A stretch of DNA of 64,000 bases, from positions 5,140,204 through 5,204,203 of the forward strand of contig OY282386.1 in the NCBI GenBank assembly GCA_958295945.1, given 5' to 3'. Made by a program: the position numbers and the translations under genes. Positions 1-64,000 of this stretch are shown here, piece by piece. The DNA is from Candidatus Poribacteria bacterium (GTDB taxonomy: Bacteria > Poribacteria > WGA-4E > WGA-3G). The notes beneath the pieces were generated by a model. It made no database searches, was not told the origin of the DNA, and was given only the letters and a program-made list of their open reading frames with translations. Every line of letters starts with the position of its first letter. Positions within the stretch are counted from its first letter, which is position 1.

Positions 1-144
1 CTTCTTTGGAAAACACGGGACAAAGGACAAGCATTGCGAATCGCACATCCCGCAATGCAAGTGCGAACTATATTCAACACCATTGGTCTTACCCAAAGCA
101 TAGGCGTATATGCTTCTGAAGAAGAAGCATTGGAAGAGTTTTAA
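1..144 (+). CDS. C-terminal end of a STAS-domain protein (partial)
   Basis: The window opens inside this gene. Frame 1 is open from base 1 to a TAA at 142-144 and gives 47 residues ending in TIGLTQSIGVYASEEEALEEF. A segment of the type 'valine-rich strand, F-x-x-x-G-L, short strand, acidic EEEAL' is the usual last helix and strand of anti-sigma-factor antagonist (STAS) domains, which bind anti-sigma kinases in partner-switching regulation. The N-terminal part with the phosphorylatable serine lies outside the window. The gene ends 2 bases before the convergent membrane-protein gene. Family assignment rests on the C-terminal signature only. Confidence 0.6.
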   Translation, partial: LLWKTRDKGQALRIAHPAMQVRTIFNTIGLTQSIGVYASEEEALEEF

Positions 145-146
145 GG

Positions 147-2039
147 TTACGGGAAGAGGGTGTACATGTTCTTGTTAAATAGTACACCTAACAAACTCCA
201 AAGGCTGCCTGCAAGGAATTGACCAAAGATAAGACCCAAAAACAGTGGTAACGCATTACGGTAAGCACGGACACCACCACCTGTGAAAAGTATCCTCTTG
301 AATAACCACCCTAAGAATATGGAAAACCACATCCATCCGATCGCCCAACCGTTACCCACAGCATATCCCACTGGATAAAACGGCCACCACAAAAACTGCC
401 GTTTTAGTAATGTCAAAACACCAGTCAATAGGAAGCCAAATCCTATATGTTGGACTGCAGTTATATTAGGCGATCTCGGTGTAGTAATCCAGTTTTGTAG
501 TCTGTTAAATTCACCGACACCCCATCGCGCAAACCGAAATTCATAATATAATGCGACGTGACCGACTATAGAAATAACTGCACCAACAATTGATGCTACT
601 ATCAAAGCGATAACAATTCTATTTTCTCGGAGACGAAACTGTCTACCAATTTTAAATGCCTCTAACTGATGTGGCATAGGATGGCACCGATACCCGTAAG
701 CAAGCCACGATAGTAAGGTTGTATTTGTCAAATTCTGTGCACCTAACGGACGACTTCCTAAAAAGAGTAGCATTAAACGGTCAGGATGTACGCCGTGTAG
801 TTCGTGAGTCGGTGGACCGAGTTCAGCACGCATACGCGTCATACCGATGCACAATACCAAATAGATACCAAAATATCCGAGTGCTACCCACGGTGATAAT
901 CCAGCAAAATACCAAAAGACTAATACTATTGCCAATCCGATTATCAACCCATAAACAGCAAGTTGATATAAACCGTCTTTTGACTTGAATGAAAACACGT
1001 TAGCAAGCACCCTTAATATCTCTCTCCTACTTGTTACCAATGCGAGTAGTCCAATGCCGATCCACGCGCCTGTCCGTTGTTCCGTTTGAAAACTAATTGC
1101 CGTTGTCCATCCCGTTCCACTGAAAAAGACACGTTGCAATCCCCAGAACAGGTAAAATCCCCAGAAGGACAACGCTAAATCTAACGGCATCAGATATCCA
1201 AGTCCTATTGCAAACGGATATACATAGATAGGTAATCGTCCCATTGCATTCCAAGGACGATCTTCAAAGAAAAGCAGATACTTTATTTTCAAAGATGGTA
1301 TTACAGGAAAAAGAAAATTGAGTCCTCCCATTATTTCAAGTCCAAAGGCAATGCCAAATCCAAGCCATATTAGTTTGTTACGAAATAGATTGGATGTATT
1401 TCCAAGCAATTCAACGGGAAGTGTTGTTAATGGATAACTTAACTTTTCATGATCTATCCACTGTTTCCGAATTATGATGTTTATACATAACATGATAAAG
1501 AGCAGAACAATCACCAAAACACTCCATGCGACAATAGGCCATAGCCATGCTTCCATATAACGAGGTTGCCAGAATGAATCATCCCCTTCAAAATAACCTT
1601 GTAATATTTTACGATCAGTAATCGTCAACCAAGTCGGTAGAAATCGAAAGAAGATATCTGCCCACTCATTTTCCGGCGTGGCAAACCATCCAGCATTAGC
1701 AATCATCGGTACTAATTGTCGGACGATGTCGTGTCCTGCAAGTGCTGTCGCAACAGACACCATGATGTAGGTCATTGCAAGTTCGCGTGATGTGGGGGCA
1801 GCGCGTTTTAATAGTTTTCTTAGGAACGGGGCAAGAGCAGCCAACAGAAAGAAGGTAAAAATGACGGTAGGAAAGATTGAAAAATCTGTGAGTTCCCAAA
1901 CAACGCGGTTTTCAGCTGATATTATCCAATAACAGGTAAGAATAATGAGAATAGAACCGAAGAGAAGCGTACCAATAAGAAATCGGATGGTTGAAGGTGT
2001 CTCAACGTCCTGTAATGTGCCTGGTTCATTCGGATTCAT
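147..2039 (-). CDS. Large polytopic membrane protein, DUF6784/DUF6785 type
   Basis: A 630-residue integral membrane protein with roughly a dozen hydrophobic segments spread over its whole length. Recognisable stretches are 'AGHDIVRQLVP' (about 100-112), 'RKQWIDHEKLSYPL' (about 190-205) and 'GMTRMRAELGPPTHELHG' (about 400-420). The last two recur almost unchanged in the gene at 30827-32758, so the two are clear paralogues. I know this family only as DUF6784/DUF6785-type proteins, frequent in Poribacteria and Planctomycetes and of unknown function; the polar motif between membrane segments suggests a transporter or channel, but that is inference. It converges on the STAS gene and is divergent from smpB. 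Confidence 0.75.
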   Translation of the reverse strand: MNPNEPGTLQDVETPSTIRFLIGTLLFGSILIILTCYWIISAENRVVWELTDFSIFPTVIFTFFLLAALAPFLRKLLKRAAPTSRELAMTYIMVSVATALAGHDIVRQLVPMIANAGWFATPENEWADIFFRFLPTWLTITDRKILQGYFEGDDSFWQPRYMEAWLWPIVAWSVLVIVLLFIMLCINIIIRKQWIDHEKLSYPLTTLPVELLGNTSNLFRNKLIWLGFGIAFGLEIMGGLNFLFPVIPSLKIKYLLFFEDRPWNAMGRLPIYVYPFAIGLGYLMPLDLALSFWGFYLFWGLQRVFFSGTGWTTAISFQTEQRTGAWIGIGLLALVTSRREILRVLANVFSFKSKDGLYQLAVYGLIIGLAIVLVFWYFAGLSPWVALGYFGIYLVLCIGMTRMRAELGPPTHELHGVHPDRLMLLFLGSRPLGAQNLTNTTLLSWLAYGYRCHPMPHQLEAFKIGRQFRLRENRIVIALIVASIVGAVISIVGHVALYYEFRFARWGVGEFNRLQNWITTPRSPNITAVQHIGFGFLLTGVLTLLKRQFLWWPFYPVGYAVGNGWAIGWMWFSIFLGWLFKRILFTGGGVRAYRNALPLFLGLIFGQFLAGSLWSLLGVLFNKNMYTLFP

Positions 2040-2241
2040 GCTCTTATCTTATCATATCTTATGGATTCTATGCAATGAATATTTACTCACACCTGATCTG
2101 ACAAATTCTGTTTCAGAGAATACATTAGTATCTTAATACGAATGTAACGAAATACATCAGAAAGACACAAAACTAAATCACCCTGCATGATAGACAATTT
2201 CCTTGCATGCTGGAAATTTATATGTTACAATAAAGGTTATT

Positions 2242-2703
2242 GTGAAAAAGAAGACGAATTCCCCGCAGAACGGAACAATTACAGTCAATCGGAAAGCGCG
2301 CTACGACTATCATCTGCGTGACCGATATGAAGTAGGTATCGTTTTGCAGGGCACTGAAGTTAAAGCAATAAGGAATGGACAGTTCAATCTGACAGATAGT
2401 TACGCACAGATAACAGATGGTGAGGTATTTCTGGTTGATGCGTACATTGGTTTGTACGATCAAGGAAATCGGATGAACCATGAACCGAAACGCCCCCGTA
2501 AACTGTTGTTACATCGTAGCGAGATCAGAAAACTGGCACGTTCTGTTCAATCCAAAGGTTTGACATTAATTCCAACCCGTGCATACTTTACAGGTGGTAG
2601 AGTCAAGTTAGAGTTAGCAGTAGCACAAGGAAAACGTCTTTACGACAAACGTGATAAAATAAACCGAGACCAAGCTGATCGTGAAATACGTTCATATACA
2701 TAG
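2242..2703 (+). CDS. smpB: SsrA-binding protein SmpB
   Basis: SmpB binds tmRNA and delivers it to stalled ribosomes for trans-translation. The protein shows the family's hallmarks: 'NRKARYDYHLRDRYEVGIVLQGTEVKAIR' near the N-terminus, 'LVDAYIGLYDQGN...HEPKRPRKLLLHRSEI' in the OB-fold, and a basic C-terminal tail with 'YDKRDKINRDQADREIR'. The start is taken at GTG 2242, with AAAGG at 2232-2236 five bases upstream, giving a protein that begins just before the conserved core like other SmpBs. An in-frame TTG at 2203 would add 13 residues unlike the family. The tmRNA gene follows 18 bases downstream, the commonly seen smpB-ssrA pairing. Confidence 0.95.
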   Translation: MKKKTNSPQNGTITVNRKARYDYHLRDRYEVGIVLQGTEVKAIRNGQFNLTDSYAQITDGEVFLVDAYIGLYDQGNRMNHEPKRPRKLLLHRSEIRKLARSVQSKGLTLIPTRAYFTGGRVKLELAVAQGKRLYDKRDKINRDQADREIRSYT

Positions 2704-2721
2704 ACCCATGAGTTAAATTTT

Positions 2722-3072
2722 GGGGGTGACACAGGTTTCGACGGAGGTAATTGCGATATAGGTTGCATGTCGAGGTCTCCGCAGGCCTCGTAAAATAGGC
2801 GGAACAATTATAATTGCTGATCAAGAATTAGCACTAGCTGCTTAAGCGGCTACGCTTTGCTGACTTGCTGTCCGTCAGGAAGGCAAAAGCGTCACAATAC
2901 GGGCTAGCAGTTTGGTTGTTCTCAAGGGACATACTGTGAATCTAAACTTGAGATAGTCATTTGTGAATCCTGCACAGGGGAGTCAAAATGGCGAAACTTT
3001 GAACCTGTGATAAACATGTAGAAACCTTTATTAATCTGCTTTCGGACGCGGGTTCGATTCCCGCCACCTCCA
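2722..3072 (+). ncRNA. ssrA: transfer-messenger RNA (tmRNA)
   Basis: The 5' end GGGGGUGACACAGGUUUCGA and the 3' end with UUCGAUUCCC and CACCUCC form the tRNA-like half. GGGGGUG at 2722-2728 pairs over seven positions with CACCUCC at 3065-3071 (one G-U), followed by discriminator A3072. The next bases are TCA, so CCA must be added after transcription. 'GACGCGGGTTCGATTCCCGCC' makes the T arm. The mRNA-like part encodes the degradation tag at 2801-2845. Length (about 350 nt) is normal for a one-piece tmRNA. It lies directly downstream of smpB, whose product is its protein partner. An inverted repeat follows immediately. Confidence 0.96.
2801..2845 (+). other. tmRNA proteolysis-tag reading frame
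   Basis: Within the tmRNA the frame from GGA 2801 to TAA 2843-2845 encodes GTIIIADQELALAA. The resume codon is inferred by alignment with the E. coli context, where AUAGUC precedes the first tag codon; here AUAGGC precedes GGA. The C-terminal ALAA matches the signal read by ClpXP-type proteases. A glycine resume codon is also known from Bacillus-type tags. Confidence 0.85.
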
Positions 3073-3076
3073 TCAT

Positions 3077-3112
3077 AACAATAGACACACAAGTGATTGT
3101 ATGTCTATTGTT
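3077..3112 (+). terminator. Inverted repeat after tmRNA, probable terminator
   Basis: AACAATAGACA at 3077-3087 pairs perfectly with TGTCTATTGTT at 3102-3112, leaving a 14-base loop; a T-rich stretch (AACATTTTCATTTTC) follows. Position directly behind the tmRNA 3' end fits transcription termination, although the loop is long and the T run interrupted. Confidence 0.55.
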
Positions 3113-3197
3113 AACATTTTCATTTTCAACAATCAAATCTGACTTTTCTTGCTATCTTTCCTTATATCAATGTCTCAATATAAGAGGACGATGCACG

Positions 3198-3620
3198 ATG
3201 GCTGAGTTTGGAAATTTACCCACACGTATTCAGCAGCTTGCTAAAGCAGAACTCCAACAGGATGAGAAAATCTATCTGTGTGTTCTCGGACGTTCCTCAT
3301 TGTTGCGTCCAGATTTCGTTCTTATTACATCGCAGCGCGTCCTCGTATTAGATGAAAAGTTTATGGGGAATGTCGCTGTCTCCTATGCTAATATACGTTG
3401 TAATTTGTTATTCAGTGATATAAGTTCAGTCAAACTTGCACGTATGTTGAAACATCGGTTATTTGGTCAAGCACGGCTGGAAATTTATGTCAAACGGAAT
3501 ATCTACTGGATAGATAACCTGGGGTTCCGTGAAGCGATACATGTCCATCAATTTATCACCGATCAGATAAGGAGGAAAACTAATGGGTACTTTTTGGAAA
3601 TATCTTGTAGTACCTTATAA
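3198..3620 (+). CDS. Small bacterial PH-domain-like protein
   Basis: A soluble protein of about 140 residues. The alternation 'LRPDFVLITSQRVLVLDEK...YANIRCNLLFSDISSVKLARMLKHRLFGQARLEIYVKRNIYWIDNLG' is typical of bacterial pleckstrin-homology (bPH) domains, where a strand pair 'fvliTsqRvlvld' is followed by 'I..v.l....fg...l.i'. I start it at ATG 3198, because AAGAGGA at 3182-3188 lies upstream and the frame's 35 earlier residues are cysteine-rich and atypical. Its last 38 bases overlap the following gene, so the two are probably translationally coupled. Context (YqiJ-like and flotillin genes) suggests a membrane-associated role. The domain call is by pattern only. Confidence 0.65.
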   Translation: MAEFGNLPTRIQQLAKAELQQDEKIYLCVLGRSSLLRPDFVLITSQRVLVLDEKFMGNVAVSYANIRCNLLFSDISSVKLARMLKHRLFGQARLEIYVKRNIYWIDNLGFREAIHVHQFITDQIRRKTNGYFLEISCSTL

Positions 3621-4413
3621 TGTATGGTTTACTGCTCCGCTTGCCGTCGTTTTCCTGTTTGCCATTTTTCGATTGGTACTCGGTGGTTTGGATTTCGGAG
3701 ATGCTGATGTGGATGCTGACGCTGATGTGGATGCAGACTTTGACGTTGATGCTGATGTAGACTTTGACGTTGATGCTGATGTAGACTTTGACGTTGATGC
3801 TGATGTAGACTTTGACGTTGATGCTGATGTAGACTTTGACGTTGATGCTGATGTAGACATGGATGTTGACGCTGATGTAGACATGGATGTTGATGCCGAT
3901 GCAGATACCGAAATAACAACGGATTCTGGTGCAGCTGGTAGTGTCTTTGCAGACGTATTAGGTTTCTTGAACATTGGCAGGGTCCCGTTTATGGTTGTCG
4001 TAATGTCCCTTTTTACGACTTGGAGTTTCACGGGGTTAATCGTCAATAATATCCTCCGTGTAGATTCTACAACAAGTTTGTTCTTTGGCATTTCCTGTTC
4101 GGCTGCGTTTGTCTGCAGTGTGGTAAGTACACGATATCTATCGTTGACTCTTTCAAGGATCTTCCCAGAAAGTGATCCAGCGACAAAAGATTTGCATTTA
4201 CTCGGGTTACGCGGTAGAGTGATAAGCGGACAAGTTACCACAACTTTCGGAACAGCACGTGTCGTTGTCCCTAATGGGGATACATTAACAGTGAAATGTC
4301 GTGTAAAACCTGATGAAACGCTTCCGGTAAAAGGAGATACCGTTATTCTTATAAACTATGATTCTGATAAACGAATTTTTGATGTGAAACCCGTAGAAAT
4401 GGAACTACAGTAA
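3583..4413 (+). CDS. YqiJ/NfeD-like membrane protein with acidic Val-Asp repeat
   Basis: 276 residues: membrane segment 1 (about 12-34), a highly acidic low-complexity stretch of alternating V/A/F/M and D (about 38-108), membrane segments 2 and 3 (about 128-185), and a C-terminal OB-like domain from about 205 ('GLRGRVISGQVTTTFGTARVVVPNG'). This architecture, directly upstream of a flotillin gene, matches YqiJ/YuaF (NfeD-superfamily) partners of YqiK/YuaG flotillins, which organise membrane microdomains. GGAGG at 3571-3575 precedes ATG 3583. The acidic stretch is encoded by a 24-bp tandem repeat (3733-3900) and could vary in length between strains. It might bind cations; that is inference from composition. 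Confidence 0.8.
   Translation: MGTFWKYLVVPYNVWFTAPLAVVFLFAIFRLVLGGLDFGDADVDADADVDADFDVDADVDFDVDADVDFDVDADVDFDVDADVDFDVDADVDMDVDADVDMDVDADADTEITTDSGAAGSVFADVLGFLNIGRVPFMVVVMSLFTTWSFTGLIVNNILRVDSTTSLFFGISCSAAFVCSVVSTRYLSLTLSRIFPESDPATKDLHLLGLRGRVISGQVTTTFGTARVVVPNGDTLTVKCRVKPDETLPVKGDTVILINYDSDKRIFDVKPVEMELQ
3733..3900 (+). repeat. Seven 24-bp in-frame tandem repeats
   Basis: Seven head-to-tail 24-base units. Four at 3757-3780, 3781-3804, 3805-3828 and 3829-3852 are identical and read VDFDVDAD; the unit at 3733 differs by one base, and the last two (3853-3900) read VDMDVDAD. The unit length is a multiple of three, so copy-number changes keep the frame. Less regular Asp-rich sequence extends on both sides (about 3700-3906). 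Confidence 0.95.
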
Positions 4414-4462
4414 ATACAAATTACCAAAAATAAACATGATAGCAAAAGTCAAGGAGAAATGA

Positions 4463-6310
4463 ATGGAACTTTTTATACTCATTGTTGGTGGTCTGATTGC
4501 GTTATTCGTAATCTTCGTGTTAATCTATAAATCATTTTACAAAAAAGCCCCTGCTGATGCCGCGTTGGTGATTTCAGGTGGCAGTAAAAAACGTGTTGTA
4601 TTTGGTGGAACACTTGTCAACCCAATCACAAACATAACGCAAACTATCTCGCTAAACACCTTACAGCTGCCTGTTGAACGTGAAGGTCAAGCGGCACTGA
4701 TTACAAAGGATAGTTTACGTGTTGACATTCAGGCAGAATTCTATGTTAAAATTGAACCGAATGAGCAAGATGTTCTTAAAGCAGTCGCAAGTCTTGGAGA
4801 TAAAACCTTGACTCCAGAAGCTGTGAACACCTTGCTGGAAGGTAAACTTGTAGGTGTTTTACGAAGTGTTGCCGCAACCATGGAACTTCAGGAACTCCAT
4901 GAAAAACGACAAGAATTCTCTGATCAGGTTCAAGAAGCATGCCTTGAAGATCTTGAACAGAACGGATTCAAACTTGAAACTGTTGCAATTACCAACCTTG
5001 ATCAAACACCACTTGATTCACTTGATGAAAACAACCGTTTTGATGTTGTCGCAATTCAGACGATCAAGCAGGAAGTTGAAGAGAAACAGACTGCGACCGC
5101 TAAGATAGAACACGAAAATAAAGTTAAACGTGAAGAAGACCGTCTCAAAGCGGAACTTGAGATCAAGATGCGTGAAGAAGAAACAGAGACTGAAGGTTTA
5201 GAGGTAGAGCAACGACTTGAATTCGCCCAAGAAGAACAACGTAAGGAAATTGCTACTAACAAGGCGGAACAGGAACGAGCGGTTGAAGCACATAAGTTTG
5301 AACAACTCCAGGCAGTTGAAGAAGCACGAATTATGCAGGAACAGGCTATCAAATCTGCTGAAATTGCACAAACTCAGAAAATAGAGATGGAACGGATTGA
5401 ACAGGAACGTCAGGTTGAAGAAAGTGAAATCTCTCAAAAGCAAGCAGTTGAGCTTGCAAAAGTACAACAACTCCAAGCAGTTGAGGAAGCAGAAATCCAA
5501 CGTAACCTCACTATTGAAAAAGCTAAGATCGAACAAGAGGCTACAGTCAAAGAAACAGAAATTGAACGTAGAATTGTACTGATTGATAAGGAACGTGCAG
5601 AAAAAGAAGCTGAGGCAGAAAACGCTATTCTTGTTTCAATGAAAGAGAAAGAACGTGAGATTGCCCTAATTGATCTGTTATCGGTTTCTGCAGAAAAAGC
5701 CCGTGCTGAAGCCGCCGTTGAAACTGCTGAAGCAATAGAAAAGGCAGAACGCGAAAGCAAAATTGAACTGATTCGTGCAGAACAAGAAGCAGACGAAGAA
5801 AAAATTGCTAAGGAGAAGATGGCTGATGCTGAGGCATACACCATCGTTGAAACAGCAAAAGCGGAACTGGAGGCAGCGAAAGTCAAGGCTGAGGCAACAA
5901 GAATTCTTGCCGAGGCTTTGCTTGTTGAAGCAAGAGCTGAGGCTGATGGAGAAGAAGCCCTAATTACTGCCAAAAACCAGGCTGAACCACAGGTCCTTGT
6001 CAGTGATGCAGTGCATGCACTTGTTGAGGCATTACCTGAAGTTACGGGTGAGTTGATGAAACCTGCAGAACGTATTGAAAGTATTCGTGTACTTGACTTA
6101 GGTGGTAATGGTGGTAATGGTAATTCAGGTGGAATGAGCCGCATCCTCAGTTCAATAGTAAATGCAGGTGCTGCCATGCCGCTCTTGAAAGAACTCGTTA
6201 ACTTCAGCGGACTTGATACCGCAAAAATTGGACAGACGATTCAAGATTATGCTAAAGGTCTTAATCAGAATTCAGTAACGGATTCTGATTCCGAGTCTAC
6301 TTCTGAATAA
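4463..6310 (+). CDS. Flotillin-like SPFH protein (YqiK type)
   Basis: 615 residues. One N-terminal membrane segment (2-24) precedes the YqiK-type lead-in 'KKAPADAALVISGGSKKRVVFGGTLVNPI', then the SPFH domain to about 205 ('LTKDSLRVDIQAEFYVKI'-like core and 'ALEDLEQNGFKLETVAITNLDQT'). From about 205 to 510 comes an almost uninterrupted coiled coil of E/Q/K/A repeats ('EQERQVEESEISQKQAVELAK'), then a glycine-rich linker near 555 and a helical tail. Flotillins oligomerise on the inner face of the membrane through the coiled coil and scaffold microdomains. AAGGAGAAATGA before ATG 4463 is a strong ribosome site. It is the third gene of the PH / YqiJ-like / flotillin set. The coiled coil looks longer than in typical YqiK proteins. 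Confidence 0.9.
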   Translation: MELFILIVGGLIALFVIFVLIYKSFYKKAPADAALVISGGSKKRVVFGGTLVNPITNITQTISLNTLQLPVEREGQAALITKDSLRVDIQAEFYVKIEPNEQDVLKAVASLGDKTLTPEAVNTLLEGKLVGVLRSVAATMELQELHEKRQEFSDQVQEACLEDLEQNGFKLETVAITNLDQTPLDSLDENNRFDVVAIQTIKQEVEEKQTATAKIEHENKVKREEDRLKAELEIKMREEETETEGLEVEQRLEFAQEEQRKEIATNKAEQERAVEAHKFEQLQAVEEARIMQEQAIKSAEIAQTQKIEMERIEQERQVEESEISQKQAVELAKVQQLQAVEEAEIQRNLTIEKAKIEQEATVKETEIERRIVLIDKERAEKEAEAENAILVSMKEKEREIALIDLLSVSAEKARAEAAVETAEAIEKAERESKIELIRAEQEADEEKIAKEKMADAEAYTIVETAKAELEAAKVKAEATRILAEALLVEARAEADGEEALITAKNQAEPQVLVSDAVHALVEALPEVTGELMKPAERIESIRVLDLGGNGGNGNSGGMSRILSSIVNAGAAMPLLKELVNFSGLDTAKIGQTIQDYAKGLNQNSVTDSDSESTSE

Positions 6311-6409
6311 GATATGCAGCTTCAACTGTTGAAGTTGATAGAACATCTAAAACTCGCTTACATAATATCTTTGGTTTATAGTGAAATCAAAAAATATGTG
6401 CACATTCCC

Positions 6410-6617
6410 GGTAGATGCGGTTTTCTAACCGCATCTATGAGACTGAACAAATACCGGTTCGGTTAGGAAACCGAACCATAGGCAGCAATTTAAGGGGGAG
6501 GACGCTATAATCCCGTGCCGGTAGGTTCGGTTTCCTAACCGAACCGGATCTTCCGCGAGAACCCTCTATCAAAGCGTTTGGCACAAAGCCGGTTCGGTTA
6601 GGAAACCGAACCTACCG
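6410..6617. repeat. Cluster of palindromic repeats in a gene-free stretch
   Basis: The interval between the flotillin and DUF151 genes (6311-6691) holds no gene. It contains a palindrome GGTTCGGTTAGG...CCGAACC at 6456-6477, the same sequence inverted at 6524-6545 and again direct at 6591-6612, each flanked by CCGG or CTACCG. A related but different palindrome, built on GATGCGGTT/AACCGCATC, is at 6410-6438. All share the layout 'arm, 4-base centre TTAGG/TTTCT type, arm' and could fold as RNA hairpins. They look like a dispersed palindromic (REP-like) family. Confidence 0.85.
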
Positions 6618-6691
6618 TAGTATGTAGATAATTTTGGTTTTTACTATAAGACACATTAAACCGAAGATATTTTAAACGTTGGAGTATCCCA

Positions 6692-7111
6692 ATGGTTGAA
6701 GTAAAAGCAGACTATATCTCCACAGAAAATAATGGAACACCAGTCGTCATTCTAAAACAGAAAGAAGGTGATCCCATACGAAGGTTATTGCTTTGGATCG
6801 GAGAAGCAGAAGCAAACGCAATCAAATCGTATTTGGATGAAATGCATTTTCCACGTCCAATGACTCACGATCTTATCAAGAATATCATTGATACACTTTC
6901 AACAACCGTAAATGCGGTCTATATCACCAAAATTGAGAAGTCAACCTTTTATGCAAAGTTGAGTCTTAAAACAGATACACAAGAAATTGCCATAGATTCG
7001 CGTCCCAGCGACGCAATTGCTGTTGCAATACGATTTAATGCCCCAATCTTTGTAGATGAAGGTGTTTTAGAAGAACACGGTTTCCTTGAAGAGGAGAAAA
7101 AAGATGGTTGA
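6692..7111 (+). CDS. Bifunctional-nuclease-domain (DUF151) protein, copy 1
   Basis: 139 residues covering one DUF151/bifunctional nuclease domain: 'RRLLLWIGEAEANAI', 'PRPMTHDLIKNIIDTL' (about 55-70), 'STFYAKLSL' (about 87-95) and 'IDSRPSDAIAVAIRFNAPIFVDEGVLEE' (about 101-128). Family members studied in plants and Mycobacterium have RNase and DNase activity; the role here is unknown. Its end overlaps the start of a second copy by 8 bases, so the pair arose by tandem duplication and is likely co-translated. Length is that of the domain alone; many homologues carry an extra UvrB/UvrC-like tail that is absent here. Confidence 0.88.
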   Translation: MVEVKADYISTENNGTPVVILKQKEGDPIRRLLLWIGEAEANAIKSYLDEMHFPRPMTHDLIKNIIDTLSTTVNAVYITKIEKSTFYAKLSLKTDTQEIAIDSRPSDAIAVAIRFNAPIFVDEGVLEEHGFLEEEKKDG

Positions 7112-7598
7112 AGTAAATATTGAATTTGTGACAATTGATAGAAACACACGCACTCCCCTTGTGGTGTTGAAGGAAAAGGAAGGGGAATCTAAACGGATTT
7201 TGCTGATATGGATCGGTGAATCCGAGGCATGGGCGATAGAAAACCAATTGAAACAGATTCCGCCACAGCGTCCTATAACACACGATTTACTCAAGAGTGT
7301 GATTGACACCTTTTCAGGTAAGGTTGATTCTGTCTGTATCACTTCTATTGAGGAATCTACGTTCTATGCAGAGGTCACCCTTGATTTGAATGGTAAGAAA
7401 TACGAATTAGATTCTCGTCCCAGTGATGCCATTGCACTTGCAGTCCGATGTGAAGTCCCAATATTTGTTGAGGAAAAAGTTATAGAGGAAAATGGATTTC
7501 TTGAAGCGGAAGTGAAAAAAGAAAAAACATCGCAACGTGATGCAAAAGATATTTTGGAAAATCTGGACGATGACATTGCTAAACATTATACTGTTTAG
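7104..7598 (+). CDS. Bifunctional-nuclease-domain (DUF151) protein, copy 2
   Basis: 164 residues, paralogous to the preceding gene: both start MVEV and both contain 'THDLLKS/IKN-IDT', 'STFYA' and 'DSRPSDAIA'. I start at ATG 7104 because GAGGAG at 7091-7096 lies seven bases upstream, inside the 3' end of copy 1; a TTG at 7086 is less likely. The last 40 residues are charged ('KKEKTSQRDAKDILENLDDDIAKHY') and have no counterpart in copy 1, so the copies may differ in partner or regulation. Nuclease function is inferred from the family. Confidence 0.87.
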   Translation: MVEVNIEFVTIDRNTRTPLVVLKEKEGESKRILLIWIGESEAWAIENQLKQIPPQRPITHDLLKSVIDTFSGKVDSVCITSIEESTFYAEVTLDLNGKKYELDSRPSDAIALAVRCEVPIFVEEKVIEENGFLEAEVKKEKTSQRDAKDILENLDDDIAKHYTV

Positions 7599-7640
7599 TA
7601 AATGAGCTTGATTTACGTTTCTATAGGAATGTGTACCATC

Positions 7641-8546
7641 ATGTCAAAATCAATTTACAAAGACAGCCTGGTGATCCAGGATAATTGCACAGTAACTTTG
7701 GATTCATCTAACTTTTTATCAAGCATAGACCTTTCCTTTCTTGATCCTCCCTTTAATCAGGATAAAGCCTATAATGAGTGGAATGATAACCTACCATCAG
7801 ACAAGTATTGGAAATGGATGCAAGAAGTTTGTGCGAAGATATATTCTCTGACTTCGGATGGTGGAGCTATCTATTTTATGCAACGCGAAAAAAATACCGA
7901 ATTCGTTTTGCAATGCTTACGCGACTCAGGATGGACATTCCAAAATTTGATTGTATGGAAAAAGAAAACCTCGGCAGTTCCAGGAACAAAACGATTTGGA
8001 AAACACTATCAGATTATTGGGTATGCAACGAAAGGTAAAACACCTCGTGTTTTCAACCGACTGCGTATTGATCCACCTTTACCAGCTGATTACAAATTCG
8101 TTCGTGAAAATGGAATGTATGTAACTGATGTCTGGGATGATATTCGTGAATTAACATCTGGGTACTTTGCTGGTGATGAAGCACTACGTGATAAAGATGG
8201 TAATCGCTTACACAAGCAACAAACCCCTATTCAACTCCTATTACGGATAATCCTCTCATCTACAAATCCGGGTGATGTTGTTCTTGATCCATTTGCAGGT
8301 TCAGGGACAACCTTAGTTGTTTCTGAACAATTGGACCGAAAATCAATAGGAATTGAACTTGATTCGTTCAACATAAAGATCATTCAAGAGAGACTTACAG
8401 AACAGAGAAAAGCAGATGACATCTCCCGTTTCTTCAAAGATTATTCATGCACTGAGAACTTAGAAGCAATTTGGGGGAAGGTAGAATCTGGATTTACACG
8501 CTCAAACATTTCATTTCAAAGAAATTTGATTCAGACAAATCTATAA
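7641..8546 (+). CDS. DNA methyltransferase, N4-cytosine/N6-adenine type (beta order)
   Basis: About 301 residues. Catalytic motif IV 'LDPPF' lies near residue 33 and the SAM-binding motif I 'VLDPFAGSGTT' near 213-223, so the order is catalytic-before-SAM, the beta class of amino-methyltransferases. 'QTPIQLLLRIILSSTNPGD' before motif I and 'GIELDSFNIKIIQERL' after it are also typical. The region between (about 130-200) should hold target recognition. The start is uncertain: ATG 7641 begins close to the conserved core, whereas ATG 7602 in the same frame adds 13 residues and has no clear ribosome site. A second methyltransferase follows 44 bases downstream; no restriction endonuclease is visible next to either. 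Confidence 0.88.
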   Translation: MSKSIYKDSLVIQDNCTVTLDSSNFLSSIDLSFLDPPFNQDKAYNEWNDNLPSDKYWKWMQEVCAKIYSLTSDGGAIYFMQREKNTEFVLQCLRDSGWTFQNLIVWKKKTSAVPGTKRFGKHYQIIGYATKGKTPRVFNRLRIDPPLPADYKFVRENGMYVTDVWDDIRELTSGYFAGDEALRDKDGNRLHKQQTPIQLLLRIILSSTNPGDVVLDPFAGSGTTLVVSEQLDRKSIGIELDSFNIKIIQERLTEQRKADDISRFFKDYSCTENLEAIWGKVESGFTRSNISFQRNLIQTNL

Positions 8547-8590
8547 CTAAATATTGACACTGAGAATCTGCTCCAATAGTGACATAACTC

Positions 8591-9748
8591 ATGCCTTCAG
8601 TACAATTAGCCTTTGACTTCAATCGTCCCAATAGTTATTCTGTCTATGTCCCAACTGAGACAGACGAATTTTGGACAGCAAAACAACGTGCTGGACATTC
8701 TATACACGAAATTTCGTACCGCGCCTGCTACAAACCACAACTCCCAGCATATTTCATCCAAAAGCTTAGTAAACCAGCATCTGTCGTCTACGATCCCTTT
8801 ATGGGACGTGGGACTACTTTGATAGAGGCACAACTCCACGGCCAGAAAGCCATCGGAAATGACATAAATCCATTATCTATAGTTCTGACATCTCCACGAC
8901 TCAATCCACCAAATTTAGTTGGTATTGAGGAAAGGTTGACTGAGATAGATCTATCTTACGATGCAGAAATTGATCCTGATTTATTAGTCTTTTTTCATGA
9001 AGATACACTCAGGGAGATTTATGGTTGGCGAACCTATTTTCAACAGAAACAACTTGATGCTGTAGATGCATGGTTACAAATGGTCGCATGTAGTCGTCTC
9101 ACAGGACATTCCTCAGGTTTCTTTTCTGTTTTTACGCTACCGCCGAATCTTGCGGCATCAGTGAAGTCACAACGGAAAATAAACGAAAAACGAAATCAGA
9201 TACCAGAATACCGCAACACAACTGCTTTGATTTTTCGTAAATCAAAGCAGTTGTTACGAAATGACATCCCTGACTATTATTGGCGTGATGATGCAATTCT
9301 CTTAACAGAATCCGCAGATGATACACCTCAGATTGTTGACGAATCTGTTGATTTGGTGGTAACTTCTCCACCCTTTCTTGATACTGTTGACTATGAACAG
9401 GACAACTGGCTACGAATGTGGTTTTGTGATATAACAATAGAAGCAGGTAAAATTTGGCAATTAAAGTCCCTTGATGATTGGGTTGTCCGGATGACAGATG
9501 TATTTGCCGAGTTACATCGCATACTAAAACCATCTGGTAGAATCGCTTTTGAAGTCGGAGAGGTACGTAATGGTGAAATCTTTTTAGAAAATGCTGTTGC
9601 AAAAGCATCCCTTGATGCTGGATTTATACCTGAAAAATTGATGATTAACACTCAGGATTTCACGAAAACAGCAAATTGTTGGGGTGTTGCTAACAACAGC
9701 AAAGGGACAAATAGCAATCGCATAGTGATTTTGAAGAAGGAACTATAA
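8591..9748 (+). CDS. DNA methyltransferase with SPPF motif (gamma-like order)
   Basis: 385 residues. The SAM-binding motif comes first ('VVYDPFMGRGTTLIEAQLHGQKAIGNDINP', about 66-95), and the catalytic motif 'DLVVTSPPFLDTVDY' comes late (about 256-270), followed by 'ELHRILKPSGRIAFEVGEVR'. SPPF/SPPY is the signature usual in N4-cytosine methyltransferases. The motif order is opposite to that of the upstream enzyme, so the two are not duplicates. Two unlike methyltransferases side by side suggest modification of the two strands of one asymmetric site or two separate sites. The following gene is unrelated, so restriction activity, if any, is not encoded here. Confidence 0.85.
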   Translation: MPSVQLAFDFNRPNSYSVYVPTETDEFWTAKQRAGHSIHEISYRACYKPQLPAYFIQKLSKPASVVYDPFMGRGTTLIEAQLHGQKAIGNDINPLSIVLTSPRLNPPNLVGIEERLTEIDLSYDAEIDPDLLVFFHEDTLREIYGWRTYFQQKQLDAVDAWLQMVACSRLTGHSSGFFSVFTLPPNLAASVKSQRKINEKRNQIPEYRNTTALIFRKSKQLLRNDIPDYYWRDDAILLTESADDTPQIVDESVDLVVTSPPFLDTVDYEQDNWLRMWFCDITIEAGKIWQLKSLDDWVVRMTDVFAELHRILKPSGRIAFEVGEVRNGEIFLENAVAKASLDAGFIPEKLMINTQDFTKTANCWGVANNSKGTNSNRIVILKKEL

Positions 9749-9767
9749 CAATCATAGGAATTGCGTT

Positions 9768-11471
9768 ATGATAAGAAATCGTTTTCATACAAAACTACGA
9801 CTACTTGGTATCTTAATATGCTTAGTTTGCTTCAATAACTACGGATTTTCTAAAGACATAGAGTTTGGTGAGTTGCCAAAATCCATACAGAAAATCGTCA
9901 TGCAAGAAATCGGGGACGTTCCTATCGACGATATTGACAGAGATGAAGATGACGGTGAGATTGAATATGATGTAGAAGCGGAAGATGATAGAATTAGAAT
10001 CGAATTAGAGATTATGGAAGATGGCACATTCAAGCAGAGAGATATAACTGAGAAAATTTCTTTTTCTGAACTTCCTAAACTTGTTCAAGATACAGTTCGT
10101 CGGCACGTTGGATCCTTGGAAATTGACGATATAGAACGGAAATCAGAACTTGGCAAAAGCAATTTTTACGATATTGAAGTTGACAATATGGGGGTAGAAA
10201 TTGAACTTGAGATTGCACAAGATGGCACTTTGATAGATATAGACATGAGTGATCCCATTGAACTTAGAGTGGAGTTGGTTGCAAAATCTAAACTGCCGAC
10301 TCTTGAAGATATATCACCATATCGGGAAGCACTGGTATTTTATGAATATAAACTCAAGAAACGACTTGATGGTGAGTTCAGAGGAAAAAAACTTCGTGTT
10401 GCACATTGGGCAATTTATGATAACCAACCGCAATCAATTGGTCAATTCAAAATTGGAACTTCACGGACATTAGAACTTTATCCATATCAACAATTCAAAG
10501 AACTTGAAAGTATTTATACAAGTGATACTCTTGAGTTAGACGCAGATATACCACTCTATCACGATTTTGGACAAAAAATACTTGAAGACCGTTCTATAGA
10601 TGATAGGTTTGATTACGATTCCATTCTTTCCGAAAAGATGCCTGTCTTTTGGCAACTGAAGGATCAACTCAAACTTGTTGCTTTGGGAGACTCGCGTTGT
10701 GAATGTGGAGTAAGGACCGGTTTATTTTACGGTGAGGAAAATCAAACGACACCTGTCGCATATAATCTCGCTATTTCAGGGGGTTCATTAGAGGTACAGA
10801 AACTTGTTGTAGATGAATATCTATTGAAACTTCCCAACTTAGAGTGGGTGGTTTATCAGATGTCTCCACGTGTGGTTAATCGTCATTTTGAAAAGTCGTC
10901 CGAAAGAGAATTGCGAAGAAGCGACGGGTTTGAATTTGATCAGAAACATGCTGAAACCTTATGGAAAACAACAGATGGAAATGATAAGAAAAAGACAACA
11001 GATGAAATCTTCGCCATCCCTTATGTTGGTGCTTATTGGTCTGAGCGACCGTGGGGTTGGGAATACAAAAACGAAGTCTGGCAAGATCCTGAGAAAGACG
11101 ACTTTGATGAAGAATGGGAAATATCTGAAAAAAGGTGGAACCGACTTAATGCGATGATTGATTCATTAAAGGAACGTGACGTTCAAGTGTTGCTATATCT
11201 GTCCCCTTTCCATCCGATTATGCGAAGAGAAGCAGTTGTGGATGATGACGGTACAACACAGGAAGGATATCGGGAGTTACTTAATGAGATACGAAAATTA
11301 GAGAAACGATATCCCAACCTTGTTTTCGCTGACTTTATCAAGGGTGGAAACCACGATTTTACATCAGAAATGTTCAAAGACCTTGACCATCTCAACGCGC
11401 GCGGAGCAACAAAGTTGACACAAGAACTTGAAAAAGTTAGGCTACGTAATACTAAAAAACGTCGTAAATGA
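9768..11471 (+). CDS. Exported SGNH-like protein with N-terminal PepSY-like repeats
   Basis: 567 residues with a signal-type N-terminus (hydrophobic 11-28). Residues about 30-165 hold two similar acidic units ('FGELPKSIQKIVMQEIGDVPIDDIDR' and 'FSELPKLVQDTVRRHVGSLEIDDIER'), each followed by strands; they resemble PepSY-like repeats. From about 300 the chain shows SGNH-type signatures: 'LVALGDSRCECG' (Ser309) and 'DLDHLNARGA' (Asp538, His541). The gene lies just upstream of an MBOAT acyltransferase and two AlgJ/AlgX-like proteins, so it probably acts in acetylating a surface polymer outside the cytoplasm. The repeats plus SGNH combination is not one I recognise, and substrate is unknown. Confidence 0.65.
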   Translation: MIRNRFHTKLRLLGILICLVCFNNYGFSKDIEFGELPKSIQKIVMQEIGDVPIDDIDRDEDDGEIEYDVEAEDDRIRIELEIMEDGTFKQRDITEKISFSELPKLVQDTVRRHVGSLEIDDIERKSELGKSNFYDIEVDNMGVEIELEIAQDGTLIDIDMSDPIELRVELVAKSKLPTLEDISPYREALVFYEYKLKKRLDGEFRGKKLRVAHWAIYDNQPQSIGQFKIGTSRTLELYPYQQFKELESIYTSDTLELDADIPLYHDFGQKILEDRSIDDRFDYDSILSEKMPVFWQLKDQLKLVALGDSRCECGVRTGLFYGEENQTTPVAYNLAISGGSLEVQKLVVDEYLLKLPNLEWVVYQMSPRVVNRHFEKSSERELRRSDGFEFDQKHAETLWKTTDGNDKKKTTDEIFAIPYVGAYWSERPWGWEYKNEVWQDPEKDDFDEEWEISEKRWNRLNAMIDSLKERDVQVLLYLSPFHPIMRREAVVDDDGTTQEGYRELLNEIRKLEKRYPNLVFADFIKGGNHDFTSEMFKDLDHLNARGATKLTQELEKVRLRNTKKRRK

Positions 11472-11495
11472 AGATAATTCTTTACAGAATTTATT

Positions 11496-12899
11496 ATGGT
11501 TTTTAGTTCTCATATTTTCGTCTACTACTTTCTCCCGATTGCAATACTAAGTTATTACCTACTTCCACTTAAAGCAAAACATTTTGGACTCACACTGTTA
11601 AGTTATCTATTCTACGGTTGGGCAAACCCACCATTTGTGTTGTTGATGTTTGCCTCAACCGTGGTTGACTATTCCTGTGGACGTGTCATCTCTGGCAGCG
11701 AAAATCACCGTAATCGACAAGTTGCCTTAATAATATCTATCTGTTCAAATCTATCACTATTAGGTTTTTTCAAGTATTTCAACTTTGGCATATCCAACTT
11801 TAACACCCTTCTGGATTGGTTAGGAATGCCGATATGGGAAACCGTTCTTCAAGTCACACTTCCTCTCGGTATCAGTTTCTACACCTTCCAGTCGATGAGT
11901 TATACGATAGATGTGTATCGTAGTGATGCAAAGCCGATTCGGAATTTTGTTGATTTTGCTTGCTATGTGTCAATGTTCCCGCAACTCGTTGCTGGTCCTA
12001 TAATTCGCTTTTCAGAAATTTCGGACCAACTCAAACAGAGAACGCACACATTAGAAAAGTTCGCGCGCGGCATTGCATTTTTCTCATTGGGTATGGCAAA
12101 GAAGATATTGTTGGCTAACCCTTGTGGTAAATGTGCGGACACAGTGTTTAATGCAGGTGTGGTCAGCACACTTGATGCATGGTATGGAACGATTGCCTAT
12201 GCATTCCAAATCTATTTTGACTTCAGCGGTTATTCTGATATGGCGATAGGATTGGGGTTGATGTTAGGGTTTACGTTTCCTAAGAACTTTGATTCTCCAT
12301 ATCGTTCAGAATCTATTACAGACTTTTGGCGGACATGGCACATTTCACTATCAAGTTGGTTACGCGACTATCTCTATATTCCACTTGGCGGAAACCGTCT
12401 GGGTAGTAGGCGAACTTATATCAACTTAACACTCGTGATGTTGCTTGGAGGATTATGGCACGGTGCTTCATGGAATTTTGTCATCTGGGGTGGAATTCAT
12501 GGTGGGATGCTTGCAATAGAGAGAAAACGCGGTAAGTCAAGCTACTATGAATCCCTACCGAGACAATTACGAATTGGACTGACATTCCTGCTTGTTCTTT
12601 TCACTTGGGTTTTTTTCAGGTGTAGTGATATTCCGCATGTGCTTAACTTCTTGAAATGTATGTTTAGCAGTGCTAATATACATGCATCTACGAATCTGAT
12701 TGCTGGAATAATATATCAACCTTATTACATTTTGACAATGTGTATCGCAGGAATTGTCGTATGGTGTTTTCCACAGACGTGGGATTGGACACAACGATTA
12801 AGTCCTTTCCGAATGGGTGTGTGTCTCCTACTATTGTTTATCTCTCTTGCAATTATGTCAACACAAGCATATAATCCGTTCATCTATTTCATATTTTAG
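11496..12899 (+). CDS. MBOAT family O-acyltransferase (AlgI-like)
   Basis: 467 residues, polytopic. Family marks are the N-terminal 'FSSHIFVYYFLPI', 'YLFYGWANPPFVLLM', 'LPLGISFYTFQSMSYTIDVYR', 'MFPQLVAGPIIRF', 'FDFSGYSDMAIGLGLMLGF' and 'LGGLWHGASWNFVIWG' with the conserved His at about 322. AlgI-type enzymes move acetyl groups across the membrane for attachment to alginate, cellulose or other surface polymers by a periplasmic SGNH partner. Three candidate partners flank it (9768, 12902, 14473). The gene after it begins 2 bases beyond its stop. Which polymer is acetylated cannot be read from the sequence. Confidence 0.95.
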   Translation: MVFSSHIFVYYFLPIAILSYYLLPLKAKHFGLTLLSYLFYGWANPPFVLLMFASTVVDYSCGRVISGSENHRNRQVALIISICSNLSLLGFFKYFNFGISNFNTLLDWLGMPIWETVLQVTLPLGISFYTFQSMSYTIDVYRSDAKPIRNFVDFACYVSMFPQLVAGPIIRFSEISDQLKQRTHTLEKFARGIAFFSLGMAKKILLANPCGKCADTVFNAGVVSTLDAWYGTIAYAFQIYFDFSGYSDMAIGLGLMLGFTFPKNFDSPYRSESITDFWRTWHISLSSWLRDYLYIPLGGNRLGSRRTYINLTLVMLLGGLWHGASWNFVIWGGIHGGMLAIERKRGKSSYYESLPRQLRIGLTFLLVLFTWVFFRCSDIPHVLNFLKCMFSSANIHASTNLIAGIIYQPYYILTMCIAGIVVWCFPQTWDWTQRLSPFRMGVCLLLLFISLAIMSTQAYNPFIYFIF

Positions 12900-12901
12900 A
12901 T

Positions 12902-14476
12902 ATGCGAAACTTAGCAGAACACCGCAGAGAAACAGCCATAAAAGAGCTTGGCAGCACGAATGTGAAGAGAGACGTGTGTATATTTGGACTAATAGTCTTT
13001 GGTGTTGTGTTGCTTTCCGTGGCTTCCTATCAAATTGTATCCGATATTAGTCGTGGTCCGTTTCCGCAGGTTGTTCGCACAGTCGGGTTGATTTATGATC
13101 TAAAACGCGAATCCTTTCAAGAATTTGAGGATACATTAGAAAATGAATCCGTACTTACTAATTGGCTATTACCCAATGTTCAGACAGTCTTGACGAGTGT
13201 ATTTCGATCAGGAAATGAACAGGCTTATGTAGGTCGTGATGGTTGGTTGTTCTACCGGGCTGATATTGACTCACTAATAGCGAATATAAGTACTAATTCC
13301 AATTTGCCCCATAGAACAACTTCCTCTGGCGATGCAGTTGAAGCGATTGTAGATTTCAAACGTCAGTTAGCAGAACGCAACATCAAATTGATTGTAATGC
13401 CGACACCTGTTAAACCTTCTATTCACTCAGATAAGTTTTCTGAACGATTCCAAAATTTGTCTGCCCCCATCTATAATCCAGGATATGCAAAAATAGTTGC
13501 AAATCTCTCCTCTCATGATGTTCTGGTATATGACCCAACATCATATCTATTTGATGCTTCTCAACAGGATGTGCAGTATCTAAAAACAGATTCGCATTGG
13601 AAGCCAGAAACAATGGAAAATGTGGCAAGACAGCTTGCAGCTTTCATATCTGAAAATGTGGAATTCGTGATTAACCCTACCGCTATTTACACCAAAACTG
13701 CAACTGAAGTCATAAACATAGGTGACATCGCTAAAATGCTGAATCTTCGTAAGAACCAAGCATTGTTTCCAATGGAACATGTCACAACACATGTAATCCA
13801 GACTCAGTCAGGTGAAACCTGGAAACCAGATCGTAATGCAGAAATACTTTTTCTCGGTGATAGTTTCAGTAATATCTATTCACTTGCGGAGATGGGATGG
13901 GGGAAGTCAGCCGGTTTCGTTGAACATCTCAGTGCAGAACTTTCCCGTCCGATTGATAAGATTGTCATCAATGATGGTGGTGTATTCACAACGCGACAGA
14001 CGCTTGTAAAAGAACCGGAACGTCTCATGGGGAAACGTGTGGTCGTATATCAATTTGCAGCGCGTGAACTATTCTCAGGCGACTGGAAATTACTACAAAT
14101 CCCTGAAATACATTCAAAACCAGTGGATAAACAGGTAGAAACGACTCAGGTTAACAATGAGATCATCGTGAATGCTACTATCAAAGACAAAACAGATCCG
14201 CCTTCTCCGGGTAGTGTGCCATATTCTGAATGTCTAATTGCACTTCACATTGAACCTTCAGATAAGTCTGAACTTCCAGATGAACTGATTGTGTTTATGT
14301 GGGGTATGCGTAAGAATAGATGGACAGAAGCCACACACCTTAAAATCGGACAGCGGGTGGAGTTACGACTGCGATCTTGGGCATCCGTACAAGCTGAATA
14401 CGAAAGTTACAATCGTATAGAATTGGAGAATGAAGAGACATGGCTTTTGGATGTCTATTGGGGAGAATTACCGTGA
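12902..14476 (+). CDS. AlgJ/AlgX-like O-acetyltransferase partner
   Basis: 524 residues with an N-terminal membrane anchor (about 24-45). The AlgX/AlgJ-type SGNH domain includes 'YVGRDGWLFYRADID', 'AIVDFKRQLAERNIKLIVMPTPVKPSI', 'TDSHWKP' (Asp230-Ser-His232) and 'LFLGDSFSN' (Gly-Asp-Ser321), the expected catalytic Ser, Asp and His. Such proteins take acetyl groups from the MBOAT partner and put them on a polysaccharide. A C-terminal beta-rich extension (about 410-524, 'ALHIEPSDKSELPDELIVFMWG') is extra to AlgJ and may bind the polymer. It starts 2 bases after the MBOAT gene and overlaps the next gene by 4 bases, so all belong to one operon. Confidence 0.88.
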   Translation: MRNLAEHRRETAIKELGSTNVKRDVCIFGLIVFGVVLLSVASYQIVSDISRGPFPQVVRTVGLIYDLKRESFQEFEDTLENESVLTNWLLPNVQTVLTSVFRSGNEQAYVGRDGWLFYRADIDSLIANISTNSNLPHRTTSSGDAVEAIVDFKRQLAERNIKLIVMPTPVKPSIHSDKFSERFQNLSAPIYNPGYAKIVANLSSHDVLVYDPTSYLFDASQQDVQYLKTDSHWKPETMENVARQLAAFISENVEFVINPTAIYTKTATEVINIGDIAKMLNLRKNQALFPMEHVTTHVIQTQSGETWKPDRNAEILFLGDSFSNIYSLAEMGWGKSAGFVEHLSAELSRPIDKIVINDGGVFTTRQTLVKEPERLMGKRVVVYQFAARELFSGDWKLLQIPEIHSKPVDKQVETTQVNNEIIVNATIKDKTDPPSPGSVPYSECLIALHIEPSDKSELPDELIVFMWGMRKNRWTEATHLKIGQRVELRLRSWASVQAEYESYNRIELENEETWLLDVYWGELP

Positions 14477-15537
14477 TTATTTCAAATGCAAGCAGATTGC
14501 TGATCTTGATTCTTTCACTTTTTCTGTTCACATGCGAATTGATTGAATGTGAAACCAAATCAACTGGACATGATATATTCTGGCAATCGTTAACTGAAAA
14601 AGTGAGTCAAGCAAAGGAACAAAACACTTCAGTGGTTACAGGTAAGCAGGACTGGTTGTTTTTTGTTCCAGAGTTACAACATTTGCTTGTTGGACAATTT
14701 TGGGGAGATGCAGCGAAGGATGTCAGTCAAGCATCAAATTCTGAGTATGCGGATCCACTCCCAGCAATCCTTGATTTTAAAGCACAAATGGATAAAGTAG
14801 GAATTGAACTGATTTTCGTCCCGATACCTGCAAAAGCCACCATTTATCCTGAGATGGTTTCTGATTATAGTCAGACGATACGCACCGACAAGCATCATAT
14901 TGAATTCTATGACATCTTACAGGAACATGGTGTAAATGTGTTGGATCTAACCGATCTTTTTTTGAAGAATCGTTACACAGATGCTGGTGATCTATTTTGC
15001 AAGCAGGATACACACTGGTCAAGCTATGCGTGTGTTCTTGCAGCGAAGGTGATTGCGAAAAGGATAGGAAAACCGTCTTGGATGGACACAATTCCAAAAC
15101 GTAAAGGGACAATTGAAACACGAACTATTGAAATCACAGGAGACCTTTGGAAAGAACTCGGTCATAAGGAAATGCCAAAGGAACAATTGCAGCTGAGTTA
15201 TGTCAAAGAGGATGCTAAATCAATTGCTGATACTAAACCTTTCGGCTCTCCGTGGCGTGAAAGTCCAATTGTTCTATTAGGAGATAGCCATAATCTTGTT
15301 TTTCATGTAGGTCGAAACATGCATGCACAATCATCAGGTTTACCAGACCATCTTGCACATCAACTCGGATTTTCAGTTGATGTAGTAGCAGTACGCGGTT
15401 CTGGGGCAACACCATCACGATTGAATCTGTTTCGTAGACGCGATAATATGAAAGGAAAACGAGTTGTGATATGGTGTTTGAGTGTGCGAGAGTTCACACA
15501 GGGACAAGGATGGCGTAAAGTCCCAGTGATAAAGTGA
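14473..15537 (+). CDS. Second AlgJ/AlgX-like O-acetyltransferase partner
   Basis: About 354 residues. Start GTG 14473 overlaps the preceding TGA (GTGA) and has GGGGAG at 14460-14465, which also places the hydrophobic signal 'LLILILSLFLFTCELIEC' at the N-terminus; ATG 14440 in the same frame is further inside the upstream gene. SGNH-type marks: 'GKQDWLFFVPELQHLL', 'ILDFKAQMDKVGIELIFVPIPAKATIYP', 'KQDTHWSS' (Asp179, His181) and 'IVLLGDSHN' (Ser272). It is about 170 residues shorter than its neighbour because it lacks the C-terminal extension. Two different AlgJ-like enzymes with one MBOAT suggest acetylation at two positions or polymers; that is inference. Confidence 0.87.
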   Translation: MIISNASRLLILILSLFLFTCELIECETKSTGHDIFWQSLTEKVSQAKEQNTSVVTGKQDWLFFVPELQHLLVGQFWGDAAKDVSQASNSEYADPLPAILDFKAQMDKVGIELIFVPIPAKATIYPEMVSDYSQTIRTDKHHIEFYDILQEHGVNVLDLTDLFLKNRYTDAGDLFCKQDTHWSSYACVLAAKVIAKRIGKPSWMDTIPKRKGTIETRTIEITGDLWKELGHKEMPKEQLQLSYVKEDAKSIADTKPFGSPWRESPIVLLGDSHNLVFHVGRNMHAQSSGLPDHLAHQLGFSVDVVAVRGSGATPSRLNLFRRRDNMKGKRVVIWCLSVREFTQGQGWRKVPVIK

Positions 15538-15571
15538 TGAGTTTATATCGTTTTTGTCCCATCATTAAAGC

Positions 15572-15607
15572 ACTCATTGTAGGACGGAGAACCGTCCTAC
15601 AATGAGT
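15572..15607. terminator. Perfect hairpin between convergent genes
   Basis: ACTCATTGTAGGACGG at 15572-15587 pairs over all 16 bases with the sequence at 15592-15607 around the loop AGAA. It lies between the O-acetylation operon and the convergent dioxygenase gene, so it could stop transcription from both sides, but neither side has a T run. It may equally be a member of the dispersed palindrome class seen elsewhere in the window. Confidence 0.6.
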
Positions 15608-15670
15608 ATCAAACTCTATATCTATATTTGATACAGATGGATATCGTTTTGTTCAGACCAATGTGATGGT

Positions 15671-16834
15671 TTATTCGGAGTCTTCCGTCGCAGCTGCAGC
15701 CGCTTGCTGTTCCAGTTCTCCCCGCCAACCGAGTACCATGCCAGATTTAATATGATTGATGTCATAACCTGTATAACGATCTTCAAGTGTATCACCAAGT
15801 TTTTGGGTTGCTGCCCAGCGGTCCCATGCAGTCTGCATCCATTTGTGTGGGAGTGATTCTCTGACAGCAGGATCAAGTTGCCATGCATGCCGCACATCTG
15901 TTACTGATGGTTCGTCTTCAGATTCTCCTGACCACTTTGACCAACCTATAGACAAGGTATTGCGTTCACGTTCAGGAACGGTATGTCCCGTATGTATAGT
16001 TGCTCCGTTTCGAATCAATGCTTCCCCTGCCTTTAACCGAATAGCAACCTGACCGGGTAATGGGTCACTGCCATTCCAACTGGGTGTATACGGTATACCC
16101 GCGTCCTTCATGTTTTTGGGTAGTAGGACATCATGTTCAAACGGAGTTCGCCACCGGTCATGGCTGCTCGGAACAAGCTCATGACATTCGTCATCAGCCA
16201 AAGCCAAAAACATACTCACGCCATTACGTTCTTTGAGGTTCTTAGCATTATTTTCCTGAATTTCTTTCCAACGGATTCTCTCAACCTCTTCAGAATATGC
16301 TTCAGGTCCGTCACCTCGCACTTCACGTTGTGCGAAGTATGCTTTTCCTGTTCCCCACCATGTTACATCTCTGTGCCAACCGAGTTTATTCTCGTGTGTA
16401 CGTGGATTTGCCCATAGTAGAGTGCCTCTAAACGTTAAGTCTTCCGGTTGAAGTCCATGACACCAAGATGCGACAAAATCTAAGAAATCAGTAGAACCGT
16501 GAAATTCATTAAAGCTGGGTTCTCCAAAAGCAGGATGAATAATCCCGCGAATTGCCCACGGTTGTTCTTGACCTGTCCGATGGACATACCCCTTTGAGCA
16601 GTCAATTACATCATACTTGTTTTCAGGTGCACATGCTTCTGTTACACGACGACCTGCCTCCCGTAATTTCGGGATCCAAGGGTTACCAACAAAATCGTTG
16701 ATAATTACAAAACCGTGTTCCTTCAAGTGTTCTAATCGTTCTGGTGTTGCACCGGGTGCCGAATGTTCTGGATTGAAATCTGCAAATGCGTTTGCACGAT
16801 AGGTTTCCGCAGTTGGTGAATCGTTAGTGTCCAT
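15671..16834 (-). CDS. Phytanoyl-CoA dioxygenase (PhyH)-like enzyme
   Basis: 387 residues. An Fe(II)/2-oxoglutarate oxygenase fold is indicated by the HxD pair in 'LGWHRDVTWW' (His154, Asp156) and the distal 'IHTGHTVPERERNTLSIGW' with His284 and an Arg that would bind 2-oxoglutarate. 'LEHLKEHGFVIINDFV' is the usual PhyH N-terminal helix-strand. Substrate is unknown; this family is strongly expanded in Poribacteria and Planctomycetes. Start ATG 16834 has AGGAGG closely upstream. The gene stands alone, convergent with the O-acetylation operon. The C-terminal 'EQQAAAAATEDSE' is low complexity. Confidence 0.88.
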   Translation of the reverse strand: MDTNDSPTAETYRANAFADFNPEHSAPGATPERLEHLKEHGFVIINDFVGNPWIPKLREAGRRVTEACAPENKYDVIDCSKGYVHRTGQEQPWAIRGIIHPAFGEPSFNEFHGSTDFLDFVASWCHGLQPEDLTFRGTLLWANPRTHENKLGWHRDVTWWGTGKAYFAQREVRGDGPEAYSEEVERIRWKEIQENNAKNLKERNGVSMFLALADDECHELVPSSHDRWRTPFEHDVLLPKNMKDAGIPYTPSWNGSDPLPGQVAIRLKAGEALIRNGATIHTGHTVPERERNTLSIGWSKWSGESEDEPSVTDVRHAWQLDPAVRESLPHKWMQTAWDRWAATQKLGDTLEDRYTGYDINHIKSGMVLGWRGELEQQAAAAATEDSE

Positions 16835-17783
16835 TTACATTTCCTCCTATTGGTGTGTAATGAGTATGTAGTTTACACCAAAGTCAGTGTTAAACGAAAA
16901 TGCGATAGATCAAATCACTTTGTTTCACATATGTGACGCAATTATTGCATTAAAGGGTTAATTTTGTCAAATTTGTAATATCTGAAGAAGGATATTAAGT
17001 TTTAGGATTTTTGTTCAATATTATTCACTAACGTTAAATTCATTATGTGTTTGTATTTCTATTAGTCTGAACCAGAATTCATAGGATTATGAGTTTGTCT
17101 CTCCAAACTGCCAATCAAAAATTGATGTTTCTTACTTGCAAAGAACATACGATATACCAAACCCCAATCCTGAAAATCTACCAATCCTGCAAATCCTGGT
17201 TCAGACAATTCCTGCAAATCCAGATTCAAACAAATCCACCCCCAAATCCCATTAGAAATCCATTGTCCTCCACCAAAAAAACTACACACCCATCCCACCA
17301 TAACATATAATATTACCCATCAACAATCAAATGGCAACGCATCACAACAACAAAAGACAGGCTTGTAGTCGCGCAATTTATCGTGCCTCTTACATTAAAA
17401 GAAAACAAACAAAAAAAGCGACATTGGTTGTTTTTTTCAAAAAACCGACCAACACAAAAATCCCCAACAAACTCCCACCACAACAAGCAGGAGAGCGACT
17501 CACAAAAAATCAAAAAAAACAACCAAAAAAACAACCAACCCCAATTCCCTGTTCGTATTCGCGCTTTTGAAACAGAGAAAAATAGACGGCACACTTTGAA
17601 TAGGAACATTGGAGTCCCAAACTCACAATCCTGCAAATCTGCTAATCCTGAAAATCCTGGTTCAGACAAGAATCAATAAATCCAACAAATCCATTGGTTA
17701 GTCCGATTCAGGGATTTAACATTAAGCTAATCTTAATGGCTACGAATCCTTAAAACTAAATACCCTGGGACTCTAAAAGACTC
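16835..17783. other. Gene-free stretch with degenerate repeats
   Basis: About 950 bases without a credible gene. It carries copies of a repeat built on TCCTGNAAATCCTGGTTCAG: direct copies at about 17165-17229 and 17627-17670, and degenerate inverted copies at about 17063-17090 and 17699-17718. A right end similar to the GGGTGTGT element family (CCA7CTACACACCC-like) is at about 17271-17292. Bases 17320-17540 are A/C-rich low complexity, which opens long meaningless frames on both strands. Bases 17368-17399 (TAGTCGCGCAATTTATCGTG) recur in altered form near 48678. Confidence 0.7.
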
Positions 17784-17812
17784 TTGACAAACCACCTTAA
17801 AAGTGATAGAAT
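17784..17812 (+). promoter_or_regulatory. Sigma-70-type promoter
   Basis: TTGACA at 17784-17789 and TAGAAT at 17807-17812 are separated by exactly 17 bases. The predicted start of transcription (about 17819) lies shortly before AGAGAGGA (17829-17836) and ATG 17844. Confidence 0.85.
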
Positions 17813-17843
17813 TAAATCATAAAGATAAAGAGAGGACAGCAAT

Positions 17844-18950
17844 ATGGCAACACAAACAGAATTACAGTCAATGTTAAACGCACCCATTGCTTTAGCACCG
17901 AACACATACTTACACTTCTATAACGGTGGGAAACTTCGTGCAGAATTTATGGGTGAACCCGACCCAAAAGACGATTATTACTCAGAGGAATGGATTTTTT
18001 CCACAAATAGAGCGATTACACCCGGTAGAGATAACCCTCCAGAAAAAGGATTCAGTCTTGTTCAACTCCCAAGTGGAGAGATAGTTTTATTGAAAGAACT
18101 CTTGGACGCATTTCCTGAAGACACGCTTGGTAGCGCGCACGTTGACAAATTTGGCACTGACTTAGGCGTGCTTCTAAAGATTTTTGATGTTGGAGAAGGA
18201 GCACACATTCCGATCCACTGGCACCCGAATCCAGATTTTGCTCAAGAACACTTAAACTCACCTTTTGGCAAGAACGAAGCGTGGATATTGATCGGCACGC
18301 GTCCCGGTGCCAAGGCATGGATTGGATGGAAAGAAGCGATAGATAAATCCGATTTCCGTGATTTGATGGAAGCACAAGATATTGAAACCCTACGTAGTCT
18401 GTTGCATGTCGTTGAACCGAAGGTTGGAGAAGTTTATTTCCTACGGACACCGATTGTGCATTCACTCGGAACAGGACTTTGTGTCCTTGAACCACAAGAA
18501 CCGACAGATTGGAATATACTTGCCGAATGGGAAGGTTTTCCCTATGATAAGGAAGATGGACACCTTGGACTCGGTTGGGATTTGGCAGTGGATGCTGCTG
18601 AATTTGATAAGCTTGAGTTAGACTATCTTAACAACTATATCAGACGGACACCTGAACTCGTCAGAGCAGAAGGTGATAACCGTGAAGACCGAATCGTTCC
18701 TGAGGAAGCATTACAATACTTTGGATGTTCACGTTTGACCGTAACATCAACACTTAGTATGCCTGCCGGGAAGGGTTTCTATGCACTTGTTACATTGGGT
18801 GGAGAAGGTGTGCTGCGCGGTGATTTTGAAGATATTCCCATCAAACGTGGTAAGTCATTCTTCATACCCAGATGTTTATCCAGTTATGTCATCGTCAGTA
18901 CTGGTGATGAACCGCTTGAAGTGATCTGTTGTTATCCACCTGACCTATAA
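17844..18950 (+). CDS. Mannose-6-phosphate isomerase class I-like cupin
   Basis: 368 residues. The zinc-site region 'AHIPIHWHPNPDFAQEHLNSPFGKNEAWILIGT' (about 126-157), 'GEVYFLRTPIVHSLGTGLCVLEPQEPTDW' (about 195-225) and a C-terminal cupin ('ALVTLGGEGVLRGDFEDIPIKRGKSFFIPRC') follow the type I phosphomannose isomerase plan. The usual QDPHPFK-like segment is replaced by 'IHWHPN', so substrate may be another sugar phosphate or a free sugar. A strong promoter (17784-17812) and ribosome site serve this gene. Nearby sugar genes (20345) support carbohydrate metabolism. Confidence 0.75.
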   Translation: MATQTELQSMLNAPIALAPNTYLHFYNGGKLRAEFMGEPDPKDDYYSEEWIFSTNRAITPGRDNPPEKGFSLVQLPSGEIVLLKELLDAFPEDTLGSAHVDKFGTDLGVLLKIFDVGEGAHIPIHWHPNPDFAQEHLNSPFGKNEAWILIGTRPGAKAWIGWKEAIDKSDFRDLMEAQDIETLRSLLHVVEPKVGEVYFLRTPIVHSLGTGLCVLEPQEPTDWNILAEWEGFPYDKEDGHLGLGWDLAVDAAEFDKLELDYLNNYIRRTPELVRAEGDNREDRIVPEEALQYFGCSRLTVTSTLSMPAGKGFYALVTLGGEGVLRGDFEDIPIKRGKSFFIPRCLSSYVIVSTGDEPLEVICCYPPDL

Positions 18951-19023
18951 GAATAGTATGGCACACCGTGTGCCGTAGCATAGAGCGGTAGGTGCACGCC
19001 GAGTAACCCAACGGTAGCACACA

Positions 19024-20238
19024 ATGTTAGATTTTAAACCCCCTAAACCAAACCTATCCGTGATAAAGGTTGTCAATGCAATTATGCCGATTGTCAACCG
19101 ATGGTACTTGAAGGGGATGACGTTAGACATTGATCCAGAAACAATCAAGAGGCTAGAATCAACACGTGGCAATCCAGTATTGATATCTCCAAATCATGCA
19201 GCATCGGATGATCCTTATGTCATGTTCCTGTTGTCAAAACATCTGTCTCAACCGTTTTACTATATGTCAGCAAGAGAGGTATTTGACAGAGGAAATTTCT
19301 TAGGAATTCGAAGCACAGTGATGCAGCGATGTGGTGTATATTCAGTTGTGCGTGGGACTGCTGATAGAAACGCTTTCAGAACTACACGCGAAATATTAGT
19401 TGAGGGCAAATGGCCACTTGTTATATTCGGAGAAGGTGAAATATCTCACCAGAATGACACCGTAATGCGTTTTGAAAGAGGGGTAGTACAATTCTGTTTC
19501 TGGGCAATAGACGACTTGAAAAAGGCAGATACTGACAAACCTGTTTATGTAATTCCCCTCGGTATCAAATATCGTTATACACAAGATATGTGGAACGTTA
19601 TTGATACTGCACTTACCAACTTAGAGCGAAGTATACTTCCATCTAATGCGCGTACACCCGCTGAACGGTATCAACGACTGAGACGTATTGGCATCGCCAT
19701 TCTTTCTACATTGGCTGATGAATATCAATATAAAGTAGAACCCACAGCATCACTGAACCAACATATTCAAGGACTTAAGGAACAGATATTGACGCATGTT
19801 GAAAAAATATTAGGTATCCAATCTGAAAACGATATCCTTACCCGTGTCCGTGCATTGAAAAACATCGTTGATGCAGAGGTCTACAGAGATATTGATCAGA
19901 TGACAGAATATGAGCGTAAAATACATGAGGAACAACTTCAGAAATTCCAACAGTTTTATCCTGATTTGGAACGATTGATAAATTTCATTGCCATTACCGA
20001 TGGATATGTTGCTGAGGAACCTTCTGCGGAACGTTATCTGGAGGTAATATTTAGGTTGGAAAAAGAAGTTTTTGGTAAGGGAAGTATGCAGGGACCTCGT
20101 GTTGCGTCAATACGCGCTGGCGAACCGATAAATCTCTTGAACTACTACGATACCTACAAGACACAGAAGAAAGAGACGGTAGAAGAAATTACGATTGAAC
20201 TTGAGACAGAAGTGCGAAATTTGGTCGCTGGCATATAA
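19024..20238 (+). CDS. PlsC-like glycerolipid acyltransferase
   Basis: 404 residues. The acyltransferase block includes 'ISPNHAASDDPYVMFLLS' (the H-x4-D catalytic motif, about 55-72), 'YYMSAREVFD', 'RCGVYSVVRGTADRNAF' and 'PLVIFGEGEISHQNDTVMRFERGVVQF' (substrate-binding EGxxS region, about 136-162), then 'VYVIPLGIKYRY'. Such enzymes acylate lysophosphatidic acid or related lipids at the membrane. The C-terminal 200 residues are helical and charged and are not part of the standard domain; their function is unknown. No clear ribosome site precedes ATG 19024. Confidence 0.82.
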   Translation: MLDFKPPKPNLSVIKVVNAIMPIVNRWYLKGMTLDIDPETIKRLESTRGNPVLISPNHAASDDPYVMFLLSKHLSQPFYYMSAREVFDRGNFLGIRSTVMQRCGVYSVVRGTADRNAFRTTREILVEGKWPLVIFGEGEISHQNDTVMRFERGVVQFCFWAIDDLKKADTDKPVYVIPLGIKYRYTQDMWNVIDTALTNLERSILPSNARTPAERYQRLRRIGIAILSTLADEYQYKVEPTASLNQHIQGLKEQILTHVEKILGIQSENDILTRVRALKNIVDAEVYRDIDQMTEYERKIHEEQLQKFQQFYPDLERLINFIAITDGYVAEEPSAERYLEVIFRLEKEVFGKGSMQGPRVASIRAGEPINLLNYYDTYKTQKKETVEEITIELETEVRNLVAGI

Positions 20239-20294
20239 TTCAAGCGAACATTGTGATTAATCGAAGCAAATGATGAATCAGAACTCTTTACACT

Positions 20295-20322
20295 TAGACA
20301 TATCAATAGAGTAAATTATAAT
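20295..20322 (+). promoter_or_regulatory. Sigma-70-type promoter
   Basis: TAGACA at 20295-20300 (five of six consensus bases) and TATAAT at 20317-20322 (perfect) with a 16-base spacer, just upstream of TAGGAGG and ATG 20345. Confidence 0.7.
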
Positions 20323-20344
20323 TTTATTCCTATAGGAGGACAAC

Positions 20345-21259
20345 ATGGCAAAAAAATTGTCAATTGGAAGTTGGGCTTATGCATTTGGACCCTATGAAGA
20401 AAATCCTGTACCATTCGACGATGTTGTGAAGCGGTTGGGAGAACTTGAATTTGATGGTGTTGAAATTGGAGCATTTAAACCGCACATTGATATCAACGAT
20501 TATCCCATGAAAAGCGATCGTGATGCTGTCAAAGGATTGATTAGTTACTACGGTTTGGAAGTCTCTGGTTTGGCAGCAGATTTTTGGTCACATCCTGCAC
20601 CAGGATCGGACGAAGCACAAGAAGATGATTTCTACTTCAAACTATTTAGGCGGAATCTGCAGCTGGCTCTTGATCTCGGTTCACCTTCAATCCGTGTTGA
20701 CACAGTAGCAGATGCTGAAGAAGAAATAGAGGGAGTTGAACGTGAGAAAGCTTGGGATCGCATCGTATCACTTTGGAGACGTTGTGCGCAAGTCGCTGAA
20801 AATCACGGTGTGTTGATGCTATGGGAATTTGAACCTGGCTTTATGTTCAACAAACCGAGTGATATAACAAATTTACCGAAGGCTGTGGACCATCCGAATT
20901 TCAAGGTGATGTTCGATACCTGCCACGCACAGATGTGTGCTACTGTTGGTTCACGACAGGTCGGTGAGAAGGAGACTTTGGGTGATAACGGTGTTATTGA
21001 ACTTGCACGTCAGTTGAAGGGTGAGATAGGACATTTCCATCTCATAGACTCCGATAACACGCTTCATGATGAACATACAAGTACGCACGCACCTTTCGGA
21101 GATGGTGTGCTGGACTTTGATGCTATCATTCCTGTTATCATGGATGAAACGGGTTATGATGGGGAATGGTTCTCCATAGATCTCTGTTTCTGGGCAAACG
21201 CATGGGATGTTACGGAAGATGCGAAAAAATTCCTTACACCCTATTTAGAAAAATATTAG
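20345..21259 (+). CDS. Sugar phosphate isomerase/epimerase (TIM barrel)
   Basis: 304 residues of the xylose-isomerase-like / AP endonuclease 2 superfamily. Seen are 'LGELEFDGVEIGAFKPHID' (about 31-49), 'LALDLGSPSIRVDTV' (about 110-124), 'LMLWEFEPGFMFNKPSDI' with the metal-ligand Glu (about 160-177), 'FKVMFDTCHAQM' (about 190-201), 'GEIGHFHLIDSDNTLHDEHTSTHAPFGDGVLDF' and 'EWFSIDLCFWANAW'. These supply the acidic and His metal ligands of the family. Substrate unknown. TAGGAGG 5 bases from ATG 20345 and a dedicated promoter point to strong expression. Confidence 0.88.
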   Translation: MAKKLSIGSWAYAFGPYEENPVPFDDVVKRLGELEFDGVEIGAFKPHIDINDYPMKSDRDAVKGLISYYGLEVSGLAADFWSHPAPGSDEAQEDDFYFKLFRRNLQLALDLGSPSIRVDTVADAEEEIEGVEREKAWDRIVSLWRRCAQVAENHGVLMLWEFEPGFMFNKPSDITNLPKAVDHPNFKVMFDTCHAQMCATVGSRQVGEKETLGDNGVIELARQLKGEIGHFHLIDSDNTLHDEHTSTHAPFGDGVLDFDAIIPVIMDETGYDGEWFSIDLCFWANAWDVTEDAKKFLTPYLEKY

Positions 21260-21279
21260 GGATTGTTGTTGTATAGGGC

Positions 21280-21302
21280 AGGCGCGGTCTAAAACCGCGC
21301 CT
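21280..21302. terminator. GC-rich hairpin between genes
   Basis: AGGCGCGGT (21280-21288) pairs with ACCGCGCCT (21294-21302) around CTAAA. No T run follows, so it is either a weak terminator of the isomerase gene or another small palindromic repeat. Confidence 0.5.
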
Positions 21303-21323
21303 AAAAATTGATGGGTTAATCCA

Positions 21324-21794
21324 ATGAAAAAAGGGAAAAAACCGAAAAAACGAAAGCGCGGAGTAGCATCCCGCAAACGAGTTGAAAAACAACCTATACC
21401 AATACAACCTAAGCCAATACCTGGAGATGTAAAATTTCCTCAGGACAGTAAAGAGAAACAACAACGATTGAAAGAACTTGAAAATGAAAATCGTGATATC
21501 TTTGAAAAAATAATTAGTCAGTATGAACTATCACCTGATGATGTGTTGTGGTTAGAATACGAATTTAAACTCGGTTTGCGAGTAATTATTGATTTTGAAG
21601 ATGCCACTCTTGATGATTATGAAGAATTATATACACACACCTATGATTCTGAACCGCTCAAGCAAATAGTGTACGAGACCGATATCAGTGAAGCATTTTG
21701 GCGTGCTTCTTTTGATTTGTCAAACGAACTTGGCCTTTCCATGATTAAAATTGACGAAGATGGAAATATAAGCGGAGATAGAGTTGAATATTAA
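21324..21794 (+). CDS. Hypothetical protein, basic N-terminus and acidic body
   Basis: 156 residues that I do not recognise. The first 40 are very basic and proline-rich ('MKKGKKPKKRKRGVASRKR'), then a charged helix ('EKQQRLKELENENRDIFEKII'), then an acidic folded part ('DDVLWLEYEFKLGLRVIIDFEDATLDDYEELYTH'). The basic end could bind nucleic acid. No membrane segment or signal. It stands alone between the isomerase and nadC. Codon use and length make it a credible gene. Confidence 0.65.
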   Translation: MKKGKKPKKRKRGVASRKRVEKQPIPIQPKPIPGDVKFPQDSKEKQQRLKELENENRDIFEKIISQYELSPDDVLWLEYEFKLGLRVIIDFEDATLDDYEELYTHTYDSEPLKQIVYETDISEAFWRASFDLSNELGLSMIKIDEDGNISGDRVEY

Positions 21795-21893
21795 ATTGGA
21801 CATAGAAATAGCAAGTGACATGACCTGTTTAAGAAAACGGCTGAGTAATGTATACATTAATCAAGAGAAATTTCTCTATACATCAATTCAAAC

Positions 21894-22739
21894 ATGCTTA
21901 ACTTCAATTCTGCAGACACATTAATCGAACTCGCTTTTCAAGAAGATATCGGTATAGGTGATATTACCACAGAGGCAACAGTGCCATCCTCTCAGAAAGG
22001 AATTGGTACACTCCTTGCAAAAAGTGATGGTGTTATCGCAGGTCTACCAGTGGCAGAACGGACCTTTGAGAAACTGGATTCTGGTCTTGTCTTTACCCCT
22101 TTTGTTATCGATGGTGATGCCGTTAATGCAGGGACTCCTATAGGTGACGTAAAGGGTGATGCGAAAACAATTCTTATTGGGGAGCGAACTGCACTTAACT
22201 TCTTACAGCGACTCTCCGGTGTAGCAACCTTAACCTCACAGTTTGTCAATGCAGTTACAGACTATGATGTGAAGATAGTGGATACACGGAAGACAACGCC
22301 AGGGTGGCGTGCGATACAAAAATATGCTGTTTGTGTCGGCGGTGGACATAACCATCGATTTGGGCTGTATGATGGCGTTCTCATTAAGGATAACCACATA
22401 GTTGCTGCTGGTGGGATTACTCAGGCAATTCAACGAGCAAGACTATCTGCCCCGCATACAGTGAAGATTGAAGTTGAAGTAGAAACTATGGGACAGGTCA
22501 ATGAGGCACTTGAAGTAAAGGCAGACATATTACTCCTTGACAACATGCCGCTTGAGATGATGAAGGAAGTAGTCCAGCGAGTCAGAAACCTTGCAATCAC
22601 AGAAGCTTCTGGTGGCATCACTTTGGATCAAGTTAAAGACGTTGCTGCAACTGGAGTTGACTATATCTCAGTTGGGGCATTGACACATTCTGCAATGCCG
22701 ATGGACATCAGTTTGACGTTAACGCTTATTGAGCGATAG
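21894..22739 (+). CDS. nadC: Nicotinate-nucleotide pyrophosphorylase (quinolinate phosphoribosyltransferase)
   Basis: 281 residues, full length for NadC, which makes nicotinate mononucleotide from quinolinate and PRPP in de novo NAD synthesis. Key stretches: 'ALQEDIGIGDIT'-like start (14-25), 'ERTALNFLQRLSGVAT' (97-112), 'DTRKTTPGWR' (130-139) and 'GGGHNHRFGLYDGVLIKDNH' (149-168) with the substrate-binding Arg, His and Lys residues, then 'IEVEVETMGQV' and 'EASGGITLDQVKDVAATGVDYISVGALTH'. nadA and nadB are not in the window. Confidence 0.97.
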   Translation: MLNFNSADTLIELAFQEDIGIGDITTEATVPSSQKGIGTLLAKSDGVIAGLPVAERTFEKLDSGLVFTPFVIDGDAVNAGTPIGDVKGDAKTILIGERTALNFLQRLSGVATLTSQFVNAVTDYDVKIVDTRKTTPGWRAIQKYAVCVGGGHNHRFGLYDGVLIKDNHIVAAGGITQAIQRARLSAPHTVKIEVEVETMGQVNEALEVKADILLLDNMPLEMMKEVVQRVRNLAITEASGGITLDQVKDVAATGVDYISVGALTHSAMPMDISLTLTLIER

Positions 22740-22792
22740 CTGCTCCATAGCCGTAAGTAGGATCCTATTAGAACAAAAGGTAATATATATTA

Positions 22793-23923
22793 ATGCAAGC
22801 CCCTATGAGCCGCGAGAAAATGATTCGCGGTGTTCTTCTTTTCATTTTATTTACGTTGGTTGGGCTTTTGGTTATTTTTTTGGGTTTTGACACACAAAAA
22901 AGTATAGAAAACAAGACAGAAGAGTTATTGCAAGTATTTTATGGATTAAGGTTTGAATTTCTACTTGCTGCAAGTGTATGCATGTTACTGGATTGGTTGT
23001 GTGGTGGACTCAGATTTCACATTTTTATTCGAATAGTTAGTCCTTCAATTAAATTTCGTGATAGTTGCCGTGCTATTTTAGCTACAACTTGTGTGTCCGC
23101 AATTACACCATTTCAAACAGGGGGAGTTGGTCATCTTTATATATACGCGAGATCTGGCGTGCCGTTATCTGGAGCAATTACAGCTGGAATTACTGCATTC
23201 CTTTCTACGTTAATCGTTATCTTTTTCTCAGCATGTGGCATACTTCTGTCAAACCACAGATTGATCCCAAAAGATAAAACTTGGATAAGTTTATTTAGTT
23301 TTCTAATATTTGGTTTCGTTTTTCTGACATTTCTGCTACTACTTTTCAAACCAGCATTCGTATCTCGTATTTTTTATTGGATTTCAGATCAAATAGGAAG
23401 AAGGTTTAATCCTTCTGTTCCATATTTAGAACAAGCTAAGTTGAAAGTAGAACAAATTACTACTGAACACAGTGCTTTTGCCAGGAACATTCTTCGCAAT
23501 CACAAATGGACTTATCTATTGAGTTTGATTCTTACATGTGGTTTCATTTTTGCACGTGTTGTTGGTGGGTACTTTGTAATCAGATCATTTAATGCTAATG
23601 CTTCATTATGGGAATTATGTGTTGTTGAAATGTTGTACAATTTTGTTGTGTTATTTATGCCGACACCCGGTGCAAGCGGGTTTGCAGAAGGAACAAAAAG
23701 TGTATTAATGCAAGAACTACTCAGATCTGCAACTTTAATAACACCGTTCGTATTGTTGAATCGTTTTTTTAGTGTATATTGTGGGGTTATTGCTGGGGGT
23801 ATTGTAATCGCAATGCAATTAGCAAAAGATATAAGAAGAAGTAAAATGGATATACCTGAAGATGCTATACCGCAAATGCAAGCACCTACAATAGCAAAGC
23901 TCAAGGATAATAAAGGAACATAA
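22793..23923 (+). CDS. Flippase-like membrane protein (LPG synthase TM / YbhN family)
   Basis: 376 residues with about eight membrane segments. Family signatures are 'DWLCGGLRFHIFIRI' (about 63-77), 'ATTCVSAITPFQTGGVGHLYIYARSGVPLSGAI' (about 93-125) and 'LYNFVVLFMPTPGASGFAEGTKSVLM' (about 280-305), all typical of the lysylphosphatidylglycerol-synthase transmembrane (UPF0104) family, thought to move lipids or lipid-linked molecules. The cytoplasmic synthase domain of MprF is absent. ATG 22793 has AAAGG 12 bases upstream; ATG 22805 is an alternative. Co-directional with nadC, 53 bases downstream. Confidence 0.85.
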   Translation: MQAPMSREKMIRGVLLFILFTLVGLLVIFLGFDTQKSIENKTEELLQVFYGLRFEFLLAASVCMLLDWLCGGLRFHIFIRIVSPSIKFRDSCRAILATTCVSAITPFQTGGVGHLYIYARSGVPLSGAITAGITAFLSTLIVIFFSACGILLSNHRLIPKDKTWISLFSFLIFGFVFLTFLLLLFKPAFVSRIFYWISDQIGRRFNPSVPYLEQAKLKVEQITTEHSAFARNILRNHKWTYLLSLILTCGFIFARVVGGYFVIRSFNANASLWELCVVEMLYNFVVLFMPTPGASGFAEGTKSVLMQELLRSATLITPFVLLNRFFSVYCGVIAGGIVIAMQLAKDIRRSKMDIPEDAIPQMQAPTIAKLKDNKGT

Positions 23924-24036
23924 GTTAATGGCGGATATGGTTGGCATGTCCTACAACAACTTCTGAGGACAAGTTCGACTCATTTATTCATCATAAAGAA
24001 TCAATTTTCACAGTAACTATATCAGAAAGGAGAATC

Positions 24037-24954
24037 ATGGCAGACAATATAAAGAGTGTAGAACCTACAAAAACAAAATTAGGTTGGATTGGAACTGGTG
24101 TAATGGGACGTTGGATGTGTCAACATCTGATGGATCTTGGATATGAAATGACGGTCTATAACCGCACAAAATCGAAGGCACAATCCCTAATTGATGATGG
24201 TGCGACATGGGCAGAATCACCGAGTGAAGTTGCTGCAGTTTCAGATGTTATTTTTACCATAGTTGGCTTTCCTCCCGATGTGAGAGAGGTCTATCTCGGT
24301 GAAAACGGTATTCTGAATGGAGCAAAATCAGGTAGTATCATCGTTGATATGACGACTACAGAACCCTCTCTTGCACAGGAGGTATACGCTGCTGCAAGTG
24401 AACAGAATGTATCATCTGTAGATGCACCTGTATCAGGTGGTGATGTTGGTGCGCGAGAAGCACGGCTCTCTATCATGGTCGGGGGTGATGACTCAGCAGT
24501 AGAAGCAATTATGCCGCTATTTGATGCTATGGGTAAGAACATCGTTCATCAAGGGGGTGCTGGTGCTGGTCAACACACTAAGATGTGCAATCAGATCACC
24601 ATTTCTGGCACGATGATCGGTGTGTGTGAAGGATTGATTTATGGTCATAAAGCGGGTTTGGATTTGGAGACAATGCTATCTTCAATCAGCGGTGGGGCAG
24701 CCGCATGTTGGTCGTTGGATAACTTAGCACCACGTGTTCTCAAGCGCGATTTTGACCCTGGTTTCTTTGTGGAACACTTCATCAAAGATATGAGCATTGC
24801 ACTGGATGAAGCAAGAAAAATGAACCTGAGTCTACCAGGACTTGCCTTGGTGCATCAACTTTACACTGCTGTGCAAGCACAAGGACATGGAAGGTTAGGC
24901 ACACAAGCGTTGCTGTTGGCGTTAGAGCAGATGTCTGGTACAGAAGTTAGTTAA
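24037..24954 (+). CDS. 3-hydroxyisobutyrate dehydrogenase-family oxidoreductase
   Basis: 305 residues. '[35 protein letters not shown]' is the N-terminal Rossmann nucleotide site followed by an NADP-type NRT, '[23 protein letters not shown]' is the substrate-binding block, and '[16 protein letters not shown]' carries the catalytic Lys. The family includes hydroxyisobutyrate, tartronate-semialdehyde and succinic-semialdehyde reductases, and which one this is cannot be told. The start is ATG 24037 with AAAGGAG 4 bases upstream; the frame is open from 23941 but those 32 residues are unlike the family. Confidence 0.9.
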
Positions 24955-25180
24955 TCTCACAGGGATGCGATTCTTATAGCAAATGTTTCACAGGTATCTT
25001 TAGTTCTGTCGGAACGTCATAGAAAGATATACCTTAACTTTTATTGGACTCAATTGTCTGTTTATAAAAGTTGCTGCAAACCTGCTATTCCTTCTTGATA
25101 TTACCCAATTATCGGGATTTATCTCGTTAATTGGGTATTTTCATTAAAATTTAGATTTTTTCTTTCAACTTTGACATTCT
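24955..25180. other. Intergenic region before the sigma-WD40 gene
   Basis: The 305-base gap 24955-25259 has no gene. It contains a rho-independent terminator (25102-25141) and the ECF-like promoter block (25181-25208). Nothing else is recognisable in bases 24955-25100. Confidence 0.6.
25102..25141 (+). terminator. Rho-independent terminator
   Basis: TACCCAATTA (25102-25111) pairs with TAATTGGGTA (25128-25137), with partial pairing continuing inwards, and a TTTTC tail follows. It isolates the dehydrogenase gene from the sigma-factor gene. Confidence 0.75.
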
Positions 25181-25208
25181 TGCAACCCATCCCTTACAAA
25201 ATCGCGTC
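25181..25208 (+). promoter_or_regulatory. ECF-type promoter shared with the second sigma gene
   Basis: TGCAACC at 25181-25187 and CGTC at 25205-25208 are 17 bases apart, resembling the AAC / CGTC elements read by ECF sigma factors. The same arrangement, with extensive identity and no gap, is at 43465-43492 before the paralogous sigma gene. This suggests autoregulation or regulation by the same factor. Confidence 0.55.
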
Positions 25209-25259
25209 ACTATAGATTGTATGCAATTACTATGTCATTATTGATTATGGAGGTCTCTG

Positions 25260-27983
25260 ATGGAAAGAGATGATTTTGAACTGATTCAAGAAGTATTGTC
25301 AGGTGACGAAACTGCTTTCAGTGCGTTAGTTCAAAAATATCAAAAAAGTGTGCATGCTCTTGCATGGCGGAAAATCGGTGATTTCCATATCGCTGAAGAA
25401 ATTACACAGGATACTTTCCTGCTGGCATACCAAAGACTCGCCTCGTTGAAAAATCCGGGTCAGTTTGCTGGTTGGCTTTACGTCATCGCCAATCGACAAT
25501 GCAAAGCATGGTTCAGAAAGAAGCGGATGGACATGGAATCCTTGGATTCCACCAGTGAAAAGACACTTGAAAAAACTGCTTATACGGACTATGTCTGTGA
25601 ACAGCGTGAGGACGCAGCCGTTGAACACAGACGTAAAATCGTGCAGAAGCTCATGGAAAAACTTCCAGAAAGCGAACGCACGGTAATGGTCCTTCACTAC
25701 CTCGGTGAAATGAGTTGTGAAGAGATTAGCAAGTTTTTAGGTGTATCTCCGAACACTGTGAAAAGCCGACTTAAACGGGCACGAGAACGTCTAAGAGATC
25801 AAGAGTCCATCATTCGAGAAACGTTTGGCAGCGTCCCATTACGATCAGATTTAACTGAAAACATCATGCGGCGCATTGACACAATCAAACAAACGTCTCC
25901 ATCAGGAGGGAAACCGTTGCTACCGTTCGCAGCTTTGGGCGCAACTGCTATTTTGGTTGTTTTGCTGATGGGTGCGAGCAAGCAATTCACCGCTAATTTT
26001 CAGAAGCCATATAGTGTTGATGCGAAATCAGAACCCACTATTGAAATAGTTGACGCACCTATTGTTCTGAATCTTCACTCAAGACCAAAATTGCAAAACC
26101 GAGTTGGAAATGATACCGTTCCCAATAAAAACAGGAACGAAGGTTTATCAACAGGAACTAAATCTATGCAAAACAATATAGCACAAGATGTTATGCAATG
26201 GAACCTGCCTGAAGATGCTAAAGCGCGTCTCAGTAAAGGGTATATAGCCGATATAAAATATTTTCCTGACGGTAAGTTGCTGGCTGTTGCAAGCGGCATC
26301 GGTATTTGGCTTTACGATGTAACAGTACATCAAGAAGCAAGTCTAATCGCAGGAAATACGAGTTTTCAAAACGACTGCCTTGCCTTCAGTCCAGATGGAC
26401 GTATCTTGGTAAGTGGAAATGTTGATGGCACTATTACCCTATATGATAGAATCGCAGGGACGCAAAAAACGCTCATTGGGCATAATGGAGAATATATCAC
26501 ATGCATAGCACTCAGTCCGGATGGCAAAATACTTGCAAGTAGTAATCGGGAAGGCACTATCCGATTATGGGATGCCATCACCGGAGAGGCGAAGTATACA
26601 CTCATGGATGTTACGGGTCATAATTTTTCATTCACGCCAGACAGCGATAACATCGTGGTTGTGAGTAGTGAAGACAAAATCAGTCTGTGGAATTCAGACA
26701 CAGGTGAACCCAAGAAATCTTTCGCTATGCACCCTGATTGCGATGCTATTGGTGCAGCGTTCAGTCCAGATGGAAAAACAGTCGCTGCTGGTAGTGTAAA
26801 TGGTACTGTCTACCTTTACGACATACACGCAGGTGAAATCAAGATGATCCTCTCCGAGCATAAGGATCACGTTATCCACTTAGCGTTTAGTCCTGATGGA
26901 AAAACAATTGCTACTACGTCCTATGGCGATGAAACAATCTGTCTGTGGGATGTACACACTGGCACACACAGTGAAATAATCACTGAACACCCGCGAAATG
27001 CTGGGCGCGGTGGGTTAGCGTTCAGTCCGGATGGACAAACGCTTGCAAGTGGAGGTGGCGATGGCACTATACGGTTCTGGGATGTACACACCGGCAACGC
27101 GAAAAAGATATTCACTGGACATTCACAGGAGGTCCGCAGTGTTGCGTTCAATCCAAATGGAGACTATATCGCAAGTGGGTGCGCTAGTGGAATTATTCGT
27201 CTATGGGATGCGGATACAAGGCAACCCATAAGAACACTTAACGAGCCTAAAAATGGGCAGATAGGATCGGCTTACAGTATAGTGTTCAGCCCTAATGGAA
27301 AAACTCTTTTTTGTGGGACTGACGATGACATCCACATCTGGGATGCACACACTGGCGAACACAAATTGATATTTACTGGACATACCAGTTTTGTTAAGCA
27401 TATAGCACTCAGTTCGGATGGAAATATACTTGCAAGTGAAGATGGCGATACTATCCACCTCTGGGATGCACACACTGGCGAACATAAAAGGACACTTATT
27501 GGACATAAAAAGTTGATCAATAGTATCGCGTTCAGTCCGGATGGAAAAATCCTTGCAAGCGGAAGTAATGATGAAACTATTTGCCTCTGGGATGTTGCAA
27601 CTGGTAAGAATAAAATGGTACTTACCGAACATAATGATTGGGTGGAAGGTTTAGCGTTCAGTCCAGATGGAGAAATTCTTGCAAGTGGAGGCCATGATGG
27701 GATTATCCATCTATGGGATATAGACACATGGAAAATCAAAATTACAATTAGCAGTGATACATTTTTGATGTGTTTAGCGTTCAGTCCGGATGGAAAAACC
27801 TTCGCAAGTGGCTGTGGAGATGGCACGATTCAATTATGGGATACACACACCAGCGAACACAAGAAAACTCTGACGGGTCATATAGGGCGGGTTGATAGTA
27901 TCGCGTTTAGTCCTGATGGAAATACGCTTGGTAGCGGCAGTAATGACGGTTCTGTGCTTCTCTGGGAGATAGACCGTAAATAA
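25260..27983 (+). CDS. Membrane-tethered ECF sigma factor with 14 WD40 repeats
   Basis: 907 residues in four parts. Sigma region 2 is about 11-88 ('IAEEITQDTFLLAYQRLASLKNPGQFAGWLYVIANRQCKAWFRKK'), sigma region 4 about 126-180 ('LPESERTVMVLHYLGEMSCEEISKFLGVSPNTVKSRLKRARERL'), one hydrophobic segment is at about 220-238, then a linker and 14 WD40 units from about 328 ('FSPDGKILASGSNDETICLWD'), enough for two seven-bladed propellers. The layout predicts a sigma factor in the cytoplasm anchored to a propeller outside the membrane. ECF sigma factors with C-terminal WD40 domains are known from Planctomycetes. The lead-in 'QWNLPEDAKARLSKG' is shared with the secreted WD40 protein at 37328. Activation might need release by proteolysis; that is inference. 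ATG 25260 follows TATGGAGG. Confidence 0.93.
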   Translation: MERDDFELIQEVLSGDETAFSALVQKYQKSVHALAWRKIGDFHIAEEITQDTFLLAYQRLASLKNPGQFAGWLYVIANRQCKAWFRKKRMDMESLDSTSEKTLEKTAYTDYVCEQREDAAVEHRRKIVQKLMEKLPESERTVMVLHYLGEMSCEEISKFLGVSPNTVKSRLKRARERLRDQESIIRETFGSVPLRSDLTENIMRRIDTIKQTSPSGGKPLLPFAALGATAILVVLLMGASKQFTANFQKPYSVDAKSEPTIEIVDAPIVLNLHSRPKLQNRVGNDTVPNKNRNEGLSTGTKSMQNNIAQDVMQWNLPEDAKARLSKGYIADIKYFPDGKLLAVASGIGIWLYDVTVHQEASLIAGNTSFQNDCLAFSPDGRILVSGNVDGTITLYDRIAGTQKTLIGHNGEYITCIALSPDGKILASSNREGTIRLWDAITGEAKYTLMDVTGHNFSFTPDSDNIVVVSSEDKISLWNSDTGEPKKSFAMHPDCDAIGAAFSPDGKTVAAGSVNGTVYLYDIHAGEIKMILSEHKDHVIHLAFSPDGKTIATTSYGDETICLWDVHTGTHSEIITEHPRNAGRGGLAFSPDGQTLASGGGDGTIRFWDVHTGNAKKIFTGHSQEVRSVAFNPNGDYIASGCASGIIRLWDADTRQPIRTLNEPKNGQIGSAYSIVFSPNGKTLFCGTDDDIHIWDAHTGEHKLIFTGHTSFVKHIALSSDGNILASEDGDTIHLWDAHTGEHKRTLIGHKKLINSIAFSPDGKILASGSNDETICLWDVATGKNKMVLTEHNDWVEGLAFSPDGEILASGGHDGIIHLWDIDTWKIKITISSDTFLMCLAFSPDGKTFASGCGDGTIQLWDTHTSEHKKTLTGHIGRVDSIAFSPDGNTLGSGSNDGSVLLWEIDRK

Positions 27984-28037
27984 GACAAACTTAACAACAA
28001 GTTTACCAGATTCAAACTCTTTTTGTATATGCGGGAT

Positions 28038-28102
28038 GGGTGTGTAAAGTTATTGGCACAACAATGGACAATATGATATTTGGCCAAAAACTTTACACAC
28101 CC
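28038..28102. mobile_element. Miniature inverted-repeat element (65 bp)
   Basis: GGGTGTGTAAAGTTATTGGC at 28038-28057 and its near-exact complement ending at 28102 form terminal inverted repeats. The flanks TGCGGGAT (28030-28037) and TGCAGGAT (28103-28110) are an 8-bp direct repeat with one difference, as expected for a target-site duplication. The termini resemble those of the elements at 32773 and 35349. No room for a transposase. Confidence 0.75.
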
Positions 28103-28182
28103 TGCAGGATGTGGACATTTGACTGTATTACATCAGGCAGCTCAAGTAGATTTGATATTAATGATGTAAACATCAGCATATT

Positions 28183-29292
28183 CTATTGGTGAATGGCATC
28201 TAATCGCATTGGAGAAATAATACACAAATGTCCGTCATCACCTTCAGGTTTGACTAAGAAGGGTGAGGCTTCATCTGTGAACTCTAAAACGAGAGATGTC
28301 GTTTCGATATGCGACAACACATCTGTTAACATCCGAGCATCCAGTCCTATCCGCACACTTCCAGTGCTGGATTCCACTGCAATCGTCTCGTGTGCTTCAC
28401 CAAGTTCTGGTGTATTTGCAGATAGATGAATTCGTTCAGTATCTATTTCTAAACATATTGCATGGTTTTTTGGATTGGATAATAGGGATACGCGGCGCGA
28501 TGCACGCAAGATTGCATCCTTTGATACGACTGCTTGACTTTCTGTAGACTCAGGAATAATCGTTTGGTATTCAGGATATCTGCCCTCTACTAATCGCGTC
28601 ATTAGTGTAGCATTTTCATCAGAGAACAACAGTTGACTATTCTGAAGAGAAATCCTCACCCTTTCTGAATCAGCAAACGTGCGTTGAATCTCCTTAACTG
28701 CTTTCAAAGGAACTATAAATCCCTCAACATCTTCAGGTGTTTGAAGTGGAGCACAATGTGCTATTGCAAGGTAGTTGCGATCAGTTGCGACCACTTCTGT
28801 TCTCTCTTTAAGTAGGTTAAAATAAAGACCGTTCAGAAGAAACTGCACCTCTTCAGTAGATGCTGCAAAAACAGTTTTTCGGATAACGGAGTTCAATATT
28901 TCACCATCAATAGTTATCCCCTCTCCATTAGCAGACGGAACTGGTGGAAATTCCTCACTTGAAAGTCCGATTATCTTATATGTACCATCTCCACAAGTGA
29001 GTTCAATTCTATCATTTGCAGTCGTAACGAGTTTAATCGGTTTATCAGGTAATTCTCGTACGAGGTCTACCAATTTTTTGGCGGCGACGGTAATTTCACC
29101 TGTATTTCCTATCGTCCCGTCTACTTTTACTTTTATGCCAACTTCCAAGTCGGTCGCGGCACATTCTATTCCCTCTTCTTGTGCACGAATAAGAATGTTT
29201 GCAAGTATTGGCAAAGTGTTGCGTCCACTTGTTACGCCTTGGACTGTTTGTAGATTATCTAAAAGTTCATCTTTTTCAAAGGAAAGTTCCAT
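28183..29292 (-). CDS. DNA polymerase III beta sliding clamp paralogue (divergent copy)
   Basis: 369 residues with the three-domain beta-clamp plan: 'GRNTLPILANILIRAQEEGIECAATDLEVGIKVKV' in domain 1, 'KIIGLSSEEFPPVP' and 'FIVPLKAVKEI' in domain 2, 'RLVEGRYPEYQTIIPE' and the C-terminal 'CIISPMRL' in domain 3. It lies 97 bases downstream of a second clamp gene in the same direction. Compared with that copy it has lost the otherwise conserved 'VATDG-R-LA' segment (here 'VVATDRNYLAIAHC'), which suggests relaxed or altered function. Clamps encircle DNA and tether polymerases and repair proteins. I cannot tell which copy is the replicative clamp, but this one is more divergent. Confidence 0.9.
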   Translation of the reverse strand: MELSFEKDELLDNLQTVQGVTSGRNTLPILANILIRAQEEGIECAATDLEVGIKVKVDGTIGNTGEITVAAKKLVDLVRELPDKPIKLVTTANDRIELTCGDGTYKIIGLSSEEFPPVPSANGEGITIDGEILNSVIRKTVFAASTEEVQFLLNGLYFNLLKERTEVVATDRNYLAIAHCAPLQTPEDVEGFIVPLKAVKEIQRTFADSERVRISLQNSQLLFSDENATLMTRLVEGRYPEYQTIIPESTESQAVVSKDAILRASRRVSLLSNPKNHAICLEIDTERIHLSANTPELGEAHETIAVESSTGSVRIGLDARMLTDVLSHIETTSLVLEFTDEASPFLVKPEGDDGHLCIISPMRLDAIHQ

Positions 29293-29389
29293 ATAGAAAT
29301 CTCCTGTTTTTAATCAATTGCTAAAATATATGCTATATACACACTGCATACAAGAAATATGCAGTGCAATCAGTAAATACAAGCAGGAA

Positions 29390-30511
29390 TTAAGATTCCA
29401 ATGGTGAAGCAGGTTCTAAGCGCATAGGCATGATATAACAGGTATGTTCATTATCACCGATGGGTTTCACGATAAGCGGAATAAACTCACCTGTGAACTC
29501 AAATATAAGCGAATCTGTTTCAATATGTGCCAATACATCTAAAAGCACACGCGCATCTAAACCGATACGGACATCTCCAGTGCCGGATTCTACTGAAACT
29601 GTCTCATGTGCCTCCCCAAGTTCAGGTGTTTTTGCTGAAATCCGTATCTGTTCTGTGTCAATTTCTAAGCAGATTAGGAAGTTCTTTGGGTCTGAGAGCA
29701 AAGATACCCGTCTTGCAGCGCGTAAGATTGCCTCTTTTGAGATAACTGTCCGTCCATCAGAAGAGTCACGAAATAGTTTCTGATATGGCGGATAATCACC
29801 CTCAACCAAACGGGTTGTTAGTGTAGTGTTTTCATCGGAAAAGAGGAGTTGATTTTTTTGGTGAGAAATCTTTACCTCTGGTGATTCAGCGAATATTCTC
29901 GCTATCTCTCTGATAGTCTTCAATGGAACAATAAATCCTGCTACATCATCTGAGCTTTTAAGAGATGGACAATATGTTAAGGCAAGTTGTCTTGTGCCAT
30001 CCGTTGCTACGACTTCAGTTTTGTCATCCATAACGTTGAAATACAAACCGTTTAATGTGTAACGTACTTCATCTGCAGATGCAGCAAACTGAGTTTTGTG
30101 TATAACAGAGCATAAAATTTCGCCATCAATCGGCACTCCTGTCCCATTTGCGGAGGGGAGTTCAGGAAATTCTGCATCGGAGAGTCCAATTATTTTGTAG
30201 ACACCTTCACCACATGTGATTTCAACTCTGTCATTTGCAGTTGTAACAAGCTCAATGGGTTCATCAGGTAATTCTCTAACAATGTCCGCTAATTTTTTTG
30301 CGGAAACAGTGATTGCCCCTTCTTCTTTGATGTCACCCATTACTTTTATTCTAATTCCGACTTCTAAATCAGTCGCAGCACATTCTATGTTCCCCTCTTG
30401 TGCGCGTATGAGGACATTTGATAAAATTGGCAAGGTATTTCGTCCTCCTGCAATTCCCTGCACCATCTGAAGTGTATATAAGAGTTCATCTTTTTGAAAA
30501 GTCAATTGCAT
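29390..30511 (-). CDS. dnaN: DNA polymerase III subunit beta (sliding clamp)
   Basis: 373 residues, full length. Domain 1 'GRNTLPILSNVLIRAQEGNIECAATDLEVGIRIKV', domain 2 with the conserved 'VVATDGTRQLALTYC' and 'GFIVPLKTIREIARIF', domain 3 'RLVEGDYPPYQKLF' and C-terminal 'YIMPMRLEP' agree with DnaN. The start is taken at ATG 30511 (MQLTFQ), with GGGAG eight bases upstream and alignment to the neighbouring copy (MELSFE); ATG 30526 would add five residues. dnaN normally sits beside dnaA, recF or gyrB; none is here, which with the tandem duplication is unusual. Confidence 0.93.
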   Translation of the reverse strand: MQLTFQKDELLYTLQMVQGIAGGRNTLPILSNVLIRAQEGNIECAATDLEVGIRIKVMGDIKEEGAITVSAKKLADIVRELPDEPIELVTTANDRVEITCGEGVYKIIGLSDAEFPELPSANGTGVPIDGEILCSVIHKTQFAASADEVRYTLNGLYFNVMDDKTEVVATDGTRQLALTYCPSLKSSDDVAGFIVPLKTIREIARIFAESPEVKISHQKNQLLFSDENTTLTTRLVEGDYPPYQKLFRDSSDGRTVISKEAILRAARRVSLLSDPKNFLICLEIDTEQIRISAKTPELGEAHETVSVESGTGDVRIGLDARVLLDVLAHIETDSLIFEFTGEFIPLIVKPIGDNEHTCYIMPMRLEPASPLES

Positions 30512-30826
30512 ATTTGTCGCTCCCATCTATGATTATTTTTTACTATTAAATACGTCTTGCAGCCAAGTATCAAATTTACTTTCAGTGTTGTAAAACATAT
30601 TGTTGAATCCATTGTCAGGTGTTTAAAATGTGAGAACTTTGTCAGAGGATAAACCCATTAGAAACGCTAAAGAATAGCAGTTTTCTGTGCAGTTTGTTCT
30701 TATTTTCTCCTTGACAGACTTCTGATTGTTTAGTATAACATAGTATAGAAAATATATCCATAAAATTTGATATATTAGCCTCAATTTTTACGACACATCG
30801 ACCCATTATCTCACCTTACAAAAAGA
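30512..30826. other. Divergent intergenic region (315 bases)
   Basis: No gene. It separates the leftward dnaN pair from the rightward DUF6785-type gene and holds the promoter at 30711-30739 for the latter. I see no clear promoter for dnaN and no DnaA-box cluster. Confidence 0.55.
30711..30739 (+). promoter_or_regulatory. Sigma-70-type promoter
   Basis: TTGACA at 30711-30716, 17-base spacer, TATAAC at 30734-30739. The leader to ATG 30827 would be about 80 bases. Confidence 0.75.
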
Positions 30827-32758
30827 ATGCATCAAAATAACTTACAGCCCACCTCTAAGATCACGAAAAGGGCAGTCTTGATAGGTACTGTTCTGATAAT
30901 CGGCAATAGTTACTGGATTGCTTATGTGGAGATGATTTGGCATACTGCTCATCTGACAACCGTTGCGATGTCTGTCAATGTTATGTTCGGCATTTTTGTA
31001 ATCACGATGCTGAATATGTGGATACGGAGTTTCGCACCGAATGCTGCACTATCGCAACGGGACTTGATCGTTGTCTACAGCATGCTTGCAGTCGGTAGTG
31101 CTTTTTCAGGTCATGATTGTATGCCACGTCTTATGGGGTTGATACCTTATGCCTATCGTTTTGCCACTGCTGAGAATGATTGGGAAGCACTACTGTTTCA
31201 CCATTTGCCAGAATGGCTTGTTGTCAAAGACCCGAAGACGGTGAATGATTTCTATGAAGGAAATGTTAACTTTTTCACCGAAGGTTATGTGCAACATTGG
31301 ATTGTTCCGATTCTTTCTTGGACAGCAGTTATATTCCTGTTGATGTTGACATTCCTCTGTTTGACATCGTTGATACGGAAGCAGTGGATAGAGAACGAAA
31401 AGCTTGCATATCCGATTATTCAAATTCCACTTGAGATAACAACAAACCGTCGTATATTTAGGAATCGTCTGCTCTGGATCGGCTTCGGTATAGCGTTTGG
31501 AATAAATCTGTTGAATGGCCTCCAATACTTTTATCCTGCCCTTCCTGAAATACCTGTGAAGAAGTATAACCTGAACATCTATTTTACGCAGAAACCGTGG
31601 AATGCGATTGGTAATACACCGCTTCGGTTTCATCCATATCTGATAGGGTTCTCGTTTATTCTACCATTGGATTTAGCATTTTCATGCACATTTTTTTATT
31701 TTATGAAGAAAGTGCAACTAATTTTTGGCAGTGCGACAGGTGTGTCAAAAGTGCCAGGATATCCGTTTTTAGGTGAGCAGGGAGCAGGTGCGTTGCTCGC
31801 ACTGCTTGCTATTGCGTGTTGGCATGGTAGGAAGCATTTTGCCTCTGTGTTTTCACAGGTGATTCGTAAAGATCGTTCCTCTTCAAAAAATGAAGCAATA
31901 TCACCTCGCAGTACTATTATTACTCTTGGTATATCCCTTCTTCTACTTGCTGTCTTATGTGTTCGAGGGGGTATGTCATTATGGGCATTTTCGGTTTTCA
32001 TCGGCATCTATTTGATGATAGTTGTTGGTCTCACACGTATGCGTGCAGAACTTGGTCCGCCGATACACGCGATCGGTTACCTAACACCGCAATACATGAT
32101 GATTTCACTGCTTGGTACACGTCGGTTGCGTGCAGGTAATCTGACGATGCTATCCTTATTGAATTGGCTAAGCGGTGCAAGTTATGCGTCATTCCGTACG
32201 CATCCGATGCCCGATCAGTTGGAATCGTTTAAGCTTGGGGAACGCACCGGAGTGCGTAACCGAACGATGTTCACGGTGTTAGTCATAGCAAGTCTTGTCG
32301 GTATATTATCAAGTCTCATACTCTATCCGTATACGATATATAGAGAGGGAGTTGCGGCAGGTTCAGAGCAAATTCATGCAGGTGGTGCAGATACCTATAA
32401 TTTCCTCTCTTCGTGGTTAGTCAATCCGAAACCGATGGACTGGTTAGCAACAACAGTGCTTGGGTTCACATTTATGGCAAATTTAGGTATCATGTTTCTG
32501 CGTTCACGTTTTGTTTGGTGTCCGTTGCATCCTGCGGGATATGTTATCGGTGTTGCACCTGGAACAACGGATATTATCTGGTTTCCACTACTGATTGCAA
32601 TGGTAGCGAAATGGATTATCTTACGGAATGGAGGTATAAAAGCGTATAGACGGGCAATACCTTTTTTTATTGGGTTGGTTTTAGGTGAAGCGTTGATGGG
32701 GTGTTTCTGGCCGCTATTGAGTTTGGTTTTGCGGTCTGCTGTGTATAGTTGGATTTGA
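30827..32758 (+). CDS. Large polytopic membrane protein, DUF6784/DUF6785 type
   Basis: 643 residues with about a dozen membrane segments. It shares with the protein at 147-2039 the blocks 'FSGHDCMPRLMGLIPYAYRFATAENDW', 'RKQWIENEKLAYPI', 'RNRLLWIGFGIAFGI', 'TRMRAELGPPIHAIG', 'THPMPDQLESFKLGE' and the C-terminal 'GGIKAYRRAIPFFIGLVLGE'. The polar 'TRMRAELGPP' and 'HPMPDQLEAFK' loops are the most conserved and probably functional. Function unknown. A well-formed promoter lies upstream and an inverted-repeat element starts 15 bases after the stop. Confidence 0.75.
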   Translation: MHQNNLQPTSKITKRAVLIGTVLIIGNSYWIAYVEMIWHTAHLTTVAMSVNVMFGIFVITMLNMWIRSFAPNAALSQRDLIVVYSMLAVGSAFSGHDCMPRLMGLIPYAYRFATAENDWEALLFHHLPEWLVVKDPKTVNDFYEGNVNFFTEGYVQHWIVPILSWTAVIFLLMLTFLCLTSLIRKQWIENEKLAYPIIQIPLEITTNRRIFRNRLLWIGFGIAFGINLLNGLQYFYPALPEIPVKKYNLNIYFTQKPWNAIGNTPLRFHPYLIGFSFILPLDLAFSCTFFYFMKKVQLIFGSATGVSKVPGYPFLGEQGAGALLALLAIACWHGRKHFASVFSQVIRKDRSSSKNEAISPRSTIITLGISLLLLAVLCVRGGMSLWAFSVFIGIYLMIVVGLTRMRAELGPPIHAIGYLTPQYMMISLLGTRRLRAGNLTMLSLLNWLSGASYASFRTHPMPDQLESFKLGERTGVRNRTMFTVLVIASLVGILSSLILYPYTIYREGVAAGSEQIHAGGADTYNFLSSWLVNPKPMDWLATTVLGFTFMANLGIMFLRSRFVWCPLHPAGYVIGVAPGTTDIIWFPLLIAMVAKWIILRNGGIKAYRRAIPFFIGLVLGEALMGCFWPLLSLVLRSAVYSWI

Positions 32759-32772
32759 TTCTGTTTGGATGT

Positions 32773-32903
32773 GGGTGTGTCCATTTTTTGGCAAAATACA
32801 CACAGACACCTTGTCCGAGCGATTCCCGAATCGCGAACTGTCGGGAATCGGAGTTCCCTCGGACAATGAATTTGACGGTTAATGCCAAAAACTGGACACA
32901 CCC
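32773..32903. mobile_element. Miniature inverted-repeat element (131 bp), copy A
   Basis: The ends GGGTGTGTCCATTTTTTGGC (32773-32792) and their complement ending at 32903 match over 21 bases with one difference. The interior has a long imperfect palindrome around GATTCCCGAATCGCGAACTG. A second copy with nearly the same interior is at 35349-35479. No clear target duplication is visible at this copy. Non-coding and too short for a transposase. Confidence 0.8.
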
Positions 32904-33088
32904 CTTCTGACAAAGACGAAATAACTCTTGATTTTTTTGGGCAATATGTTATCATACTTTTGAATTAGTAACAAGGTGTGCGATTCAGAGGATCCGGTGC
33001 AGTTTGTTTAATTATTTCTTCTGTAACATCCTCAACCGGATTGGTGCCACACGCGCACACGTTTATCCTAACACTCAGGAGGTCCAAC

Positions 33089-33850
33089 ATGGTACGCGAC
33101 ATCATAACCAATAAGTGGATACTTGGTGGTATATTGCTGCTAATTATCATTGCTTGTGGGTGTTATTATTGGTACCAATACACCCTTGCACCGTATAGAG
33201 AAGAGGACGTTAAGACTGAAGAAGTTGCTCGTAAATGGAAACTCGCCCAGGAAGCGAATAGCAACAGTGAGTCGGAACAGGCAGCCGATCAAACACCTAT
33301 GGATAGCACAGTGCCAACCGAAGAGAAACCGAGTTCACCTGAACCTCTACAGATCGGTGACATCGTGGATGGGAGAATATACTTAGGAACGGAACCCCCT
33401 TCACCAGAACTTCTTGCTGCATTCGGTGTTTTACCCCCCTCTCAAGATGAGATTATCTCCCCCTACGGGTTCGGACCTTATCCAGAATTACCGGAAGGGT
33501 TCGGTCCAATTACTTGGCCACGCAAGAGTGCTAATTCAGAATTGATGTTACGCGTTCAGATAAAACTTTTAAAACAAGGGGTACCTGTCAAAGGGCTTAT
33601 TATGGAAAACGGTTTGGTATACCCGATCTTTAAAGGTGTCCGTTATGTCCTATGGGGTGAGTCCGATGGAAAACAATATTTGCGAAGATCTCTGGGGCAT
33701 CCTGATGATGGTGATTACATGAGGACTATCAGAAAGGAAAAAAAAGCTCGCGGTGAAAGCATAACCGCAGCCGATTTCCCCGGTATTAAACTGGTCCCTT
33801 TTGAAGAGGGCGGTATAGATCCCTATACCTTCCTTGATTTACCCAAATAA
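33089..33850 (+). CDS. Hypothetical single-pass membrane protein
   Basis: 253 residues, not recognised. A short cytoplasmic N-terminus, one membrane helix (about 9-29, 'WILGGILLLIIIACGCYYW'), a charged linker rich in E, S and P (about 45-85), then a soluble domain with 'GTEPPSPELLAAFGVLPPSQDEIISPYGFGPYPELPEGFGPITWP' and 'MLRVQIKLLKQGVPVKGLIMENGLVYPIFKGVRYVLWG'. The start ATG 33089 is fixed by AGGAGGT at 33077-33083. The next gene follows after 14 bases, so the two form an operon of envelope proteins. Confidence 0.75.
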   Translation: MVRDIITNKWILGGILLLIIIACGCYYWYQYTLAPYREEDVKTEEVARKWKLAQEANSNSESEQAADQTPMDSTVPTEEKPSSPEPLQIGDIVDGRIYLGTEPPSPELLAAFGVLPPSQDEIISPYGFGPYPELPEGFGPITWPRKSANSELMLRVQIKLLKQGVPVKGLIMENGLVYPIFKGVRYVLWGESDGKQYLRRSLGHPDDGDYMRTIRKEKKARGESITAADFPGIKLVPFEEGGIDPYTFLDLPK

Positions 33851-33864
33851 GGAGAATTATTATT

Positions 33865-34569
33865 ATGAAACGGACTGTTGTTTTTGCGCTAATTTTTGTG
33901 ATGCTCGGATATGCCCTTACACTGATCCGGGCTGATGTCCGTTCGATAAATGATGAAAATCGGGATTTCGCGAAATATATCTCATCAGAATCTGACGGTC
34001 CAGTATATGCTGAAGCTCATATCATATCAGATGTAGACTGGCCGGGAGAAGGAAAAGGTAATTTGGATAAATTGAAAAGCAAACTTGAGACTCTCATATT
34101 GGGTTACGGATTAGAATACGAAGCATGGGCAAGATATGAAGGAGATGCACCTAACGATGATTACGAAGGCGCGTATGAAGCGTACGCAGGAGTTCCTGGT
34201 GATCTTACCGGCGATTACCACCCACGCACAGATTGGAAAAATGAGGTGGATGACGACGTGAAGTCTACGGGTAGATACAATCTGCACAATAACCCCGATA
34301 AATGGTCTGATTCAGAAAAAGAGAGATATGGAAATTGGGATGACATACGGGCAGAAACAGATTTATCCTTATGTTCCGCGTGGGCGGACATTGATGGTGG
34401 AAGTCCAGCAATACCCGGCAAGTGGGTCCTTGTGGAGGGACCATCAGAAGTATCGGGGTCCAAAATAGCACATTGGTTACAATGGCAACCTGGACGAGAG
34501 GCAGAGTCACATGCTGCTTATGGCAATGCATGGAAATTTCCAGATTCTGATCAACATAATCACAATTAA
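33865..34569 (+). CDS. Hypothetical secreted protein
   Basis: 234 residues, not recognised. A signal peptide is evident (basic MKR, hydrophobic 5-22, possible cleavage after 'IRA'). The mature part is acidic and rich in Tyr, Trp and Asp ('YEAWARYEGDAPNDDYEGAYEAYAG'), which looks like an extracellular or periplasmic protein. AGGAG closely upstream of ATG 33865. It is paired with the membrane protein before it and ends at a rho-independent terminator. Confidence 0.75.
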   Translation: MKRTVVFALIFVMLGYALTLIRADVRSINDENRDFAKYISSESDGPVYAEAHIISDVDWPGEGKGNLDKLKSKLETLILGYGLEYEAWARYEGDAPNDDYEGAYEAYAGVPGDLTGDYHPRTDWKNEVDDDVKSTGRYNLHNNPDKWSDSEKERYGNWDDIRAETDLSLCSAWADIDGGSPAIPGKWVLVEGPSEVSGSKIAHWLQWQPGREAESHAAYGNAWKFPDSDQHNHN

Positions 34570-34596
34570 GTTTACAACATCCTAATGCTTCAACCT

Positions 34597-34634
34597 AACA
34601 GGTAGGTATCCATATTGATATCTGCCTGTTTTTT
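34597..34634 (+). terminator. Rho-independent terminator
   Basis: AACAGGTAGGTATC (34597-34610) pairs with GATATCTGCCTGTT (34617-34630) around CATATT with one mismatch and one G-U, followed by a T run. It closes the two-gene envelope operon. Confidence 0.8.
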
Positions 34635-34780
34635 ATGCCAATTCTAATCTGAGGTAACATAACAAAAACATTAATGAGGGACATTGTAGAATCTTCATTG
34701 ACGTTAAATACACAACATTCCTCTATTGGTTTTCTGGTTCTACACTTTCCTCTTGTAATCCGAAGGTGCTGTTAACCAAT

Positions 34781-34999
34781 TTACAATGCATCTGCATTTT
34801 CAAAAAATGACCGCATCAATGCGAATTCTTCTGGGGTTGCAATTGCACTCCGCAGATAACCTTCTTGTAGTCCGTGACTTTGGATACGGGATTTCCATGC
34901 TCTGTGAAACACAGCATTGTCTTCTACCATAGCCGCAAAAACTATACCCATCTTAATGATTTTGGACGAAAATCCGCCTGTGTCAGAACTATTTTCCAT
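34781..34999 (-). CDS. Small hypothetical protein, possibly truncated
   Basis: 72 residues ('FHRAWKSRIQSHGLQEGYLRSAIATPEEFALMRSFFENADAL'). Composition is protein-like and better than that of chance frames in this stretch, but I do not recognise it and no convincing ribosome site is visible. An inverted-repeat element begins 5 bases upstream of the start (35004), so it could be the C-terminal remnant of a longer gene cut by the insertion. Confidence 0.35.
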   Translation of the reverse strand: MENSSDTGGFSSKIIKMGIVFAAMVEDNAVFHRAWKSRIQSHGLQEGYLRSAIATPEEFALMRSFFENADAL

Positions 35000-35003
35000 T
35001 AAC

Positions 35004-35119
35004 GGAATTAGTCGTTTTAGGATTAAGCATTCTTATGAAAAGGCTCTTGAGGCTTTTCATTAAATGTAGTCCAAATATAGGTTTATAGTAATTTTTCAAA
35101 TCCCAAAACGACTAAATCC
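35004..35119. mobile_element. Inverted-repeat element (116 bp)
   Basis: GGAATTAGTCGTTTTAGGAT at 35004 onwards and the complement at 35099-35119 form terminal repeats of 21 bases with two differences. The interior also holds a small hairpin (AAAAGGCTCTTGAGGCTTTT). Different termini from the GGGTGTGT family, so a separate element type. Confidence 0.65.
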
Positions 35120-35348
35120 GATACTATAGTGGAATTTACAATTAATAGGACACGTCTCAGAGGGCGAGGAAACCTCTCCCCTACGGGACTTGTGGTACTT
35201 GCAAGTGCATTGAAATGTCTTCTTAATTCTAAACTTTACTATAAATAACACTGTGCCGTTTTCCGCGTGGGTTGCGTTTATCAGGAACTTCTGCTAATCT
35301 ATTAAGTCCGTGGTGAGAATCTTTTTCCATTACTATTTATCAAACTCA

Positions 35349-35479
35349 GGGGGTGTCCATTTTTTGGCAAAATACACACAGACACCCTGAAGGAGCGATC
35401 TCCGAATCGCGAACTTTCGGGAATCGGAGTTCCCTCGGACAATGAATTTGACGGTTAATGCCGAAAATTTTATACACCT
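35349..35479. mobile_element. Miniature inverted-repeat element (131 bp), copy B
   Basis: Interior nearly identical to the element at 32773-32903 (for example GGCAAAATACACACAGACAC and CGGAGTTCCCTCGGACAATG). The right end is more degenerate. It is flanked by the 9-bp direct repeat TCAAACTCA (35340-35348 and 35480-35488), which I read as the target-site duplication, showing that this is a transposed unit. Confidence 0.85.
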
Positions 35480-35657
35480 TCAAACTCATGTTAGAGGTAA
35501 AGAATATCAGATTTGGGAATGAGAAGTCATGCTATATCTGATATATTAAGAATGGACACAACTAATATCGACAATTGAATGTCTCTGTAAGAAGGTGTGT
35601 GATGCTAGTGCGAAATCACTCAAAACATTAGAATGGAGCAGAACAACTAATTTTGTA

Positions 35658-35855
35658 GATACCCTCTACATCCCTGCTACATTCGCTAACAACTCGCGGC
35701 AGGGCATGCTGAGAGTCCAAACGCCTGTGGCATCCAAGTCCGACCTAAAGTGCAAGTAACCTTGGTTAGCATGGCAGGAGGCAAAGGACATTGAAGCAGG
35801 AAACTGTCATTTAGAGAAAACACCTAATATAAGAACAAAGAACCCCATGCTTTAG
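35658..35855 (+). pseudogene. Remnant of an IS200/IS605-type TnpB C-terminus and element end
   Basis: In one frame the sequence reads 'NNSRQGMLRVQTPVASKSDLKCK', a TAA at 35757-35759, then 'AWQEAKDIEAGNCHLEKTPNIRTKNPML' and TAG at 35853-35855. The 'RQG...TPV' and 'EAGN...NPML-stop' pattern is what I recall for TnpB C-termini that run into the right-end hairpin of IS605-family elements. Upstream the frame is unrecognisable, so the gene is decayed. The hairpin that should follow, CCCCATGC-TTTAG-CTTGGGG, is interrupted by a 143-bp insertion and resumes at 36004. The 5' boundary is approximate. Confidence 0.65.
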
Positions 35856-35998
35856 TAGTTGACTCGCTAAACATTTATCATATAGGAAACGGACAGAATA
35901 GATCCAAAAGTCCCTCTCCCTTGATAAGGTGGGTAGGAGGATTGGAAATTTAGGAATTTCAAAACATAGAATACTGAAATTACTTAGCGAGTCAACCA
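35856..35998. mobile_element. 143-bp inverted-repeat element inserted in the TnpB-element hairpin
   Basis: TAGTTGACTCGCTAA (35856-35870) and TTAGCGAGTCAACCA (35984-35998) are terminal inverted repeats matching at 14 of 15 bases. TTTAG occurs directly before (35851-35855) and after (35999-36003), a 5-bp target duplication. Removing the element and one TTTAG rebuilds an uninterrupted hairpin. No coding capacity. Confidence 0.85.
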
Positions 35999-36018
35999 TT
36001 TAGCTTGGGGAGTATGTT

Positions 36019-36109
36019 ATACCAAATTAACTTGATTTTTCCTGTTTTTGACGCTGCGAACACGGCGGACAGGGGAACCCTGCCCGGACGATTTAGGTTA
36101 ATTTGGTAT
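36019..36109. mobile_element. 91-bp inverted-repeat element
   Basis: ATACCAAATTAAC (36019-36031) is perfectly inverted as GTTAATTTGGTAT (36097-36109). The interior carries a small palindrome GACAGGGGAACCCTGCCCGG. It lies between the TnpB-element remnant and the aminotransferase gene. No coding capacity. Confidence 0.7.
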
Positions 36110-36170
36110 CAGTATATATGTGTTGAGAAATTGAATGAATAAAACTAATCTAATGAAAAGAGGAAAATGA

Positions 36171-37094
36171 ATGCAACCACAATTGCCTGATGCGCGTAAT
36201 GAAAATATATTGATTCATGTTGGTGGCGAATTGCTGCCGCGTGAAGATGCAAAGATATCTGTATTTGATAGTCTTGTACAAGGAGGAGATGGTGTTTGGG
36301 AAGGTTTACGTATCTATAATGGTAAGATCTTTGCCTTGGATGCACACTTGGACAGATTGATAGACTCTGCACATGCGATGGCGTTTGAAGGAATACCTTC
36401 TCAAGATAAGATTAAAACTGCTATATTTGAAACGCTCCAAGCAAACGGCATGCGCGATGAAGTACATATCCGTCTGACATTGAGTCGGGGTAAAAAGGTG
36501 ACCTCAAGCATGAACCCACATGTTAATCAGTATGGCACTTGTTTAATAGTATTGGCAGAATGGAAAGCACCGATATATGCTAGTACTGGTGTTCGTTTAA
36601 TAACATCAGCAATACGGAGAAATCCAGCACAGTGTGTTGATTCCAAAATCCATCATAACAACCTGATCAATAACATTCTTGCGAAAATAGAAGCGAATGT
36701 AGCAGGTGTAGACGATGCGATCATGCTTGACATTTTCGGTTTTGTCTCTGAAACGAACGCTACCAATATCTTCATAGTGAAACGTGGGGAAGTGATTACC
36801 TCACACGCGGATAGTTGTCTACCTGGGATTACGCGCGGTAATGTTATCCATCTTGCACGCAAGGCACAAATTCCTATGGTGGAACGGAACGTTTCTCTGA
36901 CAGAGGTGTACACAGCTGACGAGATGTTCACTACAGGTACTGTGGGTGAGTTAAGTCCAGTGTTGGAAGTAGATGGCAGGCAGATTGGCACGGGGAATCC
37001 TGGTCCGATGACAGCACGTTTGCAAGATCTCTATGCCGAAATGACAGCAAATGAAGGTGTTCCAATACCTCTGCCAAATAAGCACGTCTCTTGA
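36171..37094 (+). CDS. Branched-chain amino acid aminotransferase (class IV PLP)
   Basis: 307 residues of the fold-type IV transaminase family (IlvE/DAAT/ADCL). Seen are 'ISVFDSLVQGGDGVWEGLRIYNGKIFALDAHLDRL' (about 30-65), 'HIRLTLSRG' (about 101-109), 'CVDSKIHHNNLINNILAK' with the PLP lysine Lys159, 'ETNATNIFIVKRGEVITSHADSCLPGITRGNVIHLA' (about 188-224) and 'TADEMFTTGTVGELSPV'. Most likely a branched-chain aminotransferase, although other class IV members cannot be excluded. ATG 36171 is preceded by AGAGGA six bases away. Confidence 0.87.
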   Translation: MQPQLPDARNENILIHVGGELLPREDAKISVFDSLVQGGDGVWEGLRIYNGKIFALDAHLDRLIDSAHAMAFEGIPSQDKIKTAIFETLQANGMRDEVHIRLTLSRGKKVTSSMNPHVNQYGTCLIVLAEWKAPIYASTGVRLITSAIRRNPAQCVDSKIHHNNLINNILAKIEANVAGVDDAIMLDIFGFVSETNATNIFIVKRGEVITSHADSCLPGITRGNVIHLARKAQIPMVERNVSLTEVYTADEMFTTGTVGELSPVLEVDGRQIGTGNPGPMTARLQDLYAEMTANEGVPIPLPNKHVS

Positions 37095-37327
37095 CTACAT
37101 ACATTATATATGGTATAATAACAGCATTCAGATGTTTTGTTGATGGTGCCTATAGTATGGGTGTGCCAAGAACTTTACACACCCACATGAAGATTGAGAA
37201 ATAAATAGGGTAATTTGACTTCACAGTCCAGCGGGCTTAAAAGTTTTGGGGTGATTAAGATTACCCGTTTAATAAATTAATCTTCATCATGATATCTATC
37301 ACCGATACAAAAAGGACAAACCCACAC

Positions 37328-39199
37328 ATGAAAAAAACACTATTCTCGATTTTAACTATTTACATTTCAATACTGGTTTTAGCCGCCACGGCGTTCGGGC
37401 AAGATTATACGCAATGGGGTTTGCCTGAAGGTGCAAAAGCACGTCTCGGTAAAGGTAAGTTATATGAAATCGCTTATTCCAACAGCGGCAAACGTGTTGC
37501 AGTAGCGAGTGGAATTGGTATTTGGGTTTATGACACACATACAGGTGAAGCACTTCACCTGCTCAAAGAGCCTAAGTTTGTTGTCAGAGGCGTAGCATTC
37601 AGTCCGGATGATAAGATGTTAGCAAGTGCAGGTTGGGATAAAACTGTGCGTCTCTGGGATATGGAGACAGGAACACATCTTAGGATGATTGCTGACAAGA
37701 CAGATGGTGTTGAATGCGTAGCGTTCAGTCCGGACGGTAAGATAGTGGCAAGTGCAGGTTGGGATAAAACTGTGCGTCTCTGGCATGCTGAGACAGGAAC
37801 ACTTCTTCAAACGTTGACAGGAAACACGGATACCGTCTACGGTGTATCATTCAATCCGAATGGCAAGACATTAGCAAGTGCGAGTTGGGACAAAACTGTC
37901 CGTCTCTGGAATTATGAAACAGGGCAACATTTGCAGACTTTTTCGGGGCATACAAAAGGATTATTTAGTGTATCGTTCAGTCCAGATGGGATGAAGTTGG
38001 TAAGTACGAGTTGGGACAAGACCGTCCGTTTGTGGGATGTGAAAACCGGATCATCATTACTAACACTCACAGATCATCCTTCTAATCCCAATAGTGTTGT
38101 TTTTAGTCCAGATAGTAAGTCCTTGGTGAGTTCACGTGGGGGAAAACGCATTCGCTATTGGGATATCCAGACAGGAGAACCAGTTAGAGAATTCACGGAA
38201 AATACGGATGTCGTTTCAAAACTGGTTTTCAGTTCTGATGGGAAGACGTTGGTAAGTGGAAGTGTGGATGGCGCAGTGCGTATGTGGAATTTGCAAACAG
38301 GGAAACCCTTTCTGACAATACCTGGGCATTTTAGCGGTATGACAAACCCTGTCTTCAGTCAAGACGGAACTATGTTGGCAGCAATTAGTGGTTACAGAAC
38401 CATTCGTTTATGGGATATGAATACAATGACTCCCCTAAATATTCTCACAGAACATAAGCGTCCACTGGATAGTGTTGTTTTTAGTCCGGATGGAAAGACT
38501 CTTGCAAGTGGAAGTTTGGATGGCACAGTGCGTCTGCAAAATATCCTTACTGCCACACCTTTGATGACTTTAAGCAATGATGCTGGTAGTATCTATAGTG
38601 TCGCGTTTAGTCCAGATGGTTTTATGCTTGCAAGTGGAAGCGGGAACGGGAACGTTGATCTGTGGACTGTAGGAAAAGGTACACATATTCAAACACTCAA
38701 AAGGCATACAGGTGAAGTACTTAGTGTTCTGTTTAGTCCAGATGGAAAGTTAATCGCAAGTGGGAGTCGAGACAAAACAGTTTGTCTGTGGGATGCAATG
38801 ACACGTGAACATATCCGGACATTGAAAACAGATATGGATAATGGTATTGAGAAATTAGCTTTCAGTCCTGATGGAGAAACGCTTGCATGCGGAAGCGGTG
38901 ACGCTTCAGTTCATTTGTGGGATGCGAATACCGGTGCATATCTTATGAAAATCACAGATGATCAGGATCTGATTAACGGCATTGCGTTCAGTCCAGATGG
39001 AAAACTGTTGGCAAGCGGAAGTATTGAGGGTACCGTGATGCTGTGGGATACTGAGAACTACCATCCAATTAATAAGTTTCATGGGCATACCAGTAGTGTT
39101 TATAGTGTTACGTTTAGTCCGGATGGAAAGACACTGGTGAGTGCAAGTTTGGACGGTACGCTTCTGTTTTGGGACCTTGAATCTGTGTCAGTGGATTAG
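37328..39199 (+). CDS. Secreted 14-repeat WD40 protein
   Basis: About 623 residues. The start at ATG 37328 gives a classical signal peptide ('KKTLFSILTIYISILVLAATAFG', cleavage before QDY); the frame continues 13 residues upstream to 37289 without signal character. The mature protein begins with 'QWGLPEGAKARLGKG', nearly identical to the lead-in of the sigma-WD40 fusion at 25260, and has 14 WD40 units ('SPDGKTLASGSLDGTVRL'), enough for two propellers. It thus equals the outer part of the fusion without sigma factor and anchor. WD40 domains are protein-interaction platforms; partner unknown. It could be a soluble counterpart or competitor of the membrane-tethered sensor, which is inference. 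Confidence 0.9.
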   Translation: MKKTLFSILTIYISILVLAATAFGQDYTQWGLPEGAKARLGKGKLYEIAYSNSGKRVAVASGIGIWVYDTHTGEALHLLKEPKFVVRGVAFSPDDKMLASAGWDKTVRLWDMETGTHLRMIADKTDGVECVAFSPDGKIVASAGWDKTVRLWHAETGTLLQTLTGNTDTVYGVSFNPNGKTLASASWDKTVRLWNYETGQHLQTFSGHTKGLFSVSFSPDGMKLVSTSWDKTVRLWDVKTGSSLLTLTDHPSNPNSVVFSPDSKSLVSSRGGKRIRYWDIQTGEPVREFTENTDVVSKLVFSSDGKTLVSGSVDGAVRMWNLQTGKPFLTIPGHFSGMTNPVFSQDGTMLAAISGYRTIRLWDMNTMTPLNILTEHKRPLDSVVFSPDGKTLASGSLDGTVRLQNILTATPLMTLSNDAGSIYSVAFSPDGFMLASGSGNGNVDLWTVGKGTHIQTLKRHTGEVLSVLFSPDGKLIASGSRDKTVCLWDAMTREHIRTLKTDMDNGIEKLAFSPDGETLACGSGDASVHLWDANTGAYLMKITDDQDLINGIAFSPDGKLLASGSIEGTVMLWDTENYHPINKFHGHTSSVYSVTFSPDGKTLVSASLDGTLLFWDLESVSVD

Positions 39200-39229
39200 T
39201 AGTTCTTGGTCAATATAAACCAAAATGTA

Positions 39230-39258
39230 TTGAAAAGATTGTATAAAGAAGTTATATT
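39230..39258 (+). promoter_or_regulatory. Sigma-70-type promoter
   Basis: TTGAAA at 39230-39235, 17-base spacer, TATATT at 39253-39258. It would serve the VOC-protein gene at 39408 through a leader of about 140 bases containing the hairpin at 39293-39333. Confidence 0.6.
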
Positions 39259-39292
39259 AACGTGAGTTCGTTACCAACTGTTTTTGTTGCGC

Positions 39293-39333
39293 AAGCTGTT
39301 AGTTTGTGTCTCACTGATGCAAACTAACAGCTT
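39293..39333. repeat. 14-bp inverted repeat in the leader of the VOC gene
   Basis: AAGCTGTTAGTTTG (39293-39306) is perfectly inverted at 39320-39333 with a 13-base loop. No T run follows. It may be a dispersed palindromic repeat or a leader hairpin. Confidence 0.7.
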
Positions 39334-39407
39334 GTGCTACAGAGTGCGGTTGAATGTCTATTCACTTTGTTAATCCCTCAATCAGCAATTAATCAGAAGG
39401 AGCAATT

Positions 39408-39779
39408 ATGGCATTTACATTTCATCATATACATCTCAGATGTGAAGACTTAGATGCAGCAATAGAATATTACGAAAAAATGTTTGATGGAGAAGTCACA
39501 GATACCGTTGAAGTCCGTGGACTAAAAATTGTACGTATGGAAATTGGTGGTGAACGGATATTCCTCTCACCCAAATTTGGTGACATGGATGTTGAACCGA
39601 CAAGTGGCAATCCACGTTGGGGTGTCTATCAACTTGCTTTTACTGTGGAAGACCTTGATTCTGCAGTCGCTGACCTACAAGAAAAAGGGGCAGAACTTGA
39701 AGACCTAAAACCCTCAGGACTGATGATGGCGTTCTTCAAAGCTCCAGATAACGTCCAGATTGAACTCATTGAAGCATAA
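39408..39779 (+). CDS. VOC (glyoxalase/dioxygenase) family protein
   Basis: 123 residues, one vicinal-oxygen-chelate module pair: 'FHHIHLRCEDLDAAIEYYEKMFDGEV' opens the first beta-alpha-beta unit with the metal-ligand His, 'MEIGGERIFLSP' ends it, 'GVYQLAFTVEDLDSAVADLQEKGAEL' opens the second and 'MMAFFKAPDNVQIELIE' ends with the Glu ligand. The reaction is unknown; the family covers glyoxalases, epimerases and resistance proteins. AGAAGGAGC precedes ATG 39408. The queE gene follows 55 bases later. Confidence 0.9.
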   Translation: MAFTFHHIHLRCEDLDAAIEYYEKMFDGEVTDTVEVRGLKIVRMEIGGERIFLSPKFGDMDVEPTSGNPRWGVYQLAFTVEDLDSAVADLQEKGAELEDLKPSGLMMAFFKAPDNVQIELIEA

Positions 39780-39834
39780 GGATTTTTCAGATATGTAAAT
39801 ACATTGACCGTATTCAAAACAGTAGGGGATCCTC

Positions 39835-40515
39835 ATGAAATACAGCGAAATGTTCCATACGATTCAAGGGGAAGGACAACTCATAGGGGTTCCATCTGTT
39901 TTCTTCCGAACAAGTTATTGCAATCTAAGATGTGTTTGGTGCGATACTCCGTATACATCTTGGACACCTGAGAACAAGGATATTTCTGTTTCCGATAGTG
40001 TTGCAGCTATTGCAAAGTTTGAGTGCAAACATGTTGTCATCACTGGTGGTGAACCTTTCATACAAACGAAAGAACTAGTAACTCTCTGTCGGGAGTTAGA
40101 CAAACAAGGACATCATATCACAATAGAAACAAATGCAACACTTTTCGCTGATGTTGCAGCACATCTCATATCAATGAGTCCAAAGTTGCGTAATTCCAAT
40201 CCGCCAGAAAATCACCGTTTCTTCAAACGACATGAACGTGAACGCATCCAACCCGATGTCATACGCAAGTTTTTAGATGCCTACCCATGTCAAGTGAAGT
40301 TTGTTGTAGATACACCGGAGGATCTTACTGAAATCGAATCCTTGCAGACAGAAATCGGTATACCATCTGAAACTATAATGTTAATGCCACAGGGAAAGAC
40401 TTCACAGGTGTTAATCCAGAAGCAAGAATGGTTAGTTGAACTCTGTAAAGAAAATGGATATCGCTATTCACCGCGTGTGCATGTTGACATCTGGGGTGAG
40501 AAACGTGGTGTGTGA
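39835..40515 (+). CDS. queE: 7-carboxy-7-deazaguanine synthase
   Basis: 226 residues. QueE is a radical-SAM enzyme that makes the 7-deazaguanine ring in queuosine synthesis. The N-terminal 'MFHTIQGEGQLIGVPSVFFRTSYCNLRCVWCDT' holds the Q-G-E-G motif and the cluster cysteines Cys29, Cys33 and Cys36 (C-x3-C-x2-C); 'VVITGGEPF' is the radical-SAM GGE motif and 'ITIETNATL' and 'MSPKLRNS' are QueE-typical. Other queuosine genes are not in the window. Confidence 0.93.
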   Translation: MKYSEMFHTIQGEGQLIGVPSVFFRTSYCNLRCVWCDTPYTSWTPENKDISVSDSVAAIAKFECKHVVITGGEPFIQTKELVTLCRELDKQGHHITIETNATLFADVAAHLISMSPKLRNSNPPENHRFFKRHERERIQPDVIRKFLDAYPCQVKFVVDTPEDLTEIESLQTEIGIPSETIMLMPQGKTSQVLIQKQEWLVELCKENGYRYSPRVHVDIWGEKRGV

Positions 40516-40518
40516 AGC

Positions 40519-41637
40519 ATGAACTATGATATTCTACTTAAAGGCGGGACTGTCATTGATCCCGCACAAGGTTTGAATGCACATCGTGATGTTGCAATTA
40601 CAGATGGAGTTATTGCTGCAATTGACAAGGATATTCCAAAGACTGCAGCGAAAAAGACCATCTCAGTCAAGAACCAATATGTTACACCAGGATTGATTGA
40701 CATCCATACGCATGTCTACTACGGAGTCACGACATGGGGTATCAAAGCCGATGATGTCCTTCCCATTTCTGCCACAACCACATTTGTTGATGCAGGCAGT
40801 GCAAGTTGGGCAACTTTCCCAGGTTTTCGTGAATTCATTGTAGAACCTGCACAAACGCACATCTTAAACTATATCCACATCTCAGGTATTGGACTCGTTT
40901 ACGGACCTGTTGGAGAGATGTATGACCTTGCTTATGCTGAGCCTGACCGTGTCGCAGACACGTTAAAATCCAATCGTGATATTACTGTCGGTGTAAAAGT
41001 GCGACAAGGTAAGGGGCAAGTAGGGGATAATGGGGTAGAACCCTTGAAACTTGCTATCAAAGCAGCCGAACAAGCCAATACACCTGTGATGTGCCACATC
41101 GGACAAGGTGTCCCACTGCCAGATGTGTTGGAGTTGATGAGACCGGGAGATGTGATTACCCACTGCTTCCAAGGAAATGGGGACAACATCATTGACGACA
41201 AAGGCAGAATTATCCCTGAAGCTTGGAAAGCACAACAGAAAGGTATCATCTTTGATGTTGGACACGGAGCAGGCAGTTTCAGATATGAAGTTGCACAACG
41301 CGCTATGGAACAAGGGTTTATCTCTGATGTTATCAGCACAGATTTACATACTGGCAATATCCACGGACCCGTTTATGATCTGCCGACAACATTATCAAAA
41401 TTGATGCATCTCGGATTAACTTTGGAACAGGTAATTGAAAAATCTACTTTCAATGCCGCAAAAACTATAAAACGCGAAAAACAACTCGGAAATCTGAAAA
41501 TCGGATCTATTGCAGATGTCGCAGTTTTGGAACTGCTTAATGGGGAATTTGAATTCTACGATGCACACGACACAAAGTTTGTTGGCACTCAGAAAATCAA
41601 TCCTGTTTTAACTATCCGTGAGGGGAAAATACTTTAA
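40519..41637 (+). CDS. Amidohydrolase/deacetylase-family metallohydrolase
   Basis: 372 residues of the dihydroorotase-like amidohydrolase superfamily. 'ILLKGGTVIDPAQGLN' is the N-terminal strand pair, 'YVTPGLIDIHTHVYYG' gives the H-x-H metal ligands (about 60-62), 'GVKVRQGKGQVGDNGVEPLKLAIKAAEQANTPVMCHIGQG' holds the bridging Lys region and next His, 'DVITHCFQG' another His, and 'DVISTDLHTGNIHGPV' the catalytic Asp. The 'DLHTGN' and 'GVEPL' forms fit the amidohydrolase/EF_0837-like deacetylase group; substrate unknown. Starts 3 bases after queE and abuts the following gene, so it is in one operon with both. Confidence 0.87.
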   Translation: MNYDILLKGGTVIDPAQGLNAHRDVAITDGVIAAIDKDIPKTAAKKTISVKNQYVTPGLIDIHTHVYYGVTTWGIKADDVLPISATTTFVDAGSASWATFPGFREFIVEPAQTHILNYIHISGIGLVYGPVGEMYDLAYAEPDRVADTLKSNRDITVGVKVRQGKGQVGDNGVEPLKLAIKAAEQANTPVMCHIGQGVPLPDVLELMRPGDVITHCFQGNGDNIIDDKGRIIPEAWKAQQKGIIFDVGHGAGSFRYEVAQRAMEQGFISDVISTDLHTGNIHGPVYDLPTTLSKLMHLGLTLEQVIEKSTFNAAKTIKREKQLGNLKIGSIADVAVLELLNGEFEFYDAHDTKFVGTQKINPVLTIREGKIL

Positions 41638-42045
41638 ATGTCACTCATAGCACAAAAAATTAGCGGTTGTTACCGACGTGTTCTAATCTTTTTGTTTATA
41701 TCTATCATTGTATGTGCTGGACTTGGCTTGTTAGCCTACAACCTCATTGGTGGTGCTGAAGGATTACGCTACTGGAGCGCAATCCAAGCATTAAATGGCA
41801 CTGAAAAACATCTGTTAGCACACCGCCCAGATGGTGTTCCACAAGACAGTGTTAAAGAACAATTTGAAACTGTACGACAGGCAATTCGCACTCAAGAGAT
41901 TGACTTGGATTCCTTATATCAGTTGATCAAGTCATATCAAGACAAATTCTATATTCCGGGGTTGGCAGTGAAAAAAAAACCATCAACACCAGAGGTAGAA
42001 GAGTTTTTTTTACAACTGAATCGAACGATTATTTCTGATGAATAG
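41638..42045 (+). CDS. Hypothetical single-pass membrane protein
   Basis: 135 residues beginning directly at the base after the amidohydrolase stop, indicating coupled translation. One membrane segment (about 15-37, 'VLIFLFISIIVCAGLGLLAYNLIGG') then a helical soluble part with 'DGVPQDSVKEQFETVRQAIRTQEIDLDSLYQLIKSYQDKF'. Not recognised. It converges on the kinase-like gene at 42069. Confidence 0.75.
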   Translation: MSLIAQKISGCYRRVLIFLFISIIVCAGLGLLAYNLIGGAEGLRYWSAIQALNGTEKHLLAHRPDGVPQDSVKEQFETVRQAIRTQEIDLDSLYQLIKSYQDKFYIPGLAVKKKPSTPEVEEFFLQLNRTIISDE

Positions 42046-42068
42046 GTGTCGTGCATACTTTGCTGACA

Positions 42069-43139
42069 TTAAATGTCGTCGTGAAAATCCCGAATCATTC
42101 TACGGATATGGTTCGTCACTTCATCATCACTTAGTTTCGTCTTAATAATTAGCGAAATTGCGCGTTGATATCTGGAACGAAGGTCACCCCATGCTTCTGC
42201 CAAAATCTGATTTTCTTGAACTTCAGGTCTTGCAGTTGCTTCTAATATCCTATGCACAACAGAGAGATAAAAAACCAGATGATGACCATCAACGCGTGCT
42301 TTAACATCTGACACTGAGCAATTTTCCCGATGCTCAACTACCCAGGCGGCATAAGTTTCAACCAATTCTTGATTCAACAATGATACAAAATTCGCACCAT
42401 CCTGATGTGCACCAAGACTGTTAAAATACTGAACTAACCGTCGTTCCTGCCAATCCCAACCGATACTTGCAAAATCAATGAAGTATGGAAGTCCAGCGTC
42501 AATAACGATATTGCGTGCTTGGTAGTCAAGACTGTCTAATGTAAGAGGTGCTTCAAGTAGCCGATTAGCAAGTGATGTCCAAGATGTATCAAGATTCTCT
42601 AATTGTGATGAAGTGAGTGGAGTTTTACACAGTTGTTGCAGATAACCGACCGTTTTTCTTCCTTGTTCAAGTAAATCTTGCAAAGTTTCCTTGACGTTAA
42701 AGTGAAACACGTAAGGTATGAAAAGGTCACAATTTTCAGAAAACACAGTTTCAATTCTACCAAGGACATTTAAGATAGTGTTTAACTCAGATTGCATACT
42801 TGATGCAAGGCTGCGCTGGACAAGAGAATCGAGTGTATGTTCACCGCGCCATTCCAATAATATCGCATTACACTTTTCAGAATGCCAAATAACATTCGGG
42901 ACAAGACATCCGGTTTTGTAAAGGGTTGATATTATGAACTTCTCAATCTGAAAAGGAGTGAAACCGGATTCGGTTACTGGCACTGTAATCTCGTGTTGTT
43001 TTAACAAATAACGCTTTGATCGGATATTCAGACGGTGGACATTTTGTTTTACTATATTTCCGTGCCGAACCTTTTCCACAACAATTTCTGTTGGATGAAT
43101 TTTAAAATGTGATGCTATCGTATTCAAAAGTTTTTGCAT
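42069..43139 (-). CDS. APH-family phosphotransferase-like protein, degenerate active site
   Basis: 356 residues resembling aminoglycoside/choline kinase-like proteins. The N-lobe contains 'RLNIRSKRYLLKQHEI' with the likely ATP-binding Lys and 'NAILLEWRGEHTLDSLV'; the C-lobe contains 'LDSLDYQARNIVIDAGLPYFIDFASIGWDWQERRL'. The catalytic loop keeps Asp and Asn (D-x-x-x-x-N) but the usual His before Asp is Leu/Ser-like ('DSLDYQARN' for 'HGDLHPGN'), and 'IDFAS' stands for 'IDFxx' metal binding. It may still be active on a small molecule. Substrate unknown, and resistance should not be assumed. Confidence 0.65.
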   Translation of the reverse strand: MQKLLNTIASHFKIHPTEIVVEKVRHGNIVKQNVHRLNIRSKRYLLKQHEITVPVTESGFTPFQIEKFIISTLYKTGCLVPNVIWHSEKCNAILLEWRGEHTLDSLVQRSLASSMQSELNTILNVLGRIETVFSENCDLFIPYVFHFNVKETLQDLLEQGRKTVGYLQQLCKTPLTSSQLENLDTSWTSLANRLLEAPLTLDSLDYQARNIVIDAGLPYFIDFASIGWDWQERRLVQYFNSLGAHQDGANFVSLLNQELVETYAAWVVEHRENCSVSDVKARVDGHHLVFYLSVVHRILEATARPEVQENQILAEAWGDLRSRYQRAISLIIKTKLSDDEVTNHIRRMIRDFHDDI

Positions 43140-43464
43140 TTTCCTCTCCTCATCTTAAGTGATTGACGTTCATATAGATATTGTGTTGAGATTGGTTTGT
43201 CTTCATAATACTATGGAGGCGTGTAAAGTTTTTGCACACATACGACTTTCTGTTATTGTAGCGCGGGGTCTGCACGCCCCGCCATTGTTGGTAGTTGAAA
43301 GATGGCAAAATCAACCAGAATACGCGTGTGGTATTCTGCGGGGCACGGAGACCTCGCACTACAATGATCTATGAGATACGCTATAGAATTGGTATGACCT
43401 AAAATGGTATTCAAACCTGGTAAGATAATTATCTCTTCTCTGATTTTCACTTTTTTTCTAATTT
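43140..43464. other. Gene-free region before the sigma-crystallin gene
   Basis: The gap 43140-43530 contains no gene. It holds a partial GGGTGTGT-family end (about 43219-43236, GCGTGTAAAGTTTTTGCA), the 111-bp inverted-repeat element at 43255-43365 and, at its end, the ECF-like promoter block 43465-43492. Confidence 0.6.
43255..43365. mobile_element. 111-bp inverted-repeat element
   Basis: ATTGTAGCGCGGGGTCT at the left (43255-43271) and AGACCTCGCACTACAAT at the right (43349-43365) are inverted copies with two differences. Short GC-rich palindromic stretches lie just inside (GCACGCCCCGC and GCGGGGCACGG). No coding capacity. Confidence 0.7.
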
Positions 43465-43492
43465 TGCACCCTTTTCACCTCAAAATTGTGTC
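43465..43492 (+). promoter_or_regulatory. ECF-type promoter shared with the first sigma gene
   Basis: TGCACC at 43465-43470 and TGTC at 43489-43492 have the same 24-base offset as TGCAACC and CGTC before the gene at 25260. Bases TTGCA, CAAAAT, GTCA and GTA around them are identical in both places without a gap. Confidence 0.55.
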
Positions 43493-43530
43493 ATGTATAA
43501 TCGTAAACCAGATTAATGCAGAGGTTAATA

Positions 43531-44877
43531 ATGGAAAAAGACGATGTCCAACTTATACATAGAATATTATCCGGGGATCACACAGCGTTTAATACTTTAT
43601 TCCAAAAATACCAAAAGAGCATTCACGCTATTGCATGGCAAAAAATCGGGGATTATCACGTAGCGGAAGAAATCACACAAGATGTATTCCTACAAGCTTA
43701 TAATAAGCTATCCACGCTAAAAGAGCCAAACAAGTTTTCCAGATGGATTTACATCATCGCAAAGCGACGATGTGCTAACTGGCACCAAAGAGAGAAAAAT
43801 ACGATGCAATCCTTGGAAGCCACCGATGAAGCTATCTTAGAGAAATCTGCTTATGTAAACTATATCGCAGAGCAGCGAGAAAAGGCAGCCACAGAGCACC
43901 GCCGAGAAGTTGTTGATATGCTTCTGGAGAAATTACCAGAACGTGAACGCAAAGTGATAACACTTTATTACCTTGGTGAAATGTCATCCGAAGCGATAAG
44001 CGAATTCCTTGGCGTGTCAGTCAACACGATAAAAAGCCGACTTAGAAGGGCACGACAACGTCTGCAAGAGAATGAACTTATACAAGAAACTCCTGGAAAC
44101 ATCCAACCACCTACTAACGTATTCAAACAGAGCGATAGTGTGAATATGTCCTCTCAAACCGCCAACAATAACCAAAATAGAAGGAGTAAATCAGTGAGTG
44201 ACAAAAAAGAAATTTCCACCTATCCATTCATAGTTGAATGCTTTGAACAAACCAAATGCAGAGGAAAAAAAGTAACTATACTTCATACGACTGAGAACCT
44301 ACAAACTACTCTGGATCGTGCTGGATTTGAAGACAGTATCGCATCTGTGCGGATAATTAAAGGTCCAGGCTGTCCACGAGAAGGTGGGGAAGTTACGTTT
44401 TTTGAAAATCCTAAATTTTCAGGTGTTACATTACCATGTGACTTAGGACCGGAAATAATTGTGTCAGAGATACCTAATTATAAGGCTCAAATTTTATCAA
44501 TTGAGATAAATGTGAATCCATCTTCACAGAACAGTGATGAATTACAACATAGTAAACAGAAAACTCAGGAAATCGGCATCTATCCATTTTTTGTTGAATG
44601 TTTTGAACAACCCAGATTTAAAGGCAAAAAAGCATGCTTCGTTCAAACGACTGAGAACCTTCACGAAAGTCTGGAACGTTCTGGGTTTGAAGACCGTATA
44701 TCGTCTATGCGGATATACAAAGGCACTGATTGTCCTCCCGATGGCGGAGAAGTTGTGTTTTATGAAAAACCCAATTTTACAGGGCATTTCTTACCTATCC
44801 ACATGGAACCGAAATCATTAATGAAAGAGATACCCGACTTTAATAAGGCAATTCTCTCAATTAAGATGGTATGTTAG
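43531..44877 (+). CDS. ECF sigma factor fused to two beta/gamma-crystallin-like domains
   Basis: 448 residues. Residues 1-181 are a complete ECF sigma factor, colinear with that of the gene at 25260 ('KYQKSIHAIAWQKIGDYHVAEEITQDVF', 'LGEMSSEAISEFLGVSVNTIKSRLRRARQRL'). After a Gln/Asn-rich linker come two similar domains (about 230-325 and 345-448), each with paired Greek-key marks 'VECFEQ-x5-GKK...FEDSIASVRI' and 'GGEVTFFENPKFSGVTLP...AQILSIEI', typical of beta/gamma-crystallins, some of which bind calcium. 'ED-x-I-[AS]-S' approximates the calcium motif, but the second site is degenerate. No membrane segment, so the domains should be cytoplasmic. ATG 43531 has GAGG at 43521. AAGGAG at 44181 and an in-frame GTG at 44194 sit at the junction. 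Confidence 0.85.
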   Translation: MEKDDVQLIHRILSGDHTAFNTLFQKYQKSIHAIAWQKIGDYHVAEEITQDVFLQAYNKLSTLKEPNKFSRWIYIIAKRRCANWHQREKNTMQSLEATDEAILEKSAYVNYIAEQREKAATEHRREVVDMLLEKLPERERKVITLYYLGEMSSEAISEFLGVSVNTIKSRLRRARQRLQENELIQETPGNIQPPTNVFKQSDSVNMSSQTANNNQNRRSKSVSDKKEISTYPFIVECFEQTKCRGKKVTILHTTENLQTTLDRAGFEDSIASVRIIKGPGCPREGGEVTFFENPKFSGVTLPCDLGPEIIVSEIPNYKAQILSIEINVNPSSQNSDELQHSKQKTQEIGIYPFFVECFEQPRFKGKKACFVQTTENLHESLERSGFEDRISSMRIYKGTDCPPDGGEVVFYEKPNFTGHFLPIHMEPKSLMKEIPDFNKAILSIKMVC

Positions 44878-44955
44878 TATCCTTCATGTCAATTTATCAA
44901 GACTAAATTCAATAGATCACTCTCAGTGATTACGCAACGAACAAAGGATAATTGG

Positions 44956-45588
44956 GTGAACACTATGAAAAAAGATGTTTCAATAGAAAACTGGTTGATC
45001 AGAGGTACAGTTTTCATTCTGATCTTCACAATCGCATGCTTTGTATGGTTTCAATACCAGATGTCTATCACTGATCAATATGATGGCAACTACAAAGTCG
45101 AGACCAAACACATTGATGAATTATCGCAAACTGGACAGAAGCAAATAAAAGATAGAGAAATCAATGATGATGCAGAACAGGATATAACTGGGAATAATAG
45201 TACTGATTCTGAAGAAATGGACGATATAGAATCTGAACGCAACATTGATAAATTTCATAGTAGTAAGAGCGAAAGTAAGGAAACCACTACCTATCTATTC
45301 ATAGTTGAATGTTATGAGCGATCCAAATGTGAAGGGAAAAAAATAACTATTCTCCAAACGACTGAGAACCTACAGGATATTCTGGATCGTTCTGGGTTTG
45401 AAGATGGAATAGCGTCTGTACGGATAGTAAAACTTTCAGGTTGTCCACGAGAAGGCGGGGAAGTTACGTTTTATGAAAACCCCAATTTTAAAGGTGTTAC
45501 CTTACCTTGTGACTTGGGACCGGACGTAATTGTGGAAGAGATACCTGATTATAAGGGGCAAATTTTATCAATTAAGATAGAAGGTTGA
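44956..45588 (+). CDS. Membrane-anchored beta/gamma-crystallin-like protein
   Basis: About 210 residues: short N-terminus, membrane helix (about 13-33, 'WLIRGTVFILIFTIACFVWF'), a strongly acidic linker (about 45-105), and one crystallin-like domain ('FIVECYERSKCEGKKITILQTTENLQDILDRSGFEDGIASVRI', 'GGEVTFYENPNFKGVTLPCDLGPDVIVEEIPDYKGQILSIKI') very similar to the first such domain of the preceding sigma fusion. GTG 44956 is chosen because AAAGGA lies seven bases upstream; ATG 44965 is possible. It lies 78 bases after the sigma gene, so it may be part of the same pathway, with its domain outside the membrane. Confidence 0.78.
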   Translation: MNTMKKDVSIENWLIRGTVFILIFTIACFVWFQYQMSITDQYDGNYKVETKHIDELSQTGQKQIKDREINDDAEQDITGNNSTDSEEMDDIESERNIDKFHSSKSESKETTTYLFIVECYERSKCEGKKITILQTTENLQDILDRSGFEDGIASVRIVKLSGCPREGGEVTFYENPNFKGVTLPCDLGPDVIVEEIPDYKGQILSIKIEG

Positions 45589-46040
45589 ACATCCTTGTTG
45601 TTATGTATGATGGAAAACCGATGTGCAACAACGTATAACGTGCGGTTTGTAAGTCGGACCATAGGTGTCCTTTTAGCGAACGAACCAACCACACACTGTA
45701 ATTTGAGGTCTGTATGCCACGCCTTTGTCTGAACCAGGATTTTCAGGATTGGTAGATTTTCAGGATTAGAGTCTGATCAGTCAAAGTGCCGTTGTCATAA
45801 AAAGTTCGCTCATGTAAAGATTGAGTGCGTCGTTTTTCAACGAAGTCAATGGCCACACGGGTTTAAATTCTTTATTAGCACTTATTCTTTACATGAGCCA
45901 AAAAGTTTTTCTGTTGCTGCTATCAGACTTATTTTTTATAGTGAGAATGCAACATTGATGAGACGTAATCCTGTGAATCCTATACTCCTGAAAATCCTGG
46001 TTCAGACAAGTGACAAAAACTTTACACCACCCATTTAATT
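45589..46040. repeat. Gene-free region with nested inverted repeats
   Basis: No gene. TTGTCTGAACCAGGATTTTC begins at 45726 and its inverted copy ends at 46010, a perfect match over about 24 bases, enclosing some 285 bases. The same motif recurs at 17165-17229 and 17627-17670. Inside lies a further inverted-repeat unit (45808-45898). AAAAACTTTACACCACCC (46011-46030 region) resembles an end of the GGGTGTGT family. Confidence 0.7.
45808..45898. mobile_element. 91-bp inverted-repeat element
   Basis: GCTCATGTAAAGATTGAGTG (from 45808) and its complement ending at 45898 match over 21 bases with three differences. It sits inside the larger inverted repeat 45726-46010. Confidence 0.6.
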
Positions 46041-46069
46041 TTGACAAGCACCGCTTTTTATAGTATAAT
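46041..46069 (+). promoter_or_regulatory. Consensus sigma-70 promoter of the rplM operon
   Basis: TTGACA at 46041-46046 and TATAAT at 46064-46069 both match consensus fully and are separated by exactly 17 bases, as expected for a highly expressed ribosomal protein operon. Confidence 0.93.
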
Positions 46070-46131
46070 ACAATAGGTATGCGAACTTACGTTAATGAAA
46101 TATAAAGATTTTACCGAAAAGGTCAAGTATC

Positions 46132-46569
46132 ATGGTATTGAAAACGAAAACTTTTTTTCCTAAATCCGATAAAGATATAAAGTGGTATGTCGTGGATGCA
46201 GAAGGACAGGTGCTTGGACGATTAGCGTCACGCATTGCACAAGTGCTGCGCGGGAAACATGATCCCAGTTTTACACCACATGCAGATTTAGGCTACCGTG
46301 TTGCAGTGATAAACGCAGAAAAGATCGTTGTCACTGGCGACAAAGCAGAACAAAAAACTTACTTCCGATACAGTGGTTATCCTGGTGGCGATAGATATAG
46401 AACTTTCAAGGAACAGATGGAACGCAACCCGGAGTTTATCATTACAGCTGCTGTCAAAGGGATGGTCCCGAAGAACAAACTCGGTGCAAAACTGATGAAG
46501 GGATTAAAGGTCTACAAAGGACCTAACCATCCGCACCAAGCACAGGAACCGGAAGTCCTAACATTTTAA
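46132..46569 (+). CDS. rplM: 50S ribosomal protein L13
   Basis: 145 residues. L13 binds 23S rRNA early in large-subunit assembly. Family marks: 'WYVVDAEGQVLGRLASRIAQVLRGKHDPSFTPHADLGYRVAVINAEKIVVTGDKA', 'YFRYSGYPGG', 'AVKGMVPKNKLGAKLMKGLKVYKGPNHPHQAQEP'. First gene of the rplM-rpsI-purA group behind a consensus promoter. Confidence 0.98.
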   Translation: MVLKTKTFFPKSDKDIKWYVVDAEGQVLGRLASRIAQVLRGKHDPSFTPHADLGYRVAVINAEKIVVTGDKAEQKTYFRYSGYPGGDRYRTFKEQMERNPEFIITAAVKGMVPKNKLGAKLMKGLKVYKGPNHPHQAQEPEVLTF

Positions 46570-46584
46570 CAGTTGAGGAATTAT

Positions 46585-46980
46585 ATGGCAATTGAACAAT
46601 TTTGGGGAACAGGAAGACGTAAAACCTCTGTCGCACGTGTAAGAATCATTCCAGGTGGTGAAGGCGGTATTCTCGTCAATAAGAAACCTATTGAGGACTA
46701 TTTTGATCGTTCCGATCACATACAGGTAGCACGCAGACCCATTGAACACGTTGAAAAAACTGGAGAGTTCGTTGTACATGTCAATGTCCGTGGAGGCGGG
46801 AATACTGGACAAGCAGGTGCTATTTCTCACGGTCTTGCTCGCGCACTCGTTAAAGCAGATGAATCATTGAAACCTTCTTTGAAAAAAGGTGGATTCCTAA
46901 CACGTGACCCACGAATGGTAGAACGTAAGAAGTATGGACAGAAGGGTGCACGGGCACGTTTCCAATTCTCAAAACGTTAA
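46585..46980 (+). CDS. rpsI: 30S ribosomal protein S9
   Basis: 131 residues. '[19 protein letters not shown]', '[19 protein letters not shown]' and the C-terminal '[27 protein letters not shown]' with final Lys-Arg, which reaches towards P-site tRNA, define S9. Start ATG 46585 is preceded by GAGG at 46575-46578; TTG 46573 would add four residues. It follows rplM by 15 bases, the usual pairing. Confidence 0.98.
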
Positions 46981-47006
46981 TCGTGGAATACGTCCAGCGG
47001 AATTAA

Positions 47007-48320
<1,314 letters not shown>

Positions 48321-48369
48321 TTCCCATACCATTTTCTCCCTTCAAGTTCCGCAGTTTTTGCACTTTAAC

Positions 48370-48398
48370 TTGACATTTACAGAAAATGGTTGTATCAT
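48370..48398 (+). promoter_or_regulatory. Sigma-70 promoter of the tRNA genes
   Basis: TTGACA at 48370-48375, 17-base spacer, TATCAT at 48393-48398, ending 16 bases before tRNA-Lys. Confidence 0.85.
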
Positions 48399-48414
48399 TT
48401 AATATTGTGATTTT

Positions 48415-48487
48415 GAGCCGTTAGCTCAGCAGGTAGAGCATCTGACTTTTAATCAGGTGGTCACAGGTTCGATTCCTGTACGGCTCA
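48415..48487 (+). tRNA. tRNA-Lys (anticodon UUU)
   Basis: GAGCCGT (48415-48421) pairs with ACGGCTC (48480-48486), discriminator A48487. D-arm TAGCTCAGCAGGTAGAGCA, anticodon arm CTGA-CTTTTAA-TCAG with TTT, T-arm ACAGGTTCGATTCCTGT. CCA is not encoded. Confidence 0.97.
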
Positions 48488-48499
48488 CTTAAATATTAC

Positions 48500-48574
48500 G
48501 CCCCCGTCGTCTAGCCTGGCCAAGGACACCGCCCTTTCACGGCGGCGACACGAGTTCAAATCTCGTCGGGGGTA
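48500..48574 (+). tRNA. tRNA-Glu (anticodon UUC)
   Basis: GCCCCCG (48500-48506) pairs with CGGGGGT (48567-48573), with a G-U at the first pair; discriminator A48574. Anticodon arm CCGCC-CTTTCAC-GGCGG with TTC, T-arm ACGAGTTCAAATCTCGT. CCA is not encoded. It is co-transcribed with tRNA-Lys, 12 bases away. Confidence 0.96.
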
Positions 48575-48583
48575 TTTTTCATT

Positions 48584-48626
48584 AAGAAACCCAACCTATG
48601 GACCATAGGTTGGGTTTCTTATTTTC
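48584..48626 (+). terminator. Rho-independent terminator of the tRNA operon
   Basis: AAGAAACCCAACCTATG (48584-48600) pairs perfectly with CATAGGTTGGGTTTCTT (48604-48620) around GAC, followed by ATTTTC; an A/T tract precedes it on the other strand, so it could work in both directions. Confidence 0.88.
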
Positions 48627-48765
48627 AATAGTAATTCCATTTCTTAACAATTGTTTGCGTGAAGAAATAGACCTTTCGTAGTCGCGCAATTCATTGCACC
48701 TTTTACATTTCTTCTCAAAAGAGATAATCATTTATAGAATTGGAATAAGAAGTATAAGATGGAGA

Positions 48766-49224
48766 TTAATCTGCAGCCTCAGCGAGTTCCAACAATATAG
48801 GTGATTCAACTCGTATAGCATCTTTGATGCAAACTTCTTCGCATAGCAAACATCCAACACAATCCCTCGGTTTCACAAGTTCACAGATTCCAAGGAAGCT
48901 ATCAGCATGTTCATTTGACACCGGGTCAATGATTTCAAGACAATCCCACGGACAGATTTGTACACAGAAATCACAACCAGAACAGAGCTCTTCATAGATT
49001 ACTGCAACGGGACGATGCGTGCGAACAGGAATAAACTTGCACACCTTGCCAAACTGGTCCCGTATTGCTTCCACAGGACACACCATGCCACATGCACTGC
49101 AATCAATGCACACATCTGGGTCAATTATGTGCAACTTGTTTCGATCTCCTGTAATCGCTTCAACCGGACATTTGTCTAAACACTGCACACACCCAATGCA
49201 TTCTTCAGTGATGAAGTATGCCAT
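48766..49224 (-). CDS. Polyferredoxin with four [4Fe-4S] motifs
   Basis: 152 residues. Four C-x2-C-x2-C-x3-C motifs: 'CIGCVQCLDKCP' (about 10-21), 'CIDCSACGMVCP' (about 38-49), 'CSGCDFCVQICP' (about 81-92) and 'CVGCLLCEEVCI' (about 124-135). The chain thus binds up to four clusters and serves as a soluble electron carrier or as a subunit. The start is ATG 49224 (MAYFITEECIGC), preceded by GGAGG; the in-frame GTG 49239 lies over that ribosome site. The neighbouring genes encode thioredoxin-fold proteins, so a redox role is shared, but the partner enzyme is not in the window. Confidence 0.93.
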   Translation of the reverse strand: MAYFITEECIGCVQCLDKCPVEAITGDRNKLHIIDPDVCIDCSACGMVCPVEAIRDQFGKVCKFIPVRTHRPVAVIYEELCSGCDFCVQICPWDCLEIIDPVSNEHADSFLGICELVKPRDCVGCLLCEEVCIKDAIRVESPILLELAEAAD

Positions 49225-49248
49225 AATAGTTACCTCCACTTAATTTAT

Positions 49249-51624
49249 TTAGGATAATCCAAGATGTGTTGCAACATATTCGTCCAGTTTCGCAACCCAT
49301 TCTTCAGGTGAATGCACCTCTCTATTACGTGCCATAATAACCTTTCCTTCTTTATTAATCAACACAATTGCTGGATATGTTCGTCCTGCACTAACACCAA
49401 ATTGTTTCGCTAACGGACCATTCCAGTGACCACCATCATAAATGTGTCGTCCAATGACTTTATCTTCACGGAGATTGTCCCGCAAATGTTCTTCATCTTG
49501 ATACCCCATTACACTGACACCAATAACTTCAAAACCTTTTTGATGATATTTTCGGTATATTGCTTCCAGATCCTTCAGCACTTGATTCGGAAATCCCAAA
49601 TAGAATAAGGTAACTTTTCCTCGGAATGTTTCAGAGGATACAGGATTTCCATCTATATCGGTCGCGGAGAAATCAGCTACTATGTCACCAATTCGCGTTG
49701 CTTCTGTCCTATTCACGTTTTGTCCAAGTAGAAACTGCCTGTTCATAACAGAAATAATTGTACCATCTCGATCAATGAGCCACTGAGATGGAATGAAATT
49801 GATACCGAAAAACCGAGCAATTTCACTATGCCAACCCTTACTATCAAAGATCTGTACCCAGGGAATTTCATGTTCCTCAATATAGTTCCGTAATTCGTCT
49901 TCACTGTCATCTAAACTTATACCTATGACTTCAAATCCGTTCTTGTGATGTTCTTCATAAACTTCTTTAATATAAGGTATTTCAGGTTTACAAGGACCGC
50001 ACCACCATGCACAAAAATTGAGCAGGACTAAATTGCCACGGTAATTAGAGAATGAAATGGGTGTCCCATCAAGAGTAGTTGCAGAAAAATCGGGAAGTTG
50101 CAATCCTTCCCAAGCGGGTTGTTCCCATCGATATTCTGAATGTGGTTCCCACGGATATTTACTTGCCAATTCAGTTTCGCCTAATGTTTGGTAAATATCA
50201 CCAAGTCCGCGCAAAGAATACCAGTCGTCAGGTTCTTCTTCAAGCCGTTGCTGAAAGGTGTTTTTTGCTTGATTAATTAGGGATCTGCTTCTTGCAATTA
50301 GTTCAGTGTTTCCTTCGGGATTTCTCCTCAGTTTGCGATAGATATGGCAAGGAGTCTTACCGCTCTTGTTGTAAAGTTCTGTAAGCCAATAATATAATCC
50401 GTTTCCATCTTGCTGCTGTGCCCTTTCAAACAATTTCTCAAGTGCTGGCAACACCAGTTCAACCAGAATATTCTTATTTTCATTGAAAGGATTATTATCA
50501 CTACAAATCGCATAAAAGCAAATTTCTGTGTCATTCGGCAATAACGCTATTGCTTGTTCAAGGAAGGGGTATTCTATATCTTCAACAATAAATGCTAACA
50601 ACTTTGCTGCAGTGCCGTTATTCGGTTGCGTTTCAAGTGCCTCTTCAGCGCATTCTCTCAGTTCCATACGCATATATTTGGGAAACCGTGGAATATACTC
50701 TGATAGATCCACCGGCAACTTCGCCTGTCCATCAACAACGCCTATTTCAATCCGCGTTTTGAAATACATCAGAAGTTGTTCTTGAACTTTGAGAGAGATT
50801 TTCCATTTTCTACTTGACAATTCTCGGTCATCAAGCGAATTGAGATAAGTCTCCCAAAAATCAACCTTTTCGGAAGTTGGATCCCCGAAATCAGGGTGTT
50901 CATCTGTTTCTTGAAGTAATTCTTTTTGAAACGCTGCAAGTTCATTGTGGAAGGCAGTTCTACATCTGTTAATCAACGCGTTACACTTTTCAATGAGTTC
51001 TCTCCGCTCATTTTGATCTTCCGGTTTTTCAGGGTCATCCTTAAGTTCCTGAAGCTTTTCCTTTGCCTTTCCATATACTGAATCTGGACTTCTACCGATT
51101 CTATTATAGGTAGACTTTGCATCTTGATAACGATCAGTTGTCCCTTCTTGTTTTGCCCATTCATATATGTTTTCAAGTGCAGTGAGAAATTTTTCTTGTG
51201 AGTCATCATTTCGTCTGATTGAACCAGAGTTTCTATAGTATTCGTCAATAATGATAATATTCGCACAAGGGTCCTTCGGTGCTAATCTCATCACGGTTTC
51301 TATATGCTCATCAGGGTCATCCTCGGCACATGTCACAATTATAGCGGCAGCATTTTCTGGATCTGTAGCGAGAAAATCATCCGCTAATGCCCGTAATTTC
51401 AACAGCATCTCCTTTGGAAACCGCCAAAAGTAATCGTAAAGACCAGGGGGAAGTGTGGTAGCACCATCAACAACACCTTCTTCAATCTTTTCTTTCAGAT
51501 AGGCAAGAAATTGTCCCTGCGTCTTCTCGTCCATCTGCAATTCACCGTTACCTGCTGAAAGTCCATAGTCGTCAAGAGAGTTAAGAAAGGTATACCAGAA
51601 ATCTGCTGAAGTGTATTTGTCCAT
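49249..51624 (-). CDS. Large protein with duplicated N-terminal module and two thioredoxin folds
   Basis: 791 residues, apparently cytoplasmic (no signal). Residues about 5-105 and 260-350 are two copies of an unrecognised helical module ('DFWYTFLNSLDD...FLAYLKEKIEEGVVDG-TTLP...FP..M...LR..A...L...P'). Helical repeats follow to about 500. Then come two redoxin folds: the first ('LPDFSATTLDGTPISFSNYRGNLVLLNFCAWWCGPC', about 510-640) has a WCGPC active site at about 541-545; the second ('ADFSATDIDGNPVSSETFRGKVTLFYLGF', about 650-791) lacks both cysteines. TlpA/ResA-like domains reduce disulfides or act as peroxiredoxins. ATG 51624 has AGGAG seven bases upstream. The next gene upstream is a paralogue. 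Confidence 0.82.
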   Translation of the reverse strand: MDKYTSADFWYTFLNSLDDYGLSAGNGELQMDEKTQGQFLAYLKEKIEEGVVDGATTLPPGLYDYFWRFPKEMLLKLRALADDFLATDPENAAAIIVTCAEDDPDEHIETVMRLAPKDPCANIIIIDEYYRNSGSIRRNDDSQEKFLTALENIYEWAKQEGTTDRYQDAKSTYNRIGRSPDSVYGKAKEKLQELKDDPEKPEDQNERRELIEKCNALINRCRTAFHNELAAFQKELLQETDEHPDFGDPTSEKVDFWETYLNSLDDRELSSRKWKISLKVQEQLLMYFKTRIEIGVVDGQAKLPVDLSEYIPRFPKYMRMELRECAEEALETQPNNGTAAKLLAFIVEDIEYPFLEQAIALLPNDTEICFYAICSDNNPFNENKNILVELVLPALEKLFERAQQQDGNGLYYWLTELYNKSGKTPCHIYRKLRRNPEGNTELIARSRSLINQAKNTFQQRLEEEPDDWYSLRGLGDIYQTLGETELASKYPWEPHSEYRWEQPAWEGLQLPDFSATTLDGTPISFSNYRGNLVLLNFCAWWCGPCKPEIPYIKEVYEEHHKNGFEVIGISLDDSEDELRNYIEEHEIPWVQIFDSKGWHSEIARFFGINFIPSQWLIDRDGTIISVMNRQFLLGQNVNRTEATRIGDIVADFSATDIDGNPVSSETFRGKVTLFYLGFPNQVLKDLEAIYRKYHQKGFEVIGVSVMGYQDEEHLRDNLREDKVIGRHIYDGGHWNGPLAKQFGVSAGRTYPAIVLINKEGKVIMARNREVHSPEEWVAKLDEYVATHLGLS

Positions 51625-51706
51625 CAAGATTCTCCTATATTTCGTTTTTAATTAATGCATAGATAGATGCTTGAAAATTAAGGATTTCTGTGAATGTTTA
51701 ATGGTT

Positions 51707-53827
51707 CTATAGGTTATCGGTTATAAGTTTTTCCAGTCTTGTTGCCCATGCTTCTGTTGAATGGACCTTTCCATATCGTGCATCAACAACCTTTCCTACA
51801 GAATCAATGAGTATGAAAGCAGGGAGTAAAACTTTTCGACTTCCAGAACCATCACCGAATCCAAACTGCTCACCCACTGCAGCATGATCTCCATCATGAT
51901 CCGCATAGATATAGTGTCCTTGATGGTTTTCTCTGCGTACGAGGTCGCGCAATGCTTCTTCATCTCTCCAACCGCCAACGTTGAAACCTATTGCCTCAAA
52001 CCCATTTTCGTGATGTTTTGTGTATAGTTTGTTAATATGTTCAAGTTCTGGTTCTTTGTGTATGTAACCAAAATGGAGAAGAGCGACTTTCCCATGTAAA
52101 GTAGTGTTAGAAACAGGATTTCCATCTACATCAACTGCCGTAAAATCTGGAATCCTGTTTCCTTTACGTGTAGCTTCTGCCAACTTCACAAGTTGACTAA
52201 GTCGTTCTCCTCTTGTATGAACAGAAAGGATCTTCCCATCTCTATCAATGAGCCACTGTGAAGGAACACTGTTTATACCGAAGAACTGTGCAAATTCGCT
52301 ATTCCATCCCTTACCATCGTAGATTTGAACCCAAGGTATCTCATGTTCTTCAGTATATTCACGTAGTTCGGTTTCATTCTCATCTAAACTGAAACCAATT
52401 ACCTCTAATCCTTTGTCGTGATATTCTTCATAAGCTTTCTTTAGGTGGGAAATTTCTGATGCACAGAAACCACACCATTTTGCACACCAATTTAATACCA
52501 ACAGTTTCCCTCGGTAATCCGACATGTTTATAGGTATACCGTCAAAAGCAGTTGCTGAGAAATTGGGTATTTGTTTCCCAAGCCATGCTGACTGACTCCA
52601 TTTGAATTCAGAATGAGGTGTCCAAGGATAATTTTGTCCTAAATCGGTTTCACCAAGTGTTTCGTAGACATCCCCAATTCCGCGTAAAGCGTACCAATCG
52701 TCCTGTTCATCTGAAAGTCGTTTTTGGAATACCTGTAGCATTTGGTCTATCAATGGTTTACACCTTTCAATCAGTTCCGAATTTGAATCAGGATTCTTCA
52801 TCAGATGCCGATAGATATGACATGGGGTTCTGCCTACTTCTTTGTACAGTTTTGCTAACCATTGATACAAATCGGAATCATTTTGCTGCAGTGATCTTGC
52901 AAACAATCGTTCAAGTGCTGTAAGTGTAAGATTAAACAACGGATCAAAGTATTCATCGTATTTTCTTACGGCAAAATAGCATGTTTCTGTATCGTTGGGT
53001 GCTAAATTCATCGCTTGTTCAAGTAATATAAGATCTCTGTCCGATTCCCCATGTCTAACATTTTTACTCTCCCACACAATGATTGCTAATATCTTATATG
53101 CAGCTCCGTTATCAGGTTCTGTTTCAAGCACTTCCTCAGCAAACTCTCTGAGTTCCAGATGCATCGCTTGAGGAAAATCAGAGATGTAATCCTGAAGATT
53201 CACAGGTAGTGTTGTTTTACCGTCAATCACACCCGCTTCAATCTTGGTTTTTAGGAATGCCACAAGTTGTTCTTGGTCATTCTGTGTGAGTCTTCTTGGT
53301 GGTGCATGTTTACGGTTTTCAACCGATTTTAGATAGGCTTCCAATATTCCTGTATGGTCGGATTTTGCATCAACTAAGTCTTGATGTTCTTCCGATTGTT
53401 GATCAAAATCTTTCCGAAATGCAGCATTTTCCGTAGGAACCAAATCTCTACATTTCTTAATTAGTGTTTTATATCTTTCAACATCTGGATTACTTTCTTC
53501 AGGAATTTCAGAATCTTCAAGACGATCCTTGAGCCGCCGAAGGTTATCTTTGAGCTGCCTATAAACTGTATAAGGGGTTACTCTATGTTGCCGATAGAAT
53601 GAACGTGCCTCCTGATAACGTGCAGAATCGTCCTGTCGTTTTGCCCACGCGTAAAAGTTTTCAAGCACCCCAAGGACTTTTACTTCTTTTTCGATGTCAT
53701 ACCCAAAAAAGTGATTCATTCTATATTGGTCTATCGCTGCCAAATTCATACACGGGTCATTCGGTATTGGTTTCATGCTTTCATCTATGTGGGGGTCGTT
53801 TTTAGCATCCCAGTCTGAAATTTCCAC
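51707..53827 (-). CDS. Paralogous thioredoxin-fold protein (5' part in another frame)
   Basis: 706 residues readable in this frame, paralogous to the gene at 49249 over its whole length: helical region, second N-terminal-type module ('LEAYLKSVENRK...LVAFLKTKIEAGVIDGKTTLP'), redoxin fold with 'NWCAKWCGFCASEI' (Cys-Gly-Phe-Cys) and a second redoxin fold without cysteines. The first ~100 residues of the family are missing here but are found in another frame at 53974-54129 and in this frame upstream of 53827, so the true gene is about 51707-54129 with one frameshift in an A5 run near 53989-53993. Either a mutation, a sequencing error or slippage. Confidence 0.78.
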   Translation of the reverse strand: MEISDWDAKNDPHIDESMKPIPNDPCMNLAAIDQYRMNHFFGYDIEKEVKVLGVLENFYAWAKRQDDSARYQEARSFYRQHRVTPYTVYRQLKDNLRRLKDRLEDSEIPEESNPDVERYKTLIKKCRDLVPTENAAFRKDFDQQSEEHQDLVDAKSDHTGILEAYLKSVENRKHAPPRRLTQNDQEQLVAFLKTKIEAGVIDGKTTLPVNLQDYISDFPQAMHLELREFAEEVLETEPDNGAAYKILAIIVWESKNVRHGESDRDLILLEQAMNLAPNDTETCYFAVRKYDEYFDPLFNLTLTALERLFARSLQQNDSDLYQWLAKLYKEVGRTPCHIYRHLMKNPDSNSELIERCKPLIDQMLQVFQKRLSDEQDDWYALRGIGDVYETLGETDLGQNYPWTPHSEFKWSQSAWLGKQIPNFSATAFDGIPINMSDYRGKLLVLNWCAKWCGFCASEISHLKKAYEEYHDKGLEVIGFSLDENETELREYTEEHEIPWVQIYDGKGWNSEFAQFFGINSVPSQWLIDRDGKILSVHTRGERLSQLVKLAEATRKGNRIPDFTAVDVDGNPVSNTTLHGKVALLHFGYIHKEPELEHINKLYTKHHENGFEAIGFNVGGWRDEEALRDLVRRENHQGHYIYADHDGDHAAVGEQFGFGDGSGSRKVLLPAFILIDSVGKVVDARYGKVHSTEAWATRLEKLITDNL

Positions 53828-53973
53828 AAGTGTGTGAAGTAAGTTTGCTACGCCGTTTTTCGGATCAGATTTTAGAAAACTATCGATTAACTCCCGTGTT
53901 TTTGGTAGTATTTCTAATGGAAATCGCCAAAAGTAATTGTGTAGACCTGGAGCCAGTGCAGTTTCACCATCTG

Positions 53974-54129
53974 TTATCCCTTCCTCAATTTTTCTTTGAG
54001 ATAAACAAGGAATTTCTCCTGCATCTCCTCGTCCATCTCCAATTCACCTCTGCCACATGAGAGTCCTTCGTTATATAAAGAGTTGATAAATGTATACCAG
54101 AAATCTGTGGAATTGTATGTATTTTGCAC
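53974..54129 (-). pseudogene. N-terminal fragment of the frameshifted thioredoxin-fold gene
   Basis: From GTG 54129 (GGAGG six bases upstream) the frame reads 'STDFWYTFINSLYNEGLSCG...DEEMQEKFLVYLKEKLRKG' and stops at 53974-53976. It matches the start of the paralogue ('ADFWYTFLNSLDDYGLSAG...FLAYLKEKIEEG'). Adding one A to the run complementary to T5 at 53989-53993 restores 'KEKIEEGITDGETALAPGLHNYFWRFP' and joins it to the frame of the downstream gene. Hence the two pieces are one gene. Confidence 0.85.
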
Positions 54130-54295
54130 GATTTACCTCCGAAGTATGTAATTTCTATCTAATAGTATCGCGTATTTTTGGCATAGTTGCCAATTAATAC
54201 ACACCAATGAATTTGAAGTTTGACTAAGTACAGCAGATACATACCGAATACAACAAACGGATTTGTTGTTGATTTTGAAGTACTCATCCCTGAAC

Positions 54296-54772
54296 TTATT
54301 TGAGAAATTGTGAACTCATTTTCAGTTTAATCTCTTTCCCTTTATCATCTAATATAACCTGCTTCGGATTTATCTCTTTTACACTAACTGTACCAAAGGT
54401 TTCACCTACTTTGACGGTTCTCAGTTGGTTTGATCTACGTTCTAAAATAATTGCTTCAGAATAGGCACTATTAGGATTAGTTGTCGTACCGATGAGAGTA
54501 TATTCTGGTTCTTTTTGGGGTGGTCTCCATCCCAGACGACGAAAGATATTGTTGTCAACGATTACCTTGAAATAATCATCAGGAATTTTACTATCCGTAT
54601 TTGTGTTTTTCTTGAGTGGGTGTTTGACAATATCAATCTTTTCAGGTTTTTCCTTGATAGGATATTCCACATCAACGTTCAGTTTGTTTGTGTTTTGTCT
54701 ATAAATATACGCGCTTATTGTGAAAATGATCACAATGACGCAACCTGAGATGACAACATTTCTTATGGACAT
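54296..54772 (-). CDS. Single-pass membrane protein with PilP/GspC-like C-terminal domain
   Basis: About 158 residues. An N-terminal membrane helix (about 5-24, 'VVISGCVIVIIFTISAYIY'), a lysine-rich linker, and a C-terminal beta domain 'VDNNIFRRLGWRPPQKEPEYTLIGTTTNPNSAYSEAIILERRSNQLRTVKVGETFG-TVSVKEINPKQVILDDKGKEIKLK'. The 'NNIFR-LGW...L-GT...AI-...VG...VK-I...V-L' pattern is typical of the homology region of GspC and PilP. No other secretion genes are near. Start ATG 54772 (MSIRNVV); a TTG 54796 is in frame. Confidence 0.65.
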   Translation of the reverse strand: MSIRNVVISGCVIVIIFTISAYIYRQNTNKLNVDVEYPIKEKPEKIDIVKHPLKKNTNTDSKIPDDYFKVIVDNNIFRRLGWRPPQKEPEYTLIGTTTNPNSAYSEAIILERRSNQLRTVKVGETFGTVSVKEINPKQVILDDKGKEIKLKMSSQFLK

Positions 54773-55084
54773 GGTATTTAGAACCTTCCTTATCAAAGTT
54801 GTGCATTAGTCGGTTTAACAATTTTGGGAACAACAGAACTAATAACATGAAATGTAATCTGTTATTATAGAGTCTTAATTGAAGGTAAAAGGTTGCACAA
54901 TTATTGAGGTAATTCCGATAACTGTTCAAGTTTTCCTTTATTTTTTTAATTCAGTGGATTATTCAGGGTGGAAAAGGGTGTAAACAGAGATCTAAAGTTT
55001 AGAGAATTTATGAGGATAACATAGAGCTTATATTGTAGATTAGGTTGAAAACTAAACTACCTTTAGGTGGAAAAGTAGATAATT

Positions 55085-56776
55085 TCAATTTTCGTCTGAA
55101 GTGTTTTCAATTTCCACCGTCTCCATTTGACTGTGTTCTCCACATTTCGCTATCGCTTCCCTTGCCTCTAACACCTTGGCTACAACTGTTTTCACATCTT
55201 CCTCATCTACAAACGGAGATAGGATAAATGATTTTAAGGCAACAATCGGTTCTCCATAGGTGGTTTTACGATAGCAGTCAGTTGTGGAGATGAAGACCCC
55301 TCTACCTTCCATCGCCTCAGAATTTACATATTGAAAGATGTCTTTGTTGTAGTCATTATGGGAAAGCAGACTATCTTGATATGTGGCATCCTCAAATTCT
55401 TGACGTTTGATTTCAAAAGTATCCACACCAACTGGATAAGCACGAAAGAGCGTAACAGTCCCGAAATTTCCACGGTTCAGCACTGTTGTGCCTTCATGTC
55501 CTTCAAGATGTTCGCGTAGGAGTTGTGTCATTTCAACGATATGTCCGATAATTGCTTGCAATCCTTTTTCTCCAAACAATTTTAAATTGGCAAGTGCAGC
55601 AAGAGGTCCTGTTCCAGAACGGGAGGTCTCAAGTGTGAACATACCGGGACGATACTGACCAAAGTGATAGAGATATGGCATTTGCTCAGCAGAACGTTTC
55701 AATAAATTGAGATCAGACTGGTCTCTGACGAGGACAAGGCTTGAGATATAAGGTGCGAAACCCGTTTTATGAAAGTCTATGCCAACAGAATCGGCAAGAG
55801 AAAGATGTTGTATCCTCCTGCAAGCCCCTGCTAAAGCGCGAATAGTACGCGGACGGAAACCTAATGGATTCTGCTCAAAATCATAGTTGTTGAATACAGA
55901 CCATGCCCATCCGATCACAGCATCAGCATGAATATGTGGTTGATAGCCAAGCTTGAATTCCTCAACGAGGGTTTCTCTCATGGTGACAATATGCATTAGA
56001 TTGTCCAGACCAAATGCATCGGTTGTGCCTAAAGTGGCGATAATAGCAGCAACCCTTTTGCCATCAGTGAGTGTTTGACGGAGTTCCTGTTCAAGTATCT
56101 CAAGATCGATCTCGTTTTCAAATGTTGTTGGAATAGTTATCAGGTTGTCAGTCCCAATTCCAAGCCAACCCGTTATATTTGAAGCACAGTAGTGTCCCGC
56201 ATCCGACACAAAAACGACAGCATTTTCAGGAGTTCCCTTTTTTATTGTGTCCGGACATGCTTTTTCTAACCCGATTTTCACACCATAGAGAGTCGTTCCA
56301 GTACCACCGAAGGTAAATACACCACCAGAATGTGCAGGATCATAGCCAATCAGCTTTGATGTCATAGATGTGACTTCAACTTCCGCTAATGCGACTAATC
56401 TGCTGGACTCATCCCAACAAAGGTTCGGATTGTATAGAGAGGCAAGAACAACTCCAATGAGACTAGGAATTGTCGTTGGACAAACTACGTTCTGTTGTGT
56501 GCGGGGATGTCCAAAGATAGTCATGCCTTCAAGATAACCCACAAGTTCCTTTGTAACCTCTTGCACTGAGGACATGTTATTCGGTAATGTGGACTTCTTT
56601 CCTTCCTCAAAATCCACAGCGTTGATGTTTCCAAGAAATGGCAAGTGTGTTTTGAGATCATCAACTTGGTCTAAAGCACGCATCATGGAATGTATAAAAT
56701 ATGAGTCATGTATAGTGTTGGAAATAGGTTGGGGAAATGCAAGTTTTATTTTTTCTAATATGTCGCGATATGTCAT
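55085..56776 (-). CDS. Group II pyridoxal-5'-phosphate-dependent decarboxylase
   Basis: 563 residues. Glutamate/tyrosine/aromatic-amino-acid decarboxylase fold: 'GVFTFGGTGTTLYGVKIGLEKA' (phosphate-binding region), 'FVSDAGHYCASNITGWLGIG' (His stacking on PLP), 'HADAVIGWAWSVF' (Asp that contacts PLP nitrogen) and 'GIDFHKTGFAPYISSLVLVRD' with the Schiff-base Lys. Substrate cannot be read; longer forms of this family act on amino acids including glutamate, diaminobutyrate and sulfinoalanine. Stands alone with no visible transporter partner. Confidence 0.88.
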   Translation of the reverse strand: MTYRDILEKIKLAFPQPISNTIHDSYFIHSMMRALDQVDDLKTHLPFLGNINAVDFEEGKKSTLPNNMSSVQEVTKELVGYLEGMTIFGHPRTQQNVVCPTTIPSLIGVVLASLYNPNLCWDESSRLVALAEVEVTSMTSKLIGYDPAHSGGVFTFGGTGTTLYGVKIGLEKACPDTIKKGTPENAVVFVSDAGHYCASNITGWLGIGTDNLITIPTTFENEIDLEILEQELRQTLTDGKRVAAIIATLGTTDAFGLDNLMHIVTMRETLVEEFKLGYQPHIHADAVIGWAWSVFNNYDFEQNPLGFRPRTIRALAGACRRIQHLSLADSVGIDFHKTGFAPYISSLVLVRDQSDLNLLKRSAEQMPYLYHFGQYRPGMFTLETSRSGTGPLAALANLKLFGEKGLQAIIGHIVEMTQLLREHLEGHEGTTVLNRGNFGTVTLFRAYPVGVDTFEIKRQEFEDATYQDSLLSHNDYNKDIFQYVNSEAMEGRGVFISTTDCYRKTTYGEPIVALKSFILSPFVDEEDVKTVVAKVLEAREAIAKCGEHSQMETVEIENTSDEN

Positions 56777-57033
56777 CTTTTGTCCTTAAGTGATGTGTAT
56801 TTTGTTCTGGCAGAAATTATGTGTTTTTTGGTTAGGGTTCGATTTGAAAGATGTATCGGTATTGCTATTTAGAATGGTAATTCTTTATATATGTTTCTTC
56901 AAATCACATGGAACTTGGTCTAACTGTTCATTATATGATATACATATCACGTAGGTCTATTACTATTCTCAAGAGAGAATTCTTGGTATTGATTGATGTA
57001 GGAACTTGTCTTGCTTTCGGAGAGATAGTTTAT

Positions 57034-57291
57034 TTATTTGTATACTGATGAACGGTTTTCAATTTGAGAAACTGTTATTTGTTGAGTTTGCCTGTTGAAA
57101 GTATAGATAATTCGATAATTTCCTGATTTTAACCTATACTTTCCCTTAAATCGACCCTGCAATGCTTTATGAGAGCAGACATCACAATTTGCACATAACC
57201 ATCTGAGCTTATTGACAATTTTATTTTGGAGTTTGGCATTTAGACGCTGTAATTCTCTTTCTGCATTTGGAGTCAATATCAATTCATACAT
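57034..57291 (-). CDS. RelE/ParE-family toxin
   Basis: 85 residues of the RelE/ParE fold: 'YELILTPNAERELQRLNAKLQNKIVNKLRWL' (strand and two helices), 'ALQGRFKGKYRLKSGNYRIIYTFNRQTQQITVSQIENRSSVYK' with the basic strands and terminal tail that in RelE cleave mRNA on the ribosome. 'YRLKSGNYRIIY' is the family's most recognisable segment. Five bases separate it from the preceding 384-residue gene, whose C-terminus looks antitoxin-like; no separate small antitoxin gene is present. It may inhibit translation or gyrase. Confidence 0.88.
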   Translation of the reverse strand: MYELILTPNAERELQRLNAKLQNKIVNKLRWLCANCDVCSHKALQGRFKGKYRLKSGNYRIIYTFNRQTQQITVSQIENRSSVYK

Positions 57292-57296
57292 TTCAA

Positions 57297-58451
57297 CTAG
57301 GTTCCTAACCTCTTGACTACCTCCTTGAGAGTAAGCATTTTACCACCAGACTTAATATATTCATCTTCACGCTCCAACTGTTCTACAAAATCTGAACGCA
57401 ACTCCAATCCATCATCTGGATCATAATCATAGTTCTCAAGGAATAGTTCCAATTCCAAAAAGCAAACGAAAAACTCGCAAAATTCGGATCGAAGTTTCGT
57501 AGGATTATTGGTAGAGTTCTCACTTTCCATTAACTTAACTAAACGTTCTCTTGATACAAAAATACCCCAATTTCCAATTATGTTTACAAATGTTCGGAAT
57601 TCATCGTGAGATAAATCCGAAACCTTAATTTCTGGCTGTGGGTCTTGTTCTATCAAAATACCCATCCTCTGCGCTTCGCGTCCTAATGTTGAACATCTAC
57701 GCTGTGCTTCAACTGCAGACACACGATGTCTTAGATGAAAAAAGTCAGCAGATTCTTGCATGTAGGCAAGTAAGGATTTTTCAAACTCTTCTATTTCTAA
57801 GCCAAGTGCGTAGTAACCGTTAAAGAGTTCTCGAAATTCTTGCTCTAATGCATTGTATGGACTATCCTCAGCAAGAAGCTTGGTTAGTTGTTTTCGCGTC
57901 TTAAATATCTCTCCGTTGACAATGGACGCTATCCATTTGTCAAATTGTGCCGAATGAATAATATTTCCCTCCATTTCAATTTCCGAAGTTGTATCCGTTG
58001 ATTGCGATCTATTATATAAAATGTCAAAATTGTTATAGTGGTCCATAGATAACTGCACGATGCTTTCAGTAAATTCATGATCTGACTTTAAAGATTCCAC
58101 CTTATCGTTTCCTACAATTAAAATATCTGCTCTACTAATTGTTTTCAGGTAATACGCTAAATCTGGAATATCCTCTGAGAATGTATAATTCTGTGATATA
58201 CGACACTGAACGACTCGATCTCTTCTGTTCTTGAAAAGTTCCTCTACCCAAATTTGCAATCTCTGTCGATACTTAGTTGGAAGTTGCTCAATCTGTTTAA
58301 AGATAGATTCTTGTAATTCATTTCCCGAATCAACAACTATTACACCGTTTGCTTCAATCTTGTTCAAGCAATCTGTTACATTGGTTCCATAGATTGGATT
58401 GAAATAATCACTATTAAAGGTAGTGGAATCAAAAACTGCACTAATTGGCAT
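57297..58451 (-). CDS. Unknown protein with duplicated module, between ATPase and RelE toxin
   Basis: 384 residues that I do not recognise as a family. Residues 1-145 form an alpha/beta part with 'AVFDSTTF' (Asp8), 'VIVVDSGNELQESI' and 'RADILIVGNDKVESL' (Asp116), which has a PIN-nuclease-like look (D...E...D with IV-x-x-D-K), an inference. Residues about 170-224 and 285-341 are two copies of one module ('F..W/V...I.N..IF..R..L.KL......L..EF.E.F.....LE'). The last 30 ('VEQLEREDEYIKSGGKMLTLKEVVKRLG') resemble the C-terminus of a type II antitoxin and lie directly before the RelE gene. The ATPase gene is 16 bases upstream. AGGAG precedes ATG 58451. Confidence 0.75.
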   Translation of the reverse strand: MPISAVFDSTTFNSDYFNPIYGTNVTDCLNKIEANGVIVVDSGNELQESIFKQIEQLPTKYRQRLQIWVEELFKNRRDRVVQCRISQNYTFSEDIPDLAYYLKTISRADILIVGNDKVESLKSDHEFTESIVQLSMDHYNNFDILYNRSQSTDTTSEIEMEGNIIHSAQFDKWIASIVNGEIFKTRKQLTKLLAEDSPYNALEQEFRELFNGYYALGLEIEEFEKSLLAYMQESADFFHLRHRVSAVEAQRRCSTLGREAQRMGILIEQDPQPEIKVSDLSHDEFRTFVNIIGNWGIFVSRERLVKLMESENSTNNPTKLRSEFCEFFVCFLELELFLENYDYDPDDGLELRSDFVEQLEREDEYIKSGGKMLTLKEVVKRLGT

Positions 58452-58467
58452 AATGCAACTCCTTACT

Positions 58468-60015
58468 TTATCTCAATTCCCGCAGTCGTTCTGGGAAAAA
58501 TCCGTTGGGCCAGTCATCAATAAAATCGCCATCTTCGTCCAGTCGCAGACGTTCCGCATTAGCACCTTCAGGTCCACGGCTAACATATATCACAGATACA
58601 TCTTCAGGTCTTATCTGTTTTTTTCGCACTAAACGTTGTAAACGTAAGATAAGATGTTCACTATGAGTTTCAATAATAAATTGGTTTTGGCGAGGTTTTT
58701 GAATGGCTTCAGCTAATAGATCACCAAGATCGGCTTGTAATCTTGGATGTACGTGTACCTCAGGTTGTTCAATTGAGATAATTTGTTTCTCTGAAACCAA
58801 ACTCTGAACAATAAACGGAAGGAGTTGACTGATACCAAAACCCACATCTAACAGTGCAACATCTACATTATTTTTTCGTCGTTTATCTAGAAGTCTTATT
58901 TCAAACATTTCTCGTGAACTTCCTCCTAATGATTTCACTTCTAACTCATAACCGATGTCTAGTCGTTTTAGCCACTTATTTGTGTCTTTCACCAATTCAG
59001 GTTGACGAAAAAACAGATCAGGAAGAAGTTCTCCCTTGAATCCAACATTTTCATGATCTGTGCCACTGAAAATATATGCTCTTTCTGGGAGTCTTCGAAC
59101 TGGACTCATTGGAAAAAGTTGCGCTAAAGTCTGTTTCAATGCCTCACCCGCTATTATTGCTAATGCGCTCGTAGGTGATTGACCGTAAAGAGTGGAGGTA
59201 GATGGATATAATAATACAGGAAAAAAAACATGTACTGCTAGTAAAATTTCACGATCTGTCTCTTCCTTGTGCATCTTGGAAATGTAGGTTTCTAAATCAA
59301 AATCTGGGGATAATAAAAACTCAATATAATCCTTTAAAACATTAAGAGAATCGTTAGGAAAGGTATGATCTTTCTGGATATCGTCTCTCAAGATGTTTTC
59401 TGCTCTGTATTCCAATAATTGAATTAAAGCATCCTTCCTTTCTTTGGTGTGTCTAAACAGTGGTTCCCAGAACTCAGGTTCTTGTGTCAACCATACACAC
59501 TTCGCCATGGTTACTTGTGTAGGGGAACGTGGATATTCAGTAAAATTCATTCTTATATTTTTCTCTTGACCTAACATCTTGAATTTGGCAATACACTTAG
59601 AGGATTTTCCATCGTAAATTCCGATTTGATCTAAATGAATCTTTTCCTCAAGCATTGGTCTCTTAAATGTCAATTCAATACCTATCAAGTTACTAATGTA
59701 CATTTGTGCTGGTGGATAGTCTATATCTAATGCGTCTGTCGCCATTTCAATACGAATCGAAAGTGTCCGTTCAAGGTCATGGTCGAAAAGTAATTCTTGA
59801 AAGGACCCAAAATCAACAATACCATTTTCGGATTGGCGAAGTGACAACACATCCATATCAGGACTCTCCAGCGTCTGCTTAAGCAGATTAAGTGATTGTA
59901 AGATTGAACTCTTTCCCGCACTGTTTTCACCAAAAATTAGCGTTATAGGAGCAAACGGAATGTGTGCTCGTTTCCCGAATGCTTTGAAATTCTCTAATTC
60001 AAGTGAGTGAATCAT
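58468..60015 (-). CDS. SMC-like AAA ATPase (DUF3696 / OLD-like)
   Basis: 515 residues. 'LELENFKAFGKRAHIPFAPITLIFGENSAGKSSILQSLNLLKQ' holds the Walker A site (GENSAGKSS, about 29-37). Near the C-terminus are 'VGFGISQLLPFIVQSL' (signature region), 'IISIEQPEVHVHPRLQADLGDLL' (Walker B) and 'FIIETHSEHLILRLQRLV' (switch His), then 'EDVSVIYVSRGPEGANAERLRLDEDGDF', typical of DUF3696 ATPases. Related ATPases drive several anti-phage systems with an adjacent effector. It starts a three-gene operon with the unknown protein and the RelE toxin. AGGAG eight bases before ATG 60015. Confidence 0.9.
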   Translation of the reverse strand: MIHSLELENFKAFGKRAHIPFAPITLIFGENSAGKSSILQSLNLLKQTLESPDMDVLSLRQSENGIVDFGSFQELLFDHDLERTLSIRIEMATDALDIDYPPAQMYISNLIGIELTFKRPMLEEKIHLDQIGIYDGKSSKCIAKFKMLGQEKNIRMNFTEYPRSPTQVTMAKCVWLTQEPEFWEPLFRHTKERKDALIQLLEYRAENILRDDIQKDHTFPNDSLNVLKDYIEFLLSPDFDLETYISKMHKEETDREILLAVHVFFPVLLYPSTSTLYGQSPTSALAIIAGEALKQTLAQLFPMSPVRRLPERAYIFSGTDHENVGFKGELLPDLFFRQPELVKDTNKWLKRLDIGYELEVKSLGGSSREMFEIRLLDKRRKNNVDVALLDVGFGISQLLPFIVQSLVSEKQIISIEQPEVHVHPRLQADLGDLLAEAIQKPRQNQFIIETHSEHLILRLQRLVRKKQIRPEDVSVIYVSRGPEGANAERLRLDEDGDFIDDWPNGFFPERLRELR

Positions 60016-60133
60016 CAGATTTCTCCTATGTACATTCCTTTAGAGATTGTTCTTTCACATAACTATAGTATAGCATGATATATTGTTCTTTTGTAGAATA
60101 AAACTGTATAGGTAAGATTAGTTCAATTACAGA

Positions 60134-61621
60134 TTATAGGTAGGAAATCGCCCTTTGAATCCGCTTCAAAACTTCATCTCTACCGAGCAGCACAACAATA
60201 TCAAAAAGACTCGGACCAAACGATGTGCCTGTCAACGCAATCCGCATCGCCTGCATGGCTGCAACGCGTTTGATGTCGTTTTCATCCGTATATTGCCAAA
60301 CAGCAGATTCTATGGTTTCAAGGTCAAACGTTGAGATGTCATCCAAAATCTGCTTGAGATTTGTAAGGATTTCACGAGTTTTCTGCTTCTTCTCGTCTGA
60401 ACCACCCCACCATTTCTTAACTGCTTTCGACTCATATTCAAAATCATCCAAAAAGAAGAAACGTGTCTGCGGGAGGATGTCCTGAAACGTTGTCAGACGT
60501 TCACCCACGGCATCAACTATTTTCTCAAGCAAATCTCGTTCTGTATCGGAATCCACCAAACCTTCCTGTTCCCAGAAAGGCATCACTGCATCTGTGCGTG
60601 CAGAAACATCCAACTGAATAATGTAATGTGAATTGAGCCATTCCAACTTCTTAATATCAAACACACTACCACTCTTACCAACCCGTGCAAGGTCAAACTT
60701 ATCTATCAGTTCATCCACTGAGAAGATTTCCTGTTTGTCATCGTAAGACCAACCGAGTCTGGCAACGAAATTCAGCATAGCTTCGGGGAGATACCCTTGT
60801 TCACGGTATCGGTTAACAGCGACAAGGTCACCGTGATGCCTTTTACTGAGTTTTCTACCAGTATCGTCAAGTACAAGTGGTATATGGGCAAATTGAGGCA
60901 GGTCTAAACCGAGAGCATTCGCAATTGCAATCTGTTTCGGTGTGTTATTGAGATGTTCTGTTCCCCTGATAACGTGCGTTATCCGCATCTCTGCATCGTC
61001 AATAATAGAGGTGAGATTATAATTTGGCATTCCATTGGATCGGACAATTACCTCATCCTCAAGGGTGGCAGGATCAATATTACGTGAACCGAGAATTAGG
61101 TCATCAACACGGATTGGCATATCAGGCATTCTAATACGGACGGTCGGTTTTCTACCATCTGCGATGAAACTTTCTATCTTTTCACGTGTAAGTTCACGGC
61201 ATCTACCATCATAAGAACGAGTAGATTTAGCAGCACGTGCTTCTGTGCGGATCTCTTCCAACTCGTCGGGTGTACAATAACAACGGTAGGCATTACCACT
61301 CTCAAGTAGTTGCGCTACATATTTTTCATAAATGTCTTTGCGTTCGGATTGCACATAAGGACCATAAGGACCGCCAATATCACCACCTTCGTCCCACTTC
61401 AAACCCAACCATTTCATTGCGGAATAGATCTCTTGCATAGATTCATCTGTAGAACGCTCCGCATCTGTATCATCAATCCGAAGTATAAATTGTCCCTTAT
61501 GATGTTTTGCAAATAGCCAATTAAACAACGCTGTCCTGGCACCGCCAATATGTAAGAAACCTGTTGGAGAGGGTGCCATGCGAACTCTCACTGGGTTCTG
61601 TGGAACTGATGTATCGTTCAT
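60134..61621 (-). CDS. gltX: Glutamyl-tRNA synthetase
   Basis: 495 residues. Class I synthetase with '[28 protein letters not shown]' (HIGH-like), 'DDTDAERST', '[35 protein letters not shown]', and KMSKS-like 'RKLSKRHGD...'. It charges tRNA-Glu, a gene for which is present at 48500. The start is ATG 61621, whose ATGA overlaps the glnS stop; AAAGGAC lies upstream. The frame is open to 61648 but those nine residues lie inside glnS. Confidence 0.96.
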
Positions 61622-63351
61622 TTCTGTCCTTTCTGGATTTTTGCCCAACTATCTCGTAGTGCAACAGTTCGGTTGAATACCAGTTTATCAGGTGTTGTGT
61701 CTAGATCAATACAAAAATACCCTATTCGCAAGAACTGATATCGACTTTCAGGTGGTGCATCAATGAGACTTGGTTCTATTTTACAGTTATTTAAAATCTG
61801 TAAAGAATCTGGATTTAGAAACTCAATCCAGTCAGTGCCATCCGTTGCGTTTTCGGGTTCGCGTTCCGTAAAGAGCGTGTCATATAATCGCACCTCAGCA
61901 TCAACAGCATGCTCAGTCGAAACCCAGTGCAGTGTACCCCGCACCCGCCGTCCATCTTCAGACCAACCCCCTCGCGTTTCTGGATCATAAGTACAGTGAA
62001 TTGCAACAATTTCACCAGTGTTTTCATCTTTGACAACGCGTTCGCAGGTGATGTAGTATGCATGCTTTAGGCGCACTTCACAGCCAGGAGCAAGTCTATA
62101 GAATTTTTTGGGAGGGTCTTCCATAAAATCATCACGTTCAATATAGATTTCTCTTGAGAATGGAATCTCTCTTGTCCCAGCATTTTCATCTTCCGGATTG
62201 TTATCTGCATCAAGCATCTCTACTTGATCTTCCGGATAATTATCTATGATCACTTTAACCGGATCCAGTACAGCCATAACACGCGGTGCGCGTTGGTTCA
62301 GATCGTTGCGTATAGAGTATTCAAGCTGCCCAACTTCTATGAGATTATCGGCTTTTGACACGCCAATGCGATTACAGAAGTCCCGTATAGATTCTGGAGT
62401 ATAACCACGACGGCGCATGCCAGAAAGCGTTGGTAATCTTGGATCGTCCCACCCATTCACGTGTCCACCTTCAACAAGGATTTTCAGTTTCCTCTTACCA
62501 AGAACTGTATATGTAAGGTTCAGACGCGCAAATTCTATCTGCCGAGGTTGATAAATCTCCAATGATTCCAAAAACCAATCGTATAAAGGACGATGGTCTT
62601 CAAACTGAACATCACATAACGAGTGCGTTACACCTTCAATAGAATCGGATTGTCCGTGTGTGAAATCATAAGTAGGATAGATGCACCAATTCGTTCCGTG
62701 CCTATAGTGAGGGGTACGGAGAACACGATACATCACCGGATCACGCATATTTAGGTTCGGACTTCTCATGTCAATTTTGGCACGGAGCGTCCGAGAACCG
62801 TCTGCAAACTCGCCAGCACGCATACCACGAAACAAGGTCAGATTCTCCTCAACTGTCCGATTTCGATAGGGACTATCTTTGCCTGGAGTTACCAATGTGC
62901 CACGATAATCACGTGTTTCGTCGGGTGTCAAATCGCAGACATACGCTCTATCTTTCTCAATCAGTTTGATGGCATATTCATAGAGTGTCTCAAAATAGTC
63001 CGATGCGTAGAATTCACGATCTTTCCAATCAAATCCAAGCCAATTCACATCGCGTTTGATTGCCTCTACGAATTCATGCTCTTCAGTTATCGGGTTGCTA
63101 TCGTCAAACCGAAGGTTATAAAGACCATCAAAATCTTCAGCAATTCCAAAACTTATACAGATAGCTTTTGCATGTCCAATATGGAGGTAACCACTCGGTT
63201 CCGGTGGAAATCTGGTATGAACTCTTCCATCAAATCTATTGCACGTCATATCTTCTTCTATCGCTTGACGGATAAAGTTTGTGTCAGAGGTGTTCTTGTC
63301 ATTCTCTGTTGTGTTTTTGTTTTTTTTTGAGTCGTGTACCGGATGATTCAT
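61618..63351 (-). CDS. glnS: Glutaminyl-tRNA synthetase
   Basis: 577 residues. Class I, GlnRS type: '[31 protein letters not shown]' (HIGH), '[30 protein letters not shown]', '[40 protein letters not shown]' and '[25 protein letters not shown]', followed by the two beta-barrel anticodon domains. GlnRS charges tRNA-Gln directly, so the organism need not use the amidotransferase route, which is retained by many bacteria. The second signature reads 'TVLGKRKL' where 'VMSKRKL' is usual. A Lys/Asn/Thr-rich 25-residue N-terminal extension precedes the core. First gene of the glnS-gltX pair. Confidence 0.95.
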
Positions 63352-63521
63352 GAATAACTCCTAACAAGAAAGATGTAACTTTCAATCTGTGCTATAGTTG
63401 AAAATTTGTAAAGATGCTTGTGTTCCCGTTTCTTCCACTCTAAAAATATGAAACCCATTATTAATGTAATACGTTAAAAGTGTAGGGGAGAGTAACAACA
63501 AAAATATTTTGGGGGATAGAT

Positions 63522-63731
63522 ATGTATAAGGATAAGGACAAACCTGACAAAGAAAGACAACTGTTAGAAAATAGGAAGCCAAGGTATTACGAGTTAGCAT
63601 TATATTTTGCAGCTGCAAAAGCAAAAGAGGAAGAATTTCATTGGGATAATTTTATTGACAATTTATCCTTTATCTGTGATAAATATGCCTCTCACATCAA
63701 GTCTAACAACGTCTCTAATATGGAAATGTGA
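63522..63731 (+). CDS. Small hypothetical protein
   Basis: 69 residues, very charged ('YKDKDKPDKERQLLENRKPRYYELALYFAAAKAKEEEFHWDNFIDNL'). A helical, cytoplasmic-looking protein that I do not recognise. GGGGG six to ten bases before ATG 63522 is an adequate ribosome site. Alone between glnS and the right-edge gene. Confidence 0.5.
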   Translation: MYKDKDKPDKERQLLENRKPRYYELALYFAAAKAKEEEFHWDNFIDNLSFICDKYASHIKSNNVSNMEM

Positions 63732-63801
63732 TTCTCCTCTTAATTGTTAAATGACGCAAATCCTGATTTCTTATATAGGGTAAGGTTTCTTGTAACCTGC
63801 C

Positions 63802-63999
63802 CTATTTCTCTTTAATCTTTTCCTTCAATCTTGTATGATTCTTGAATATCTCCACGAGATTCGTCACTAACTTTTCAGGATCATGACGAATAACGTTCAT
63901 CTGAACACCACCTAACCACGTCCCGATTTCAGTAACGACCATGTCTCTGATTAGATCTGCCTCAACAACGATTATACCATCATCTTCAAGTTTCTCCAT
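63802..63999 (-). CDS. C-terminal end of an unidentified protein, possibly YvcK-like (partial)
   Basis: The frame is open to the right edge and may continue beyond it; the Met at 63999 may be internal. The readable 65 residues are 'DDGIIVVEADLIRDMVV...GGVQMNVIRHDPEKLVTNLVEIFKNHTRLKEKIK'. The 'vIRHDPEKLa..L' ending is what I recall from gluconeogenesis-factor YvcK/CofD-like proteins, which bind UDP-sugars. That is a weak match based on one segment. Confidence 0.4.
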   Translation of the reverse strand: MEKLEDDGIIVVEADLIRDMVVTEIGTWLGGVQMNVIRHDPEKLVTNLVEIFKNHTRLKEKIKEK

Positions 64000-64000
64000 C

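Follow-up and report, generated by a model that had tools for sequence, protein, structure and literature searches.

A Poribacterial ATPase-Toxin Operon in Which an ATPase-Partner Domain Is Fused to a Putative Antitoxin

A three-gene operon from a sponge-symbiotic member of the Poribacteria encodes an ATPase, a RelE/ParE-superfamily toxin and, between them, a protein that is, on comparison with relatives across the phylum, a fusion of two genes found separately elsewhere. The operon lies in a 64,000-nucleotide stretch of DNA, here called the window. We propose, at even confidence, that it represents an effector-swapped, restriction-linked sentinel in which a nuclease-type effector has been replaced by an antitoxin-caged RelE toxin. 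The locus addresses an open question, namely how an ordinary toxin-antitoxin (TA) pair becomes a phage-triggered effector. One bacterial family still holds the presumed states before (ATPase plus a partner in which a PLD-like half follows an N domain, or N-PLD), midway (N-PLD followed by a TA pair) and after (N-antitoxin fusion plus toxin). The same proposed docking domain is common to both effectors, and a direct laboratory comparison of the ATPase with each of the two cassettes is possible. Two unnamed families are also defined, a two-module antitoxin and a restriction-modification (R-M)-linked ATPase/PLD-like pair.

Organization of the Operon

The operon consists of three intact minus-strand open reading frames, ordered ATPase, middle gene and toxin and separated by gaps of 16 and 5 bases, as the earlier note on this DNA had described them. 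The first encodes a 515-aa ABC/OLD-type ATPase with a DUF3696 tail, a probable sensor (58468..60015); the second encodes the 384-aa fusion of an ATPase-partner N domain to a putative two-module antitoxin (57297..58451); and the third encodes the 85-aa toxin (57034..57291). On the same strand, gltX, the glutamyl-tRNA synthetase gene, is the upstream neighbour (60134..61648) and is conserved there in relatives, while a pyridoxal-dependent decarboxylase gene marks the downstream boundary (55085..56776) and is also found in G039, G040, G042 and G045.

Four other genomes have the same gene order and the same fusion, at 54-57% identity, which is more than chance would give. A pseudogene or assembly artefact can be ruled out, given a fusion common to five genomes and dN/dS values well below 1. 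A scan of the locus for promoters and terminators returned no more than was found in shuffled sequences. In outline, the earlier reading of the trio as a defence- or TA-type operon is supported; that reading did not include the fusion origin or the link to restriction. In Poribacteria, type III R-M, ATPase and TA genes recur behind glnS-gltX, a region that corresponds to window positions 55085-63351.

The Middle Protein Is a Fusion

A search with the middle protein over 85 genomes of the phylum Poribacteria recovered two separate gene sets; the middle protein itself matched no family. Residues ~1-165 correspond to the front half of a ~330-aa partner gene invariably located behind the ATPase, and residues ~165-384 match a ~235-aa gene that is often present in several copies per genome and usually precedes the same RelE toxin. 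The ATPase is carried by 30 genomes; in each of them it is immediately followed by the N part (25 unfused, 5 fused). The earlier note would have doubted its module if homologues of the middle gene occurred mostly without the ATPase; this was found for the C half, whereas the N half never occurs without it (30/30). The N domain probably contacts the ATPase.

The N, or coupling, domain spans residues 1-135 (58047..58451, minus strand) and shares ancestry with the opening half of the ~330-aa N-PLD partner, whose PLD-like second half is missing from the fusion. Over residues 46-135, conservation between fused and unfused proteins is about equal to that among the unfused. The domain is followed by a junction or linker, residues 136-165 (57957..58046, minus strand), with the motif YRDSDFE..RQRY, which is conserved in N-PLD proteins and relaxed here. 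Indeed, block 136-150, which adjoins the lost PLD domain, shows 77% identity among unfused proteins versus 30% among fused ones.

The N-terminus had been described as PIN-like, and the predicted alpha/beta secondary structure of the domain, together with its invariant D8, D41 and D109, would suit an arrangement in which the N domain itself is the effector nuclease and the RelE pair is secondary. We regard this arrangement as very improbable. Neither a Pfam scan of 20 members nor a PDB sequence search returned a PIN match, and hhalign comparison with PIN proteins encoded by the same genome gave a probability of 0.2%; because the N-domain profile is shallow and the models are poor (pLDDT mostly <60), however, these negatives amount to absence of evidence only. 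Searching PDB and BFVD with the structure model of the fusion likewise gave no match at E <= 0.001.

The Antitoxin Half and Its Toxin

The C half is all-helical and comprises two modules, residues 166-262 (57666..57956, minus strand) and 276-370 (57342..57626, minus strand), with an AlphaFold confidence of about 90 over most of residues 170-340. Profile-profile comparison matches the two modules to each other at 99.1% (E 5e-19), so the duplicated central module previously described is borne out. The probable toxin-binding tail, residues 350-384 (57300..57404, minus strand), is suggested by weak matches to PF09720 (Unstab_antitox) in the tails of several C-half homologues.

Gene order points in the same direction. 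Of 81 stand-alone copies of the C gene, at least 56 lie directly upstream of the toxin gene, and most of these extend a few bases into it; toxin sequence is kept in nine further copies, and many copies lie far from any ATPase. Because the stand-alone C gene directly precedes the same RelE/ParE toxin elsewhere, the C half is read as the antitoxin of this toxin, a role that it very probably fills. The antitoxin-toxin adjacency is thus conserved as a pair, as in type II TA systems, with the antitoxin of the window fused to the N domain. An antitoxin-like C-terminus had been noted before, and gene order and the weak PF09720 matches now support it; the further suggestion that the antidote resides in the middle protein is probable, since the C half corresponds to the gene that precedes the toxin elsewhere.

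The C family was found in Poribacteria only, with its distribution outside the phylum assessed in viral contigs, plasmids and phages and with patterns derived from Poribacteria sequences. All 80 of the middle-protein relatives listed in named genomes are poribacterial, and searches of viral contigs and plasmids with the middle, C or N-PLD protein found no relatives. Two variations on the antitoxin-toxin pair were observed. In one locus it is present in two tandem copies, the second of which has a degenerate-looking toxin (L072:3735-5895), and in G029 the N-PLD gene and the pair are separated by an inserted SoFic-like Fic protein (L044:6322-7419).

The toxin matches ParE_toxin (PF05016) over the cut-off (3.3e-7), which places it in the RelE/ParE superfamily, and matches solved RelE toxins by sequence; a match to the NCBIfam model RelE_StbE falls below the cut-off of that model. 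Its earlier designation as RelE-type therefore stands.

Whether this toxin is active bears on a second alternative, in which the locus has lost its PLD-like effector, its toxin has little or no activity, and C persists as a structural component or shields the cell from related toxins. The window toxin indeed carries an H79N substitution, that of G071 has further changes and is degenerate, and several loci of the form ATPase-(N-PLD)-C keep C with no toxin. The family-conserved R60, R80 and Y84 are nonetheless kept in the window toxin, and toxin dN/dS between fused loci is about 0.15-0.39, so that we consider a dead toxin improbable. Toxin retention also differs with the fusion: the toxin is kept in 5/5 fused loci versus 4/11 judgeable ATPase-(N-PLD)-C loci (hypergeometric p 0.029, a test that ignores kinship; G070, whose locus ends at a contig edge, was set aside). 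This difference supports the proposed caging of the toxin. The loss of the toxin from many ATPase-(N-PLD)-C loci that have kept C suggests, in addition, that C may do more than neutralise.

Origin and Exchange of the Fused Cassette

Phylogenetic analysis places the fused N domains in one clade (100/100 support). Every C gene located next to an N-PLD gene belongs to one clade (100/99), and the fused C domains are nested within it; a single fused clade for them is not rejected (p 0.26). On these trees, the fusion arose once and has persisted to ~55% identity. The position of the fused C domains among N-PLD-adjacent C genes points to the neighbouring gene as the donor and, together with the single clade of fused N domains, to a likely path. 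In the ancestral form, an ABC-type ATPase whose sensor region is hypervariable would have had a partner in which a PLD-like effector domain follows the N domain; a RelE TA pair would have inserted downstream of the partner gene, after which a deletion would have removed the PLD-like domain and joined the N domain of the partner to the antitoxin.

The ATPases of the five fused loci, by contrast with their N domains, are scattered, and a clade is rejected (AU p 2e-108; 6e-7 with the conserved lobes only), so the fused cassette has passed between unrelated ATPase alleles. The ATPase most similar to that of the window, 75% identical, belongs to G039 of the same genus; G039 shares the gltX-decarboxylase site with the window, yet has N-PLD behind its ATPase. 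dN/dS is about 0.1-0.45 for N, C and toxin, with pairs involving the window near saturation, and by this measure the cassette is under purifying selection in all its parts.

These patterns bear on a third alternative, under which the ATPase and N domain retain an independent function, C and RelE form a selfish TA pair that was fused by chance, and the toxin is free of ATPase control and only makes loss of the locus costly. C-toxin pairs do stand alone in many contexts and are also found unfused behind N-PLD genes, as such a passenger would be. However, the fusion cost the partner its PLD-like domain, yet the ATPase and N domain persist under constraint, and the cassette moved as a unit between ATPase alleles with its toxin kept in every fused locus. 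We therefore consider a selfish passenger unlikely and favour the caged-toxin reading.

The ATPase and Its Restriction-Modification Setting

The ATPase matches AAA_15 in Pfam at 1.5e-28, AAA_21 over the cut-off and DUF3696 just over it (7.5e-5). Walker A (GENSAGKSS) and Walker B/D-loop (IISIEQPEVHVHPRLQADL) motifs were read directly from the sequence, and with the DUF3696 C-terminus they place the protein among the ABC/OLD-type ATPases with DUF3696. Across the window and 29 relatives, the ends of the protein show 83-91% mean identity, compared with 39-44% for a hypervariable middle between the conserved lobes (residues ~150-300; 59116-59568, minus strand); as a yardstick, gltX identity among the relatives of the window is 78-85%. 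Such a pattern would fit a sensor under diversifying pressure. The suggestion that the ATPase acts as the sensor is thus plausible, given this variable middle and the R-M neighbours of its relatives. Similar alleles of the hypervariable region were also found across genera.

Among the 30 genomes, a type III methyltransferase gene lies beside the ATPase-partner pair in 22 and a full-length type III helicase/restriction subunit in 17. Further afield, the pair lies behind type I R-M genes on Methylocella and Vibrio plasmids and behind M/S-annotated genes in Azotobacter, and the Deinococcus pair is without R-M genes. The window locus has no R-M genes, and its genome yielded no type III helicase relative, so a role in guarding R-M cannot be local here. 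Loci of G039, G040, G042, G045, G074, G079 and G084 likewise have no R-M genes.

A Proposed Mechanism

In the mechanism we propose, the N domain would dock the fusion on the ATPase while the antitoxin half keeps the RelE toxin inactive. The ATPase may be triggered by a phage protein, an anti-restriction protein or a DNA signal, upon which the complex would change or the fusion would be lost, freeing the toxin. Freed toxin would then cut mRNA at ribosomes, and growth would stop. That the toxin is an ATPase-controlled effector is, in our estimate, an evenly balanced proposition, and a phage or anti-restriction trigger is a shade less probable than that. With similar reserve, we tentatively suggest that phage-sensing ATPases possess an exchangeable effector slot, into which a TA pair was here domesticated by fusing its antitoxin to the docking domain in place of a PLD-like nuclease.

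Comparison With Known Systems

PrrC/RloC-type guards are accessory effectors embedded in R-M operons, and in this respect the loci of relatives with neighbouring R-M genes may resemble them. The window operon differs in having no anticodon nuclease and in encoding ATPase and partner as separate genes.

The proposed mechanism would work like that of PARIS, in which AriA, an ABC ATPase, retains the toxin AriB and releases it on sensing an anti-restriction protein (PMC11455837). The operon shares with PARIS an ABC ATPase of the same broad class and would share a translation-directed toxin and a link to anti-restriction. In PARIS, however, AriB is a Toprim effector, whereas the window operon would join toxin and ATPase through an adaptor-antitoxin fusion; membership in PARIS was rejected, since the ATPase is AriA-like but no Toprim/DUF4435 gene is present in the operon.

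The best matches of the ATPase in PADLOC are to the candidate systems HEC-03 (HEC-03B, 2e-56), NsnB (4e-56) and PDC-M55 (PDC-M55A, 2e-53), followed by AriA (6e-31). Literature searches on NsnB and on DUF3696 yielded nothing relevant. None of the PADLOC partner models was matched by the middle protein or by N-PLD proteins. Membership in HEC-03 was accordingly rejected, as HEC-03B was matched but HEC-03A was not; the HEC-03A partner, which accompanies an RNA ligase on an Azotobacter plasmid, is unrelated to N-PLD or to the fusion.

Type II RelE/ParE systems with PF09720-type antitoxins share the toxin family, the antitoxin-toxin order and, weakly, the tail seen in homologues of the C half. The PF09720 module, however, covers ~54 positions, whereas the putative C antitoxin has ~235 aa in two repeated helical modules and was found here in Poribacteria only; unlike PF09720-type antitoxins, that of the window is also fused to an ATPase-partner domain.

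The Unfused Partner and Distant Relatives

The C-terminal half of the unfused partners matches MIT_C PLD weakly, in 8/15 members with a best E of 0.0017, below the curated cut-off, and the structure model of the partner is poor (pLDDT 50). On plasmids of Methylocella, Vibrio, Azotobacter and Deinococcus, a homologous ATPase is followed by a distant partner protein of ~300 aa. These partners align with the C half of N-PLD (hhalign 94%, E 1.2e-7) and share the motif FHARYL, which strengthens the PLD-like reading of the second half; no likeness was detectable between the front halves. The PLD-like domain is read as a probable nuclease. The ~300-aa PLD-like protein of these pairs with DUF3696-type ATPases had no match in PADLOC, and the Methylocella partner protein had none in phages.

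Several related arrangements were observed. Pairs of an ATPase with a ~300-aa PLD-like protein are located at L215:5986-8591, L218:4526-6882, L217:4277-6891 and L216:4022-6897. In G043 (L059:2651-9983), the N-PLD open reading frame is just 195 aa long with PLD sequence continuing behind it, possibly a broken copy, and the gene order differs, with both type III R-M genes positioned downstream. On Azotobacter, Rhodococcus and Aeromonas plasmids, a conserved trio of a DUF3696 ATPase, a ~177-aa protein and an RNA ligase was found (L212:6001-8619, L213:5989-8551 and L214:6001-8629), in which the ~177-aa protein of L212 is HEC-03A.
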